Of a stretch of 64,000 nt of DNA, positions 1 through 64,000 are shown one piece after another. Position numbers and translations under genes: made by a program. The notes beneath the pieces are model-generated. The model did no database searches. It saw only the letters and a list, made by a program, of their open reading frames with translations, and was not told where the DNA came from. This stretch comes from Microcaldota archaeon (GTDB lineage: Archaea > Micrarchaeota > Micrarchaeia > Micrarchaeales > CABMGC01), in the NCBI GenBank assembly GCA_021792095.1, contig JAJYVH010000001.1, forward strand, positions 161,584 to 225,583, given 5' to 3'. Position 1 is the stretch's first letter, and the number at the start of each line of letters is the position of its first letter.

Positions 1-1
1 G

Positions 2-565
2 CGGAAGCGCGAGTTCCTGTTCGACGAGATAAAAGGCATATGCGAGGAGATAAAGACGTACGTGATAGGGAACGAGGAGATAAACCAGGCGATGAAGAAC
101 GGCATCTCGCTGAACCAGCTCGAGGCCATGCGCTTCGCGCAGCTCGTGGACAGCCTCGAGAGTGATGTGAGCCGCGTATACCTGGACTCGCCGGACGTCA
201 AACCGGAGAGGTTCGGGGTGCGGGTGTCGCTCTCATCAAACAAGCCGATGCGCGTGGTGGGTGCGAAGGGCAGCGGCAGGAGGGGCGGCATAAGCATAAT
301 AGCCGAGCACAAGGCGGACTCCAGGTACCCGGTGGTGTCGGGCGCGAGCATAATAGCCAAGGTGACGCGCGACAGGGAGATGGAGCGCATAGAGAGCGCG
401 AGCGGCATAGAGATAGGCTCGGGCTATCCCAGCGACAACAACACCATAGAGGCGATAAAGGCCAACCTCTCAACAAGGCGGCTCAACCCGTACATAAGGG
501 AGTACTGGAAGACGCTCGACAGGATAAAGCAGAGGAAGATGAAGGAATTCGAGGACTTAGTATAG
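2..565 (+). CDS. rnhB: Ribonuclease HII, C-terminal part (5' end outside window)
   Basis: Frame is open to the window edge; motifs YLDSPDVKPERF, EHKADSRYPVVSGASIIAKVTRDREM, GSGYPSD are typical of archaeal RNase HII. Confidence 0.9.
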   Translation, partial: RKREFLFDEIKGICEEIKTYVIGNEEINQAMKNGISLNQLEAMRFAQLVDSLESDVSRVYLDSPDVKPERFGVRVSLSSNKPMRVVGAKGSGRRGGISIIAEHKADSRYPVVSGASIIAKVTRDREMERIESASGIEIGSGYPSDNNTIEAIKANLSTRRLNPYIREYWKTLDRIKQRKMKEFEDLV

Positions 566-707
566 CGTATACATAGGTAAAACAAAATTTACCGGACTTC
601 CATTTCGCACTCCAGCTGTTAATTTTCCTTTAAGCAGGGTTAAAAAGGCGTATGGCAAATTAGATTCCGCACACCCTGCGCAAAGGCGGGGCGTTTTTTG
701 GGGCGTT

Positions 708-3700
708 GTGGTGGCGGACAAGGAAGAAGCTTTAGATGAAAGTATCTCTGTTGGGAAGGAGCACAGGGAAGAGGTGGGCCTGCCAAAGGAGACCCTGGAC
801 TTCTTCGAAGGCGACGAGATAAGGGCCAGGGTATTCTACGAGAAGTACGCGCTCAAGGCGGAGGACGGCAGCACGCTCGAGAAGCTGCCTAGCGAGATGT
901 GGAGCAGGATCGCCAGGGAGATTGCGACCGTGGAGGCCGACGACGCGAAGAGGAGCGAGTGGCGCGACAAGTTCGTGTGGCTCATGGACAACTTCAGGTT
1001 CGTGCCAGGGGGCAGGATAATGTTCGGCGCCGGCGCCATGAGGAGGGCGACTCTGCTTAACTGTTACGTCATCCCGGTCAAGGAGGACTCGCTGGAGGCC
1101 ATATTCGACTGGTGCAAGGAGGCCGCGAGGACGTACAGCCTCGGCGGGGGCGTGGGCACAGACATAAGCGTGCTCAGGCCGAGGCACGCGCCTGTGAACA
1201 ACAGCGCACTCTTCTCGAGCGGCGCTGTCTCGTTCATGGAGATAATGAGCGAGACGACGCACACCATAGGCCAGAACGGCAGGCGCGGCGCTCTGATGAT
1301 AACGATGAGCGTCGACCATCCCGACATACTGGAGTTCATCAGAGTGAAGCAGAACAGGGACAAGGTCAGGTACGCCAACATTAGCGTCAGGATAACAGAC
1401 GAGTTCATGCGGGCCGTGGAGAACGACACCGACTTCACGCTCAGGTACGAGAGCAAGAAGGCGGGCAGGATAGAGAAGGTGGTCAGGGCGAGGCAGCTCT
1501 GGAACGAGCTGATACAGGCGGCGAGGGACTGGGCCGAGCCGGGCCTCATCTTCTGGGACACCATGAAGAAATACTCGCCGAGCGAGTACAACGGCATGGA
1601 GGTCATAACGACAAATCCGTGCACAACTGGAGACACGCTGGTGCAGACCCCTGACGGCTGGAAGAGGGTAGACACGCTGAAAGCGGGAGATGAGGTGGTC
1701 ACCGCGTACGGCACATCAAGGCCTATATCCGAGATATACGTCCACGAGGACCAGGACGTCTACAGCGTTAAGTTCACTGACGGGGGCGAGGTCAAGGCGA
1801 CGAAGGGCCACATCTTCCACACGAGACAGGGCAGGGCCGGCAAGGACAGGTACTGGAACAAGTTCTGGAACGCTGAAAAGCGCCTCTCCGACCTTAAGGC
1901 AGGGGACATGGTGAGGGTCCAGAGGAGCGTCTCGGTGCCGAACAACCCGGTCGAGACGCACGGAGTGCCCGATAGGGAATACGGGTTCATGCTGGGCACG
2001 CTTCTGGGCGACGGATGCTACACGCCGAAAATAGTCGCCAGGGGCCATGCGAAGATAGCCTCGGACTACAGGGAGAAAGAGTGGAATGACACGATAATGA
2101 GGACCTTCGGGCACTACGCATCGGACAACATAAGCGTCACGAACTCGAGCGGCAACGGCTACTACATACTGCTGCAGAAGCAGGGAACGCAATTCATACT
2201 CGACAAGACGCTCCTGCAACCCGCCAAATCCTTCGAGAAGAGGATACCGATGGAGTACATAAACAGCAACGCCGAGCTGCACAAGGGCCTGATAGACGGC
2301 CTGGTTTCGACTGACGGCAACGTGAACATGAATCCGACGAACCCTGCGCTGAGGATATCCTCAACCAGCATAGGCCTGCTTAACGACGTTAAGCTGATAC
2401 TCGCATTCCACGGAATTCACGCGAGAATATACAGGACAAGGCGCATTTCGCACAGGTTAGGGGGCAGGACCATAGAGACGAAACACGAGAGTACAGTCCT
2501 GCACATATACGGGAACGACCTTGCGAGGTTCGCATCCATATTCCCGATAAGCCACCCGGAGAAGCAGGAGCGCCTCTATAGGCTGCGCGACATGTCCATA
2601 GGCACGTCATCCGACTTCTCGAAGATAAAGTCAATAGACTACCTGGGCAAGGAGACGGTCTACGACATCTACGAAAAGGAAACAGACACATGGGTAACGA
2701 ACGGCTATGTGAGCAGGGGCTGCAGCGAGCAGCCGCTACAGGCATACGGGGCATGCGACTTGGGTAGCCTCAACCTTGCTGCTTTCGTGCTCGACATGTT
2801 CACGGACAACGCGAGGCTGGACTGGGCAAGCCTGGAGAAGGCGACGAGGTATGCGACGCGTTTCCTGGACAACGTGCTGGATTACAATATTGGCAAGCAC
2901 CCGCTCAAGGACCAGGAGGAGTCGGTGAGCAAGAGCAGGCGTATTGGCATAGGCGTTACAGGCCTCGCCGACATGCTGGCTATGCTCAAGATAAAGTACG
3001 ACTCCGACGACGCGCTGGCGTTCGTTGACAAGCTCTTCGAGAAGCTGAAGGAAACTGCATACGACGAGAGCACCGAGATAGCAAAGGAGAAGGGCCCCTT
3101 CGCCCTCTTCGACGCGCAGAAGCACCTCTCGATGCCATTCATACAGAACCTGAACAAGGATCTGCGGAAGAAGATAGAGGACAACGGGCTCCGCAACGTG
3201 GCGATACTCACGATACCGCCGGTGGGCAGCGGTTCGGTGCTAGCCGGGACGAGCAGCGGCATAGAGCCCATTTTCGCTTTCAGCTACACGCGAAGGAGCG
3301 AGTCGCTGAGCAAGGAGTACTTCAAGGTGTACCACCCGCTGGTGATGAAGTACATGAGCATGACGTCGCTAAAGGACGACGCCGAACTGCCCGATTTCTT
3401 CGTGCCCGCGCATAAGATAAACGCAGAGTTCAGGGTGCGCATGCAGTCGGTCATGCAGAAGCACGTGGACAGCGCGATCTCGTCCACGGTCAACCTGCCG
3501 GCCAACGCCGCGGTGGAGGACGTGGGCAACATATACATGCTCGCGTGGAAGGGCAAGTGCAAGGGCATAACTGTGTACAGGGAGGGCTCCAGGGAGGGCG
3601 TGCTCATAACAGAGGAGGAGAAGAAGAAAGAGGAGGCTCCGAAGCCGGCGGTGGCGTGGGACAGGGACAAGACCCAGATACTGATAGGCAAGACTGTGAA

Positions 3701-4178
3701 GCTGCACGTGCAGCAGGACTCGCTGTACGTGACCGCCAACATAGACTCGGAGGGCAACGTCCGCGAGGTGTTCATCAACATGGGCAAGAGCGGCGGCCAG
3801 GAGAAGAGCTACACAGAGGCGATAGGCAGGCTGATAAGCAAGTACCTGCAGCTCAACGGCGACGTCAACGGCGTCATATCCAGCCTGAAGGGCATAAAGT
3901 CCAACGACGCGATAGCGTGGGACAGGGGCATAAAGATGTACAGCGTACCCGACGCCATAGCCAAGGCGCTCGAGATAGTGGTGGGCACTGCGAACTTCAA
4001 GGCGTTCCCGCTCAACGCTCAGGACGGGAAGGAGCAGGGCTCCCAGATGGGCGTCCAGCAGCAGGTCGCAGACACCGCCATAAAGCCGGAGATGTGCCCT
4101 GAGTGCAACGAAATGACGCTTGTTCACGAGAGCGGATGCTACACGTGCAAGAACTGCGGCTACACCAAGTGCGCCTGA
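708..4178 (+). CDS. nrdJ: Adenosylcobalamin-dependent (class II) ribonucleoside-diphosphate reductase, intein-containing
   Basis: RNR motifs (GGGVGTDISVLRPRHAPV, NGRRGALMITM, TTNPC...SEQPLQAYGACDLGSLNL), C-terminal zinc ribbon CPEC...CKNC; GTG start. Confidence 0.93.
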   Translation: MVADKEEALDESISVGKEHREEVGLPKETLDFFEGDEIRARVFYEKYALKAEDGSTLEKLPSEMWSRIAREIATVEADDAKRSEWRDKFVWLMDNFRFVPGGRIMFGAGAMRRATLLNCYVIPVKEDSLEAIFDWCKEAARTYSLGGGVGTDISVLRPRHAPVNNSALFSSGAVSFMEIMSETTHTIGQNGRRGALMITMSVDHPDILEFIRVKQNRDKVRYANISVRITDEFMRAVENDTDFTLRYESKKAGRIEKVVRARQLWNELIQAARDWAEPGLIFWDTMKKYSPSEYNGMEVITTNPCTTGDTLVQTPDGWKRVDTLKAGDEVVTAYGTSRPISEIYVHEDQDVYSVKFTDGGEVKATKGHIFHTRQGRAGKDRYWNKFWNAEKRLSDLKAGDMVRVQRSVSVPNNPVETHGVPDREYGFMLGTLLGDGCYTPKIVARGHAKIASDYREKEWNDTIMRTFGHYASDNISVTNSSGNGYYILLQKQGTQFILDKTLLQPAKSFEKRIPMEYINSNAELHKGLIDGLVSTDGNVNMNPTNPALRISSTSIGLLNDVKLILAFHGIHARIYRTRRISHRLGGRTIETKHESTVLHIYGNDLARFASIFPISHPEKQERLYRLRDMSIGTSSDFSKIKSIDYLGKETVYDIYEKETDTWVTNGYVSRGCSEQPLQAYGACDLGSLNLAAFVLDMFTDNARLDWASLEKATRYATRFLDNVLDYNIGKHPLKDQEESVSKSRRIGIGVTGLADMLAMLKIKYDSDDALAFVDKLFEKLKETAYDESTEIAKEKGPFALFDAQKHLSMPFIQNLNKDLRKKIEDNGLRNVAILTIPPVGSGSVLAGTSSGIEPIFAFSYTRRSESLSKEYFKVYHPLVMKYMSMTSLKDDAELPDFFVPAHKINAEFRVRMQSVMQKHVDSAISSTVNLPANAAVEDVGNIYMLAWKGKCKGITVYREGSREGVLITEEEKKKEEAPKPAVAWDRDKTQILIGKTVKLHVQQDSLYVTANIDSEGNVREVFINMGKSGGQEKSYTEAIGRLISKYLQLNGDVNGVISSLKGIKSNDAIAWDRGIKMYSVPDAIAKALEIVVGTANFKAFPLNAQDGKEQGSQMGVQQQVADTAIKPEMCPECNEMTLVHESGCYTCKNCGYTKCA
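1620..2720 (+). mobile_element. Intein with LAGLIDADG endonuclease domain inserted before the Cys of the RNR NPC motif
   Basis: Block A CTTGDTLVQTPDGWKRVDTLKAGDEV, block B EVKATKGHIFHT, LAGLIDADG-like LGTLLGDG and LIDGLVSTDG, block F VYDIYEKETDTWVTNGYVSRG|C. Confidence 0.92.
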
Positions 4179-4231
4179 CGCCGCTTGCGATGGGACGCGC
4201 GCCGAGCAGACTGGCTGGCCTATCCGGACGG

Positions 4232-4720
4232 CTACCCGCTTACCCTTGCGGCAAGCTGGCCGACTGCGGTCTGCGAGAAGCCTGTGTACGTGTTGGTGTA
4301 GTTTATCAGCAGGTAGCCCTGGAACTCCTGGCCTGGCGAAGCGGAGTACTGGCTGTTGCCCGCCCAGCATTGCGCGCTGAACGTGTAGTTGGAGCCTATG
4401 AGCATGCTTATCTGGTTGCTAGGCGGATTGCTGGGCACGTACATGTGCGCCGCGCTCGTGTTGGTGTTGCAGCCGTAGGCGGTTATGTTTATGGTGGAGA
4501 GCGTCGCCTGCTCCAGGTTTATCGTGACCACGCCGGAGCTGGCCAGCTCTATGCTGGTGCAGGAGAAGCCGGCCGGCAACACGCACTCATTACCGAGCAC
4601 GCTGCCCGGGCTGAACACGCCGAGCGCGAAGAGGGCTGCGAGCGCGACTGCTATCACCAGTATGGCCCAGCCGTAGGTCACCAGGTACTCCATGGCAGAC
4701 TGCTGCCTGAGCTGTCGCAT
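4232..4720 (-). CDS. Type IV pilin/archaellin-like protein with class III signal sequence
   Basis: N-terminus MRQLRQQSAMEYLVTYGWAILVIAVALAALFALGVF. Confidence 0.75.
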   Translation of the reverse strand: MRQLRQQSAMEYLVTYGWAILVIAVALAALFALGVFSPGSVLGNECVLPAGFSCTSIELASSGVVTINLEQATLSTINITAYGCNTNTSAAHMYVPSNPPSNQISMLIGSNYTFSAQCWAGNSQYSASPGQEFQGYLLINYTNTYTGFSQTAVGQLAARVSG

Positions 4721-4776
4721 GCTACTTATCCTACCTATGTTTTTTTATTACATTAACCCCAAATGGTCTTGATAGC

Positions 4777-5502
4777 ATGTGGGCGCCCTTTCTTCTGCAA
4801 GCTGCAGGCTCGGTCGTGAACGTGGCTACGTACGTTGCCGCTGGTTCCGTGTACACTGAGAACACAGTAGTTGTGCTCATCACCATGCTCACGGTACTGG
4901 CGCTGTCGGTGCAGATAGCAAGGGGCTACTTCCTGCGCATACTCAAGAAGTTCACGCTCAGGCTCGGCGCCGACATCTGGTGGCTGGTGTACATACTGCT
5001 GCGCGACGCCAGCATATTCCTTGTTGTCTTCCTTGGCTTCATGCTCTTCTGGCCCGCGATATACCAGGATTTCCCGATAGCTGTGCCCTTCATGCCCCTC
5101 GCCATAGACTTCTTCGCCATGGCCCTGGTGCTCATGCTGGTGGTGGACACCGACGAGGTGCCCCTCTACAACAGCCTGATGACCATATTAGTCCTGGTAG
5201 GCACAGTGCTCTACATAACTGGAGTGGTGTTCGTCACGGAGGGCGCTACGCAGCTTGCGGTTCTTCCGGCCACCGTGTCGCTGAGCCAGAGCAACATATG
5301 GGGATACTTCAACGCAAACTTCAACTCCATGAACAACCCCAACCTGTCAATGTACACGTTCTACGTCACTTTCGGCATACTCGGCATCTGCGGGCTTGTG
5401 GCCCTGCTCTACTCGTTCAGGGGCGGGATACTCAACAGGCTTATAGAGCCAAAACCCAAGCCTGCCGTCAAGGAGACGATCAACCCGCCACAGGCCAAGT
5501 GA
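4777..5502 (+). CDS. Polytopic membrane protein of unknown function
   Basis: Six or so hydrophobic segments; immediately followed by a ferredoxin gene. Confidence 0.7.
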   Translation: MWAPFLLQAAGSVVNVATYVAAGSVYTENTVVVLITMLTVLALSVQIARGYFLRILKKFTLRLGADIWWLVYILLRDASIFLVVFLGFMLFWPAIYQDFPIAVPFMPLAIDFFAMALVLMLVVDTDEVPLYNSLMTILVLVGTVLYITGVVFVTEGATQLAVLPATVSLSQSNIWGYFNANFNSMNNPNLSMYTFYVTFGILGICGLVALLYSFRGGILNRLIEPKPKPAVKETINPPQAK

Positions 5503-5508
5503 GCGCCG

Positions 5509-5964
5509 ATGCCGTTCAAGTACACGTTCGACGACAACAAGTGCATACAGTGCGGCATATGCGGCGACGTGTGCCCTGTCAACGCGCTGGATTTCACCAG
5601 GCCGAGGCACAAGAACATAGAGGACGCGAGGGGCCAGCCGCCGTCCACTGAAGACATGACCGAGTATCCGATACAGGTAGACAGGTGCATAGGCTGCATG
5701 ATCTGCCCCACCGAGTGCCCGGTGTCGTGCATAGAGATAGTGCAGGTGCCGAGGGAGCCGAGGTATGCGCCCAAGCAGGGACCGATGCTCACCGAGGAGC
5801 CAACGAAGGACGAATTCTCGCTTTCCAAGTACACCAAGGTTAGGCCCGCCAAGGCGAAGGTCAAGGACCCGTGGGGCAACGAATGGCATTACATACCGCA
5901 CACCGGCCCGAGAGCCACGAAAAGGCCTTCCGAAGTGTGGGAGAAGCACGAGGAGATGGATTGA
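5509..5964 (+). CDS. 2x[4Fe-4S] ferredoxin-domain protein
   Basis: CIQCGICGDVCP and CIGCMICPTECP motifs. Confidence 0.88.
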   Translation: MPFKYTFDDNKCIQCGICGDVCPVNALDFTRPRHKNIEDARGQPPSTEDMTEYPIQVDRCIGCMICPTECPVSCIEIVQVPREPRYAPKQGPMLTEEPTKDEFSLSKYTKVRPAKAKVKDPWGNEWHYIPHTGPRATKRPSEVWEKHEEMD

Positions 5965-6557
5965 CGAGGAGAGTGGTGATCGTGCACGGGTGGGGCTCCG
6001 ATTCTGAGAGCGACTGGATCCCGTGGCTCGCCGGCGAGATCAGGCAGAGAGGCATAGAGGCGAGCGCTCCGGACATGCCCGATACCGAGAACCCGAAAAT
6101 AACGGAATGGGTGCGTTTCCTCTCAGAGCAGATAAACGGGGCTGACAGTAGCCTGTTCCTGGTGGGCCACAGCATAGGCTGCCAGACGATACTAAGGTAT
6201 CTGGAGGCGCTGCCCGAGGGCAGCAAGATAGGCGGCGCCGTGTTTGTGGCCGGATGGACCTCCCTCACAGGCCTCAGCGATAGCGAGAAGGCGGTATCGG
6301 CCCCGTGGGAGAACACGCCGATAGACTGGCGGAAGGCATCCGCGAGCGCGGGCTCGTTCGTGTGCATATACTCTGACAACGATCCCTACGTGACCGAGGC
6401 GGATGCGCAGCTCCTTGGCAGGAACCTGGGCGCCAAGATGGTGCTGGACGCAGGGCGCGGGCACTTCACAGAAGAGGACGACGTGACGCAGCTGCCCGCC
6501 GTGCTCGACGAACTGCTGGCCATGATGGGCCTGCCCGCAGACACCGCTGTCATTTAG
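5961..6557 (+). CDS. RBBP9/YdeN-like alpha/beta serine hydrolase
   Basis: VVIVHGWGSDSESDWIPWL, LVGHSIGCQTIL, DNDPYV and GRGHF; probable TTG start overlapping the ferredoxin stop codon. Confidence 0.8.
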   Translation: MTRRVVIVHGWGSDSESDWIPWLAGEIRQRGIEASAPDMPDTENPKITEWVRFLSEQINGADSSLFLVGHSIGCQTILRYLEALPEGSKIGGAVFVAGWTSLTGLSDSEKAVSAPWENTPIDWRKASASAGSFVCIYSDNDPYVTEADAQLLGRNLGAKMVLDAGRGHFTEEDDVTQLPAVLDELLAMMGLPADTAVI

Positions 6558-7452
6558 TGACCACAGCGCACGAGTCCTTCTCCACTATTGCCTCCTTCTC
6601 GGCCTGGGCCACAATCCCATGGCCGCGCTCCACGAGCGCGGGGAACGACTGCAGGACGCCAAGCCCGGAGAGCTCGTTCAGTCCCTTCCTTATGCCGAAC
6701 TCCGAAGCAAACTCCTTCGCAAGCCACCTTATCGCGAACGGGTACGTCTTGTGCTCCCTTTCCACAATCTCCGCCAGCTTCCTCGCCTCGGGGCTCCTTG
6801 CGGCAACGGGACCGTTCAGCTGGAATATCTGCACCACGTCGCTGTCTACCACAAAGCCATCGCCTGTAGTCAGGAAGGGCTCCAGCGCTATCACCTGGCC
6901 CTCCTCCAGCCTCGTCGTGTCGCCGTTGTCGTAGTTGGGTATGAATATGGAGGCATGGAGCTCTCCGTACTCCACGGCGTGGCCGCCGAGGTTCCTTATG
7001 GGCTTGAAACCGCGCTTCTCTGCCACCCTGGCGATCTCCCTGCCTATGTCGTTGAGCCTGGCGCCCGCCCTCACGCCCGCGAGGCCTGCCTCCAGCGCCT
7101 CGCCTGCGGCCTCGACCATCTTCGCATTATCGCCGGACAGGTCGACTGTCACTGCGCAGTCGCCCAGCACGTCCCCTTGCCTTGCGCCGACATCCACCTT
7201 CACCACGTCGCGGTCCCCGAAGACGCTGGCGTCTGAGGTGGTTGCCGTGTAGTGCGCTGCGCGCTCGTTGGCCGATATGTTGGCCGGGAAAGCGAGCTGC
7301 ATACCTTTGCCCCTTATGAAAGCCTCTATCTTCTCGCACGCGTCGAGCACGCTTGCGCCGGGCTTCACCAGGCTCTTGCCGTACTGCGCGGCCTCCCATG
7401 AAACTCTGCCAACTTCCTTCAGCTTCTCGTAGTCGTATTCTTGCCCTTGCAT
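6550..7452 (-). CDS. map: Methionine aminopeptidase (type II)
   Basis: VVKVDVGARQGDVLGDCAVTVD, NLGGHAVEYGELHASIFIPN, VIALEPFLTTGDG. Confidence 0.93.
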   Translation of the reverse strand: MQGQEYDYEKLKEVGRVSWEAAQYGKSLVKPGASVLDACEKIEAFIRGKGMQLAFPANISANERAAHYTATTSDASVFGDRDVVKVDVGARQGDVLGDCAVTVDLSGDNAKMVEAAGEALEAGLAGVRAGARLNDIGREIARVAEKRGFKPIRNLGGHAVEYGELHASIFIPNYDNGDTTRLEEGQVIALEPFLTTGDGFVVDSDVVQIFQLNGPVAARSPEARKLAEIVEREHKTYPFAIRWLAKEFASEFGIRKGLNELSGLGVLQSFPALVERGHGIVAQAEKEAIVEKDSCAVVTK

Positions 7453-7453
7453 A

Positions 7454-9871
7454 TCAAAGCCTCTTCTGCGAGCCTGAGCCCGTCAGCTCCTCCTCGGTCA
7501 CCCCCAGTTCCTTGAGTATCTTCAGCGTAGCGGGTATGACCTGGTGGTTTATGTAGTAGTCAGGATCATAGTCCTTCGCGGTCTCCTCCACCTCCGCCTT
7601 CTCGCTTATGCTGTTCCCGTGCTTCGTTATCACATAGCCTATGGCCGCGCCGTCCAGGTCCTCGCTCGTCTTGACTCCCTGCCTTATCGCCTTCTGCGCT
7701 GCGTAAAGCTCCGGCGACCTGACGTCGTAGTTGCCTATGCCCTTCCTGAGCTGCGTGTGTATGACGAACTCCTGCATGTCCATGCTGCCGGAGCGTATCC
7801 GCGCCACGACGTCGCGCACTATGGACACGGCCTTCTCCTTGCTGCCCTCCTTCAGTATCGCGTCGAGCACCGCGTGCTGCGTGTCGCGCGCCACCTTGGA
7901 CCAGTCCCTGCGTACAAGCTCGAAGCCCTTTATCTTTATCCTGCCTGACTGCGACAGGAGGGCATACTTCTTCTTCGCTCCCGTCTCCGCGCCGCGCTTG
8001 CCCACGAAGACACCGCGCGTGTATGTGTCCTCGAACTCGAGCTCCATGGCGCCGGGCAGGGAGCCGTTGAGGCGCTTCTGGAACTCCACGACGTCCTCGT
8101 CGCTCTTGCTGCCCCTCAGCAGGAAGGTGCTGTCCGTGTCGCTGTAGATGACCTTGAAGCCTGCCTTCTCCGCCTCCTCGATCGTCCTAAGTATGAACTG
8201 CCTCGCGAACGCAGTTATGCTGGACGCGCATTCCCTGGAGTACCACCTGGAGCGCGCGTAGCCCAGGTAGCCGTAGAACGAGTTGGCTAGTATCTTGAGC
8301 GCCGTGCTCCTAGCGCCCAGCAGCTTGTTGTCGGGATCTTTTTTGAACGCCTTCTTGACCGATGCGCGCTCGTCTATCAGCATCTTCAGCAGCAGGGGCA
8401 TTATGCCAACGCGGTCCTTCCTGAACCTTATGCCGGTGGGCGACTCGTAATAGTCGCCACAATCCTTGCATATAGTTGAGGGGTCTATGTTGTGCGCTAT
8501 TATGATAGATGGATACAGGCCACGGAAGTCGAGCACGGATATGTTCTCGTAGATGCCTGCATCCGGCGTCTTCACGTAAGCGCCTTCGTACGGGTTCGCC
8601 ATCCTCGCGGCGATCTCCGCAGGGTTTGGTTTGTTGGGCACCACTTCCCCGTGCTCGTGTGCCAGGCACATGAGCATGTGCTCAGCCAGCTGGCTGGTGG
8701 TGGATATGCTCGCCTCCCCGAGCGTGGTGCGGCCCACGTGGGCCATCTCCACCTCTATAGTTATGAAGAACTCGAAAAGCTCGTCCACAGCGAGCGAGTC
8801 GGCCAGCGAATAGTCGGCCAGCTCCTCCACCCGACTGCCTCCGGCGTCCCACTGCTCCCAGATGTTCGCCCTGTCGACCATCTTCTTCCTCTTGCCGGTC
8901 ACAGCAGCGTACACCTCCACTAGCTTGAAGTTGTTGACCTTGATCACCTGCTCCGATGCGCCCACCACGGAAACGAACTTCGCAACGTTGTACAGGTCCA
9001 GGTTCACCCTGCCTGGTATGCGAACAGCCTCGAGCAGGCCGTGGTGCTCTGTCTTCGCGTTGCCGCCCTCGTACCTGCCTAACTTCAGGTCGACTCCGAG
9101 CGCCGCCGCCCTTTCCATCAGGTACGGGATGTCGAAGGCCGAAGAGTTGTAACCCACGATGACATCAGGGTCTATGCGCTGCACCGCGGCGCTGAAGGCC
9201 TGCAGCATCTCCTTCTCGCCGCTGAAGCCGGAGACGAAGTCCCTGGCTATCTCCTTGGTAGCCAGCACCCTCTTCTCGCTCCCGTCCGTGTAGCTTATCA
9301 TGATCACCGGATCGCGCTTGGGGTTGGGCACGCCGCGCGGATTGTACGTCTCTATGTCGAAGCTGAGGCGGCTGAGCTTGATATCAGGCTGCCCGTCGCC
9401 TGCGCGTATGTCGTCTATGAGCAGGTCGCCGCCATCCTCGTGGGCCTTCACGACGGCGATGGACATGGGCGAGAGCCCCTTGTCTATCAGGTACCTCTTC
9501 CAGAACACTATGTCCTTCTCGTAGCACGTGCCCAGCTCTCCCATGACCTCGCTGACCCCGGGCACGTGCCTCGGGTTCCTTAGCACTATCTTGAATACTT
9601 TCCGCTTCTCCGTCCCCACCAGCAGCTCCTCCTCGCCAACATCCTCTATGCCTGCCTGCTCGCCTTCTCTTGTGACCACCTTCATTCCCTTGAGCTGCTC
9701 CGCGCTGACCTTGGAGTTGCCGGGCACAAGATAGAAGTAGGGATAGAAGGACGGGTCGAGGAGGTTGTACACTCTGCTCGCGGTCTTGAGGCTTACCCTG
9801 ACCACCCCGCGGTCGTTGCGAGTGACGTAACTCGCGTCGAGTATTATGCCTTTGAGATCCAAGTCCCCCAT
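7454..9871 (-). CDS. polB: Family B DNA polymerase
   Basis: Exo motif LSFDIETYNP, DFRGLYPSIIIAHNI, NSFYGYLGYARSRWY, YSDTDSTF. Confidence 0.96.
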   Translation of the reverse strand: MGDLDLKGIILDASYVTRNDRGVVRVSLKTASRVYNLLDPSFYPYFYLVPGNSKVSAEQLKGMKVVTREGEQAGIEDVGEEELLVGTEKRKVFKIVLRNPRHVPGVSEVMGELGTCYEKDIVFWKRYLIDKGLSPMSIAVVKAHEDGGDLLIDDIRAGDGQPDIKLSRLSFDIETYNPRGVPNPKRDPVIMISYTDGSEKRVLATKEIARDFVSGFSGEKEMLQAFSAAVQRIDPDVIVGYNSSAFDIPYLMERAAALGVDLKLGRYEGGNAKTEHHGLLEAVRIPGRVNLDLYNVAKFVSVVGASEQVIKVNNFKLVEVYAAVTGKRKKMVDRANIWEQWDAGGSRVEELADYSLADSLAVDELFEFFITIEVEMAHVGRTTLGEASISTTSQLAEHMLMCLAHEHGEVVPNKPNPAEIAARMANPYEGAYVKTPDAGIYENISVLDFRGLYPSIIIAHNIDPSTICKDCGDYYESPTGIRFRKDRVGIMPLLLKMLIDERASVKKAFKKDPDNKLLGARSTALKILANSFYGYLGYARSRWYSRECASSITAFARQFILRTIEEAEKAGFKVIYSDTDSTFLLRGSKSDEDVVEFQKRLNGSLPGAMELEFEDTYTRGVFVGKRGAETGAKKKYALLSQSGRIKIKGFELVRRDWSKVARDTQHAVLDAILKEGSKEKAVSIVRDVVARIRSGSMDMQEFVIHTQLRKGIGNYDVRSPELYAAQKAIRQGVKTSEDLDGAAIGYVITKHGNSISEKAEVEETAKDYDPDYYINHQVIPATLKILKELGVTEEELTGSGSQKRL

Positions 9872-9985
9872 GTTATCGAAAGAGTGAATATTGATGGCAT
9901 TTCAAGGATAAAAAGCGTTGCTATAGGCAGCTTTCGCATAGCCTCAGCTGTGGGTTGCTTTCAAAGGACAAAAGCTTTCCTCTTA

Positions 9986-10459
9986 CTACTTCGGCTGCGT
10001 CGTCTCCTCCAGCTTGGCCTTAGTCAGCGGAAGCGGAGCGATCAGGCCTATGGAGCCGGCGAGATACGTGCCCCTTGCAGCGCACTCAAAATTCAGCAGG
10101 TTTATCAGGTCCTCCGCGAACTTGACTGGCAGCGTCTTCTTCTTGCCCCAGGCGTCGTTTATCTGGCTTATTGTTTCTGCAGTCTCCTTGGCAGACACTA
10201 TGCCCTTAATCTTCAGCTCGCCTACCGATTTGTCGCCCTTGGCGCCGCCCTCGTAGTTCGCCGAGAAAGTATAGGTGATCTCTACGCTCTCCCCCTTGAC
10301 CTTCACATCATCGAAGTTTATGTTGAACTTCATGCCAGTTATGGGGTCTGCTGCCGGCCTGTCCGCCTCAACGTGGTTTATTCCTATGCCTGTTATCATG
10401 CGATCAACTTGCAAAATATTATCTTGCTTGGGTATTATATACATTACCGATGGCGCCAT
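9986..10459 (-). CDS. Conserved archaeal protein, possibly SecB-like fold
   Basis: ORF 9986..10543, probable start at MAPSVMYIIPKQDN; ends NLLNFECAARGTYLAGSIGLIAPLPL. Confidence 0.55.
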   Translation of the reverse strand: MAPSVMYIIPKQDNILQVDRMITGIGINHVEADRPAADPITGMKFNINFDDVKVKGESVEITYTFSANYEGGAKGDKSVGELKIKGIVSAKETAETISQINDAWGKKKTLPVKFAEDLINLLNFECAARGTYLAGSIGLIAPLPLTKAKLEETTQPK

Positions 10460-10536
10460 GCCACGCTCTGCATTCGCACATTTTTTGAGAAAACGCTGTA
10501 TATTAATAGTTTTATTACCCATTAGCACCGAAATAC

Positions 10537-10953
10537 ATGCCAAATAGAACTGTATTGAACAAATACGGCCTATTTGTGTCGCAAGTACACAAGGTGCTCA
10601 AGAAGAAGGAACTTGACAGCTCGGACATGCACATTGTGGAGATGGCCAAGCTCGTTGCGATGCTCTCCTCACGCTCGTGGCGCACCTTCAAGTACCTCCA
10701 CAACGGGGACGACTTCAACAAGGATGCCATAAAGGTGGAGATAGAAGCTGCCTGCAAGGGGGGCTGGAAGGAAATAAACGAGAACGACATAAAGGAGGTG
10801 CTCACGCTTCCCGTGGGCGAGCACTCTTTCTCCATGCTGCTCACTTGCTTCCCGGAGAAGATTGAGCGGAGGACGCTGAAGGAGATGTTCTCTGAGCTCG
10901 AGAGCGACTTCGTTGACGGCATAGAGCCCCTGGAGAGCAGGGAGATGGAATAG
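10537..10953 (+). CDS. Hypothetical protein
   Basis: 138-aa ORF with an ATG start, divergent from the preceding gene. Confidence 0.6.
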   Translation: MPNRTVLNKYGLFVSQVHKVLKKKELDSSDMHIVEMAKLVAMLSSRSWRTFKYLHNGDDFNKDAIKVEIEAACKGGWKEINENDIKEVLTLPVGEHSFSMLLTCFPEKIERRTLKEMFSELESDFVDGIEPLESREME

Positions 10954-11003
10954 GCGTTCGGCAAGCGCTCAGCCTAATATTACTTGCAGATGAAGCAATA
11001 GCA

Positions 11004-11078
11004 GGGCATGTGGCGCAACTTGGATAGCGCACCTGGCTTCGGACCAGGGGGTTGCGGGTCCAAATCCCGTCATGCCCG
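11004..11078 (+). tRNA. tRNA-Arg (TCG)
   Basis: Acceptor GGGCATG/CATGCCC, anticodon loop CTTCGGA within CCTGG/CCAGG stem, T-arm GCGGGTCCAAATCCCGT. Confidence 0.93.
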
Positions 11079-11118
11079 CTTTTATTTTATCACTGCAATG
11101 TTTGGGCCTCCGCCCGCA

Positions 11119-11664
11119 TCAGTTCCTCTTTGCGCTTGCCACTGCCCTTTCGCTGCCTCTGGCTGCGGTACCATCCATCGCTACACGGTAGTAGCCCTCC
11201 CTGAATTCCTCTATGCCCAGCTTGCGCGCGTCTCCGGAACCGATCTCCAGGTGCACACGTTCGTGCTGCTCAAAGAACTCGGTGTTGAAAAGCAGAGTAG
11301 CCCCTATCAGTTTCTTGTTCAACCTCATTGCTGCCTTTTGGCCCTCCAACAGCGTACTCACCTCTGCAGGCATCCTTCTCTTCTCCGCAAGGAAGGTCGG
11401 ATTCCCGGACTCGCCAGGCACCACCACCTTGAAGACGGTCTCCCTGCCAGGATACACGCTCACGAGTATCTCGTATGCGTCCACGAATACGTACAGGGGT
11501 TGCGTGCTGCCGTCTTTCATCGCGGAATTAAGCACGGCTGCGGCATCCTTGGAAAGGTAGAACAGCTGCCTGTACGACATTCCCTGCGGCAGCTCGCTCC
11601 TATCGTCCACCCTGACAAGCGATCGCGTGTCTGGCTCTGCGTTCCTGGTGGCCTTAATCCTCAT
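11119..11664 (-). CDS. Hypothetical protein
   Basis: 181-aa ORF. Confidence 0.6.
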   Translation of the reverse strand: MRIKATRNAEPDTRSLVRVDDRSELPQGMSYRQLFYLSKDAAAVLNSAMKDGSTQPLYVFVDAYEILVSVYPGRETVFKVVVPGESGNPTFLAEKRRMPAEVSTLLEGQKAAMRLNKKLIGATLLFNTEFFEQHERVHLEIGSGDARKLGIEEFREGYYRVAMDGTAARGSERAVASAKRN

Positions 11665-11807
11665 CTGCCCACACCCCGATACATGCGCCGAACCCCTTAA
11701 TTAACATTGATTTTGTGCACAGGAGAAGGGCCCCATGAGCCGCCCTCCGGCACCCGAAACGCTTATCTAGGCGCAAGGGCGAATCGTCTAATCGTCGGGT
11801 AGCGGAC

Positions 11808-12863
11808 ATGAGATCGATAGAGTACAGGCAGCTTGCGAGCATACTGGGCTTCTTCCTCATAGTGCAGCTCGCCGGCGTGCTCATCGCCTTCGGCCTGATA
11901 ACGCCTGGCGTGGTGCAGCCAGCTGCCGCGGCCGGCGGCGGCCTCTCGGGCCAGGTGTTCATCTACTTCGCGTACCTCGTTGCGGCCGCGGTGGTGCTGG
12001 TGCTCCTGTTCCGCTCCAGGCACGGGCCGGTGCTCTTCAAGGGCATGGAGGCGATAGTGGTCGGCATCGCCTCGTTCTACCTGTTCCTGATCGTGCTCTC
12101 CTTCGCGTTCCCGGGCAGCGTTGCGCTGCCGGTGGGCATCGCCGCTCTTGGCGCGGTCGCGCTGGTCGCTGGCAAAAACAAGTGGCCGTGGCTCAGGAAC
12201 ACCGCTGCCATAATATCCAGCATAGGCGTGGGCCTCGTGCTCGGCCTCTTCTTCAGCTTCATAGCAGCGTTCGTGCTGATGGCGCTCGTGGCAGCCTACG
12301 ACTACATAGCCGTCTTCGTCACGAGGCACATGCTCACCCTCGCCAAGGCCAGCATACAGGGCAACACGGCGCTCATGGTCGGAAGCTATGAGGTGGAGCT
12401 CGTGCCAAGGGGCTCCGTCAGGAAGGCCGAGGCGTCCAGGATGCTGAGCCTCTTCAAGGGCACGAAGAACGAGGAGCTCAGGAAGCTCGTGAAACGCGGC
12501 GGCATACCGCTGCCCTCGCTCTCCGCCCTCGGGGCCGGGGACCTTGCGATACCGCTCATGCTCGCGGTCAGCGCATACATGACATACTTCAGCTACTTCT
12601 TCAGCGTCGTGCTCGTCGCCTCTACTTGCTTTGGCCTGGTCTTCGCCATGTACGTGTCTAAGCGATGGGGCACCGCCCTGCCGGCCATACCCCCGCTCTT
12701 CTCGGCCGCGTGCGTGGGCCTGGGCGCATATACGCTCTCCACGAGCGCCCCGGATTGGCAGCTCGCAGCGCTGCTCTTCGTTGCCGCTGCTGCGATACTT
12801 GCGCTGATGCTCGTCACCGTGATACGCAGGAGCAGGAAGGGGCTGAGCGCAAGGATAGAGTGA
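11808..12863 (+). CDS. Presenilin/signal-peptide-peptidase family intramembrane aspartyl protease
   Basis: Polytopic, with AYDYIAVF (YD motif) and GAGDLAIPLML (GxGD motif). Confidence 0.85.
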   Translation: MRSIEYRQLASILGFFLIVQLAGVLIAFGLITPGVVQPAAAAGGGLSGQVFIYFAYLVAAAVVLVLLFRSRHGPVLFKGMEAIVVGIASFYLFLIVLSFAFPGSVALPVGIAALGAVALVAGKNKWPWLRNTAAIISSIGVGLVLGLFFSFIAAFVLMALVAAYDYIAVFVTRHMLTLAKASIQGNTALMVGSYEVELVPRGSVRKAEASRMLSLFKGTKNEELRKLVKRGGIPLPSLSALGAGDLAIPLMLAVSAYMTYFSYFFSVVLVASTCFGLVFAMYVSKRWGTALPAIPPLFSAACVGLGAYTLSTSAPDWQLAALLFVAAAAILALMLVTVIRRSRKGLSARIE

Positions 12864-13562
12864 TCACTCCTCCCTGTCGACGCGCACCCTGAACTTCTCC
12901 TTCACAAGGACCTGGCCCCTGCCCTTGCAGACGTGGCACACCTTCTCGTGCACCACGCCCGCGCCTCCGCACCTGGCGCACGGGCCCGTCATCATGAAGA
13001 AAGAGGGAAAGCCGAAGGCAGAGTTGGAGCCGCCCCTGTGGACCATCCCTGTGCCGTTGCACTCCGGGCACTTCATGTCCTTGTAGCCAGGCTCCCCGCC
13101 CCTGCCCTTGCAGTTGTCGCAGCGCTTGTAGTACTGCACCACTATGGTCTTGTTGACGCCTTTCTCTAGATCCGCCAGGGGTATGTTGAGGTTCAGCTGT
13201 TGCTGCCTGTAAGCGTCGGCTCGCTGCTGCTGGCCGCCGAACATCTGCTCGAAGCCGCCTATATCGGACATGTTCATGCCGAAGCTGCGCAGTATGCTCT
13301 CGAAGTCGAAGTTGCGGAATATGTCGTCCTCGCTGAACCTCTGGTTGAATGCCCCTGGGCCCATCATGTCGTACTGCTGCCTCTTCTGCGGGTCGCCCAG
13401 CACAGCGTACGCCTCGTTTATCTCGCGCATGCGCACCTGCGCCTTGGGGTCCGGGTTCCTGTCAGGATGAAAACGGAGCACCAGACTCCTGTAGGCGTCC
13501 TTTATCTGGGCCTCGCTCGCGTTTTTTGGGACCCCCAACGTACTATAGTAATCTGCTGTCAT
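12864..13562 (-). CDS. dnaJ: DnaJ-type co-chaperone, truncated after the zinc-finger domain
   Basis: J domain with HPDRNP, four CxxCxGxG-like repeats; the ORF ends right after VKEKFRVRVDREE. Confidence 0.9.
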   Translation of the reverse strand: MTADYYSTLGVPKNASEAQIKDAYRSLVLRFHPDRNPDPKAQVRMREINEAYAVLGDPQKRQQYDMMGPGAFNQRFSEDDIFRNFDFESILRSFGMNMSDIGGFEQMFGGQQQRADAYRQQQLNLNIPLADLEKGVNKTIVVQYYKRCDNCKGRGGEPGYKDMKCPECNGTGMVHRGGSNSAFGFPSFFMMTGPCARCGGAGVVHEKVCHVCKGRGQVLVKEKFRVRVDREE

Positions 13563-13583
13563 CGTTCACCGCTTGCTTCGCAT

Positions 13584-15452
13584 TCAGCCCCTGAAGTTCG
13601 CGTCCGCGCTGTCACCTGCGCCGCCCTGCCCCTCGGGCCCGGGACCCTGGTCCGGACCAGGCTCAGGCCCCTGCCCTCCCTGCCCCTGCTGGCCGTTGCC
13701 GTAGACGCTGGAGCCTATCTGTTGGAGCACGCTCTTGAGATTGTCTAGCTTCTCCTTTATGGCGTCGCTGTCGTCCTTGCCCAGGGCGTCGTTGAGCTCG
13801 TTCTTCGCCTGCTCCACTCGCTCCGCCACGTCCTTGGGTATCTTGCCCGCGTTGTCCTTCAGCGTCTTCTCGGTGGTGTAGACCATCGACTCGGCCTCGT
13901 TCCTCGACTGCACGCGCTCCAGCGCTTCCTTGTCCTGCGCGGCGTACTCCTCGGCCTCCTTGACCTTCTTGTCTATGTCGTCCCTGCCCATCTTGTTGGG
14001 CGCAACCACCTGCATGCCCTGCTCCTTGCCAGTCTTCTGGTCCTTGGCGCTCACGTGCAGTATGCCGTTGGCGTCTATGTCGAAGGTGACGTCTATCTGC
14101 GGAACGCCCCTCGGCGCGGGCAGTATGCCAGTAAGGCTGAACTTGCCGAGGCTGACGTTGTCCTTGGCCATCGGCCTCTCGCCCTGGAGTATGTTTATGT
14201 CCACAGCGGGCTGGCTGTCCGCGGCAGTGCTGAACACCTGGGATTTCCTTATGGGCACGGTGGTGTTCCTCGGGATGAGCACTGTGGACACGCCGCCCAG
14301 CGTCTCTATGCCAAGAGAGAGCGGGGTCACATCGAGAAGCACCAGGTCCTTGACCTCGCCAGTGAGCACGCCTGCCTGCACCGCGGCCCCGAAAGCCACG
14401 GCCTCCATCGGGTCCACGCCACGCTCTATCTTCTTGCCGTAGAGCTGCTCCACATAGCGCTGCACTATGGGCATGCGCGTGGGGCCTCCGACGAGTATAA
14501 CCTTGTCTATGCTGCTTGGCTCCAGCTTCGCGTCCTTGAGCGCCTGCTGCATCGGTTTCAGGGTGCGCTCCACTATCGGTATTACGAGTTCCTCGAGTTT
14601 TGCCCTAGTAAGCGAGTAGCTGAAGTTCACCGGCTTACCGTCCACCATGCCCAGGAAGGGCAGGCTTATTTCGCTCGTGAGCGTGGTGGACAGCTCTATC
14701 TTGGCCCGCTCTGCCGCTTCGCGGACTCTCTGCAGCGCCTGGGCATCCCTGCTTATATCAAGATTGTGCTTCTTCCTTATCTCAGCCTTAAGGAAGTCGA
14801 CTAGCGTGTTGTCCATGTCTGTTCCTCCGAGCTGCGTGTCACCGCTGGTTGACTTGACCTCGAATACACCATCCCCGAACTCCATTATGGTCACGTCAAG
14901 GGTTCCGCCCCCAAAGTCATAGACCATTATCTTCTGCTCCTTGCCTGCCTTGTCAAGTCCGTAGGCAAGGCACGCGGCCGTGGGCTCGTTGACCAGCCTT
15001 ATCACCTTGAGCCCGGCTATCTCTCCGGCGTCTTTTGTCGCCTGGCGCTGGTTGTCATTGAAGTAGGCGGGTACCGTTATCACAATCTCGTTAATCTCCT
15101 CACCAAGAAACGCCTCTGCATCGTGCTTTATCTTCTGAAGCAGGATTGCAGACAGTTCCTGCGGTGTGTACTCCTTCCCGAACATCTTATACTTGAAAGT
15201 AGTCCCCATCTTCCTCTTGAAAGCCGCGGCGGTTCCTTCCGGGTTCGCGACCGCCTGCCTTCTTGCCGGCTCGCCAACTATGCGCTGCCCATCTTTTGTG
15301 AAAGCGACGTAGCTAGGAAAAGACTTGCCATATAACGAGGTGCCTTCGGCACTAGGTATGAGCACTGGTCTACCTCCTTGCAGTATCGCTGCTGCAGAGT
15401 TCGAAGTTCCCAAATCCACGCCCAAAACTTTTTTATTTGTCATCATTCTCAA
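13584..15452 (-). CDS. dnaK: Hsp70 chaperone DnaK
   Basis: [61 protein letters not shown]. Confidence 0.96.
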
Positions 15453-16374
15453 CCCTTGTTTTACTCATGATTTCCATCACAGCATCTCTCTTTTTAGAGT
15501 GGTGCATGTGCGTCCCTATTAGTTTAACCCATACGCCCCACGATTGTTTATGAATATTTATTCTCAGTAAAGTTTTAGTTGATTTGATTACGCGCCCGTT
15601 AAGAAGATAGGGGTTATCTCTAGTTGGTCGCTCAAGTGTTGAAAATTTGATATTATTTCTATTTAAGAAATCAGAGATACGTTCCATCAAGCGTTTGTTT
15701 GTATTGCACAGATAAATATGGTAATAATTGCCTTGTTTCCTTACTGTCCCTTCTGCGTCCCAAAACGCAGCGATAAATTCTTTTGCCAATTTTTCATGTT
15801 TGAAGATATAATCGAGAGTTGCTTCGTTGGGTTCTTTGTTTTTCTTTATCAAATTTGCAATTGCAACACTCGATAGTCGTAATCTCCATAGGCCATTGGG
15901 GCGTCTGTCTTCCGTTACCACTCCGTGATTTTTCAGTATTTTATTCAGGTTTTGATATAGCTTAGAATCTTTATTGAAGACCTCTACCATGTAAGTTTGT
16001 ACTGCTCCATCGCCTAAAGCGAACCCTATCAAATAAGCCAAATCTGGAGAAATCCGCACAGTTACTTGTTTTGCCAGAATTTTCCCATTTTTAACAATAC
16101 GTTCGCTGTGCCTATCCCCCGCCCTCGCATAAATTTTAACGTGCCAACGCATGTCAGACGGTACGTTGAAAGATTCAAACCAACGCGCCAACGTTGAATC
16201 TGGGACGCCAATCATCGCTTCTATTTCTTTTATAGTGTATTTTGGATAAAGAGCGAGCAGAAGTCTTTGAAGGCGTTTCGCACCAAACTCATTCTTAATT
16301 GTCTGGAAATTGCCATGTTGCCTGACTCCATTCATTTCTGCAAGAGATTGGATTGCATTTTTTTCAGAAATCAT
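15433..16374 (-). CDS. LAGLIDADG homing endonuclease, free-standing, between grpE and dnaK
   Basis: Two motifs [14 protein letters not shown] and [17 protein letters not shown]-like N-terminus, AT-rich relative to both neighbours. Confidence 0.88.
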
Positions 16375-16919
16375 TTAATCTCACCTTCCTTCTTTTCCTC
16401 TTTTGAAGTGTTACTCTTTGAGACTATCACGGCACTAGGCCTGAGCAGCATGTTATTGAAGGTATAACCCTTGCGCACAACCTCTATTACGGTTCCTTCG
16501 GGCTCCCTGCTTTCCCTGGTCATCACCACCTCGTGCCTGTACGGGTCGTACTTGCCCTTGGCATCTATCTCCTTCATGCCGGCGCCCTTCAGCGCGCCAA
16601 GTATGTTGGAGAAGACAAGCTCTATGCCCTTTATGTGATCCTCCTTCTCTGATGCGTTGAAGGCGGAGAGCGCGAGCTCGAACTCGTCCAGGGCCGGGAG
16701 CAGCGCCTTCGCCAGCTCTGCCTTGCCGAGGCCCTTAGCGTTGCTTACCTCCTCCAGGGAGCGTTTCTTGTAGTTGTCGAACTCAGCGGCCAGCCTTAGC
16801 AGGCGGTCCTTCAGCTCGTCGGCCTCGTCCCGCTTGACTTCCTGGGGCTGCTTGGTCTCGCCTTCCTGCCGCTTGTCCTGGCCCTCCTTCTTCTCATCTT
16901 CCTCTGCCATAAATCTCAT
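16371..16919 (-). CDS. grpE: Nucleotide exchange factor GrpE
   Basis: LAAEFDNYKKRSLEE, ALLPALDEFELAL, YDPYRHEVVM, VVRKGYTFNNMLLRPSAVIVS. Confidence 0.93.
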   Translation of the reverse strand: MRFMAEEDEKKEGQDKRQEGETKQPQEVKRDEADELKDRLLRLAAEFDNYKKRSLEEVSNAKGLGKAELAKALLPALDEFELALSAFNASEKEDHIKGIELVFSNILGALKGAGMKEIDAKGKYDPYRHEVVMTRESREPEGTVIEVVRKGYTFNNMLLRPSAVIVSKSNTSKEEKKEGEIK

Positions 16920-17313
16920 CCTCTATAAGCTCGTCGAGCTTGCTCGCGAACTGCATCATGCGGTTGAACTCGGCCAACATCTCAGCCTGGAGCTCCTGGA
17001 TAGTGCTCTCGAAGTCGCTCGCTCGCAGGAAGTACTCCCTGCCCTTCCTCACCACCAGCCCGCAGTCTATGAACTTGTTCAGGTTGTAGATCACAGTGCT
17101 GAGCGGCACCTTCAGCGACCTGCTTATGCTTTTGCTGCTCGTTCCAGCGCCCTTGAGGCTGTTGCTCACTATCAGCTGGAACATCTTCCGCTCCGGCCCG
17201 TCTCCCTTGCCCGCCAGGCCGAAGGTGTCGAAGAACCAGTCTGTCAGCGCCGGCGCGCTCTCCACGCTGGGCTTCGTGACAGTCTTCACCACTATCTTCT
17301 CTGCCTTTGGCAT
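16894..17313 (-). CDS. Winged-HTH transcriptional regulator (heads the heat-shock operon)
   Basis: SSKSISRSLKVPLSTVIYNLNKFIDCGLVVRKGREYFL; overlaps grpE. Confidence 0.75.
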   Translation of the reverse strand: MPKAEKIVVKTVTKPSVESAPALTDWFFDTFGLAGKGDGPERKMFQLIVSNSLKGAGTSSKSISRSLKVPLSTVIYNLNKFIDCGLVVRKGREYFLRASDFESTIQELQAEMLAEFNRMMQFASKLDELIEDEIYGRGR

Positions 17314-17488
17314 ATTTTAAGATATAGTTAGAACTAATATAAAAATATTTGCTTCATTTCAACAAATTGTTAGAAATAACAAGTCTGTTAGGTACTGCCG
17401 CCTTTATAATACGGGCGCGTGTGCGCACGCAGCCAAGCAATAATGCCAAGTTATATTAATAGCCCAAGAAAAGCAGTACTGTGAGGAT

Positions 17489-18376
17489 ATGGCATCGGAA
17501 AGCGTCAGGAACGCTGGTGTCGGTGAACAGGGGCGCATAACAATCCTGCCATACAGTGCACTTCCGAGCGAGGCCAAAATAATCGCCCGCCACGAAGGCG
17601 GAAGCGTGCCGACTATTTCGCAGTACCTTTTCGCCTGGTGCAATCAGGAAGTGTTCGAGCACGACGCCCTCGGCCACATTTTTCCCGCCCAAGACAAGAG
17701 GGGCCAAGGCTTTAGCGGAAAGGGCGTGGTGCAGGACTACAACGTTGTAAAATACAGAGGCGACTGGGATTCGGTGCCTAACAAGTACAAAGTAAACGTG
17801 GATTCCTCCGTGGGGAACCAGGTGTCCATAGGCTTCTTCGAAGACATGGTGCGGATAGAAGTAAGCTTCGGCATCTTTGAGACGCTGCAAAGCGTTGCCG
17901 TGATAAAGCATGACGACGCAGGATACGAGACCTCGAGCATAAACAGGGTAAACGCGATTTTGCGCAGCATGCGCTGGAGGGAGACAGAAGCATGGCTCTA
18001 TGACGGCCTGGCGCTGCCGATCGAGCACCTGTGGAACAAGAGCGCGAAAACAAAAGAGGAAAGGGACAACGTTCTAAGGATAGGCAAGGAGGAGCTCTAC
18101 AAAGAGTTCAAGAACATGAAACGGGAGGATGCGTTTGCCTGGCTGGTCTCCCTGCTGCCTTACCCCGAAAACAGCATAGAAAAGTATTTTGGCGTGGACG
18201 TCAGCGGCCTAACCTCAAAGGTGTTCGAGGCGAAGATACTGCCCAACATCCAGGCGGCCGGTGGTTACACTCCAGGTCTGGCGTTCATAGACGCCAAAAT
18301 CCCTGTGGACAACGACGAGGGCAAGGACGCTGCAAAGGAAGTTGTAGAAAGGATAGCTGAGGTTTTGAGGGAATAA
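17489..18376 (+). CDS. Hypothetical protein
   Basis: 295-aa ORF. Confidence 0.65.
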   Translation: MASESVRNAGVGEQGRITILPYSALPSEAKIIARHEGGSVPTISQYLFAWCNQEVFEHDALGHIFPAQDKRGQGFSGKGVVQDYNVVKYRGDWDSVPNKYKVNVDSSVGNQVSIGFFEDMVRIEVSFGIFETLQSVAVIKHDDAGYETSSINRVNAILRSMRWRETEAWLYDGLALPIEHLWNKSAKTKEERDNVLRIGKEELYKEFKNMKREDAFAWLVSLLPYPENSIEKYFGVDVSGLTSKVFEAKILPNIQAAGGYTPGLAFIDAKIPVDNDEGKDAAKEVVERIAEVLRE

Positions 18377-18456
18377 AGGGAGCAGGCAAAAGCGCACAGC
18401 ACGCCGAAACACAAACATCGTGAGAGCCTAACAGCAAAAACAACGAAAACAATAGC

Positions 18457-18981
18457 CTACGGACTCGCCAGGTTACGATCATTATCGGCCACTTCTAAGC
18501 CTTTCAGCACCTTTCTAGTGTTACCGACTATGCTTATAAGCCCTCGGTTGCCGGCTTTTTTGAACCCGAGCGATCTGTACCATTTGAGCGGGTAGTCCCA
18601 ACTGAACACAAAAGGCTCCCAAACAATTGCATTATGTTTTTTAATGCTGCGCGCGAGCACCCGTTCCATTAGCATTGAGCCTATCCCGCGTTTCTGGTAG
18701 CCTGGATGCACGAATATCTCTCCCTCGATAAGATGGTTCCCGTCCCAGTACGGCTTGAGCACCACAAAGAAGCCTCCGACAATCTTGCCTTTGTATTCGG
18801 CAAGATACGCCAAATCGGGCGTGCTTTTCAGGTACCACCCGAGCATCTTCTGCGCAGCCGGCGCGCTCCAGCGTTCGCCAACATCATGCTTCCTGTATAT
18901 TTGGGCATAAACCCTACTAAGCTCCAGGAGGTCGCGTTTGCGCACTTTTCGTATCTTCAGCCCTTCCACAAAATCAGTCAT
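18457..18981 (-). CDS. GNAT family N-acetyltransferase
   Basis: EIFVHPGYQKRGIGSMLMERVL; start placed downstream of the tRNA gene. Confidence 0.85.
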   Translation of the reverse strand: MTDFVEGLKIRKVRKRDLLELSRVYAQIYRKHDVGERWSAPAAQKMLGWYLKSTPDLAYLAEYKGKIVGGFFVVLKPYWDGNHLIEGEIFVHPGYQKRGIGSMLMERVLARSIKKHNAIVWEPFVFSWDYPLKWYRSLGFKKAGNRGLISIVGNTRKVLKGLEVADNDRNLASP

Positions 18982-18984
18982 TCG

Positions 18985-19056
18985 TGGACTCTGCGGGATT
19001 CGAACCCGCAACCTCCTGCATGCCATGCAGGCGCGCTACCGTTGCGCCAAGAGCCC
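18985..19056 (-). tRNA. tRNA-Ala (GGC)
   Basis: Minus strand GGGCTCTTGGCGCAACGGTAGCGCGCCTGCATGGCATGCAGGAGGTTGCGGGTTCGAATCCCGCAGAGTCCA; G3:U70 identity pair present. Confidence 0.95.
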
Positions 19057-19101
19057 AACGGTAAAACTAGCCGCTCTAGGTTTAAATGCTCTTCTGAAAT
19101 G

Positions 19102-19341
19102 CTACACCGGGCTCACGAAGAGTATGTTTCCGCCCCTGAGCAGTATGGTGCCGAGCTTGGACCTCGGAGCGCCGTCGTCCCCGAGCTCCTCGGCCTCGTC
19201 GAGCACTATGTTCATGTGCGCGTCGAACGAGGAGACGGTGCCCCTTATGCCGTCGCCGCTCTTCAGCCTTATCAGTACCTTCTTCCCTATCGTCTTGTTC
19301 AGCAGGTCGAAAGGCCTCTCTTGCTGCATCAAACCAACCAA
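19102..19341 (-). CDS. Archaeal Sm-like (LSm) RNA-binding protein
   Basis: RPFDLLNKTIGKKVLIRLKSGDGIRGTVSSFDAHMNIVLDEAEE, LLRGGNILFVSP. Confidence 0.93.
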   Translation of the reverse strand: MVGLMQQERPFDLLNKTIGKKVLIRLKSGDGIRGTVSSFDAHMNIVLDEAEELGDDGAPRSKLGTILLRGGNILFVSPV

Positions 19342-19355
19342 TAAAAACGCAAACG

Positions 19356-20411
19356 CTATTCCTTCTCCTTCCTGCCCTTGGCGTGCTCCTGCGTGTTCTT
19401 TATCGTGAGCTTCACCACGCCTGTGCCGAGCGGTATCTGCTTGCCTATCAGTATGTTCTCTGTGACGCCGCGCATGTAGTCCGACTGGCCGAACGCCGCC
19501 GCGTTTATGAGGTGCTTGACCGTCTCCTCGAAAGCGGCCTTGGCGAAAACGGACTCCTTGCTGCCGACCAGGCCGTGCCTGCCTATGCTCTTTATGGTGC
19601 CGCTCGCCGTCATCGCGTCGGCTACGAGCGTTATGTGCCTGTCGCTTACCGTTATGTCCTGGTCCTTGAGCGTCTTCGCTACCTCGGACGCAAGCACGTT
19701 CCTCGCTGCCTCTATGCCGAAGACCCTGTACGCAGCGAACGCGTCGTTGGTGTACACCCTCGTGGGATCTACGCCCTCAACGTCCAGCACTGCATCTATG
19801 CCGTTGCCAGTGGCGTCTATATAGAACTCGCCAGTCTTCTCATCCTGCGACACCATCGCCCTGCCTGCGCCCTCTATGCCGTTTATCAGCGTCTTTGCCG
19901 CCCTGACCGCAATGGCCCTGACCTCCTTCAGGTTCTTGATGTGCGTGTGCAGTATCACGTTCCCGTGCTCGCCCACCCTCGCCTCCACGCCCAGCTGCTT
20001 GGCGAGCTTCGCGGACACCTGCCCCGGCGTGAGCTCTGCTATCTGCATGGCCTGCTGGTTGAGGATCACGAGTATCCTGCCCTTGGCGAAGTTCTCCACC
20101 ATGCGCCTCATTATGTCCCTGAGCCGTATCTCGCTTATCCTCTTCGCCGTTTCCTCGGCCTTCGGGAAGCTCTTCGCGTAGCTCTCCTTGAGCATTATGC
20201 GCATCAGCGGCGAGGACGGCGCCTTCTTCGCGTCCAGCAGCTCTATTATCCTCGGAAGCCCCGACGTGGCTATCGCGGCATAGGACGCTATGCCTGCGAA
20301 GTGGAACGTGCCTAGCACCATCTGCGTGCCTGGTTCTCCCAGCGACTGCGCGGCCACCATGCCGACCGGCTCGCCGGGCTGCACTTCAAGGTTGACTCTC
20401 TTGTTCTGCAT
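19356..20411 (-). CDS. rpoA2: DNA-directed RNA polymerase subunit A''
   Basis: VQPGEPVGMVAAQSLGEPGTQMVLGTFHFAGIAS, SIGRHGLVGSKESVFAKAAFEETVKHL. Confidence 0.95.
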   Translation of the reverse strand: MQNKRVNLEVQPGEPVGMVAAQSLGEPGTQMVLGTFHFAGIASYAAIATSGLPRIIELLDAKKAPSSPLMRIMLKESYAKSFPKAEETAKRISEIRLRDIMRRMVENFAKGRILVILNQQAMQIAELTPGQVSAKLAKQLGVEARVGEHGNVILHTHIKNLKEVRAIAVRAAKTLINGIEGAGRAMVSQDEKTGEFYIDATGNGIDAVLDVEGVDPTRVYTNDAFAAYRVFGIEAARNVLASEVAKTLKDQDITVSDRHITLVADAMTASGTIKSIGRHGLVGSKESVFAKAAFEETVKHLINAAAFGQSDYMRGVTENILIGKQIPLGTGVVKLTIKNTQEHAKGRKEKE

Positions 20412-20415
20412 AGCA

Positions 20416-22980
20416 TCACTCCTCCTTCTCCAGCTTGGCCATCTGCACCCTCGTGGGGTCTATGCCGTCTCCGCCGTATATCGTCTGCACCATGTTGTTG
20501 CCCACGTCCCTCACGCTCTTGTCGCTGGCGACGTAGTAGTCCTGGAGCGCGTTCGCAAGCCTGCGCTGCAGGTAGCCGCTCCTCTGCGTGACTAGGCCCT
20601 TCTGCATTATGCTGCCCCTTCCGGCTATGGCGTGCATCATAAGCTCCACAGGCGCGAGGCCGTCCACGAAGCCCGACTCTATGAAGCCGTGCGCGGAGGT
20701 GTTGCTATCGCCGGCCTTCAGGTGCGGTATGACGCGCCTGCTGTAGTAGCCGCGCTTGACCCTGCTTCCGTCCCTGGCCGTCTGCTGGCCGAGGAACATG
20801 CTCATCTGCTCCATGTTCAGCACGTTGGCCCTGGCGCCGGAGTTGGCCATGAGCATCGTTATGTTGTCCTTTGGCACCCGCCTGGTGAGCTCCTGTATGG
20901 CCCTGCTCCTTGCCATGTCAAGCTCCACCACTATCATCTGCTCGAGCGACTGCCTGAGCGTAAGCCCGAGGAGCGGTTCCAGCTTCTTGTCCCTGTACTG
21001 CTTTATCAGTTCGGCCACTTTCCTGTGCGTTGCCGCCAGCGTGTCCGCCTTGCTCTTCAGAGTGTCTGCCGTGCCCAGGTACTCCTTGACGCCGAGCGAG
21101 ACGCCGATCGTGGTCGCGTAGGCGTAGGAAAGCTTCGATGACTTGGCTATGAACTCGCGCAGCGTGTCGAAGCCGTACTGCATCGCTATCGTTGCGAAGA
21201 GCCTGTTGCTGGCCCCGCCTCCGTACACCTTCTTGTCTATGATACCTTCCAGCAGCTGCCCCTTCCTTATGGACACGCGCCTGTCCCCGGACCCGTACTC
21301 GAGCGTAAGGTCCTCGGGAAGAAGCATGGAGAATATCGACTTGCCAGAGTACGTGCCGTCGCGCTCTGGCTTCGGAAGGCCCCTTATCTGTGCGGTGCTC
21401 AGCAGGTAGCTCGCGTCCTCCTTGCTCAGCCTGGTGCCGTCCTGGGTCAGCAGGAAGAGCGCTATTATGCTGTCCTCGCCGTTGGCCATTATCACTATGC
21501 CGTCCCTAGGCGAGAAGATCTGGTACTGCGCCTCCATCAGGTACTTCGCCTCGGCCTGCGACTCCAGCGTCTGGGGTATGTGCAGGTTCATCTCGTCTCC
21601 GTCGAAGTCTGCGTTGTACGGGAATGTGGCGGGGTATGATATCCTGAACGTCTTGCCTGGCAGCACCCTGACCCTGTGGGCCATTATGCTTATCCTGTGC
21701 AGCGAAGGCTGCCTGTTGAACAGCGCCATGTCTCCGTCCTGCAGCTGCCGCTCAAGGACGTAGCCGGGCCTAACCTCCTTCGCCAGCTCCTCCTTGTTCG
21801 CCTCTAGCACCCTCTTGCGCTTGCCGTCGGGCGCTATGATGTTGAGCACCATCGGGTACTCGTTCCTGGCCAGGAGCGCCTTCGCGGCGTCGAAGTTCCA
21901 CTCCGTGACGTAGAAGGGCACGGTCATGACCTCGGCTATCGCCCGGGGCACGCCCACCTCGTCCATGTCTATGGCTGGCTCGACGCTGATCACTGTCCTA
22001 GCAGAGTAGTTGACACGCTTGCCGGAAAGGTTATACCTGAAACGCCCCTCCTTGCCCTTGAGCCTCTGCGCGAGCGTCTTCAGCGCCCTCCCGCTCCTGT
22101 GCCTTGCGGGCGGTATGCCCGACGTCTCGTTGTTGAAATAGGTTGTTATGTGGTACTGCAGCAGCTCCCAGAGGTCGTCTATGATTATCTGCGGCGCCCC
22201 GGCGTTTATGTTCTGCTCGAGCCTCTGGTTGATCCTCATTATGTCCACGAGCTTGTGCGTCAGGTCGTCCTCGCTCCTCTCGCCTGTCTCCAGCGTTATG
22301 CTGGGCCTGGTGGTCACCGGCGGCACCAGCAGCGTGGTGAGCACGAATCTCTCCGGCCTGCTCACCTTGGGGTCTACGCCGAGCACTGCGAGGTCGCTGT
22401 CGCTCACCTTGACGAGCATGTCCTTGAGCTCGTCGGGCTTCAGCCTGCGCTCGCCTAGGTAGAAGTACGTGGGCATCGAGAACTTGAGCTTCTCCTGGAC
22501 CGTGCCGCAGTGCGGGCACTTCTTTACGCCCTTGAGCTTCCTTAGCATCGCCTGCTCGGCGTGCTTGTCTCCCGGCTCGGCGCTCTCGGGCAGGGGCTCG
22601 TCGCTCTCCAGCTCCTTGCCTGTCTCCTTCTTGAAAGTGGCTAGCTGCTCGTTGTTCAGCAGTATCCTGTGGCACTTCTGGCACGTCGCCTGTAGCACCA
22701 TGTATATTATCTTCGCGAACTCGGCGTGCACCACAGGCCTCACCATCTCTACGTGGCCGAAGTGGCCGGGGCAGACCTTCGCCCTGCCGCCGCACGTCTT
22801 GCACACCAGGCCCGGGTCTACGACGCCGAGGCGCTGGTCGAGCAGACCGCCGTCGATGGGGTAGCCATCCTCGTTGTACGTGTCGGGCACTGTGAGCTTG
22901 GCCACGCTCATGCGCTTTATCTGCTCCTCTGAGAACACGCCGAACTTTATCTCCTTTATTACCTCTGCTTGCAGCGTCAT
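20416..22980 (-). CDS. rpoA1: DNA-directed RNA polymerase subunit A'
   Basis: YNADFDGDEMNLHIPQT, zinc-binding motifs; start at MTLQAEVIKEIKFGVFS overlapping the rpoB stop (ATGA). Confidence 0.96.
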   Translation of the reverse strand: MTLQAEVIKEIKFGVFSEEQIKRMSVAKLTVPDTYNEDGYPIDGGLLDQRLGVVDPGLVCKTCGGRAKVCPGHFGHVEMVRPVVHAEFAKIIYMVLQATCQKCHRILLNNEQLATFKKETGKELESDEPLPESAEPGDKHAEQAMLRKLKGVKKCPHCGTVQEKLKFSMPTYFYLGERRLKPDELKDMLVKVSDSDLAVLGVDPKVSRPERFVLTTLLVPPVTTRPSITLETGERSEDDLTHKLVDIMRINQRLEQNINAGAPQIIIDDLWELLQYHITTYFNNETSGIPPARHRSGRALKTLAQRLKGKEGRFRYNLSGKRVNYSARTVISVEPAIDMDEVGVPRAIAEVMTVPFYVTEWNFDAAKALLARNEYPMVLNIIAPDGKRKRVLEANKEELAKEVRPGYVLERQLQDGDMALFNRQPSLHRISIMAHRVRVLPGKTFRISYPATFPYNADFDGDEMNLHIPQTLESQAEAKYLMEAQYQIFSPRDGIVIMANGEDSIIALFLLTQDGTRLSKEDASYLLSTAQIRGLPKPERDGTYSGKSIFSMLLPEDLTLEYGSGDRRVSIRKGQLLEGIIDKKVYGGGASNRLFATIAMQYGFDTLREFIAKSSKLSYAYATTIGVSLGVKEYLGTADTLKSKADTLAATHRKVAELIKQYRDKKLEPLLGLTLRQSLEQMIVVELDMARSRAIQELTRRVPKDNITMLMANSGARANVLNMEQMSMFLGQQTARDGSRVKRGYYSRRVIPHLKAGDSNTSAHGFIESGFVDGLAPVELMMHAIAGRGSIMQKGLVTQRSGYLQRRLANALQDYYVASDKSVRDVGNNMVQTIYGGDGIDPTRVQMAKLEKEE

Positions 22981-24809
22981 TCTTCCACCCTTATCCTGGG
23001 ACTTATGTGCAGGCTCCTTATCTCGTCGAGCAGCAGCTTGAAGGCGTAGCTTATCTCCACGTCCACCAGGTTGGTGCTGCCGCAGAGCGGGCAGACGCTG
23101 GCGCGCTTTGCGAAGTCCCTGTAGCCTGTGCTCCCGCAGTCCCTGCATATTAGTATCGGCGCCTTGTCGCTCTGGTCCAGCATCCTCTCCTTGACCGCCA
23201 TGCTGGCCCCGTAGCCCACCAGCACGTCGCGCTCCATCTCACCGAACCTGAGCCCTCCGAGCCTGGCCTTGCCCTCCGTGGGCTGGTGCGTGAGTATCTG
23301 CACGGTGCCCCTGCTCCTGACCTGCATCTTGTTGCTGACCATGTGGTGCAGCCTGTTGTAGTAGAGCACGCCTGTGAACAGCTTGGCCCCGAACACCTTG
23401 CCCGTTACGCCGTTGTACAGCGTCTCCTCGCCCGACTTCTCGAACCCGTGCGCCTCCATGACCCTGCCGTACTCCTCTACCCTGCTCCTGCCCCTCTGAG
23501 TGAACGAGGTGCCGTCCTGCCTGACGCCCTTGAGCGCGCCCGCCTTGGCGCCGAAGGCCTCGAGCAGGTAGCCGAACGTCATCCTGCCGGGTATGGCGTG
23601 CGGGTTGAGTATAAGGTCTGGCTTTATGCCCTGCTCCGTGAAAGGCATGTCCTCCTCGGGCACTACGAGCGCGACCACTCCCTTCTGCCCGTGCCTGCTG
23701 CCGAACTTGTCGCCTGTCTCCGGAATCTTTATGCTCCTGACGCGCACCTTGACTATCCTTGTGGCCCCGGGAGACTCGCTGAATATGACGTCGTCGACTA
23801 TGCCCTTCTCGCCCGGCTTCAGCGCCACGGAGTCGTCGCGCATCTTCTCCTCCAGGCCGCCGGTGCCTATGCTCTCCTCGAGGAACCTGGGCGGAGCAAC
23901 CTTGCCTATCAGCACGTCGCCCTCGCTCACCTCGGTCTCGGGCTCTATGACCCCGTCCTCGCTGAGCTTCGAGTAGGCGTGCTCGCCGAGGTAGCCCTCG
24001 GTGGTCGCGGGAGGTATCTTGAACGTGTCCTTCTGGCCTCCAGGATACCTGCGCTCCTCGTCGGAGTACGTCTTGAAGAACATGCTGCGCGCCAGCCCCC
24101 TGTCCACTGCGCCCTTGTTGATGACGATAGCATCCTGCATGTTGTATCCGTAGTAAGTAGCCACAGCTATGACGAAGTTCTGGCCCGACGCGTGCTTAGC
24201 CATCTTCACAGACTCGTAAGTGGCCGTGGTCATCATCGGCGCCTGCGGGTAGTAGAGTACGTATGCCCTGGACTCGTACCTCAGGTTGAAGTTGGTCGCG
24301 TACAAGCCCTGCGCCTGCTTTATGTAGCTGGCAGACATCAGCTCCCTAGGGGCCGCGTTCGTCTCCGGGAACGGGCTCGTGCTGATCGTGAACCCGAACA
24401 CTGCGGCCGGGTCCGCCTCGAGGTGCGTGGACTCCTGCGTTATCTCGCTCTCTTCCATAGCGACGAGCGCATTCTCCTCCTCTTCAGCGTCGAGGAGCTC
24501 CACTATGCCGTTCCTGATCAGGTAGTTGAAGTCTATCTCCTTCTTGTCCAGCTTCTCCAGCAGCTCCTTGGTGAGCTTGCTCTGCCCGTTCTCCACTATT
24601 ATGTACGGCTTCCTCACCCTGCCCCTGTCAGCGTTGACGTGCACCTCGTTGAGCTTCTTTATGTAGGCGACGTTGACCTCGCCTGATATAAGCCCCTTCC
24701 TGCGCATCGCCCTTACCTCGCTTATGTATGCCATCGGGTCGGATACAGTGCCTATGCTCCTGCCGTTGAGCAGTACGTAACATTTAGTGCTAACCTGCGC
24801 CTTCGCCAT
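22977..24809 (-). CDS. rpoB1: DNA-directed RNA polymerase subunit B' (C-terminal half of B)
   Basis: GDKFGSRHGQKGVVALVVPEEDMPFTEQGIKPDLILNPHAIPGRMT. Confidence 0.95.
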   Translation of the reverse strand: MAKAQVSTKCYVLLNGRSIGTVSDPMAYISEVRAMRRKGLISGEVNVAYIKKLNEVHVNADRGRVRKPYIIVENGQSKLTKELLEKLDKKEIDFNYLIRNGIVELLDAEEEENALVAMEESEITQESTHLEADPAAVFGFTISTSPFPETNAAPRELMSASYIKQAQGLYATNFNLRYESRAYVLYYPQAPMMTTATYESVKMAKHASGQNFVIAVATYYGYNMQDAIVINKGAVDRGLARSMFFKTYSDEERRYPGGQKDTFKIPPATTEGYLGEHAYSKLSEDGVIEPETEVSEGDVLIGKVAPPRFLEESIGTGGLEEKMRDDSVALKPGEKGIVDDVIFSESPGATRIVKVRVRSIKIPETGDKFGSRHGQKGVVALVVPEEDMPFTEQGIKPDLILNPHAIPGRMTFGYLLEAFGAKAGALKGVRQDGTSFTQRGRSRVEEYGRVMEAHGFEKSGEETLYNGVTGKVFGAKLFTGVLYYNRLHHMVSNKMQVRSRGTVQILTHQPTEGKARLGGLRFGEMERDVLVGYGASMAVKERMLDQSDKAPILICRDCGSTGYRDFAKRASVCPLCGSTNLVDVEISYAFKLLLDEIRSLHISPRIRVEE

Positions 24810-26291
24810 CTAATCCACCAGCCCCTTAACCTCCTTCAGCTTGCCCTCGACCTGATTCTCCTCTGCGCCCACGCTTATCTTGGCCATCAGCGCCAGGTAC
24901 TTGGTCAGGCCCACGTCGAGCCCCTCGGGCGTCTCTATCACGCATATCTTGCCCCACTGCGTGCCGTGGACGTCCCTGGCGTTGAAGTGCGGGTGCCTCT
25001 TCGCGAGCGGAGACTTGACTCGCCTCAGGTTCGCCACTGCGCTCGTCAGGTTTGTCCTGTCCAGGACCTGCGATATGCCTGTCTGCCCGGCCACCCACGT
25101 TCCGGTGCCCATTGCATACAGTATCTTCTCTGTCATCGTCTCGGGGCTTATTATCGTGGGTATGCTGAGCTTCCTGCCCCTGGCGCTAGCGCGCTCTATC
25201 TGGTACTTGACGTCCTTGACGAAGAACTTGAAAGCGTAAGCGAAGAGCTCCTCCATCAGCTGGCCTGCGAACTTGACACGCTTGTTGGCGTAATGGTCCT
25301 TGTCGTCAACGCTGGCGAGGTTGTTGGCGGTCATGCTGACCCTGCGAGCCATCTGGATCAGGTACCTGCCCTTGTCCTTCCTGGAATCCGGCTTCATGCC
25401 TATATGCGGCAGCAGGTAGGTGTCGAGCTGCGTCTCCGCCTTCTTGGTCTGGTACTCCTTGGCCTGGCCCGGCGCCGAGAACTTGCCCAGCTCGAGCAGC
25501 GCCTCGCTCGGGCCCATATCCTTGGCCTCGCTCAGCTCTATGTTGAGCAGCATGTCGTTCTTGTAGACGAGCAGGTCGCTGGCGGCCTCTATGGCCTCGT
25601 TGACCGATATGCCCAGCGCCCTAAGCAGGAGCACGAAGCCCACAGGCTTGTGCAGCGTCGGGAACTCCACGTTCAGCACCCCGTTCTGGTTCCTGACCAC
25701 CGATGTCGGCGCCCTGAAGCCTGGCGCGGTGGAGAACACCTTGCCCACCACCTCGGCGTCGCTGCGCTCCTTGCTGACTATGACCCTGTTGGGCGCTATG
25801 TCCTCAAGGCCTATGAGCACGCGCTCTGTGCCCTTGATTATGAAGTAGCCGCCCGGGTCGTCGGGATCCTCGCCGTTCTCCACGAGCTGGTTCCTTGTCA
25901 TCGTCCTGAAGTGGCAGAGGTTGCTGCGCACCAGCACCGGCAGCTCCCCTATGAACACCTCGCCGTACGACGCCTCCTTCTCTATGCCCCTTATCACCGG
26001 CACGAACTCCAGGAACATAGGGGCAGAGTAGGTGAGGTTCCTCAACCTTGCCTCGTTCGGCAGTATGTAGCGCCTCGAGCTGTCTGCCTCTATAACAGAG
26101 GGCTTGTCCAGCCTTATCTTCCCGAGCTTCAGCGCGAAGCCCTCGACGCTCGGCTCTATGAGCCCCTGCTGGTCTATTATCTTCTGCAGGTCGTTAGCCA
26201 CGAACCTGTTGTAGCTCTCCACCTGGTGCTGCACCAGCGAATTGGACGCAAGGAACGACTCTAGCAAAACATTCTTGGACATAAGCACCAA
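24810..26291 (-). CDS. rpoB2: DNA-directed RNA polymerase subunit B'' (N-terminal half of B)
   Basis: GGYFIIKGTERVLIGLEDIAPN, KRVKFAGQLMEELF, HGTQWGKICVIETPEG. Confidence 0.95.
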   Translation of the reverse strand: MVLMSKNVLLESFLASNSLVQHQVESYNRFVANDLQKIIDQQGLIEPSVEGFALKLGKIRLDKPSVIEADSSRRYILPNEARLRNLTYSAPMFLEFVPVIRGIEKEASYGEVFIGELPVLVRSNLCHFRTMTRNQLVENGEDPDDPGGYFIIKGTERVLIGLEDIAPNRVIVSKERSDAEVVGKVFSTAPGFRAPTSVVRNQNGVLNVEFPTLHKPVGFVLLLRALGISVNEAIEAASDLLVYKNDMLLNIELSEAKDMGPSEALLELGKFSAPGQAKEYQTKKAETQLDTYLLPHIGMKPDSRKDKGRYLIQMARRVSMTANNLASVDDKDHYANKRVKFAGQLMEELFAYAFKFFVKDVKYQIERASARGRKLSIPTIISPETMTEKILYAMGTGTWVAGQTGISQVLDRTNLTSAVANLRRVKSPLAKRHPHFNARDVHGTQWGKICVIETPEGLDVGLTKYLALMAKISVGAEENQVEGKLKEVKGLVD

Positions 26292-26528
26292 CTATTCCTC
26301 CACGACCTGCCTGTAGTACTTGTACTTCTTCCCGAAATCGTTCCTGTCCATCTCCAGTATGTCGCCAGGCTTGGCGCCCAGCGCGACCGCCTGCGGGTCC
26401 GTGTTCAGCATCTTGGGCAGGTTGTTGGCCGCAAGGCCCAGCCTCTTCAGCAGGGCGCTGGCCTCGCTGGGGCTCAGTATCTTGTGTGGGGGCACGAGCT
26501 CATTCGCAGGCCTATTCAAAAACACCAC
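26292..26528 (-). CDS. rpoH: DNA-directed RNA polymerase subunit H
   Basis: NELVPPHKILSPSEASALLKRL, GAKPGDILEMDRNDFGKKYKYYRQVVE. Confidence 0.93.
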   Translation of the reverse strand: MVFLNRPANELVPPHKILSPSEASALLKRLGLAANNLPKMLNTDPQAVALGAKPGDILEMDRNDFGKKYKYYRQVVEE

Positions 26529-26652
26529 TTAACCTGAAAAAAGATTGGGCTAGCTAGACGCAAGGAGCACAGCATACATTTAAGTGTGAAACATTTATTA
26601 ATTAGTAGCCGCGGGCTGAACTTCCACTAAAAAGGGCCGTTTGAGGGGCAGC

Positions 26653-27627
26653 ATGCTTGTGCTTGGCATAGAAAGCAGCGCGCACACGTTCGGCGCAGGC
26701 GTAGTGGAGCGCGGCATGGTTCTGGCCAACGAGAAGCGCATGTACAGGATAGGCACCAAGGGCATGATACCGGCGAGGGTGGCCGAGCTGCACGCTAAGA
26801 ATGCGGCTCCGGTGATAAAGGCGGCGCTCGACAGGGCGGGCATAGCCGCAGAGGACATCGGGGGCGTGGGCTACACCAGGGGTCCCGGCATGGGGCCGTG
26901 CCTGCAGGTAGGCATGCTCGCTGCGAAGACGCTGGCTGACAGGCTCCGCGTCCCCATAGTGCCCGTCAACCACGCCGTGGCTCATGTGGAGATAGCCAAG
27001 AAGGAGGCGGGGCTGAAGAATCCCATAGCGCTCTACGTCAGCGGCGGTAACTCGCAGATACTCAGGCTCGAGGAGAAGCCGAGCAGGCACTACACCGTGC
27101 TCGGCGAGACCTTCGACATAGGCGTGGGCAACATGCTCGACGCGTTCGCCAGGGGCATAGGGCTCAACCCGGCATGGGGCTCCACCGTGGCGATGGAGGC
27201 GAGGGGAGGCAGGTACATCGCAATGCCCTACACTGTCAAGGGGATGGACTTCTCCTTCACTGGCCTGCTCACCCACGCCTCCGGCTTGGCCAAGGACAGG
27301 AGCAGGAAGGACCTGTGCTACTCGATACAGGAAACTGCCTTTGCCATGCTCTGCGAGGCCACGGAGCGCGCCCTGCTTATGACGAACAGCAGCGAGCTGT
27401 GCGTATGCGGCGGGGTGGCGCAGAGCGAGAGGCTTAAGGAGATGCTAGCTGGCATGTGCAAGGAGCACAGGATAAGGTTCGGCTACGCAGGCAACGAGTA
27501 CAACGCAGACAACGGCGCGATGATAGCCTACGCAGCGGAGAGGCTGATCGAGAAAGGGGTACACGCAAGGTTACGGGACTGCGACGTAAAGCAGCGCTAC
27601 AGGATAGAGGAGGCTACGGTGCCATAG
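26653..27627 (+). CDS. kae1: Kae1/TsaD family KEOPS subunit (tRNA t6A)
   Basis: LGIESSAHTFGAGV, HAVAHVEIAKK, YVSGGNSQIL. Confidence 0.95.
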   Translation: MLVLGIESSAHTFGAGVVERGMVLANEKRMYRIGTKGMIPARVAELHAKNAAPVIKAALDRAGIAAEDIGGVGYTRGPGMGPCLQVGMLAAKTLADRLRVPIVPVNHAVAHVEIAKKEAGLKNPIALYVSGGNSQILRLEEKPSRHYTVLGETFDIGVGNMLDAFARGIGLNPAWGSTVAMEARGGRYIAMPYTVKGMDFSFTGLLTHASGLAKDRSRKDLCYSIQETAFAMLCEATERALLMTNSSELCVCGGVAQSERLKEMLAGMCKEHRIRFGYAGNEYNADNGAMIAYAAERLIEKGVHARLRDCDVKQRYRIEEATVP

Positions 27628-27635
27628 GTGTCTGG

Positions 27636-28229
27636 ATGCGCACAAGAAAAACAGGAGAGGGCGCCGAGGCGCAGATCTTCGAGACCGGCATGTTCGGCAC
27701 GCGAGTGATAGCCAAGATAAGGCAGCCCAAGGCATACAGGATAGCTGCGCTCGACAGGGAACTCAGGAGGGGCAGGACCAGGAAGGAGGCGAGGGCCATG
27801 CTCAGGGCAAGGAACAGTGGCGTAAATGTGCCTGCCCTGCTGGCGCTCGGCGAGTACTCGATATACATGGAGAAGGTAGGGGGCAGGCTGCTGAAGGACA
27901 CGAAGCCAGGCACCCAAACCTACGCCAAAATCGGGGGCGAGCTCGCGAAGATGCACAGGGCAGACATAGCCCACGGGGACTTCACGCCGGCGAACATACT
28001 GCTCGATAACGGAAATGTTTGCGTCATAGACTTCGGGCTGGCCGAAATAACGAAGAGCGTGGAGGAGAAGGCGCTGGACCTGCTGCTCATGAAGCGCGCG
28101 GCGGGCAGGGAGGAGTTCGGCGCACTGCTCGGCTCTTACTCTAAAGAGTACGCAGGCTCTAAGCAAGTGCTTGACAGGCTTGCAGAAATAGAGAGGAGAG
28201 GCCGGTACCAGACAAGGACGCTGGCGTAA
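27636..28229 (+). CDS. bud32: Bud32/PRPK KEOPS kinase
   Basis: GAEAQIFETGMFGTRVIAKIRQPKAYRIAALD, IAHGDFTPANILLDNGNVCVIDFGLAE; not fused to Kae1. Confidence 0.92.
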   Translation: MRTRKTGEGAEAQIFETGMFGTRVIAKIRQPKAYRIAALDRELRRGRTRKEARAMLRARNSGVNVPALLALGEYSIYMEKVGGRLLKDTKPGTQTYAKIGGELAKMHRADIAHGDFTPANILLDNGNVCVIDFGLAEITKSVEEKALDLLLMKRAAGREEFGALLGSYSKEYAGSKQVLDRLAEIERRGRYQTRTLA

Positions 28230-28287
28230 AGCAGCTTAGGCTAATTTAATAGATACCTATAAATAGCTATAGCGCGATATAATAGAC

Positions 28288-28521
28288 ATGGAGACTACTA
28301 CAATACAGATAAAGAGATCTCTGAAGAAGAAGCTTGACGAACTGAAGGCGCATCCTTCCGAGTCCATGAACTCTGTAATAGGTCGGCTGGCGGAACTTGC
28401 AACAGACTACGACCCCCTCTCGAAAGAGGAGATCAACGACATAGAGAAATCTCTTGATGATATAAAGAAGGGGAAGGTCTACTCTCTGGGTGAAGTGAAA
28501 AAGCACCTGGGGATCAAATGA
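28288..28521 (+). CDS. Antitoxin of a RelE-type toxin-antitoxin pair
   Basis: 77-aa RHH-like ORF METTTIQIKRSLKKKLDELKAHPSESMNSVIGRL; ATGA overlap with the toxin. Confidence 0.82.
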   Translation: METTTIQIKRSLKKKLDELKAHPSESMNSVIGRLAELATDYDPLSKEEINDIEKSLDDIKKGKVYSLGEVKKHLGIK

Positions 28522-28775
28522 GCTATGACATAGAGTTCTCGGATACGGCAGACGCGGCACTTCGGGCCATGAACAAGCAGGCAGCCAAACGCATAATGAG
28601 CAAACTAGAAAGCATAAGGGATAACCCGTTCGCACATGTGAAGCGGCTCGTCGGCGTACCCCTTTTCAGCCTGAGAGTGGGCGATTACAGGGTCATAATG
28701 GACATCAAATCTAACCGGATGCTGATATTTGTGGAAAGAGTGGAACACAGAAGCAGAATATACGACGAGCTATGA
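28518..28775 (+). CDS. RelE/ParE-superfamily toxin
   Basis: DNPFAHVKRLVGVPLFSLRVGDYRVIMDIKSNRMLIFVERVEHRSRIYDEL. Confidence 0.88.
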   Translation: MSYDIEFSDTADAALRAMNKQAAKRIMSKLESIRDNPFAHVKRLVGVPLFSLRVGDYRVIMDIKSNRMLIFVERVEHRSRIYDEL

Positions 28776-28821
28776 TCCAAGGGTCCGGAACAGGTGCTGG
28801 GCAGCGTGAAAGAGAGGAGTT

Positions 28822-28938
28822 ATGGCGGCCGCGGGAACAGGATTGATAGGACGATCAGGAACGCGCTTTATGAAAAGAACTTGGGAAGGCGCTCATAAGG
28901 ACAAGGCATTTGATAAGGAGATTGGTGGCAGACTATGA
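28822..28938 (+). CDS. Possible 38-aa peptide upstream of the orphan antitoxin-like gene
   Basis: ATG ORF ending with an ATGA overlap on the 28935 start; not in the ORF track. Confidence 0.25.
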   Translation: MAAAGTGLIGRSGTRFMKRTWEGAHKDKAFDKEIGGRL

Positions 28939-29177
28939 CAATGAACGACAAAGAATTTTCGCTCATGATTGACGGGCTAAGAAAGGATTGGCACGAGCTA
29001 GAGGAGAACCTCAAGAACGAGGTCTACGCTGCCGAGCTCAGGGCCAGCGGCAACAACAGAGTAAGCACGATCAAGCTCCACTACAAGACCAAAAAGGCGC
29101 TGGGAACTCTTGCCGCTTACCCCAACGAGAGCTACGAGAGCATCATAATACGCAGGCTCATCCAGGCAGATGCTTGA
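28935..29177 (+). CDS. Orphan antitoxin-like RHH protein, paralogous to 28288..28521
   Basis: STIKLHYKTKKALGTLAAYPNESYESIIIRRLI aligns with TTIQIKRSLKKKLDELKAHPSESMNSVIGRLAE. Confidence 0.6.
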   Translation: MTMNDKEFSLMIDGLRKDWHELEENLKNEVYAAELRASGNNRVSTIKLHYKTKKALGTLAAYPNESYESIIIRRLIQADA

Positions 29178-29241
29178 ATCTTTCCGCAGCGCCTGGATCT
29201 GCGCCATACCTGAGGTTTCGGTTTACTACCCAGCCGTCTCC

Positions 29242-29835
29242 CTAAGCATGCCTGCGAACAGGCTTGGCTGAGTCCGCCTCCCTTATCGCCGCCCCGGAAA
29301 GCTCTCCCCAGTTCTTTACAAATATTACGTTGTCGCTGAATCCCATTTTTGGAATCGCAAATTGATTCCACGGCTGCGGCAGGAATAGCACCTGCTTGCC
29401 TAGCACATCAAGTTTCTTTGCAACTTCTGGATCGTCGTCGGTGTATAGGGATGCGTCCAATGCGATCTTTTCGGCCTTGGATTCGAAATGCAGATATTTA
29501 TCGTGCACTATGCCGCTCTCATCAAGCCACTTCTGTATGCGCTCGTCAGATCCGGGGGAAGCAGTCACCACATAGATTTCGTAGTGTTCGTGTATCTTTT
29601 CCATATAAGCAGGTATGCCGTTATCTATCAAAGGTATGCTCATCTCTGACACCCACACCTTGCGCACTAGTTCGGCTATATGCTGCGGGTCGATTCTTGG
29701 CGCCATATACCGTACTGCCTCATCTACAGACATGTTGCCGTAACCCGGAATCTCGTCTTTCAGGAAAGGAACCGCAGCTCGGTACACATCTGCCAGAGTG
29801 CCTTCGATATCTACACTGAATACAAGTTTGCCCAT
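29242..29835 (-). CDS. HAD-superfamily 5'(3')-deoxyribonucleotidase-like protein
   Basis: FSVDIEGTLADV, YVVTASPGSDERIQKWL, LYTDDDPEVAKKL. Confidence 0.75.
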   Translation of the reverse strand: MGKLVFSVDIEGTLADVYRAAVPFLKDEIPGYGNMSVDEAVRYMAPRIDPQHIAELVRKVWVSEMSIPLIDNGIPAYMEKIHEHYEIYVVTASPGSDERIQKWLDESGIVHDKYLHFESKAEKIALDASLYTDDDPEVAKKLDVLGKQVLFLPQPWNQFAIPKMGFSDNVIFVKNWGELSGAAIREADSAKPVRRHA

Positions 29836-29874
29836 ATTCCCGACCTGTTGCCTAACAGAATCTCCGCGAGCCTG

Positions 29875-30339
29875 CTATTTAAGCATTCGTATGAACTGCC
29901 TGCTGAATTTCACCTTGAGGAGTTTTGCCGCAGTTTTGGCGTCCACCCATCTGTATGAAGCATGCTCATCCGTAAGCCTGAACCTGGCTCTCGGATTCCT
30001 GAGCCGGCACAGGTAGGTTATCAGTATCAAGGGCACCTCGATCCCATGCGACGTCCTTATCCGCGAAACTGAGGCATCGAAGATCCGCACTGTCTTCAGC
30101 TGCCCCTTCCCCACCCCAAGCTCCTCCATAACTTCCCTATGCAGTGCGTCGCTTACGCTCTCGCCCCATTCGACTTTGCCGCCAGGAAGATCCCAGAACG
30201 CCGCTTTCCTTCTTGTAGACGAAAGTTCGGATGGGCCTGAACTCAATACAAGAACTTTCCCATTCTTCACAATAAGCGCTTTTATCCCGACAAAGAACAG
30301 CCACCTCCTCTGTTCGTAAAATTTGCTTGAATCCGACAC
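29875..30339 (-). CDS. NUDIX hydrolase
   Basis: Nudix box GGKVEWGESVSDALHREVMEELGV. Confidence 0.9.
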   Translation of the reverse strand: MSDSSKFYEQRRWLFFVGIKALIVKNGKVLVLSSGPSELSSTRRKAAFWDLPGGKVEWGESVSDALHREVMEELGVGKGQLKTVRIFDASVSRIRTSHGIEVPLILITYLCRLRNPRARFRLTDEHASYRWVDAKTAAKLLKVKFSRQFIRMLK

Positions 30340-30348
30340 GGAACCACT

Positions 30349-30960
30349 TCAAGTGCTCCGCAGGGATTTATTTACCTTCGGAAGTATCATGTAGCCCTCG
30401 GACGCGTCGCCCAGCGCTGTGTAATCGTTCTGCAGGTACTTCAGGCCCACTATGGCGCACGTTATGCCGTCGAGCTCGTCGTGGGTGATCGCCATCTTCC
30501 TGATGTCGCCCTTCACGCCGTAACCAATCAGCGCCCTCCTCAGCTTCTCGAGACCCTCCTGCTTCCTGGGCATGCCGAGCACGTCCTGCGCGCTGCCGGG
30601 GAAGCTCTCTATGACTTCAAGCCCCTTCCTCTCCAGCACCTTCTTCAGGGCCATGCCCCTCGCTGTAAGCATGCGCATGGGGCCAAGGGTTATCGGGAAG
30701 AAGCGTATGTGCATCTTCAGCAGCGCCCTGTCGCAGGCCCTCAAGTGGGGCGGTCCGCGCTGCTCCAGGCTCCTGCGGCCCTTGGGCAGGCAGAGGGGCG
30801 CATCTATGCTCACAACATCCGGCCTTGCATCCAGCGTAGCCTTCAGTATGTCGCTAGTGGCATGGAGCGGCACGGTCCTGCAGCTCATGTCCTCCTCCAT
30901 GAAGCAGAAGCCCGTGGTGCGTTTCTCGCTGCCCGCAAGATCCAGGCCCACTACGCGCAA
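30349..30960 (-). CDS. DUF429 family protein
   Basis: VVGLDLAGSEKRTTGFCFM, VSIDAPLCLPKGRRSLEQRGPPHLRACDRAL, HDELDGITCAIVGL; TTG start. Confidence 0.75.
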   Translation of the reverse strand: MRVVGLDLAGSEKRTTGFCFMEEDMSCRTVPLHATSDILKATLDARPDVVSIDAPLCLPKGRRSLEQRGPPHLRACDRALLKMHIRFFPITLGPMRMLTARGMALKKVLERKGLEVIESFPGSAQDVLGMPRKQEGLEKLRRALIGYGVKGDIRKMAITHDELDGITCAIVGLKYLQNDYTALGDASEGYMILPKVNKSLRST

Positions 30961-30970
30961 AGAAGCACCG

Positions 30971-31075
30971 CTAGAGCTCCCCTACCCTTCGCTTCTGCGC
31001 GCGCTTGAGTCTCTTCCTGCGCTTCTTCACCCACTTCCAGCGCATGCGCCCTTTCTTCTTCCATTTGCGCGGTAT
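30971..31075 (-). CDS. rpl41e: Ribosomal protein eL41 (not in ORF track)
   Basis: Minus frame reads [34 protein letters not shown]; an internal ATG at 31045 gives only 24 aa, so the upstream start may be non-AUG. Confidence 0.75.
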
Positions 31076-31154
31076 GCTTCCCAGGTCAGCACCGATTTTA
31101 AGCAGCTTATTTATTACTGCCTATAATATAAAAGGTTAGTTTGAGGGTGTCGCG

Positions 31155-31937
31155 GTGCACAAGGGCATACTGGTATACCTGGCGATCTTCGTCATACTCG
31201 CAATAATCGCATTCTCGTTCTACCAGTCCTACTCGGCCCCTAAGACAACCACTACCTCGCTCGCCACTGCTTCGAGCACCGCCACCACAACGGTGACGCA
31301 GTCCGGCACAGTGACAGTATTGCCGCTGAACCTCAGCACGACCACAGTAAGGTACAGCAGCTGCATAAGCACCAACGCGACAGAGCCGATACCGAACGGC
31401 AACTTCTCCACCGGCGCCTTCGCTCCCTGGAACGCGACCGGCACGGGCTTCAGCACGGCGCCGTTCAACCTCACTTACGCCAACGCCAACTACGAGTACT
31501 ACAGCGCCAATTGGAGCGGCTACAACGGCATGTTCGCGGCAACCACTTACACCAAAGGCCTCTCGGTGGCGCCGGGAAACCTGACATCCGGTACCTTCAC
31601 TGTCACGGAGCCGTACCTCAACTTCAAGATAATATCTTCGCAGAGCTCGCTGCTCTACGTGCAGGTGCTGAGCGGCGGCGCACCCACGATAACGACGCAC
31701 TACAACACGTACGTATCGCCAGCAGGGATAGCAAACCCGGCGAGCACGTTCGTCAACGCGAGCATACCGGTAGCCAGCCTGCTCTGCAGGAAAGTGAGCA
31801 TAAAGGTGGTTGCTGGCATAACGGGCAGCAGCGCGAGCGGCAAGAACTACATAGCAGTAACCGGCTTCTACATGGGCAGCGAGCCGGCGCGGGGCGCTAC
31901 GCAGCCGGTCAACCAGACTATAAACGCAAGCGCGTAG
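31155..31937 (+). CDS. Secreted/membrane-anchored Thr/Ser-rich protein
   Basis: N-terminal TM ILVYLAIFVILAIIAFSF, many NxT/S sites. Confidence 0.6.
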   Translation: MHKGILVYLAIFVILAIIAFSFYQSYSAPKTTTTSLATASSTATTTVTQSGTVTVLPLNLSTTTVRYSSCISTNATEPIPNGNFSTGAFAPWNATGTGFSTAPFNLTYANANYEYYSANWSGYNGMFAATTYTKGLSVAPGNLTSGTFTVTEPYLNFKIISSQSSLLYVQVLSGGAPTITTHYNTYVSPAGIANPASTFVNASIPVASLLCRKVSIKVVAGITGSSASGKNYIAVTGFYMGSEPARGATQPVNQTINASA

Positions 31938-31948
31938 GCGGTGTGTGA

Positions 31949-32914
31949 ATGGAGCTAACAGTCGACCCCAGGATGGAGCTCCTGACGGCTCTTGAGTTCC
32001 TGAGCGGCTTCGCCAATCCGGGCTTCGTGTCGCTCACCAAGCTCGAGCCGGATTACAAGAAGGAATTCGTAGACCACTTCTCTCCCTACAAGAACGGCCG
32101 CGCAATCAGGCGCTACGTAAGCATGTGCCACGGGAGCTTCCCCCTCAACGTATCTGGAGCCGTGATGTTCAACCTGTCCAGGCCGCCTGAGCTCAGGATA
32201 ATGCGCCCTTTCGCCAGAGACAGGAGATTCTTTGAAGAGTTCGCCGGGGTGGCCAAGGAGTTCTCGGACGAGACTGGCTTCGCCGCGTTCTTCAAGGCAC
32301 ACGAAGAGATGTTCGGCAGGGTAGAGGAAACGGCGAGGGAGGCGATAAGGACCAGGGACGTGGTCCCTCCGCTGGAGGATTACTACGGCATGAAGCTGGA
32401 CAGCTACAGCGTACTGCTCGCCCCTCTCTTCAGGGAAGGCGGGAATGGGTTCAGGATTATGGGCGCCGGAGGCGGTTACGACGGTTTCGCGATCATAGGC
32501 CCGACAGAGGTGAGGGGTTCGCTGCCTTATTTTGGCAGGCAGCAGGTGCGCACCCTTTGGCACGAGTTCAGCCACCACATAGTAGAGCCCCTAAAGGAAA
32601 GGATGAGGGGCCGGCTTAGGCCCAGATTCTCGAAGTTCGGCTTTGCCGTCAGGGGCTACGCAGGGTGGGAGAACATGGTCGACGAATACGTGATACGCGC
32701 GGTATGCAACAGGATAGACGCACGCATCAACGGCGAAGGCAGGGTGCTCGATTGGATGAAGGGCGAGGAGAGGGGCGGCTTCACGTGCATGACTGACCTT
32801 TACCGCAGCCTGGAAGCGTACGAATCCGATAGGAAGAAGTACCCGAAGTTCGCCGACTTCTACCCCGAACTGGTGAAAGAGTTGGAGGGGCTCCTGGGCA
32901 AACAGCAAAAATAA
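31949..32914 (+). CDS. Putative zinc metalloprotease (DUF4932-like)
   Basis: HEFSH motif in RTLWHEFSHHIVEP followed by ENMVDEYVIRAV. Confidence 0.6.
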   Translation: MELTVDPRMELLTALEFLSGFANPGFVSLTKLEPDYKKEFVDHFSPYKNGRAIRRYVSMCHGSFPLNVSGAVMFNLSRPPELRIMRPFARDRRFFEEFAGVAKEFSDETGFAAFFKAHEEMFGRVEETAREAIRTRDVVPPLEDYYGMKLDSYSVLLAPLFREGGNGFRIMGAGGGYDGFAIIGPTEVRGSLPYFGRQQVRTLWHEFSHHIVEPLKERMRGRLRPRFSKFGFAVRGYAGWENMVDEYVIRAVCNRIDARINGEGRVLDWMKGEERGGFTCMTDLYRSLEAYESDRKKYPKFADFYPELVKELEGLLGKQQK

Positions 32915-32938
32915 TAACGGCTGCTGCATATTACTGCC

Positions 32939-33799
32939 ATGACTCCCGAGGAAACAAGCGATAAGGAGAGGAGGCTGAGGAAGAAGCTGGAGCACGACGC
33001 CAAGTACAACAAGGCCGTTGACGCGAATGCCCAGTTCATAAACCTGGGCTACGACCACGACGAGGGCGTGCTGAAGGACAGGAAGACGGAGGCGCTGCTC
33101 GCCAGGTACGTGGGCAGCGGGGAATCGGAGCAGAGCGTGACGATAGGTATAGTGCTTGGCAAGTACAACAACCTGGACGGCAGCCTGACTGAAGAATCGA
33201 AGAGGAGCGTTGAGAAAGGGGTGGGGCTGTTCAAGTCAGGGCGGGCAGGCACACTGCTGATGTCAGGCAGATGGAGCTTCTCGCTTCCTTCCGAGCCGGC
33301 CAAGACCGAGGCGCAGGGGATGGAGGAGTATGCTGTTTCCCTGGGCGTCCCTGCCGGACACATTCTAATCGAGGACAAGTCGCTTGACACGATAGGCAAC
33401 GCCTATTACTCGGTGGAAATTGTTGACAGGCTCCAGGGAATCAAGCGCATAATCCTGGTAACCACAGACTACCACATGCCCAGGGCGCGCTACATATTCG
33501 AGAAGGCGTTCGGGGACAGGTACGAGATGCGGTTCGAGGAGGCCGAGTCCTCGCTGAGCCCGGAGCTGAAGGCGGACGAGCAGGCCAGGGAAAGGAAGGC
33601 GCTGGAGCTCACGCAGAGCTTCTTCGAGCAGGCGAAAAGCACGGGCGATTTCAGGACCATGGTGCTAAGGATGCACCCGCTTTACGCCACTGACCCAAGC
33701 ACGGTGCCCGAGCAGGTCTGGAAGGCGTTCAAGGAGATAGGCATAGACAAAGAGAGTTTCATCTCAAAATACATAAAACGGAAGGAAGAGCAGCATTAG
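32939..33799 (+). CDS. YdcF/ElyC (DUF218) family protein
   Basis: IGIVLGKYNN..., LLMSGRW..., ILIEDKSLDTIGNAYYSVEIV, ILVTTDYHMPRARYIF. Confidence 0.8.
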   Translation: MTPEETSDKERRLRKKLEHDAKYNKAVDANAQFINLGYDHDEGVLKDRKTEALLARYVGSGESEQSVTIGIVLGKYNNLDGSLTEESKRSVEKGVGLFKSGRAGTLLMSGRWSFSLPSEPAKTEAQGMEEYAVSLGVPAGHILIEDKSLDTIGNAYYSVEIVDRLQGIKRIILVTTDYHMPRARYIFEKAFGDRYEMRFEEAESSLSPELKADEQARERKALELTQSFFEQAKSTGDFRTMVLRMHPLYATDPSTVPEQVWKAFKEIGIDKESFISKYIKRKEEQH

Positions 33800-34284
33800 C
33801 CCGCACGCCCTTTCGAACCGGCGGTGGACAATTTGAGCTTTCCCTTAGCCGTATCCCTCCAGCCTATCAGGTCCTCTTTGTCATCCAGCAGCCCGTCAGG
33901 CAGGTCCTCAAGCCTAAACCAACCATATCCCTTCGATTCGTCGTTCAGCCTGATTCTAGTGCCCTCGCCCATGGTGGTGGCATAGAAATGCGCCACGTAC
34001 GGGGTTGGCTTTGCTGCAGGTCTCCTCCTAACATGAACCAGCACCAGCCTTTCGGGGCCCAGGTTCACGCCTATTTCCTCGCTCGCCTCCCTTATGCACG
34101 CCTGCAGAGGGGTCTCCCCGGCCTCCACGGAGCCTCCTATGTTGCCCCATCTCGGACTGCCTTCCCACACTTTCCTTTCCTTCTTCTTCTTTTCCCAGTT
34201 ACGGTTCAGCAGGAGCACCTTGGTGAACCTGTTGTTGAATATGCATACGAAAGAACCGCGCCACATCATGTTCGCCCTTGCCAT
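33796..34284 (-). CDS. NUDIX hydrolase
   Basis: GGSVEAGETPLQACIREASEEIGV. Confidence 0.9.
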   Translation of the reverse strand: MARANMMWRGSFVCIFNNRFTKVLLLNRNWEKKKKERKVWEGSPRWGNIGGSVEAGETPLQACIREASEEIGVNLGPERLVLVHVRRRPAAKPTPYVAHFYATTMGEGTRIRLNDESKGYGWFRLEDLPDGLLDDKEDLIGWRDTAKGKLKLSTAGSKGRAG

Positions 34285-34328
34285 AGGATCATCTTGCTGT
34301 CTATCGCAACGCTATCCAAACACCCTAC

Positions 34329-34793
34329 ATGAATATAGGCGTATTGTATCACAGACTCCTTGGTTGGAGCAAAATAACAACCATCGCTGCGATTATGCAA
34401 ATTATGCCTATTCTTAAATACCTCGAAACGCACACGTATACATGTGATTGCATGACGTGGAAGGCTTTTGCTGGAATTTTAACAGGGGCAGAAAGCGTTT
34501 TGGCAGGGAGTGGCGCGTACACTGAGCTTAAGACCGCTACGACCGACGTCTTCAGGAGCACACCCCAGGGGGTGGCGCAGCCCGAAGCGCTGGCAAACCA
34601 CACAACCATCCAGTATCAGCTGCAGAGCTTGAATTTCAACAACCCCTCTTTGCAGGCATTTCAGCACTGGATATACCAGCAGGGCATGATCCATATGCAC
34701 ACTGCGATAATCGGATTTTCGGTAGCCGCAGCACTAGCGGTGACAACTGCGGCCCTGTTAGTAGTCGAAATCAAGGAGAAGAAGAGGGCCTAG
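34329..34793 (+). CDS. Small membrane protein (start uncertain)
   Basis: C-terminal TM MHTAIIGFSVAAALAVTTAALLVVEI. Confidence 0.45.
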   Translation: MNIGVLYHRLLGWSKITTIAAIMQIMPILKYLETHTYTCDCMTWKAFAGILTGAESVLAGSGAYTELKTATTDVFRSTPQGVAQPEALANHTTIQYQLQSLNFNNPSLQAFQHWIYQQGMIHMHTAIIGFSVAAALAVTTAALLVVEIKEKKRA

Positions 34794-35281
34794 GCGCCCG
34801 GTTCCTTGGGATCTGACGCTGCCGAAGCATGCACCTCGGGCATGGGATCCGGTGCTCCCTCCGGCGCCGGCCTTCCGCCGCGCTTCTGCTGCTTGCCTAC
34901 GCGCGCCTGCGCGAAGAGCACATCCAGATCCTCCCTGTCGTTGGCCTCCATCCAGCTCTTTATGTAAGTGGTCATGTTCTTGAAAGGCTTGGAGTACCTG
35001 TCTGTAAACGCGTAGGCGTTGCCCTCGTGCTTGAGCATGCCAACCGCGACCCCGAAGTCCAGGTAGCGCTTCCACGTAGCAAGGGGAAGCGAGTCGTCGC
35101 AGTCCTTCAGCCGCAGTGCCTGCTGCGTCGCCTGCTTGGCCTTGACAGCGAGCAGCGCCTTGGAGAAGCGGTATGCGCGCGTCTCGTTGTCGAAGAAGAT
35201 GCGAGACACCTCCTTTACGTTGGGTGATTTGAGCTTCTCCTTGAGCGGTGCATCCTCGAACTCCCAGTACCTTATCGCCAT
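34790..35281 (-). CDS. Hypothetical protein, likely nucleic-acid-binding/HTH
   Basis: ORF 34790..35308, likely start MAIRYWEFED. Confidence 0.55.
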   Translation of the reverse strand: MAIRYWEFEDAPLKEKLKSPNVKEVSRIFFDNETRAYRFSKALLAVKAKQATQQALRLKDCDDSLPLATWKRYLDFGVAVGMLKHEGNAYAFTDRYSKPFKNMTTYIKSWMEANDREDLDVLFAQARVGKQQKRGGRPAPEGAPDPMPEVHASAASDPKEPGA

Positions 35282-35339
35282 GTGATCGCCATGATTAATC
35301 GCCTTCATGGAATATTAACCTTTTCCATAGGTTTGGGGA

Positions 35340-35480
35340 GAATAGGCGATAGGCAAGACTGCAAGGGCGAAGTGCAGTTCAGGAAGCCGGCCCCTTACAG
35401 GCCTAACGCTCCGGGTGCGGACCGCCACACCCCATAGGCAGTTCTGATTCCTGCACTGTGGGTTGATGGCCAAAATCCAG
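35340..35480. ncRNA. Candidate structured RNA in a divergent intergenic region
   Basis: Nested inverted repeats: AGTGCAG(35371)/CTGCACT(35451), GGCC/GGCC, GGGTGCG..CGC..ACCC. Confidence 0.3.
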
Positions 35481-35539
35481 ACTAGGTTATTTAAATGGCA
35501 GAATGCAACATCCAGCACATAAACGCCAGGTCAGGGACT

Positions 35540-36289
35540 ATGCTCAAGGGCAAGGAATTCTGGAACCGCATAGCACAGGACTACTCCAGGGACCGCACAC
35601 TCTCGAGGAAACTAGTCCTTGATCCTGAGTTGTACGGGCTCGCGCGCAACGCCAAGGGCAAGAGGGTCCTGGATGTGGCTTGCGGCACTGGAAGGATCAG
35701 CACGCACCTTGCGGAAGCCGGGGCGATAGTCACAGGGATAGACTACTCCGAGGAGATGATAAAAATCGCAAAGGCCGAGGCCAAGAAGAAGAAGCTCAAA
35801 ATAGATTTCATAACGATGGACGCTAGAAGGCTGGGCGCACTGGAGGGCGGGTTCGACCTGGCTATATCCGCCTTGCTGCTCCCTCACCTGCCCAGTCTTC
35901 CTGACATCTCAAGAGTATTGAACGAGATAAACGGCTTGCTAAAAACAAACGCCGCCGGCCAAAGCAGGCTGGTGATTGCGGAGCCGCACCCTTCCTTCGA
36001 CGTTTATATGAGGAACAGGTTAACATCCGGCGATTTCGACTATTTCGCGCACGGGCTCGAATACACTTTCGAGATGCGCATCGGTGGCAAAAGCCTAAAA
36101 TCCAGGGCGTACCACTGGACGCTCGAGGATTACTGCAGTTCGATCGCGAAGGCCGGTTTTGCGATAAGGAGCATACTGGAACCTGAACCCAAGCCCGCGC
36201 TCAAAAGGACAAACCCGGAATACTACGCGTACGCGAAAGAATACCCGCGGTACATGATCTTCGATTGCGCGAAAAGCGACCATAATTAG
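35540..36289 (+). CDS. Class I SAM-dependent methyltransferase
   Basis: VLDVACGTGRISTHLAEAGAIVTGIDYSEEMI, ITMDARRL. Confidence 0.88.
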   Translation: MLKGKEFWNRIAQDYSRDRTLSRKLVLDPELYGLARNAKGKRVLDVACGTGRISTHLAEAGAIVTGIDYSEEMIKIAKAEAKKKKLKIDFITMDARRLGALEGGFDLAISALLLPHLPSLPDISRVLNEINGLLKTNAAGQSRLVIAEPHPSFDVYMRNRLTSGDFDYFAHGLEYTFEMRIGGKSLKSRAYHWTLEDYCSSIAKAGFAIRSILEPEPKPALKRTNPEYYAYAKEYPRYMIFDCAKSDHN

Positions 36290-36405
36290 GGAAGCCTATG
36301 GCGACGCACACCTCACTCGCGGCGCCCGTGTTTTGCAGGCAAGAGCCACCCAACGCAATCGATTTATACCACCAAAACACAGGGATAGGCTGGTAAGGTG
36401 GAGGC

Positions 36406-37605
36406 GTGGATGACAAAGCAAAGGAGACTGGAGACAACATCCATGCTCCTGAAAGCCTGAAGTTCCTTGAAAGAGGCACGTACAAGCTCGAGACGTTCAT
36501 GTACAATGCTGATCGCAGCGTCGATAACTATGAGATAGCGGGCAGCAGAACGTTCAGGGAAGAGATAGGGATGGTGCTGAGGAAGGACAACGACATTTAC
36601 ACAGCTGTTGTGGACTACAACAGGTACCTGATAAATTACCTGGCAGCGTTCGGGGCGCTGTCCAAGGATAAAATACTGACGTTTGATGATAGCGCAGCAG
36701 GAATAAGCTCGAAAGGCACGAAACCGCTCGCCCTTGGTGCGGCAGAGCTGCTCGGCAGGCTCAGCGCAAACCAGGCGTATCTGAGGCCCGGGCGCAGCTA
36801 CATGATAGCCGACGACATGTCGCATTCGCAGGACGGCATAGGCGTGCACCTGCTTTACGACACAGGTGATGAAAAGGGCACAATGGTGCTGCACGCGTTC
36901 GTGGAGCCCACGAGCGCCGAACCAGAAACGCTGCCGTACGCGCAGAGGCTCAGGAACTTCTTCGGGAAGAGGGCCGCAAAGCAGCTCACTGTCTCGCAGG
37001 CGCTGCCCGCGATCCTGGACGTTACTAACATGAACTGGTTTTTCAACGCCATGCACGCGGAATCGGAGCGCCCCGCGCTCGAAAAGGGCACAGTTTACGT
37101 GCTGGACGACGTGCAGGCCAAAGGAGACTACAACGTATTCGTATACTACCACGATTTCAGGCACGACGAGGAGGTGGCGCCCTTCCTGATAGAGGACATA
37201 GGCAAGCTCAGGCTGGACGATATAGCAGAGCTGGACGAGTACCTGAGGGTGCTCGTACTGGACGCTTTCCCTGACTGGAGCACGTGGGCCGGCAGGCGCC
37301 AGAACGAGATAGTGGACTTTTTCAGGCACCACCTGTCGAACGGCACCGCGCTCTTCTCGCCTGTCGACAACATATACGCGAACGCGATGGACTACATGAA
37401 ATCGCCGCTGGCCGACAGCAGCATACCGCAGCCCATCTTGTTCAGGCTGTACCGCGACGGCAGGGGCGGCACGATGAGGCACATGGTGGAGGAGAACGCC
37501 AGGATACTGAGGGAAGACGCCATGGCGCCCACGCCGAACCCGGGCAGCTACACAGCATACAACAAGAAGTACGGCCCCATCGGGTTCCCGAGGCGGGTTC
37601 CTTGA
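36406..37605 (+). CDS. Hypothetical protein
   Basis: 399-aa GC-rich ORF. Confidence 0.65.
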   Translation: MDDKAKETGDNIHAPESLKFLERGTYKLETFMYNADRSVDNYEIAGSRTFREEIGMVLRKDNDIYTAVVDYNRYLINYLAAFGALSKDKILTFDDSAAGISSKGTKPLALGAAELLGRLSANQAYLRPGRSYMIADDMSHSQDGIGVHLLYDTGDEKGTMVLHAFVEPTSAEPETLPYAQRLRNFFGKRAAKQLTVSQALPAILDVTNMNWFFNAMHAESERPALEKGTVYVLDDVQAKGDYNVFVYYHDFRHDEEVAPFLIEDIGKLRLDDIAELDEYLRVLVLDAFPDWSTWAGRRQNEIVDFFRHHLSNGTALFSPVDNIYANAMDYMKSPLADSSIPQPILFRLYRDGRGGTMRHMVEENARILREDAMAPTPNPGSYTAYNKKYGPIGFPRRVP

Positions 37606-37833
37606 AGCATATTGAATAATTGAGGGAGCTCAGTCAAACTAGTAATTGCAGGGTTCCGAGCAGCCCATACAGCGCATATGCACTTACCTAAAAATTCTTA
37701 GGCATAGCAATAAAGCGCTGCGGTTGGTAGAAACCCGATACACCAGCAGATTTTTGAGTACTCCCTCCTGGGCTGGATGCTCAGAGGTAACGTCTAAAGA
37801 AACTGTTAAATAATTATTAACCCAATTCAAAGT

Positions 37834-38493
37834 ATGTCTTGGAAGACCAAGAGAAGCCTTTTTGTCCTTCTAATCGCAATCCTTACTGTATTCATATACG
37901 AATTTGCAAGCAAAATTGTGAGCTTATTTGCTACTCCAATAAACAACAGTATCACGAATCAATCGATAAGCGCATCTTTAATTTTGGCGCCAGACTATTC
38001 CTTTCCTTTGTATATGGGGCTTATACAGTCAGTTTTGGTTATAGCGGGTATCGTTAGCGGGGTTTCGGCGGTATTGCTCTTAAACATCATAGCAGACAAA
38101 AATATGAGAAAACTTAACATAACTAAATCAATAATCTTAATCTTCGCAATTTTCAGCTTCGCTTTGCCGTTGTTCTCAACAATAAATGCAGTCGGGGCAA
38201 TAGATTGGTATACATTTTTTAGATACAATACAGTTCCTCCAAATACCTATCTAAATGTGATTGGGTGGCAAAATCTTTGCAGTCGTTTCAATTCTACGAT
38301 AATGGTGCCAACAGGTAATGGTTCATCAACAAGCTGCTTGGGAGTAAATAACATATACACTTCTGTCATTACGCCGTACAAAAATACACTTAATTACACA
38401 GACTCAGCAATAGAAAGTCTATTTTATGGCAGTTTAATGGTTTTAATTACAGTATTTTCATATTCGGCTCTCAAATTTGGGTTAATAACATGA
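37834..38493 (+). CDS. Island membrane protein
   Basis: 219 aa, about four TM segments, upstream TATA-like TTAAATAATTATTAA. Confidence 0.65.
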   Translation: MSWKTKRSLFVLLIAILTVFIYEFASKIVSLFATPINNSITNQSISASLILAPDYSFPLYMGLIQSVLVIAGIVSGVSAVLLLNIIADKNMRKLNITKSIILIFAIFSFALPLFSTINAVGAIDWYTFFRYNTVPPNTYLNVIGWQNLCSRFNSTIMVPTGNGSSTSCLGVNNIYTSVITPYKNTLNYTDSAIESLFYGSLMVLITVFSYSALKFGLIT

Positions 38494-39287
38494 CGGTGAC
38501 TCGATCAAATCAAGAGGATTATCGTGGTTTTAATGTACTCATAATCTATCTGGCTTTGATGATTATTCTGCTAATTATTCTTCCTTCGCTAGACATCCAG
38601 TTGTTATATGGGCAAACAGCTTCAGCTATCGGATTTTTCATATTTTTAGGAATCGTTTTTGGATCTTATTTTCTTATGTTGTATATTGTTGACAATTATC
38701 TCGAATATTTCGATTTTCTAAGTTTTGGGATACCGCGAAAAACCCAGGGCAAGAAGGTAGTATTCAAGTATTACATATATTTTGGGGGCGCTTTGGTTTT
38801 TGCTATTCTGACTTTTATGGTGATGCTATCACAGCCTCTAAATTTCTATAACACACAGAATTTTGAAACCCAAATAAGCAGCAATCTTAATGCGCTTGAC
38901 GCAGCATTAATCGTATTCTCTAGCATCGTACTTATTGTTATCAGTTTGATACCTAAAGAAAATTTTAATGCTATCAAAAAAATAATTATTATAGTAAACG
39001 TCCTTCTATTTTTAGGAATTTTTTCCGCAATCCTTGGCATAGTTTCAATACCGTACATAGTCGGTAACCCAAACATCGCAATTGTTAATCACACGACTTA
39101 TAATGCTACGGTTATTGGCACTAACGAAATTGGTATCTTTATAAATCAGACAGTCATTAACAACAGATTTTTCATAAACAGTTCCCCTCCGATTATACTT
39201 ACAGAAATAGCCATCTTATTAGACTATGTTTCTTTTGCAATTGTGTTATTCTTATATGACATAAGCCCATCAAGAAGGCGGCATTAA
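38490..39287 (+). CDS. Island polytopic membrane protein
   Basis: 265 aa, about six TM segments; ATGA overlap with the previous gene. Confidence 0.65.
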   Translation: MTVTRSNQEDYRGFNVLIIYLALMIILLIILPSLDIQLLYGQTASAIGFFIFLGIVFGSYFLMLYIVDNYLEYFDFLSFGIPRKTQGKKVVFKYYIYFGGALVFAILTFMVMLSQPLNFYNTQNFETQISSNLNALDAALIVFSSIVLIVISLIPKENFNAIKKIIIIVNVLLFLGIFSAILGIVSIPYIVGNPNIAIVNHTTYNATVIGTNEIGIFINQTVINNRFFINSSPPIILTEIAILLDYVSFAIVLFLYDISPSRRRH

Positions 39288-39325
39288 AATTGAGAAGGCA
39301 CGTAGCAAGGTTTATATATTATAAT

Positions 39326-39340
39326 GTTATATCATATAAC
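39326..39340. promoter_or_regulatory. Perfect palindrome GTTATATcATATAAC between TATA box and RHH start codon
   Basis: TATA-like TTTATATATT at 39311, palindrome at 39326..39340, ATG at 39351. Confidence 0.55.
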
Positions 39341-39350
39341 AAGGAATTAT

Positions 39351-39518
39351 ATGGTGAAACTTCAATTAGAATTGTCTGAAAAAGAAAACAGTACTGTAGA
39401 GGTCTACAAAACAGTGCATAAGCTTAAAACAAAACAAGAAGCTATCAGGGCAATGATAAACCATTTTGAAGTAAGCATTAAGCCCAAAAATGTTGGTGAA
39501 AAGGAATACTTTAAGTGA
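39351..39518 (+). CDS. Small ribbon-helix-helix-like protein
   Basis: MVKLQLELSEKENSTVEVYKTVHKLKTKQEAIRAMINHFEV. Confidence 0.6.
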   Translation: MVKLQLELSEKENSTVEVYKTVHKLKTKQEAIRAMINHFEVSIKPKNVGEKEYFK

Positions 39519-39522
39519 TAAA

Positions 39523-40623
39523 ATGAATGATGAAAACCTTGCAAACTGGAGGCCAAGATGGAGAATAAATTACGCTGGCTATAGGGCTGGCAATAAAAGA
39601 GATGAACCTCATAGGGAAGGGAGAGTGATTATTCATCTCGGAAGCGAGGAGCATATAGGCGGGTTTTACATTCATCGAACTGGATCTGTTAAGATATGGT
39701 CTGCGGCGGGCAGTTTTCCTGTGTTCTTTGTCCCATTTCAACAATGCAAGTTCACTAAACGAAGAGAAGGAAACCTAAACATATACGATGTTGTAGTCGA
39801 TGCTAAATTTGGTGAAAATATGAGTGATACAAACGATCTTACAGAGAGACTTGATGAAAAGAAAGGAGGCCTAGATGTACTAGGAAAAGACGAGATGATA
39901 TTCATCAGGAATCGACATCAAGCAGAGCTTGATAGAGACTATGATCAGGTAAAACGAATTATAAGCTACCTGAAAGAGAAGAATAACGAAACAATGGAAA
40001 GAAAGAATAAAGCAGAAGCACTCGAAGAAAACATAGAATCTCATAAGAAAGAAGAGGATAGGGCGTTCACAACTCTACAGAACCTTATTGCTAAAGAGGA
40101 AAAGTATGAAAGCAAAATGTTAGATAAGACCTTGAAAGGAATGAAAGCGAAGGGAAGAGCCATAATAAAGCAAAAGCTAAAGGATGTAGATATTGACTCA
40201 CTTCAATATGGCAGCGTGGAGCAGTATAAGAGGCTGTACCCGCACTATGGAGACCAGATTTGGAATAGACGAAAAGAGATAGTTGAGAAAGACGCTGAAA
40301 TAAGAAAAGCTGAGGAGGCGTGGAGAGAAGAGGCCAATAAGTACAACTATCTGGTGGAAATTATGGGTGGAAATATACAAGAAGTTCACAACAGCATCGA
40401 CAAATATGAGCAAACTAAAGAGATAGGAGAAGCGGAGATTAAGTCTTGCAGATACTACAACAGCGTTTTCTATAAAATGGCTTCAAAGAAGACAAAAACG
40501 CTTCTCAATCTAGACACCTTAAAGCACGATCTTGCTGGACTTATGAATGACTTAAAAATGATAGAGAAAAATTATTCCGCCTACAAGAGCAAACCATTAG
40601 AATTAATATCGATGGCGAAGTAA
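39523..40623 (+). CDS. Coiled-coil protein with N-terminal globular domain
   Basis: Heptad-rich region (about residues 130-330), highly charged. Confidence 0.6.
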   Translation: MNDENLANWRPRWRINYAGYRAGNKRDEPHREGRVIIHLGSEEHIGGFYIHRTGSVKIWSAAGSFPVFFVPFQQCKFTKRREGNLNIYDVVVDAKFGENMSDTNDLTERLDEKKGGLDVLGKDEMIFIRNRHQAELDRDYDQVKRIISYLKEKNNETMERKNKAEALEENIESHKKEEDRAFTTLQNLIAKEEKYESKMLDKTLKGMKAKGRAIIKQKLKDVDIDSLQYGSVEQYKRLYPHYGDQIWNRRKEIVEKDAEIRKAEEAWREEANKYNYLVEIMGGNIQEVHNSIDKYEQTKEIGEAEIKSCRYYNSVFYKMASKKTKTLLNLDTLKHDLAGLMNDLKMIEKNYSAYKSKPLELISMAK

Positions 40624-40629
40624 AACAAA

Positions 40630-41736
40630 GTGCTCTTTATGAATAAATTGAAGACAAATCCTAACAAGATACCAATACCAAGTAAACTAAAAAGTATAGA
40701 ACATCTTCAAACGATACTAGAAATTTTAAATGGGCATCCAGATGAATACTTACCTCTAAGTAAGCTTGAGACAGAGTTCAAAGAAAGACTAAATCTTAAA
40801 GATAAGTTAGATCAGATTGCTTTGCACAATAGCTTGCAAAACACATTAATCTTTGCAGAGGGGATTAATGACAAGATTGGGCGCCCCAAAACCGACACAC
40901 CAGAATACTTGGGAGCTATCGCGCAAATATGGCAAACCAAACTTATCGATATGGAACCCTTATCCGTAAATGGTAAGGAAGAGAATTGCTATATGATTAA
41001 AATAAAAGGTATAGAAGTATTAAATCAGTTGCAACTCAATGAAAACATCATTAAATTTAACCGATCTAGCGACAAAGCATCAACGGCATTAGGCGTACTT
41101 ACGATATTTTTGGTTGCACTCGCTGCCATTCAAATATTATTATTTCTATATTCTCAACCTGCACTTGCAACATACATCGTGCCAACGGAAAGTATGCTGG
41201 CAGTTGTTATGCTTGGCGTGATAATAGTTGAGAGATACTTTTTGTTCGGCTCGGGTGATATAAAAATATTAAAAAATAAGACAGATGAAAAGGCAACAAA
41301 AAGGTGGATAATTATACTAGTCATAAGTTCTGTAATCACGTTATTTGTGATTATTGGATTATGGTCATTATTCAGGTTCGCCAATTGGTCTGCAACAACA
41401 ATACTTGAAACATTAGTAGGGGTTCTCGTTGCATATTCGATATTTATTTATGGATTAATTCTAAAATACGCAGCAATACCCATTCAAACAAAATTATGTG
41501 CGTGGTTGGAAATAAAGTTTATGAAGGATTGGAAAGATAAAAAGAAGAGAATGGTTTTTGTACCTATAGCTGTATTTTTACGTGTTATCCCAATATTGAT
41601 AATCCTTCTATGGATTGCATTAGATTTTGCTTCTGCTAGCGTAAGTCAAATAATAACTTATGAAGTTTTTGGTGGTATTACTGGTGCTTGGGCGTTAGGT
41701 CTTTTTTTCGAGAATTTCGGAATAGATAGAATCTAG
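40630..41736 (+). CDS. Membrane protein with N-terminal wHTH-like cytoplasmic region
   Basis: N-terminal helical soluble region followed by several TM helices; ends in TAG. Confidence 0.55.
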   Translation: MLFMNKLKTNPNKIPIPSKLKSIEHLQTILEILNGHPDEYLPLSKLETEFKERLNLKDKLDQIALHNSLQNTLIFAEGINDKIGRPKTDTPEYLGAIAQIWQTKLIDMEPLSVNGKEENCYMIKIKGIEVLNQLQLNENIIKFNRSSDKASTALGVLTIFLVALAAIQILLFLYSQPALATYIVPTESMLAVVMLGVIIVERYFLFGSGDIKILKNKTDEKATKRWIIILVISSVITLFVIIGLWSLFRFANWSATTILETLVGVLVAYSIFIYGLILKYAAIPIQTKLCAWLEIKFMKDWKDKKKRMVFVPIAVFLRVIPILIILLWIALDFASASVSQIITYEVFGGITGAWALGLFFENFGIDRI

Positions 41737-41792
41737 GATCTTGTGCTAGCAATTATTATCCTTTATCTGCTACATTTTCTTTAGAAGATGAG

Positions 41793-42722
41793 TTGGTGGA
41801 TTTTTCTGATTTGACTAAAGTTGAAGCAAGAAGAGACGCGTTCTTAGCCTCTGTAGTTGTCTTATTAGCAATTGCCGCTATGGCTTTCATTCTTTTCATT
41901 TATGAGTATAATCTAATAGAAACTTATTTTCCCCCAATTTTGCTCACTTTTGTTGGATATATAATTGCAGCAGTTGGTTTAGTCCTCATAATCCCATTTG
42001 TGCATTACAAGAGACTTGCGGTTAATGGCGCCGAATTGCACAGAGGAACAATTACCGCCAGTCGAAAATACATAGCTATGCTTTCTCCATTAACGAATGA
42101 TAAAGTGACTATACCAGAAAACTTGTTCATCTTCAATAGCGATTTTAGAAGGCTGTATTACGATTCTGTCAACAGTTATTTATACGGCTTTCCTAATGCT
42201 TCACTTCCAAATACTGTAAGATGCCTAGAAGTAGGGTTAAAGAAAAAATATAATGCTTTAAAAAGTAATGCCGCCACTCTTCCTGCAAACGATTCAAATT
42301 TTGTTAACAATGTTGATAAAGCGATTCGCGCTACGAAAAATAAAGACTTAGAAGAGGTAAGTCTGCTCGAATTAATAGAAGCTGGCAAGATATATTACGC
42401 TGATCAAAAAGAAACGGCACAGTACTTGCGAACACTAAGAAACAAGATACATGACATAAGCAATATAGTTGATAGCGAAGCACAATTCGCTATAGCAAAA
42501 ATAACTTCAGTTCTTAATGGAATTTATTCGCTTTCAAAACAAATAGATATCAAAGTGAGATGCACTCAGTGCGGCAAGATTCATACGTATAATATAGATA
42601 GTCAGTTGTTTTATATTGGCAACAAAATTCAGTTGGAATGCAAAGATACAGAAAAAGAAAGGACACAACAAGAGAAACATTATGTAATAACAGTTCTGCC
42701 CTCCTTAACAGACATTTATTAA
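41793..42722 (+). CDS. Two-TM protein with HEPN/DUF4145-like domain and C-terminal CxxC knuckle
   Basis: Two N-terminal TMs; YLRTLRNKIHD followed by SEAQFAIAKITSVLNGIY; VRCTQCGKIHTY. Confidence 0.5.
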   Translation: MVDFSDLTKVEARRDAFLASVVVLLAIAAMAFILFIYEYNLIETYFPPILLTFVGYIIAAVGLVLIIPFVHYKRLAVNGAELHRGTITASRKYIAMLSPLTNDKVTIPENLFIFNSDFRRLYYDSVNSYLYGFPNASLPNTVRCLEVGLKKKYNALKSNAATLPANDSNFVNNVDKAIRATKNKDLEEVSLLELIEAGKIYYADQKETAQYLRTLRNKIHDISNIVDSEAQFAIAKITSVLNGIYSLSKQIDIKVRCTQCGKIHTYNIDSQLFYIGNKIQLECKDTEKERTQQEKHYVITVLPSLTDIY

Positions 42723-42829
42723 AATGGACGTTTTGATTTCTAATGCACTCTAGACAAAGACGAGAGGGTTTAAAGAGAGAATGCTCTGTTTCGGTAACAT
42801 TTATATTAATTATCAGAGCAATAGAGCCT

Positions 42830-43111
42830 ATGAAATAGAAGTTAGTACTTTGGGAATTTTTCATTACACTAGTTGGCCTATCTCTTCTATCTGTTTTGGG
42901 TATTAACGGAATAATATTGAATCAAAGTTTAATAACAAACTGCCTTTTAGGGCTACCTCTATACAGTTCTACAACAGGCATTCCTCCAGGCAATGCGGCA
43001 TCGTGCCAGGCAGTAGGGTAGATATCTTTACTAATACCTGAGTTGTTAATATTCATAGGTCTGCTAGTAACTTTTGTTGGTTTAATTATTGGGAAGGATA
43101 AAGAAAAGTAA
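42830..43111 (+). pseudogene. Small two-TM protein ORF with two in-frame TAG codons
   Basis: ATG AAA TAG AAG...GTA GGG TAG ATA...AAG TAA; reads MK*KLVLWEFFITLVGLSLLSVLGINGIILNQSLITNCLLGLPLYSSTTGIPPGNAASCQAVG*ISLLIPELLIFIGLLVTFVGLIIGKDKEK; TATA-like TTTATATTA about 26 nt upstream of the ATG. Confidence 0.55.
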
Positions 43112-43195
43112 TGAACGCTATTGAGGTAATCGGAATGGTTGTACTAAAGATGCATGCAACCTCTGATTCTAGCTCCCTCCTGGGGCTTTGGACCG

Positions 43196-44500
43196 CTACT
43201 GTTTCGGCATGAACCTTGACATCTGCTTCCTCAGGTTCCTGTCGTTCTGCATCTTGGCGTAGAGCCTCTTCATCTTGTTGAAGTCGCTCACCAGCGCCTT
43301 CACCTCCTTCTCGGTGCATCCGCTGCCCTTAGCTATGCGCCTTATCCTGCTCCCAGCGCTCAGCAGGCTGCCGCTCGTCCTCTCCTCCGGCGTCATGCTG
43401 TCTATTATCGCCTTGTACTTCGCCAGCTTGGCCTCGCTCTGCTCAAACGTCTCCTTGGGCACGTCGCTCATGCCCATCATGCTCATCACGTTCTTCAGCG
43501 GCCCCATCTTGTTCAGCGCCTTCAGCTGCTGGTAGAAGGTGCTGTAGTTCAGTTCCTCTGTTACCAGCTGCTCAGGCTTCACCTCGGCCTCCTTTATCGC
43601 CTTCTGTACGTTCTCCACCAGGGATTCCAGGTCGGGTATGCCCAGAAGCCTGCCCACGAACTTCTTGGAGTTGTAGAGCTCCAGGGCGTTGAGCTTCTCG
43701 CCGGTGCCGGTGAACTGTATGCCAACCCTGGCCTCGGCCACCGCGCTCAGAGCGCCGCCTCCCTTGCCCGAGCCGTCCAGCTTGGTTATTATCACGCCTG
43801 TCAGCCTGACTGCCTCGTCGAACTCCCTGGCCTGCCTGCCTGCCACCTGGCCTGTATCAGCGTTTATCACGAGCAGCTTCTCATCGGGCCTGAACTCGTC
43901 CGCGATCGCCTTGAGCTCCTTTATCAGCTCGCCGTCGAGCGCGTTCCTGCCGCTCGTGTCGCAGATGAGCACCTTCCTGTCCTTCAGCGCCTTGGCCGCC
44001 TCCCTCACTATCTTCCTAACGTCCTTCTCCCCGTTGATGCCGAAGAAGCCGACGCCGGCCTGCTTGGCCAGCGTCTCCAGCTGCTCGTAGGCCGCCGGCC
44101 TGGAAACGTCGCAGGCTATCAGCGCGCTGCTCAGGCCGCGGTCCTGGTAGTACTTGGCCAGCTTGGCGCACGTTGTTGTCTTGCCCGAGCCGTAGAGGCC
44201 TAGCAGCAGGATGCGCTTGGGCTTCATGACAGGCTCGAAGCCTGCCCCCATCAGCCCCACGAGGTCCTCATAGAGCATGTTGGTTATGTAGTCCCTGGCC
44301 GCCACGCCCTCTGGCAGCTTCTCCCTCAGCGCCGCGTGCTCGAGCTTCTGCGTGAGCTGGAGCACAAGCTCCACGTTCACGTCAGCGGATATGAGCGCGC
44401 GCTGCAGCTCCTTGTTGAACTCCCTTATGGCCTTCGCATCGATTATGGTGGCACCTGTAAGCCTTGCCACCGCCTTGCGCAGGCCCTCGCCCAGGTCCAT
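43196..44500 (-). CDS. srp54: Signal recognition particle 54 kDa protein
   Basis: LLLGLYGSGKTTTCAKLAKYY, ACDVSRPAAYEQL, TKLDGSGKGGGALSAV; M-domain RIAKGSG. Confidence 0.95.
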   Translation of the reverse strand: MDLGEGLRKAVARLTGATIIDAKAIREFNKELQRALISADVNVELVLQLTQKLEHAALREKLPEGVAARDYITNMLYEDLVGLMGAGFEPVMKPKRILLLGLYGSGKTTTCAKLAKYYQDRGLSSALIACDVSRPAAYEQLETLAKQAGVGFFGINGEKDVRKIVREAAKALKDRKVLICDTSGRNALDGELIKELKAIADEFRPDEKLLVINADTGQVAGRQAREFDEAVRLTGVIITKLDGSGKGGGALSAVAEARVGIQFTGTGEKLNALELYNSKKFVGRLLGIPDLESLVENVQKAIKEAEVKPEQLVTEELNYSTFYQQLKALNKMGPLKNVMSMMGMSDVPKETFEQSEAKLAKYKAIIDSMTPEERTSGSLLSAGSRIRRIAKGSGCTEKEVKALVSDFNKMKRLYAKMQNDRNLRKQMSRFMPKQ

Positions 44501-44657
44501 GTAAGCACTCCTATATTGTTTGCCATGCCAAGGAATTAAAGGTATAGGGCACGCTGAGTGGCGTATCATGTTATGAAGTAGGGGCATCAGTTGCAAAGCC
44601 AGCCTATACCAAAAGAAATATTAATATGTGAGCGTATAACGTTAGTAAGGCAAGTAA

Positions 44658-44789
44658 ATGGGGAAGATGGACGACCTGGAGATATATGTGGAAAACGGGG
44701 AAGTTAAGGTAGCCTACAAAAGAGACTACAGGATGGGCTATGATGGCTTTGGTTCACACAGCCATGGCTGGGCCTCAAAGACCAAGTAG
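44658..44789 (+). CDS. Candidate RiPP precursor peptide (43 aa, not in ORF track)
   Basis: MGKMDDLEIYVENGEVKVAYKRDYRMGYDGFGSHSHGWASKTK, 20 nt upstream of the rSAM gene; TATA-like AAATATTAATATG upstream. Confidence 0.6.
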   Translation: MGKMDDLEIYVENGEVKVAYKRDYRMGYDGFGSHSHGWASKTK

Positions 44790-44809
44790 CGGGCATCCAT
44801 AGTGGTAGA

Positions 44810-46174
44810 ATGAATTCTCCTTGGCTTAGCGACGCTTATACTCTGGCTGACAATGTACGCGACTTACACCTCGACATAGAGGGCACAAAATTCCATGTGA
44901 TACTGAATCCTGACATAGGCTCGTGGATGGCGCTAACGCATGAGGACCACGTCAGGCTCAAGGAAGGACGACTGAGCAGCGCAGAATGGGACGCGCTATA
45001 CATCCGCAGCTTGGCGAAGAAGATCTCGAATGGCAAGATGAGTACATCCAAATTCCCAAACCCTGCAGAGTTCCCCAGCCTCTACGTGATAAACACGACG
45101 CTGCAGTGCAACCTGCGTTGCAAATATTGCTTTGTTGGCAGCGTGGAGCCCAGTGAGAACATGAGCGATGCCGTAATGCGCACTACTGCAATCCAAGCGC
45201 TCTCGCACCCCGACATAAAGAAAATCATTTTTGAGTTCCAAGGAGGGGAGCCCCTTATGGACTTCAAAGGCATGAAGAGGTTTGTTTCCATAGCCGAAGA
45301 GACCAACAAGGAGTTCGGAAAGGATGTCACATACAGAATCGAAACCAATGGCACACTCATCACGGAAGAAATTGCCAAGTTCCTCAAAGAGAAAAAGTTT
45401 CACATCGGAATCAGCATAGACGGACCCAAGGAGCTTAACGACCTTACTAGAATACACGAAGACGGCAGCGGTTCGTATAATGAGATAATTCACGGCGTCA
45501 GCATACTAAGAAAAAATAACATAGAAATACTGGGCGTTGTATGCACAATCAGCAAATACAACGTAAAGCATCCCAAGGAGATAGTGGATTTTTTCAATGA
45601 TTCTGGATTGAAATCCTTCAAGCCGAGACCTGTAAACATAGCAGGTAGAGAAAAAGATAGCCACACCGCAGCCGAAAACAAAGAATGGTTGGAGGCATAC
45701 AAAGTGATACGTGTAGAATCTGAAAAGCTCGGACTGACGAATGCCTCAGCGAGCATATACGAAGAGAACACATACACCCCTTTTAGGGATTACATGTGCC
45801 TCAGATATCCGTGCGGCGCAGGCAGGGAAGTAGTGTCGATAAACCCCAACGGAGACGTATACCCCTGCGACGGATTTAAGAGCGTAAAAGAATACAAGAT
45901 GGGAAACATACTAGAGGAGAGCATACGCGACATGCTCGAGAAGCCAAAGATACGAGAACTTAGGAACAGATCGTGGAAGGAAAGCGACAAGTGCAATGCG
46001 TGCGCATTCCATGCCATGTGTGGCCCGTGCGCATATTCTACATATGGCGCATTCGGTGATGCACACAGGGAAGACCCCGAATGCAATGCAAGACAGGGAA
46101 TATTCCTGTACCTGATAAAGGACTGGATAAACAAGAACATGCTCACTTCGAGAGAACCTCCATCAACGACCTAA
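44810..46174 (+). CDS. Radical SAM/SPASM peptide maturase
   Basis: CNLRCKYC, FQGGEPLMDF, SPASM cysteines CLRYPCGAG...YPCDG...CNACAFHAMCGPC...EC. Confidence 0.9.
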   Translation: MNSPWLSDAYTLADNVRDLHLDIEGTKFHVILNPDIGSWMALTHEDHVRLKEGRLSSAEWDALYIRSLAKKISNGKMSTSKFPNPAEFPSLYVINTTLQCNLRCKYCFVGSVEPSENMSDAVMRTTAIQALSHPDIKKIIFEFQGGEPLMDFKGMKRFVSIAEETNKEFGKDVTYRIETNGTLITEEIAKFLKEKKFHIGISIDGPKELNDLTRIHEDGSGSYNEIIHGVSILRKNNIEILGVVCTISKYNVKHPKEIVDFFNDSGLKSFKPRPVNIAGREKDSHTAAENKEWLEAYKVIRVESEKLGLTNASASIYEENTYTPFRDYMCLRYPCGAGREVVSINPNGDVYPCDGFKSVKEYKMGNILEESIRDMLEKPKIRELRNRSWKESDKCNACAFHAMCGPCAYSTYGAFGDAHREDPECNARQGIFLYLIKDWINKNMLTSREPPSTT

Positions 46175-46781
46175 CCTGTTTTATGTGATGATCTACGATG
46201 CTTGACAGTAGCACTGTCTTCATACCTATCAGCTTCGCGGGAAGCATGTCCTTAGTCACGTCATCTCCCACCATAACACACTCATTTCCTTTCAGCCCAT
46301 TCTCCTTCAGGATCAGTTCCAATGCATCTACGCTTGGTTTCTCTATACCCGAATCTTGCGCTGTATAAATTTTGCTGAAATATTTCCCTATTTTGTGCCT
46401 TTTGAGCCAAGAATCAACACTTTCCCTTGAAGAGAGGCTGTACAAGAACAAGACATAATGTTTTGCGAGGCGTGGCATAATTAGCATTACCGACTCGCTG
46501 ATATCGTCGCCGCTATGCCTATACGTATCGTACACACGACATATGCGGCGCTTTAGAGAGTCTCTGATGCCAAGCCTATCCAAGGCGCCATACACAATCT
46601 CGCTCATTCCCATCGACGGATTACCCAAGTCGATGCGCTCTATGTCTACTAATATTTTTCTCGCAAGAATGGTTGGGTTGCCTATCCCTGCAGTTTTTAG
46701 TGCTTTCTGCATCGCAGCGAGCTTTATGGGCAAATCGGCGTCCAAGGTCCCGTTAATGTCAAAAATTAGCGCTTTTATCAT
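46143..46781 (-). CDS. HAD-superfamily hydrolase
   Basis: ALIFDINGTLDADLP, LYSLSSRESVDSWLKRH, GIEKPSVDALELIL, CVMVGDDVTKDM. Confidence 0.85.
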   Translation of the reverse strand: MIKALIFDINGTLDADLPIKLAAMQKALKTAGIGNPTILARKILVDIERIDLGNPSMGMSEIVYGALDRLGIRDSLKRRICRVYDTYRHSGDDISESVMLIMPRLAKHYVLFLYSLSSRESVDSWLKRHKIGKYFSKIYTAQDSGIEKPSVDALELILKENGLKGNECVMVGDDVTKDMLPAKLIGMKTVLLSSIVDHHIKQVRSLMEVLSK

Positions 46782-46783
46782 AC

Positions 46784-47416
46784 CTATCTAACCAATTCAA
46801 TAATATCGTCAAAACCCACATCGCTATACTCATAACTGTTTGGAACCATAACTATTCTAATGTATTTGCAATCGATTGCAGAAGCCAAAACAGCATTGCG
46901 ATAGTCTACTTCGTCGCTGATGATTACAACTTCTTTTCCGTTTCTGTTAGTCACATTAAGTACATCTAAAAGAAGAGTGCTGGCGAAATCGATATGTTTC
47001 TCCCTCAAAAGTCTTTTTGCTTCTAAACTGAGTCCTTCTTTGTTCGAAGCCTCAAGACCCGGAGACAAATCTATACGAATGAGTTTGCCATAATCGTTTA
47101 GGTATTCGGACACCTGTGGAACAACTGTGTTTTCTAATACTATGGACTTACTCAGTTCTGGTGCATCTAGTTGGCAGATCAAGGATTTAGTTGGATGTTC
47201 GGATACAGTATCTAAAACGAATATTTCAGAATCGCGCGTAATGTAGAGTCCTGCAAACCTCTTTAGCAATGTAGTTTTCCCAGAATCATGGTTACCTACA
47301 ACTAACACATTTCTATCAATAAACGAGGATAATTCTGGTTGAAAAGGACTAGTAAATGTTTGTATTTTAGTGCTGCTCGAAGTCGGCATAAACAACAGAG
47401 ATATATGGTAAACCAC
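46784..47416 (-). CDS. P-loop NTPase-like protein
   Basis: Walker A-like VVGNHDSGKTTLLKRF; VVIISDEVDY. Confidence 0.6.
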   Translation of the reverse strand: MVYHISLLFMPTSSSTKIQTFTSPFQPELSSFIDRNVLVVGNHDSGKTTLLKRFAGLYITRDSEIFVLDTVSEHPTKSLICQLDAPELSKSIVLENTVVPQVSEYLNDYGKLIRIDLSPGLEASNKEGLSLEAKRLLREKHIDFASTLLLDVLNVTNRNGKEVVIISDEVDYRNAVLASAIDCKYIRIVMVPNSYEYSDVGFDDIIELVR

Positions 47417-47502
47417 CTATATACAGATGTTGTTTGCATGGGAGAGAACTGCCAACTGTTCGAGATATTATTAAAGATTGAAGGTATATAAGGACGTAAA
47501 AT

Positions 47503-47577
47503 GGGCTCGTAGCTCAGCCTGGTTAGAGCGGCGGTCTTATAAGCCGTAGGTCCGGAGTTCAAATCTCCGCGGGCCCA
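47503..47577 (+). tRNA. tRNA-Ile (TAT)
   Basis: GGGCTCG..CGGGCCC acceptor stem, loop CTTATAA giving anticodon TAT, T-arm CCGGAGTTCAAATCTCCG; TATA-like GGTATATAAGG upstream. Confidence 0.88.
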
Positions 47578-47638
47578 TTGTGTGGTTGCAACGTGGCAAG
47601 ACATTTAAGGACGCGTTGCATGTGTTAAACGTGGTGAA

Positions 47639-47950
47639 ATGGGAGGAAGAACTCAAAATGTAAAAGTGCTAGATGCATCGGGAATTTTTGAGATGAATGA
47701 CGCTACTAATTGCCGCCCAGAAATCAGGACGAATATACCCAAAGCCGTGGCCTTTATTGGCACCCAACTCGAAGAAGTGGTAAAGAAGGAGAAAAAGGAG
47801 ATAAAGGAGCTGAAGGAAGAGAGGGACCGCCAGACCGCTGTGTTTGACGCAAAGAGGATAGATAAGGAAATAGGCAAGAGAGAAACGCTAATTGTAGAAA
47901 TGAAAAAGATGCTCAAAGAAACCAAACAGACTCTGCAACGAATACAATAA
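47639..47950 (+). CDS. Coiled-coil hypothetical protein
   Basis: 103-aa Lys/Glu-rich ORF. Confidence 0.55.
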   Translation: MGGRTQNVKVLDASGIFEMNDATNCRPEIRTNIPKAVAFIGTQLEEVVKKEKKEIKELKEERDRQTAVFDAKRIDKEIGKRETLIVEMKKMLKETKQTLQRIQ

Positions 47951-48102
47951 CGCCACAATGACCAACATGTGATAATAAGCAGGCAAAGACCCAAAGCGCT
48001 ACATGCTTTGCAATCTGTGGAAGGGTTCGGTCTCTATATGTGTCAAGGCTGCTTAGTGGCTTGCTGCATGTTGTTCTAAAGCGCTCTTCTCCTACTGGCC
48101 TA

Positions 48103-48381
48103 TCACTTTCTGCGGCGGGTCTCCTTCAGTACCTCGCTCTCCGCCTGCGCTATCCTCTCCATCTCGGCTTCGGCCATCTTGCTTGCGCGCTTGAGAGCTC
48201 GCTGGCCATGCCCGTCCCTGGGGATGAAATCCCACATGTTCATTTCGCCTACACGGATGTGGAGTATGGTGCCGTAAGGCCTCTCGTACGCCCTCTCGAA
48301 ACTGTCGGGCCTCCTGTCCTTCGCCATCGCCTTGCGTACTTCGGCCTTGAGCTGTCTGTCGCTCGCTTCCGCTGTTCTCAT
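48103..48381 (-). CDS. Hypothetical protein
   Basis: 92 aa MRTAEASDRQLKAEVRKAMAKDRRPDSFERAYERPYGTILHIRVGEMNMWDF; C-terminal part of ORF 48103..48975. Confidence 0.5.
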   Translation of the reverse strand: MRTAEASDRQLKAEVRKAMAKDRRPDSFERAYERPYGTILHIRVGEMNMWDFIPRDGHGQRALKRASKMAEAEMERIAQAESEVLKETRRRK

Positions 48382-48443
48382 TTTTATCGCAACCCGATTG
48401 CACATTCCTGCCTTATTAAGCATGCTGCTGCTTTCGAGAGGCG

Positions 48444-49115
48444 CTACATGCCGCCCAGGCCATGGAATGGCTCTGCCTCTATGCGTATCACCGGAACGCC
48501 AGGCAGCTTGCTGCGCAGCTGCTCCAGGGCGCGCTGCTCCTGCGGGCCAAGGCACGCGTCGCCGGTGCGCTTGTCCACCTTGTAGAATATGCCAGTTATC
48601 TCCACCTTGCCCGCTTCCGTTTCGCCCGTGATGACGACCTCGTTCATGCCTGTATGCTCCAACAGCTCGTCTATGGACAGGTCTAGGGACCTGCCCCTCC
48701 TCAGCTCCTTGATTTCCGCCCTGCTCCCTACGAAGGTGCCTGCATCCTCTGGATTCGCCGAGAGTATGTTCTCCGCCGGAAACTTCAGCACAAGGCCCAA
48801 GTGCCCGAAAGTGTCGGTATGGTCCTGCGTTATGACAGATGTCGATATCGTAGGCCTGGTTGATATTTGCTCTGGATTGGCTATCAGGTCCACGTACTTG
48901 CCCATGTTTTCGGTCTTCCCGCTGCGTATCGCGTGCTCCCTCTGGTCCTGCCCGGAGCCCGGGTTGTAGGCCCATACATCATAGCGGAAATTGCTGGGAT
49001 TATGGTTCCTCGGGTCTGTAAAGCAGTTTTCCCACGAGCCCTCTATCCCTTCCTGGCTCTCGTGTCTCTGGAGCTGGCCGAGAGACTGCTCATGCTGCCT
49101 TGCTATATTAACCAC
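48444..49115 (-). CDS. Hypothetical protein
   Basis: 223-aa ORF, coherent soluble sequence. Confidence 0.55.
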   Translation of the reverse strand: MVNIARQHEQSLGQLQRHESQEGIEGSWENCFTDPRNHNPSNFRYDVWAYNPGSGQDQREHAIRSGKTENMGKYVDLIANPEQISTRPTISTSVITQDHTDTFGHLGLVLKFPAENILSANPEDAGTFVGSRAEIKELRRGRSLDLSIDELLEHTGMNEVVITGETEAGKVEITGIFYKVDKRTGDACLGPQEQRALEQLRSKLPGVPVIRIEAEPFHGLGGM

Positions 49116-49197
49116 AAGATCCCTGTATTAATTTGTGATTTTCGGCATATTTATACTTATTCTTAGCTTTATCCTGAGTACGTCAAGTGGCAATCCC

Positions 49198-49545
49198 ATG
49201 AAGAAGCCGCCCATTGTAGAGAAGATGGCCACGGACAGGATGCGCAGGCTGCTTGGCATGGCGGAGGAGCGGGCCAAGGAAGGCACGGCCGCCTCCATCA
49301 CGCTGGAGAAACGCTACGTGGCGATAGCCAGGCGCATAAGCATGCACTACAAGGTGCGCGTGCCCGACGGGCTCAAGCACAGGATCTGCAAAAAGTGCGG
49401 CAGCTTCCTTGTTCCCGGGGTGAACTGCAAAGTGAGGCTCTCCAGCTCGCACGGCTACCTAGCATACCTCTGCGAGTGCGGCGCAGAGACGCACTCTTTC
49501 TACAAGCAGGCCAGGACTAGGCCTCCGATGGCTCAGCGAGCATAG
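49198..49545 (+). CDS. rnp4: Ribonuclease P protein component 4 (Rpp21/Rpr2-like)
   Basis: IARRISMHYKVRVPDGLKHRICKKCGSFLVPGVNCKVRLSSSHGYLAYLCECG. Confidence 0.88.
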   Translation: MKKPPIVEKMATDRMRRLLGMAEERAKEGTAASITLEKRYVAIARRISMHYKVRVPDGLKHRICKKCGSFLVPGVNCKVRLSSSHGYLAYLCECGAETHSFYKQARTRPPMAQRA

Positions 49546-50035
49546 CGGAGACGAGCTCCGGTATGAAGTCATTGCCGGCGGCGGTTATTATGTTCCCATC
49601 CCTGACGACGTGCTCCTCCACGGGCTTGCCCCTGTAGAGCTCTATTAGCTTCTTTGTGTCCGCATCCGCCAGTGCTATCCTTTTGTCCTTGATTATGTTG
49701 GCCCTCGCCACCACCTTTATGCCGTTGCCTATGCCCACCACCGCCTTGTTGGCCTCCTTGAAGAGCTTGACGAGGTCGAGCAGCGGCCTGTGGTCGAACA
49801 GCTTCATTGAGTCAACGCCGGGCCCGTCGGCCACGAGCACGGCGTCGAAGTCCAGCGGGTTCATCGCGTCTATCTCGAGCTCTGGCTTGGCGACGGCCCC
49901 ATGGGCCCCCGAGCACTGCTTGAGGCTCGTGCTCGCCAGCTTCACCTCGACGTCCTTCTTGGCGAAAAACAGCTTAAGCTGGGACAGCGTCTCGTCCCTG
50001 AAATCCCTAGGCGCAAGTACTATAGCCACCTTCAT
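49517..50035 (-). CDS. DJ-1/PfpI-family protein
   Basis: MKVAIVLAPRDFRDETL, DAVLVADGPGVDSMKL, VVGIGNGIKVVA. Confidence 0.8.
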   Translation of the reverse strand: MKVAIVLAPRDFRDETLSQLKLFFAKKDVEVKLASTSLKQCSGAHGAVAKPELEIDAMNPLDFDAVLVADGPGVDSMKLFDHRPLLDLVKLFKEANKAVVGIGNGIKVVARANIIKDKRIALADADTKKLIELYRGKPVEEHVVRDGNIITAAGNDFIPELVSAMLAEPSEA

Positions 50036-50076
50036 GCCATCACTGATGCGTTGCGCGTCAAAAAAGATAAGGCTTG

Positions 50077-51858
50077 CTATTCCCCGCTCTCCTCTGGGTC
50101 CTGGTCCCTCTCGTGCCTCAGGACCCAGGAGATCAGCGTTATGGCCGCTGAGAGCACTAGTGCTATAAGCAGTATGTCCAGGGGCGAGACGAACGCAGCG
50201 CCGGCCTGCTTGCCTGAGCTTGCTATCACGTGCTGGCTCTGGCCGAAGTAGCTGAAAGTCACGTTGGCGTAGCCGTAGGGCACGTCAGTGACGTTTATCG
50301 TGCCGGAGGCGCCGCCGTACGCCACCTCGCTGCCCCCGCCCTCGAACTGCATCATGGCGGTCGCGTTCACCGGCAGGCCGAATATGTCGGTCGTCTTGAG
50401 GTAGACGTCGTAGACAGGCAGCCCTATGCTGACCGTGGGCGTGGAGTTCTGTGTTATGTTCTGCGAGACTGAGAGCAGCAGGCCCTTGTAGTACACGCCG
50501 GTAAGCTCGGACACTACGCCGGCGCCGAGGAACGGGGTGGAGTTGACTATGCTGCCGTTTATCACCGCCGCGCCTATCTCTATGCCCCTGCCGTAAGCGT
50601 CCGTGCCCGCGAGCACCTGCCTGTACTGCCAATCGGCAGTCACGCTCACTGGCCCGGTGACCCTCTGCATCCCGGTGTAGTTGGAGTTCCCGTTGCTCCA
50701 GCCCGAGAACCTGAAGAGCTTACCGTTCCTGACGAAGCTCGTGTTAGTTATAGCGTAAGTGGCTGTCGAGCCGTTCCTGTACCAGCCCGAGCCGCTCGTG
50801 GTGCCGTACTGCGACGAGGCGTTGACGAAGTACTCGACCTGCCAGTTGGCCGTCTCGGTTATGTTGGAGGACATGAGCAGCTGCTGCGACTGCGACGCGC
50901 CGGTGTAGGAGCCCCTGCCCGACCCGGTCCATCCGGCGAACACGGCCCTCGCGCCCGGGCCTATGCCAACCACGCTCGGCGCGTAGAGCGTGGGCGTGCT
51001 GTAGGCCATATACGAGGCCCTGCTCGCGATCTTGCCGTACTGCGACACCACCGTGAGCCTGTAGCCCAGGGTCCACATCTGCGTGCCGTTGGTGGAGAGC
51101 GGCAGGCCGGAGCCCACCTCGAAGTAGTTCACCCTGCTGTCGAGCTCCTTCACGCCATAGGGGTTGCGGAGGCTCGTCTCGCTGCCTGTGCCGTAGCCCA
51201 CGACCCCGTACGCGTTCTGCACCGGCAGGAACGCCCCGTACCTGTATGCGGAAAGGTTCGCGAACGCCACTGGGCGCAGGTATGCGCTTGCCGTAGAGGT
51301 ATTGGCTATCTCGGCGAGCGCGGTAGGCGTGTAGGGGCCCGACGTGCTTGCGCCGAGGTTGGCGCTCCCGACCACCGTGCCGTTGACTTCGAAGTACCAG
51401 GTGTCTCCCTGCGAGTAGAAAGAGTAGTTCATGAATGTGCCGTTGGCCCCGGCCGAGCCGTCAGGGCCTATGGAGCCGAAGAAAGACGAGTCGTTGCCCG
51501 CCGGGAAATACTCGTAGAACCATTCGGCGTTGCCGGCCACCACCTGCTGCCTCGAGGCGCAGCCTGTAGGCGTGCAGTCGTTGGGCACGTTGCCCGTCCT
51601 GTTGAATATGGTGTAGCCCACCTGCAGGAAGGCGCCGTTCGACAGACTCTCGCCGACCCAGAAGGCAGCCGAGCCCGAGCTTACGTTCTGCGGCGTTATC
51701 GTCTGTATCTGCACGCTGGCCCCGCCGTTCTGGCTTGCGGACAGCGACGCGGCCCTTACGCCGCTCTGGAACCAGTACTGGGCGCCGGCAGGATAGGCCA
51801 TTAGCAGGAGCAGCAGCAGGGCGGCAACGGAGAAGAGCCTATACCTTCTCATAGTCAA
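50077..51858 (-). CDS. Secreted surface protein with C-terminal TM anchor
   Basis: Signal sequence LFSVAALLLLLLMAYPAGA, many N-glycosylation sequons, repeat-like FxGWxxGxxxYTGxxQ / NITETANW units, C-terminal TM. Confidence 0.7.
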   Translation of the reverse strand: MTMRRYRLFSVAALLLLLLMAYPAGAQYWFQSGVRAASLSASQNGGASVQIQTITPQNVSSGSAAFWVGESLSNGAFLQVGYTIFNRTGNVPNDCTPTGCASRQQVVAGNAEWFYEYFPAGNDSSFFGSIGPDGSAGANGTFMNYSFYSQGDTWYFEVNGTVVGSANLGASTSGPYTPTALAEIANTSTASAYLRPVAFANLSAYRYGAFLPVQNAYGVVGYGTGSETSLRNPYGVKELDSRVNYFEVGSGLPLSTNGTQMWTLGYRLTVVSQYGKIASRASYMAYSTPTLYAPSVVGIGPGARAVFAGWTGSGRGSYTGASQSQQLLMSSNITETANWQVEYFVNASSQYGTTSGSGWYRNGSTATYAITNTSFVRNGKLFRFSGWSNGNSNYTGMQRVTGPVSVTADWQYRQVLAGTDAYGRGIEIGAAVINGSIVNSTPFLGAGVVSELTGVYYKGLLLSVSQNITQNSTPTVSIGLPVYDVYLKTTDIFGLPVNATAMMQFEGGGSEVAYGGASGTINVTDVPYGYANVTFSYFGQSQHVIASSGKQAGAAFVSPLDILLIALVLSAAITLISWVLRHERDQDPEESGE

Positions 51859-52648
51859 GTCCTAGCTCATTCAGCTTCTTAAGTGTTTCCGCCTTCGCGG
51901 ACGAGTTGAGGCTCTTCCAGTCCAGCACAGCGGCCTCGGGCCTCACGCTGCTCCTCTCGAGCGCCTGCGACAGCATGCCAAGGTTGTCGGTGCCGTCGGC
52001 GTTAGTTATTGCATGCTTTGGCATTATGTGCGAGAACGCATAGCCCTTATCCAGCGCCAGCCTGGTGAACTTGCCGGGATAGTGCGTGCCCCCTATGCCT
52101 ATCACCACCTTCTCGTGCTCAGGCTCGCCGTCCAGGAACTGCGTCGCGGCGGCGAACACGGCATCGGCCACCTCGCCGAGCGCCTCCTCGTTGCCCGTTA
52201 TCCTCTCATTGCCCCCCAGTTCAGCGAACAGGCAAGGTGTCCTCATAAGCGGCCCGTGGTGCGTAGCCTCGTACGTCTTCTCCACTTCCGCACCCTTGGC
52301 GGCCATGCCCCTCAGCACCTGCAGCATGAGGAGCGGCGTGGCTGTGGAAAGCTCCTTGGGTTTGCCTCCCAGCTTCGCCTCGTCGCCCCAGTTGCCCAGC
52401 GAGTGGGTGGTGAACGACGCCACGCCGGCCTGGCTGGCGTGCTTGCTCAGGAACACGATGGCTTCGCACACGAAGAGATCCGGTGCATTAGTATAAAGGG
52501 CGGGCTCGCCCAGCCCGTACACCACTATGCCTTCGCCCCTGTACTTCATCGGCCCTTCCGTAACCTCATCCAGGCCGTTCGACACGGCCATGTGCCTCGC
52601 CATGCGCACAGCGACGCCGTCCTGCGATGAGTACACTATGCCTATCAA
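51839..52648 (-). CDS. dtdA: Archaeal D-aminoacyl-tRNA deacylase
   Basis: FLSKHASQAGVASFTTHSLGNW, YEATHHGPLMRTPCLFAELGG, VVIGIGGTHYPGKFTRLAL. Confidence 0.9.
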   Translation of the reverse strand: MIGIVYSSQDGVAVRMARHMAVSNGLDEVTEGPMKYRGEGIVVYGLGEPALYTNAPDLFVCEAIVFLSKHASQAGVASFTTHSLGNWGDEAKLGGKPKELSTATPLLMLQVLRGMAAKGAEVEKTYEATHHGPLMRTPCLFAELGGNERITGNEEALGEVADAVFAAATQFLDGEPEHEKVVIGIGGTHYPGKFTRLALDKGYAFSHIMPKHAITNADGTDNLGMLSQALERSSVRPEAAVLDWKSLNSSAKAETLKKLNELGLDYEKV

Positions 52649-52708
52649 TCCAGCGCCTCAGTCTTCATGCACCCCAAGCTTAATACGCTTTCCAAGCGAT
52701 AACCAGGT

Positions 52709-52864
52709 ATGGCCGAGCTTTACATGTGCAGGATATGCAAGCTGCACTACACAAAGAAGGAGCTCGCTGACGCCTGCTTCGCCTGGTGCTCCACCCACGA
52801 CTCGTGCAAGCTCGACATAGCAAGCCAGTCTGTCGAAGCCGGGGCGGCAAGAAAGGCCAAATGA
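52709..52864 (+). CDS. 51-aa zinc-finger-like protein (not in ORF track)
   Basis: MAELYMCRICKLHYTKKELADACFAWCSTHDSCKLDIASQSVEAGAARKAK*. Confidence 0.65.
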   Translation: MAELYMCRICKLHYTKKELADACFAWCSTHDSCKLDIASQSVEAGAARKAK

Positions 52865-52975
52865 GCCAGCCGGCGCCCGGCCCGCACGAGAGCGCGGCGC
52901 CAATGGCAACCGGACACGGCAGAGAGCAAACCATATATTAATACCTTTCGACAATAGTGTAACAAGGGGGCTTGG

Positions 52976-53719
52976 ATGTTCGAGCTTAAGCTTGACAACG
53001 CGAAGTACTGGAGGGACTGCGTAGAGGCGATAGTGAGCCTTGTCGACGAGGGCATATTCACCGTGGGCAAGGACGGCATAAGCCTGCACGCGATGGACCC
53101 GAGCGGAATAAGCATGATCTCGTTCTTCATACCCAGCAAGGCGTTCTCAAAGTACGAGATAGACAAGCCCGTGGACCTCGGGCTGAACATGGACAACCTC
53201 AGCAAGGTGATGTCGAGGACCAGGGACGGCGAGGCGCTGATGATTAAGGAGAACGACGGCAGGCTGCTCATGGAGTTCATCGGCGAGAAGAGCAGGAGGA
53301 GGTACAGGCTCCACCTGATAGACATGAGGAAGAAGGAGGACAAGGAGCCAAAGGTGGAGTTCGACGCAAACATAGAGATGGACGGCGAACACCTGAAGAA
53401 CGTGCTCAAGGACGCCTCGCTCATATCATCGTACATAGCGTTCAAGGCGGCCAAGGACCAGTTCGCGATAAACGCCAAGGGAGACAGCAGCGACCTGGAG
53501 GAGATGAACGAGGTCGACGGCGTTTCCGTGAAGAAGCTCGACGTGTCGAAGGACGCAGCGGCCACCTTCAACCTGGAGTTCCTTGAGAACATGGTGCGCT
53601 CCAACCCCGTCGGCAACCCGCTCACGCTCTCGCTGAAGTCCGACCAGCCCCTCAGGGTGTCGTACAACATAGGGGAGGCCACTGTGACCTACTTCCTGGC
53701 TCCGTACGTGGAGGAGTAG
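52976..53719 (+). CDS. pcn: Sliding clamp (PCNA)
   Basis: ISLHAMDPSGISMISFFIPSKAFSKYEI, LRVSYNIGEATVTYFLAPYVEE. Confidence 0.95.
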   Translation: MFELKLDNAKYWRDCVEAIVSLVDEGIFTVGKDGISLHAMDPSGISMISFFIPSKAFSKYEIDKPVDLGLNMDNLSKVMSRTRDGEALMIKENDGRLLMEFIGEKSRRRYRLHLIDMRKKEDKEPKVEFDANIEMDGEHLKNVLKDASLISSYIAFKAAKDQFAINAKGDSSDLEEMNEVDGVSVKKLDVSKDAAATFNLEFLENMVRSNPVGNPLTLSLKSDQPLRVSYNIGEATVTYFLAPYVEE

Positions 53720-53768
53720 GCTGCTGGCGCTAGCGCACCCATATAAAACAGGCTTTGGGAATAACATT

Positions 53769-54704
53769 ATGCAGTCCAGCGGCGAGGCGAAGCTCGATTT
53801 CGCGTACAAATACCCTTTCTCCAGCGAAGCCAGGGAGGTGGTTGCCGCTTCCGGCGAGACTGGCGTAAACGACAAGTACCTCAGGGCCGGCTTCTCGAGG
53901 CTGGAATCCGAGCTCAAGTACGGCGCGGTGCCTAAGGTGCGCGTAAAGGGGCTCAGCTCCCTGAAGCGCGAGTACGTGATGGGCTATGTCTACGCCAGGA
54001 TGCTTGTGAGCGCGACCGGCAGCGACTACGCCATAGCGAGGTTCGCAGAGGCCGAGGCGAAGGGGGCCAGGGAAGCGCTTGATTTCGACACCAACGACAA
54101 CATACTGGCTGCAGCAAAGGAGCTGGGCCTGGAGGCCACGGTGGGCAACGGCGCCTATTTGATGAGGGTGGAGAGGTATCTGTCCGTGCCCAAGAAGACA
54201 GACAGCATGAAGCTCGTGAACCAGAGGCTGGCCAACGGCATTGTGCGGCTCGACAGGAAGGAGATGCTGCAGCTCATGGAAGGCGCTGTGGAGCAGGAGA
54301 TAAGGAGCAGGCTGCCGATAGAGAGGCTGAAGCTGCCCAGGCAGGTGGTGGAGATGGCTAAGGCGCTGAAGAAGTACGAGCCGAGCAGCACGCTGAAGGC
54401 GCCGGGCAAGGGCGCCTACGCCTGGATAGAGAAGCTGCTGGCAAGCCCCATAGCCGACGTGAGGCACAGGTCAGTGAACCTGATATTCGCCCCATACCTG
54501 GTCAACGTCAGGGGGATGGACGAGGAGCAGGCGGCGAAGATAATCACAGACTACATAGAGAAGTGCAAGCAGGTGAACCCGAACACCAAGATAAACGAGT
54601 CGTACATAAGGTACCAGTGCAAGTACGCCAAGAGGAAGGGCAGCAGGCCCATGTCGCTGGCTAGGGCCAGGGAGCTGCTCAGGGACACGGTAGACATAGG
54701 CTGA
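53769..54704 (+). CDS. priL: DNA primase large subunit
   Basis: N-terminal YPFSSEAREVV, LKREYVMGYVYARMLVS; C-terminal DVRHRSVNLIFAPYLVNVRG. Confidence 0.75.
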   Translation: MQSSGEAKLDFAYKYPFSSEAREVVAASGETGVNDKYLRAGFSRLESELKYGAVPKVRVKGLSSLKREYVMGYVYARMLVSATGSDYAIARFAEAEAKGAREALDFDTNDNILAAAKELGLEATVGNGAYLMRVERYLSVPKKTDSMKLVNQRLANGIVRLDRKEMLQLMEGAVEQEIRSRLPIERLKLPRQVVEMAKALKKYEPSSTLKAPGKGAYAWIEKLLASPIADVRHRSVNLIFAPYLVNVRGMDEEQAAKIITDYIEKCKQVNPNTKINESYIRYQCKYAKRKGSRPMSLARARELLRDTVDIG

Positions 54705-54708
54705 TGCC

Positions 54709-54855
54709 ATGAAAGTGTACGGAGCATGCCATGTGTGCGGGAAGCGGGCGAGCAGGAGCTGCAAGCTCTGCGGGCGCATCACCTGCGACGAGCATCTCGA
54801 CCCGAGGACTGGAATCTGCGTAGTCTGCAGGCGCGGGAGGATGGCGGGCGTGTAG
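54709..54855 (+). CDS. 48-aa zinc-finger protein (not in ORF track)
   Basis: MKVYGACHVCGKRASRSCKLCGRITCDEHLDPRTGICVVCRRGRMAGV*. Confidence 0.75.
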   Translation: MKVYGACHVCGKRASRSCKLCGRITCDEHLDPRTGICVVCRRGRMAGV

Positions 54856-55131
54856 CTATCCTTCTGCGAAATCCGCCGCACCCTTGCCCTTGGGGAACGC
54901 CCTGCCCGACGGGCACTCCACCGGCAGGCCAATCTCCTCGGCTATCCTCATCATGTCCGGCATCTCGATGAGCCTCTCTGTGAAGAGCTCGCTGTACTCT
55001 ATGCTGCCCAGCCTCGCCTTTTTCACAGTGAAGGTGATCTGCTGGTACATGCCGCTCCGCCTAACCCTTATCTTGGCGCTGCCCGCCTTGAGTATCTCCA
55101 TCGCCTTGCTCGATAGCTCCATAGGTTCCAC
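54856..55131 (-). CDS. Hypothetical protein
   Basis: 91-aa ORF abutting the zinc-finger gene. Confidence 0.55.
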   Translation of the reverse strand: MEPMELSSKAMEILKAGSAKIRVRRSGMYQQITFTVKKARLGSIEYSELFTERLIEMPDMMRIAEEIGLPVECPSGRAFPKGKGAADFAEG

Positions 55132-55177
55132 CGCTGGAACGACAGGATATTAACGATTTTCATTAATAAGTAGATGC

Positions 55178-55531
55178 ATGGTGTACCAGTACCTCCAAAT
55201 ACTAGTTTTCGCCATAATAGCGCTGCTCATTCCTGTCGCCCTGCTCGCGATATCAAGGCTCATAAGGAAGAGCGGAAGGGGCAACGCGGTCACAGGCAAG
55301 CCCTACGAGAGCGCGGAGGAGCCGGTCGGCGAGCGCGTCGGCATGATGCGCGAGTACCTGCACTACCTAGTGATGTTCCTCGCCTTCGAGATAATAGCGG
55401 CTATCGTGATAGTATGGTCCGTGTTCCCGAAGCCGATGCAGGCAGCTGACGGTACGTATGTAATCGTCTTCGTTGCGGCTGGCCTCGCGCTCGAGGCGCT
55501 GCTCGTCGTGCTGAGCAGGAGGGCGACATGA
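55178..55531 (+). CDS. nuoA: NADH-quinone oxidoreductase-like subunit A
   Basis: YLHYLVMFLAFEIIAAIVIVWSVF; first gene of operon. Confidence 0.88.
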   Translation: MVYQYLQILVFAIIALLIPVALLAISRLIRKSGRGNAVTGKPYESAEEPVGERVGMMREYLHYLVMFLAFEIIAAIVIVWSVFPKPMQAADGTYVIVFVAAGLALEALLVVLSRRAT

Positions 55532-56103
55532 TGGAAGGAGAAGCGCCATACGACAGGGAAAGGTTCCTGGATGCCGAGCGGGAGATGAGCAAGCTGGTCG
55601 CGGAGTCTATGGAGAAGTACGGGGCGAAGCCGAACGTGCTCTTCGCAAAGCTCTCTGAGGCCACCAAGGCGATATCCAAGGGCATGGTCGACTGGGCCAG
55701 GATAAGGAGCCTCTGGCCGCTGCAGTTCGGCCTCTCCTGCTGCGCCATGGAGATGATGAACTTCGGCTCGGCGCGCATAGACGCCGAGCGGCGCGGCTAT
55801 CTATTCTTCAGGGGCACGCCGAGGCAGGCTGACGTCATGATAGTGGCGGGCTGGGTCACCAAGTCGATGGCGCCTGAGATAAAGAGGCTCTACGAGCAGA
55901 TGATGGAGCCCAGGTATGTCGTCGCGTTCGGGGAGTGCGCCACTTCGGGAGGCCCGTGGTGGGAGAGCTACAACATAATACAGGGCATAGACCAGGTGCT
56001 GCCGGTCGACGTGTACGCTGTGGGCTGCCCCCCGAAGCCCGAGAACCTCTACGCCGCTTTCATGAAGCTGCAGGATAGGATAGGTGGTAGGATTGAAGAC
56101 TGA
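55528..56103 (+). CDS. nuoB: NADH-quinone oxidoreductase-like subunit B
   Basis: FGLSCCAMEMM, GECATSGGPWW, VYAVGCPPKPENL. Confidence 0.96.
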   Translation: MMEGEAPYDRERFLDAEREMSKLVAESMEKYGAKPNVLFAKLSEATKAISKGMVDWARIRSLWPLQFGLSCCAMEMMNFGSARIDAERRGYLFFRGTPRQADVMIVAGWVTKSMAPEIKRLYEQMMEPRYVVAFGECATSGGPWWESYNIIQGIDQVLPVDVYAVGCPPKPENLYAAFMKLQDRIGGRIED

Positions 56104-56461
56104 GCGGAACGAACTGCTTAACGGCCTTGAGGGGCTTTACTCGAAGGGCTATACCTACCTGGTCAAGATATACGCCGTAGACTACGTCAAGACCCTGGAG
56201 GCAGTTTACGTAGTCAGGAACATGGAGGAGGCGAAGGAGGAGAGGCTGGAGGTGGAGCTCGACCCTTCCGACGCCTGGGTGCCCAGCGCCATGCGCGTCT
56301 ACAAGGCGGCAGACTGGTACGAGCGCGAGATGCAGGAGATGTTCGCGATCACGATAAAAGGCAGGCAGGCGGAGCGGCTGCTACTCGAGAAATGGAACGG
56401 CAGCGGGGCCCCGCTGCGCAAGAACTTCGCGTGGAGCGAGCCTTACGAGAAGATGAAATGA
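56084..56461 (+). CDS. nuoC: NADH-quinone oxidoreductase-like subunit C
   Basis: AADWYEREMQEMFAITIKGRQAERLLLEKW. Confidence 0.88.
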   Translation: MVGLKTERNELLNGLEGLYSKGYTYLVKIYAVDYVKTLEAVYVVRNMEEAKEERLEVELDPSDAWVPSAMRVYKAADWYEREMQEMFAITIKGRQAERLLLEKWNGSGAPLRKNFAWSEPYEKMK

Positions 56462-57549
56462 GCACAAGGATAAACATAGGGCCCGTGCACCCCAGCACGC
56501 ACGGAGTGCTCCGCCTGGTCGCGGACATAGAAGGAGACACTGTGCTCAGAGTGGAGCCCCACATAGGATTCCTGCACAGGGGCGTGGAAAAACTGGTGGA
56601 GAACAGGATGTACATGCAGAGCCCCGCGTACATGGAGAAGCTCGACTACGCCGCACCCATGTCCTACGACGAGCTCTACGTGGCCGTGGTGGAGAAGGCC
56701 ATGGGCGTAGAGGTGAAGGAGAGGGCCCAGTGGGTGCGCGTAGTGCTGCTCGAACTGCAGCGAATCGCCAGCCACCTGCTCTGGCTGGGCACGGCGGCCA
56801 ACGACCTAGGCCAGTTCTTCACGCTTTTCATGTGGTGCATGAAGGACAGAGACATGATACTGCGCCTGCTCGAGAGCGCGTCAGGGGCGAGGATGTTCTA
56901 CGTGAACATGCGCATGGGTGGCCTGGTCCAGGACCTGCCGCCCGGGTTCGGAGGGGGCGCGCGCGATGTGCTCGACTACCTAGAGAGGCGCGTAAAGAAG
57001 TACGAGGCATACCTGGAGAAGAACCCTGTGTTCATGGAGAGGACGAAAGGCGTGGGCGTCCTGGGCAAGGAGGATGCGATAAACCTAGGGGTCACCGGGC
57101 CGGTGCTGCGCGCGTCAGGCGTGGGCTACGACACCAGGAAGGACAACGCGTACTATGTTTACGGCAAGCTTTCGTTCAGGCCCCAGACCAGGAGCGAAGG
57201 TGACGTCTTCGCGAGGTACAGGGTAAGGATGATGGAGATAGCGGAGAGCATAAGGCTGGTGCGGGACGCGCTGGACAGGATGCCGGATGGCGATGCAATA
57301 GGCATGCCGGTAAGGCTCATAACTACGGGGGCGAAGAACAGGGAGGCCAGCGCGAGCAGGGAAACGCCGAGGGGCGAAGGCATAATGTACATGGTTGCGG
57401 ACCCGCAGAGGCCGTACAGGCTCGCGATAAGGTCGCCCACCTTCGTGAACCTCGCTGCGCTTACGCACATCGCAAAGGATTGCAGGCTGGCCGACGTGTT
57501 CGCGATACTGGGGAGCCTGGACATAGTGATGGGAGATGCAGATAAGTAG
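56458..57549 (+). CDS. nuoD: NADH-quinone oxidoreductase-like subunit D
   Basis: INIGPVHPSTHGVLRLVADIEG, PHIGFLHRGVEKL, DIVMGDADK. Confidence 0.96.
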   Translation: MSTRINIGPVHPSTHGVLRLVADIEGDTVLRVEPHIGFLHRGVEKLVENRMYMQSPAYMEKLDYAAPMSYDELYVAVVEKAMGVEVKERAQWVRVVLLELQRIASHLLWLGTAANDLGQFFTLFMWCMKDRDMILRLLESASGARMFYVNMRMGGLVQDLPPGFGGGARDVLDYLERRVKKYEAYLEKNPVFMERTKGVGVLGKEDAINLGVTGPVLRASGVGYDTRKDNAYYVYGKLSFRPQTRSEGDVFARYRVRMMEIAESIRLVRDALDRMPDGDAIGMPVRLITTGAKNREASASRETPRGEGIMYMVADPQRPYRLAIRSPTFVNLAALTHIAKDCRLADVFAILGSLDIVMGDADK

Positions 57550-58549
57550 CCTGCTAGCGATTGCGCCGTTCCTTCCGGCTTCTGCCAGCCCGGGCTCTGC
57601 GCTCGGGGAACTCGTAGGCATAGTGGAGTACGCCATAGCGGTAGCAGTAATCATAATAGTGTTCGACTACGTCTTCGGCTGGCTGGAGCGCAAGGTGGTG
57701 GCGAAGATACAGAAGAGGCACGGCCCAACGTACGCGGGCAAGTACGGCATACTGCAGAACATGGCGGACATACTCAAGCTGCTGTCAAAGCAGCACATGG
57801 CTCCCGCGAACTCTGACAAGCCTCTGTTCCTCGCGACGCTGCCCATAATGCTCGCGGTCACCCTGTTCCTGGTGCTGCTCATCCCGTTCTCGCCGACGCT
57901 CTCAGGCTCCAGCTCCGGCTTCGTGCTGCTCGTCGTGCTCGTGCTCGTGTCGTTCATGCCGCTGATGATATTCGTGAACGGGTTCGCGAGCGGGAACAAG
58001 TTCTCGGCGATAAGCGCGGAGCGCTCAGTGGTGATGCTGCTCAGCTACGAGATACCTCTCGTGCTAGTGGTGGCGACGGCCGCGGCGCTAGCCGGGGGCT
58101 ACAGCCTCAACGGCATAGTGGGCGCGCAGTCGCAGCTCTGGTACGTGCTGCTCATGCCCATAGGCTTCGTGATATTCTTCATAGCGATGCTCGCGGAGCT
58201 CGAGAGGCCGCCGTTCGACATGCGCGAGGCCGACTCCGAGCTCATCGCCGGCTGGCTGACCGACGTGAGCCCGCCGTACTACGTGCTTGCGCTCTTCCTG
58301 GACTACTCGCGTATGCTGCTCGGAAGCATGCTTATAGCGATACTCTTCTTCGGTGGATGGGAAGGGCCCGTGCTGCCGCCGATAGTCTGGCTGCTGATAA
58401 AGGTATTCGCGATAGCTTTCTTCATAATGATAGTCAGGGCCACCATGGTGAGGATGAGGATAGACAGGCTCCTGCGCTTCGGCTGGCTGATACTGCTGCC
58501 GCTCGCGTTCGTTAATTTAATTGTTACATACGTATTGTTGATCGGGTGA
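57536..58549 (+). CDS. nuoH: NADH-quinone oxidoreductase-like subunit H
   Basis: GWLERKVVAKIQKRHGPTYAGKYGILQNMADILKLL, ELERPPFDMREADSELIAG. Confidence 0.96.
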   Translation: MQISSLLAIAPFLPASASPGSALGELVGIVEYAIAVAVIIIVFDYVFGWLERKVVAKIQKRHGPTYAGKYGILQNMADILKLLSKQHMAPANSDKPLFLATLPIMLAVTLFLVLLIPFSPTLSGSSSGFVLLVVLVLVSFMPLMIFVNGFASGNKFSAISAERSVVMLLSYEIPLVLVVATAAALAGGYSLNGIVGAQSQLWYVLLMPIGFVIFFIAMLAELERPPFDMREADSELIAGWLTDVSPPYYVLALFLDYSRMLLGSMLIAILFFGGWEGPVLPPIVWLLIKVFAIAFFIMIVRATMVRMRIDRLLRFGWLILLPLAFVNLIVTYVLLIG

Positions 58550-58553
58550 CCGA

Positions 58554-58916
58554 ATGCTGAGACCGCTGCTGGAAAGCGTGAAGGAGCTCGGTGGAGAGCG
58601 CTTCACCGTGGAGTTTCCGGAGGAGCGGGAATCACTGGACGACAGGGAGCGCTACATGTTCAGGCTCGACATGGAGACATGCGTGAGCTGCGCGGCCTGC
58701 GAGCGCATCTGCCCGAACAAGACCATAACGATGGTCGAGGTGCTTACGGGCAGGGGCCCAAAGAGCATGCCGCAGATAGGCCTGGACCGCTGCCTCTTCT
58801 GCGCGCTCTGCGAGGAGGTGTGCCCGACCAAGTGCCTCACGCTGACCAAGGACTACGAGCTCGAGGCGTACGACAGGCGCGAGTTCGTGAAGAGGCCCGA
58901 GGAGCTCCAGGGATGA
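58554..58916 (+). CDS. nuoI: NADH-quinone oxidoreductase-like subunit I
   Basis: CVSCAACERICP and CLFCALCEEVCP. Confidence 0.93.
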   Translation: MLRPLLESVKELGGERFTVEFPEERESLDDRERYMFRLDMETCVSCAACERICPNKTITMVEVLTGRGPKSMPQIGLDRCLFCALCEEVCPTKCLTLTKDYELEAYDRREFVKRPEELQG

Positions 58917-59392
58917 CTATGCTGCCAGACGCCCTTCCCGCGCTGCTCGGCGCTATGCTCGTGATCTCAGGCATATTCGTGTTCGTGCAGCGCAAGCTGC
59001 TGCATGCGGTGACCGCGTTGGCCGCGGCGGCCGCGGTGAGCGCGCTCATGTTCCTGTACTTGGACCAGGCGCTCGTCGCCCTCCTCCAGCTCCTCATATT
59101 CATCGGCGGCCTGTCCACATACCTGATGGTTGCCGTGGCTGCAGAGGAGAAGTTCGTCAACATGCGCAGCGTTGCCTCGTTCGCGGCCGCGTTCGTGCTG
59201 CTGGGCGCCGTGCTCGCCGACGCCGTGTACGAGCTGCCCGCGCAGGCGTACGGCGGCACGGGCTTCGTGCAGCTCGCCGAATCGGCCATAGGGCAGTACT
59301 ACGGCCTCATACTCGCCTCCATATTCCTGCTGTTCGCAGCCGCGATCGCGAGCGTGCTCGTGATAAAGAGGTTCGTGAAACTGGTGAGCTGA
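58913..59392 (+). CDS. nuoJ: NADH-quinone oxidoreductase-like subunit J
   Basis: Polytopic, HAVTALAAAAAVSALMFLYLDQALVALLQLLIFIGGLSTYLM; ATGA overlap with nuoI. Confidence 0.88.
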   Translation: MTMLPDALPALLGAMLVISGIFVFVQRKLLHAVTALAAAAAVSALMFLYLDQALVALLQLLIFIGGLSTYLMVAVAAEEKFVNMRSVASFAAAFVLLGAVLADAVYELPAQAYGGTGFVQLAESAIGQYYGLILASIFLLFAAAIASVLVIKRFVKLVS

Positions 59393-59418
59393 CGCTGGAC
59401 TACATTTTCCTAGGCGCT

Positions 59419-59694
59419 GTGCTGCTCGTGGCCGTAGCCCTCGCGGGGCTCATATCCGAGCGCCACTTCGTTTCGATGGTGCTTGCGGTAGAGCTGATAC
59501 TCATGGCAAGCACGATACTGCTTATGTACTTCGTCGCCTACGGCAGCTCGCCGGGCCCTTCGGCAGTACCTATGCTCATAGCCATATGGGCGGTCGCCGC
59601 GGTTGAGGCCATAGCGCTCGTGACCCTCTACGTATACATGAAGGCGCACGGCTCGCAGTTCGACATGGGCAGGCTCGCGAAGCTCAGGTGGTAG
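59419..59694 (+). CDS. nuoK: NADH-quinone oxidoreductase-like subunit K (start may lie upstream)
   Basis: VSMVLAVELILMASTILLMYF, AVAAVEAIALVTLYVYMK. Confidence 0.88.
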   Translation: MLLVAVALAGLISERHFVSMVLAVELILMASTILLMYFVAYGSSPGPSAVPMLIAIWAVAAVEAIALVTLYVYMKAHGSQFDMGRLAKLRW

Positions 59695-59695
59695 C

Positions 59696-61465
59696 ATGGA
59701 CCCGTTGTTCCTTTTGTTGCCTTTGCTCGCCGCGATGGCAGCCGTGGCTGCTGACAGGAACGGCGCCAGGGCCAGGTACTATGCGCTCATCGGCTCGGCC
59801 CTGGGGCTCGCCATGCTTCCGCTCGCCGGCTTCGGCACGCACTCGCTGACGTGGTTCTCCGTAGGCGGCACCGCGATACAGATAACCACAAGCATAACGC
59901 CGCTGAGCTTCATGCTGCTCTTCCTGGTGCTGGCGATAGGCAGCCTGGTGCTCGCCTACTCTTTCGGCTTCATGGACCTGCCGAGCGAACAGAGAAGGTT
60001 CTACACAGAGATGCTTGCATTCGAGGCCGCGATGCTGGCGTTCGCCATGTCGGGGGGCTTCATACTCCTATTCATCGCGTGGGAGTTCCTCAGCCTCTCC
60101 AGCTACCTGCTGATAGGCTTCTGGCACGGCAGGGAGAAGGCGGTGGCGGCCGCAAGGAAGGCCATAACCATAGTGCTCATAAGCGACATCGCGCTGCTGG
60201 CCGCGGTGGTGATGTTCCTGAACGTGTACGGCACGCTCAGCTTCTCCTCGATACTTGCTGCCGGCATAAGCAGCAACCTGCAGCTCGCGGCAATGGCGCT
60301 CCTGCTCATAGCAGTGATAACCAAATCGGCCCAGTTCCCGATGCAGGAATGGCTGACAGATGCGATGGCAGGGCCCACGCCCGTTTCTGCGTACCTCCAT
60401 AGCACCACAATGGTGAAGGCAGGAGTCTTCGTGGTGCTCGTGCTGCTGCCGCTGTTCTCGGCAGCCGGCATGATGCCTGCGCTTCTTGCGATAGCGGCAG
60501 TGACAATAGCGGTTGCCATAGCAGGGACCCTGCGCGAGCATCAGATAAAGCGCGTCATCGCCTACTCGACGGTGGAGGAGCTTGGACTCATACTGCTCGC
60601 TGCTTCTGTGGGCGCAGTCTTCGCGGCCATTTACTTCTTCTTTGCGCAGAGCTTCTACAAGTCGCTGCTCTTCTTCGGGGCCGGAAACTCGATGAAGGCA
60701 ACAGGCTCGGAGGACCTCTACACGATAACAGGGCTCGGCAGCAGCAGGCTTGTCAAGTACACTGTGCTGTTCGGCGCGCTCTCCCTGGCGGGCTTCATAC
60801 CTTTCGACGGATTCTTCGCCAACTTCGGCATAGCGTCGGCGTTTGCAGCCAACCTCGCTGCGTATGCGCTAATAAGCGCGGCCAGCCTTGCCACGAGCTT
60901 CTATATCTTCAGATGGTTCATGCTGCAGGACAGGAAGCCGGCGAGCGCGGCAGTTGCCACGGGCTTCCTGGGCCTGCCCAGAAGCATGACGTACCCTATG
61001 GCTGTGCTCGCCGCCGCCACTATTGCTGCCAGTGGCGCATTCTTCGTGTTCCCGAACGTGTTTGGGTTGCAGGGCATAAGCCTGCAAAGCTATGCCGGCG
61101 CGATCGCGGCTGTTGTCGAGACCGCTGTTGTGGCTGTCGGAGCGGTCGCCGCTGTCCTGTTCTACACGAGGAAGGCGAGGGTGAATAAAACAGCGGCCGT
61201 GGCCTCTGCTGCGCCGACGCGCATAACCATCGTGGCGGAGGCGACCAATGCGATATACGCGCACCTGGCCGCGTTCGTGGAGGCGGTTGCAAGGGGCTTC
61301 GCCTTCTTCGACGACTGGCTTATCTCCGCATACGACGTTGCAGGACACGTTTCCGTGCTCACAGGCTCGCGCCTGCGGAGGATAGCCTCGGGCAGCGTGA
61401 ACACATACGTGCTCGTGTTCGCCATAGGCCTGGCGCTGCTTGCGATAGCTGTAGTGGTGGTATAG
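59696..61465 (+). CDS. nuoL: NADH-quinone oxidoreductase-like subunit L
   Basis: WEFLSLSSYLLIGFW, KSAQFPMQEWLTDAMAGPTPVSAYLHSTTMVKAGVFV. Confidence 0.95.
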   Translation: MDPLFLLLPLLAAMAAVAADRNGARARYYALIGSALGLAMLPLAGFGTHSLTWFSVGGTAIQITTSITPLSFMLLFLVLAIGSLVLAYSFGFMDLPSEQRRFYTEMLAFEAAMLAFAMSGGFILLFIAWEFLSLSSYLLIGFWHGREKAVAAARKAITIVLISDIALLAAVVMFLNVYGTLSFSSILAAGISSNLQLAAMALLLIAVITKSAQFPMQEWLTDAMAGPTPVSAYLHSTTMVKAGVFVVLVLLPLFSAAGMMPALLAIAAVTIAVAIAGTLREHQIKRVIAYSTVEELGLILLAASVGAVFAAIYFFFAQSFYKSLLFFGAGNSMKATGSEDLYTITGLGSSRLVKYTVLFGALSLAGFIPFDGFFANFGIASAFAANLAAYALISAASLATSFYIFRWFMLQDRKPASAAVATGFLGLPRSMTYPMAVLAAATIAASGAFFVFPNVFGLQGISLQSYAGAIAAVVETAVVAVGAVAAVLFYTRKARVNKTAAVASAAPTRITIVAEATNAIYAHLAAFVEAVARGFAFFDDWLISAYDVAGHVSVLTGSRLRRIASGSVNTYVLVFAIGLALLAIAVVVV

Positions 61466-62841
61466 TGCTGCTCGACTACGCATTCATGGCCTCGGTCGCT
61501 GCGCTCGTGTTCGGCAGCGTGACGCTCAGGCTCGCCTCTAGCAAGAGGGCCATGTTCTGGTTCAGTAGCGTGGTGCTTGCCGTGATACTGGCGCTCACAC
61601 TCCTGCTCCAGTACACCGGGGGCAGTGCCACGAGCATGGGTATCCTGTCATTCAACCCGTTCTCCCTGTTCTTCGCCATGCTGTTCACGGCCGGCGTGCT
61701 GCTCGTCAACACGCTCGCCTATGCGAGGGCCCGCGATTACGGCAACTTCGCCGCTCTCGCGGCGCTGGCTCTGTCGGGCATGTACCTGGTCGCGTTCGCC
61801 AACTCGCTGGTGTCGGTGTTCATAGGCCTGGAGCTCATGAGCCTGCCGAGCGTCTTTATGGTGCTGCTCTCAAAACGGGACTCTATGGAGGCCGCCACTA
61901 AGCTGTTCATAATGGCCGCGCTCTCGATCGCTACGCTCTCTATGGCCATGGTGCTCATCTACGGCGCGTCAGGCACGCTGTCCTTCCAGCAGGCTAACGA
62001 GGGCGCGCTGGTGGGCTTCGCTTTCGTGTTGTTCGTGGCCGCGCTGGGCTTCGAGGCGTCTGTCTTCCCGTTCAACGTGCTGCTGCCTGACGTCTACCAG
62101 GGCTCGGGCGCATACATGACGGCCATGCTTGGGGGTGTAAACAAGAAGGTGGGCTTCGCCGCGCTGCTGCAGGTGCTGATCCTGCTGTTCATAACGCTAA
62201 AGGCCGACTTCGCGGTAGTGGCGATACTGGCAGTTGCCACAATGTTCTACGGCAACCTGGTGGCACTGCTCCAGACGGACCTCAAGCGCCTCCTCGCGTA
62301 TTCGTCGATATCGCAGGCGGGCTACATACTTTTAGGCATAGCTGTCGCGAACCAGGCTGGCGTAAGCGGCAGCCTCGTGCAGATATTCGCCCACATGTTC
62401 CTGTTCGTAGGCGCCATGAGCATAGTCGCCTGGCTGGAGAGCAAGGGCAGGAGCGACATAGACGGCACCCTGGGGCTGTACAAGGACAACAGGCTCATGG
62501 CGATAGCGCTGAGCATATTCCTGCTCTCGATGGTGGGTCTGCCGTTCACCACCGGCTTCGTGGGCAAGTTCCTCATATTCCTGAGCGCTGTCAACAGCGG
62601 GCTAGCCATACTCGCCATACTGGGAATAATCAACAGCGTCATCTCCATCTTCTACTACGCGAAGGTGCTCACCTCCATGTACACTGCGAAGGTGGGCGGC
62701 TACAGGATCAGGGTAGACGCGCAGACGCTTGCGGTAGTGGGCGTCTGCCTGGCGCTCACCGTGCTTTTCGGAGTGTACCCGCAGCCGCTGGTGCACCTGG
62801 CCGGCAGCGCCTCATCGTACCTGTTCGCCGCAGGCGCATAG
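61465..62841 (+). CDS. nuoN: NADH-quinone oxidoreductase-like subunit N
   Basis: GLELMSLPSVFMVLL, FPFNVLLPDVYQGSGAYMTAMLGGVNKKVGFAAL, LLAYSSISQAGYILLG. Confidence 0.92.
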   Translation: MLLDYAFMASVAALVFGSVTLRLASSKRAMFWFSSVVLAVILALTLLLQYTGGSATSMGILSFNPFSLFFAMLFTAGVLLVNTLAYARARDYGNFAALAALALSGMYLVAFANSLVSVFIGLELMSLPSVFMVLLSKRDSMEAATKLFIMAALSIATLSMAMVLIYGASGTLSFQQANEGALVGFAFVLFVAALGFEASVFPFNVLLPDVYQGSGAYMTAMLGGVNKKVGFAALLQVLILLFITLKADFAVVAILAVATMFYGNLVALLQTDLKRLLAYSSISQAGYILLGIAVANQAGVSGSLVQIFAHMFLFVGAMSIVAWLESKGRSDIDGTLGLYKDNRLMAIALSIFLLSMVGLPFTTGFVGKFLIFLSAVNSGLAILAILGIINSVISIFYYAKVLTSMYTAKVGGYRIRVDAQTLAVVGVCLALTVLFGVYPQPLVHLAGSASSYLFAAGA

Positions 62842-62848
62842 GCGGATG

Positions 62849-64000
62849 CTAGCGCTTGCCGTACTTGCTGTAGAACGAAAGATACCTGCCCAACACGGTT
62901 GCCGGCGCTGAGGGCCTCGCCTTCTGTATTAGCGCGTATATGCTGTCTTCGCTTATCTCGAGCTCCTTCCCCGCCTCCAGGCTCTCCTCGAGCGTGTTGA
63001 GCTTCACCTGCCTGCAGATGTTGGAGATGTCGGCCCCGGTATAGCCCTCGGTCTCGTCAGCCAGCTTGTCGAAGCTCATGCCGCTTGCGAGGGGTGCCTT
63101 CTCCAGGTATTGCTGGAACAGCTCGGCCCTGCTCTTCTTGTCAGGGGGCGGAGCGTACACCAGCCTGTCGAAGCGGCCCGGCCTGAGCATGGCCGGGTCC
63201 AGGACGTCCGGCCTGTTTGTCGAAGCCACGACCACCACGTCGGTGACGTCCTTGAGCTTGTCGAACTCCTCCAGCAGCTCGCCTGTAAGTTGCAGCCCGT
63301 ACTGCGACGCAGTGTCGCGCGAAGGCACCAGCGCGTCTATCTCGTCTATGAACACTATCGCGGGCGCGCTCTCCTTGGCCCTGTCGAATATGCCCTTGAC
63401 CGTGGTGCTCGCCTTGTCCTGGCCGTACTTGGCTATGTCGTAGCCCGATATGGAGAACACCTTGACCCCGCCTATCTCGTTCGCCACAGCCTGTATGAGC
63501 ATCGTCTTGCCAGTGCCTGGCGGCCCGAAGAGCAGTATGCCCTTGATGTTGCCTATGTCGTACTTCTTGAGCAGCGACGGGTGCACAATGGGTATCTCCA
63601 CAGCCTCGTGGAGTGCCTTCTTGGCCTCGTCGAGGCCTATGACTTCGTCGAGGGTCACCTTCTTGACCTCCTCGATCTGCGTCTCGGGATGCATTCGCCT
63701 CTCGTAATCCACCTTGAACGTGTTGTATTCCTCGAGCTGGGCCAGGGATGTGGAAGGCTTGGTGTTCTTTATGGCCCTCACCACGTCCAGCATCTTTATG
63801 GCGAGCACCTCGTGCTTCGAGATTGCCCTTTCGCCGACCTCCCTGCTCACGTTCTCGCAGACGTTCTTTATGTCTGCCGGCGAGTACCTGCCTGTTATGC
63901 TCGCTAGCTTGGCGTAGTCCATGTCGCTGCTTACAGGCAGCTTCTTCAGGTAGTATTCGAACAGCTTCGCCCTCGCGGACTGGTCGGGGAGCTGCATGTA
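62849..64000 (-). CDS. CDC48/VAT-like AAA+ ATPase, C-terminal part (5' end beyond window)
   Basis: GILLFGPPGTGKTMLIQAVANE, IVFIDEIDALVPSR, STNRPDVLDPAMLRPGRFDRLVYAPPPD; preceded by helical tail of a first AAA module. Confidence 0.92.
   Translation of the reverse strand, partial: YMQLPDQSARAKLFEYYLKKLPVSSDMDYAKLASITGRYSPADIKNVCENVSREVGERAISKHEVLAIKMLDVVRAIKNTKPSTSLAQLEEYNTFKVDYERRMHPETQIEEVKKVTLDEVIGLDEAKKALHEAVEIPIVHPSLLKKYDIGNIKGILLFGPPGTGKTMLIQAVANEIGGVKVFSISGYDIAKYGQDKASTTVKGIFDRAKESAPAIVFIDEIDALVPSRDTASQYGLQLTGELLEEFDKLKDVTDVVVVASTNRPDVLDPAMLRPGRFDRLVYAPPPDKKSRAELFQQYLEKAPLASGMSFDKLADETEGYTGADISNICRQVKLNTLEESLEAGKELEISEDSIYALIQKARPSAPATVLGRYLSFYSKYGKR

Follow-up and report, generated by a model that had tools for sequence, protein, structure and literature searches.

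A short ORF and its adjacent radical SAM/SPASM enzyme in a Micrarchaeota genome: a probable minimal RiPP locus

What does a short open reading frame directly in front of a radical SAM gene encode in a small archaeal genome, and what would the enzyme do to its product? Both genes lie in the window studied here, a stretch of 64,000 nucleotides that is part of a single 771,545-base contig of a Microcaldota archaeon. The first-pass annotation had described a 43-aa ORF, located 20 nt before a full SPASM-type radical SAM gene, as a candidate RiPP-type precursor with its maturase. The small ORF (44658-44789, + strand) reads exactly as quoted and the rSAM ORF, starting at 44810 in another frame, begins 20 nt past its stop. 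The proposed pairing is supported as well, as the pair is conserved together with a core motif at three loci. The best explanation is a minimal RiPP locus, in which a short precursor consisting of leader and core would very probably be modified by the adjacent rSAM/SPASM enzyme.

The precursor gene (44667..44789, + strand) encodes 40 aa if translation begins at Met4, or 43 aa if it begins at Met1 (44658). Met4 is probably the real start, since a remnant of the gene in a congeneric genome (G004) keeps this ATG, preceded by GGTGGAA, and lacks the first one. The G+C content at the three codon positions of the small ORF (0.50/0.35/0.62) tracks the pattern of the rSAM gene (0.47/0.38/0.58), unlike the upstream DNA, where it is flat (0.42/0.39/0.41). 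The core motif GYDGFGSHSH (44736..44765, + strand) follows the consensus G[YF]DG[FC]G[STV]HxH that was derived from the three-locus alignment. In the form G[YF]DGxGxHxH, it occurred three times in 1.26 Mb read in six frames, each time directly before an orthologous rSAM gene; this count leaves out loci that were fetched by the pattern and duplicates of the three sites. The codon-position signal and the rarity of the core motif thus indicate more than a chance ORF. Curated-model and Pfam searches gave no family match for the small ORF, and the invariant core is described by no curated family among those searched. Further upstream, the TATA-like element AAATATTAATATG (44616..44628, + strand) could, judging by its sequence, serve the precursor-rSAM unit as an archaeal promoter. 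A regulatory-RNA reading of the upstream DNA was rejected, as its basis, a fold of two sequences, is too thin to carry meaning.

The maturase (44810..46174, + strand) is a radical SAM/SPASM protein of 454 aa with a beta-rich N-terminal domain, according to family models, Pfam, AlphaFold2 and Foldseek. Pfam recognised Radical_SAM (E=3e-20) and SPASM (E=4e-14). The annotation as a full SPASM-type enzyme was borne out: the CxxxCxxC motif corresponds to C100, C104 and C107, the SPASM cysteine set is complete, and its residues 335, 353, 395, 398, 404, 407 and 425 are invariant in the alignment with both orthologues. The best Foldseek matches of the AlphaFold2 model (pLDDT 89.8, pTM 0.88) were two peptide-modifying SPASM enzymes: CteB, whose match runs along the model, and anSME, which matches its core. 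The first ~80 residues of the model are beta-rich with two helices, and this region is predicted to be an RRE-like leader-binding domain. Among curated models, HxsB (TIGR03978) scored best with 221.2 bits at a cut-off of 370 bits. Lower scores came from PapB with 180 bits and the anaerobic sulfatase-maturating enzyme with 178 bits, and from the cyclophane models AmcB (114), GrrM/OscB (105) and YhhB (104), all of them below cut-off as well.

The small ORF is conserved upstream of the orthologous rSAM genes at three out of three loci. The pairing thus withstood the refuting condition set by the first-pass annotation, namely a lack of such conservation. Among 371 genomes sampled in the phylum to which a Woesearchaeota locus belongs, one rSAM enzyme (L197) shared 46% identity with that of the window (E=9e-149), while the rest of this sample reached about 33% or less. 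An alignment-guided contig scan detected another one in a Bacteroidetes MAG (L090), with 43% identity over residues 1-443 (E=1e-123); the other 79 loci among the matches listed beside it showed 32% identity or less. The blocks FKPRPVNI, EEN.Y.P.RDY.CLR.PCGA.RE and SINPNGDV.PCDGFK are invariant in all three enzymes. The small ORF at L197, MENKKEEKESCSPQPKEKISFTVKLEQNDSVGFDGCGVHTHK, ends 32 nt before its rSAM gene and the one at L090, MKNNASKDKKNERVEKLKANVISKDGKKKVKFTTKGKFENGYDGCGTHGHQ, 49 nt before. Both upstream ORFs (42-51 aa) carry the same C-terminal motif behind a Lys-rich leader. In all three aligned precursors the core sits at or near the C-terminus and G, Y/F, D, G, G, H and H are kept. 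Outside a beta-like stretch, the leaders align poorly; the Lys-rich stretch before the core may form a beta strand, judging from its sequence. The acidic leader described for the window peptide is not a uniform feature, as the leaders of the homologues are rich in Lys and Glu. At L197 (7020-7090), ~60 bp before the precursor are directly duplicated (CTCTAAGACATAATGGAAAACAA...), resulting in two ATGs in similar context.

The same pair recurs in a second archaeal lineage and in one Bacteroidetes genome; the precursor-enzyme family is therefore real, although small, and apparently undescribed. With its Bacteroidetes member, it is not confined to archaea. Intact precursors are known from these three loci only. 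Seven other genomes of the genus yielded no orthologue, and across about 300 genomes in the phylum the best matches had 27-32% identity over most of their length. Order and phylum samples of other Bacteroidota contained no further orthologue. Single-sequence scans of genome contigs and viral contigs returned zero relatives, alignment-based scans of viral contigs only one match of 21%, and motif patterns in viral contigs only chance-like matches in short or unrelated frames. Tblastn against plasmids and phages yielded only HxsB-like and other SPASM enzymes with <30% identity.

The congener G004 retains DNA that matches window positions 44608-44763 with 71% identity, including the promoter-like stretch, in which the TATA-like element is partly kept (ATATTgATgT). 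The frame of its precursor remnant is broken by a one-base deletion and both core His codons read Arg; among the changed sense codons, seven are synonymous. Approximately 2.5 kb are gone, comprising the genes for the rSAM enzyme and the HAD hydrolase and the larger part of that for the ATPase, and the DNA past the deletion matches the window from 47279 onwards (ATPase start, tRNA-Ile). The simplest reading of these sequences is that the precursor-enzyme unit was present in the common ancestor and was lost in G004, where the precursor is decaying.

The genes lost in G004 also have counterparts elsewhere. In the window, a HAD-family hydrolase gene (46143..46781, - strand; Pfam) is convergent with the rSAM gene and overlaps it at the 3' end, followed by a gene for a small P-loop ATPase (46784..47416, - strand), of which G004 keeps a remnant. 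Homologues of both stand beside the L197 pair, with 33% identity over 222 aa for the hydrolase and 40% over 55 aa for the ATPase. The conserved upstream ORF with its motif, the G004 remnant and the common neighbour genes make the precursor/maturase pair well supported. L197 and L090 each have a C39-like peptidase gene in their vicinity. The two peptidases are homologous (27%, E=1e-18); that of L197 matches PF03412, and that of L090 matches PF09778 at a sub-threshold level. An APH-type kinase and a glycosyltransferase are encoded in the L090 neighbourhood as well. In the 64-kb window, no C39-like relative of these peptidases was found, and no transporter was noticed.

In SPASM-RiPP pathways, the leader is bound by the N-terminal domain of the enzyme, SAM is cleaved, hydrogen is abstracted from the core and a bond is formed oxidatively. 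At this locus, the short ORF would be translated into a leader and a C-terminal core (GYDGFGSHSH...), with the leader binding to the RRE-like N-terminal domain of the enzyme. Cleavage of SAM would then provide the 5'-deoxyadenosyl radical for an oxidative modification of the G[YF]DGxGxHxH core, most likely a side-chain crosslink. In other RiPP systems leaders are cut by C39 peptidases; here the leader would subsequently be removed, plausibly by the nearby C39-family peptidase at two of the three loci, and the product might be secreted to fulfil a biological role.

The conserved residues of the core are Gly, Tyr/Phe, Asp and the H-X-H unit, and for this reason a crosslink from imidazole C2 to a C-beta within H-X-H is the best guess by analogy. 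It is the likeliest single option, albeit a tentative one. Bonds between His C2 and C-beta are known from HaaB (to Ala) and YhhB (to Arg) (PMC11002830). Otherwise, a larger ring could join Tyr, Phe or Asp to a His, and a modification of Asp or Gly or a metal-binding tailoring would be further candidates. A three-residue ring on Tyr-Asp-Gly closed at C-beta is impossible because Gly has none.

The first-pass annotation had favoured FxS/WxS triceptide chemistry, in which both Phe-Gly-Ser and Trp-Ala-Ser would form three-residue cyclophanes. The window peptide does contain FGS and WAS, and MscB-type enzymes join C4 of Phe to the C-beta of Ser (PMC11002830). However, FGS is replaced by CGT and CGV in the two orthologues, which lack the WAS tail and any Trp, and the models of cyclophane maturases score far under HxsB. 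Triceptide chemistry of this type was therefore rejected on the non-conservation of both triplets and is now very improbable. Like the triceptide maturases XncB, OscB and MscB or HaaB, YhhB and YxdB, the window enzyme adjoins a small precursor; it differs from them in its low model scores, in the triplets that are not kept and in Tyr-Asp-Gly, which offers no C-beta at i+2. The window H-X-H, invariant in three cores, could mimic the His-containing three-residue motifs that HaaB and YhhB modify (PMC11002830), whereas the HaaB/YhhB-like models score low. Among thioether maturases such as CteB (SCIFF) and PapB is the solved structure nearest to the window enzyme in both sequence and fold (5wgg/5why), with an RRE-like N-terminus, but the window core is devoid of Cys and the model score is below cut-off. 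The same SPASM fold is found in anaerobic sulfatase-maturating enzymes (4k37), which in contrast do not share the dedicated small precursor, and no sulfatase substrate is known for the window enzyme. This resemblance to a protein-acting enzyme, together with the missing family match of the small ORF, could suggest a chance ORF or regulatory leader beside an enzyme that acts on another protein. Such a reading is largely refuted and highly improbable, given a rare motif that is conserved at the same position across two domains of life and the codon-position G+C signal. A metallophore, in which the core would bind metal via H-X-H, Asp and possibly Cys and the rSAM enzyme would tailor the chelating residues, is unlikely, but less so. 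HxH and Asp are invariant, Cys occurs in two of the three cores, and copper-binding His-crosslinked RiPPs are reported to exist (PMC10206099). On the other hand, no gene for metal transport was noticed around the locus in the window, and the window core does not share the Cys.

The closest contender is a reduced Hxs system, with a divergent HxsB as the enzyme and the 40-aa peptide as a shrunken HxsA bearing one HxH/HxS-like unit. TIGR03978 is the best curated model and aligns over nearly the full length of the window enzyme, the CxxC-x5-CxxC SPASM spacing equals that of the HxsB of Candidatus Fermentimicrarchaeum limneticum (G148, same class as the window genome), and the core contains His. 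Most relatives among the matches listed have a nearby HxS-repeat ORF, including G148, and short HxsA occur in some archaea, for example at L158 with the core GTHSHHVSHSSY. Yet the window enzyme and that of L090 (181.8 bits) stay far below the cut-off, which the G148 control exceeds with 378.4 bits. No HxsC over cut-off was found in the own genome, HxsD is absent at the locus, and the precursor has a single GxDGxGxHxH core with one HSH unit instead of many HxS repeats; L090 shows no HxS-repeat ORF either. In a quick unrooted tree with long branches, the window enzyme groups with that of L090, with support, and the two fall outside the HxsB rows. Judged by this tree position and by the own genome without HxsC over cut-off, the window enzyme is HxsB-related, not HxsB, and a reduced Hxs system is rather doubtful. 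The preferred precursor/maturase reading can be extended to a RiPP class of its own, defined by the G[YF]DGxGxHxH core and present in a Bacteroidetes lineage as well as in DPANN archaea, in which SPASM enzymes off the HxsB line crosslink H-X-H and whose product would be the first of this kind from DPANN; in this full form it is speculative, and on balance we do not expect it to hold. No description of rSAM RiPPs from DPANN or Micrarchaeota was found in the open-licence literature.

As its class is that of Candidatus Fermentimicrarchaeum limneticum, the window genome belongs to the Micrarchaeota-type DPANN archaea. The genomes of DPANN archaea are tiny, and most of these organisms are thought to be host-dependent. 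A dedicated modified-peptide locus in a genome of 0.77 Mb suggests that genes are devoted to signalling by peptides, to the handling of metals or to conflict. With a precursor of 40 aa, a single enzyme and a core that does not vary, the family offers a compact testable substrate, and it helps to tell true HxS systems from unlabelled relatives.

Apparent Hxs systems, namely an HxsB-like rSAM gene with a nearby HxS-repeat ORF, are common in DPANN and were seen in Woesearchaeota, Diapherotrites, Aenigmarchaeota and Micrarchaeota (L096, L097, L099/L050, L115, L116, L132, L136, L155, L157). Several of the DPANN systems are preceded by two HxsD-like genes. The Ca. Fermentimicrarchaeum locus (L050:5479-16940) comprises two HxsD-like genes, HxsB (378 bits), an HxS-repeat protein and a second SPASM-type enzyme, and continues with a run of small radical SAM-like genes and a DUF362 ferredoxin protein. 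Short archaeal HxsA-like peptides with few HxS/HxH units are encoded at L158:6385-6615 (GTHSHHVSHSSY) and L110:5932-6411 (HTHAHM...HSSHGSY); they may stand midway from repeat HxsA to a precursor with a single core, as in the window. A Paceibacterota HxsA-like repeat protein (L145:7143-7859) has Cys-containing units (SSCHDSH) and 26 HxS motifs, unlike ordinary HxsA. Finally, a genome of the same order encodes a radical SAM protein with a GNAT acetyltransferase domain fused to its C-terminus (L052:5311-7080, - strand), possibly a bifunctional peptide maturase.
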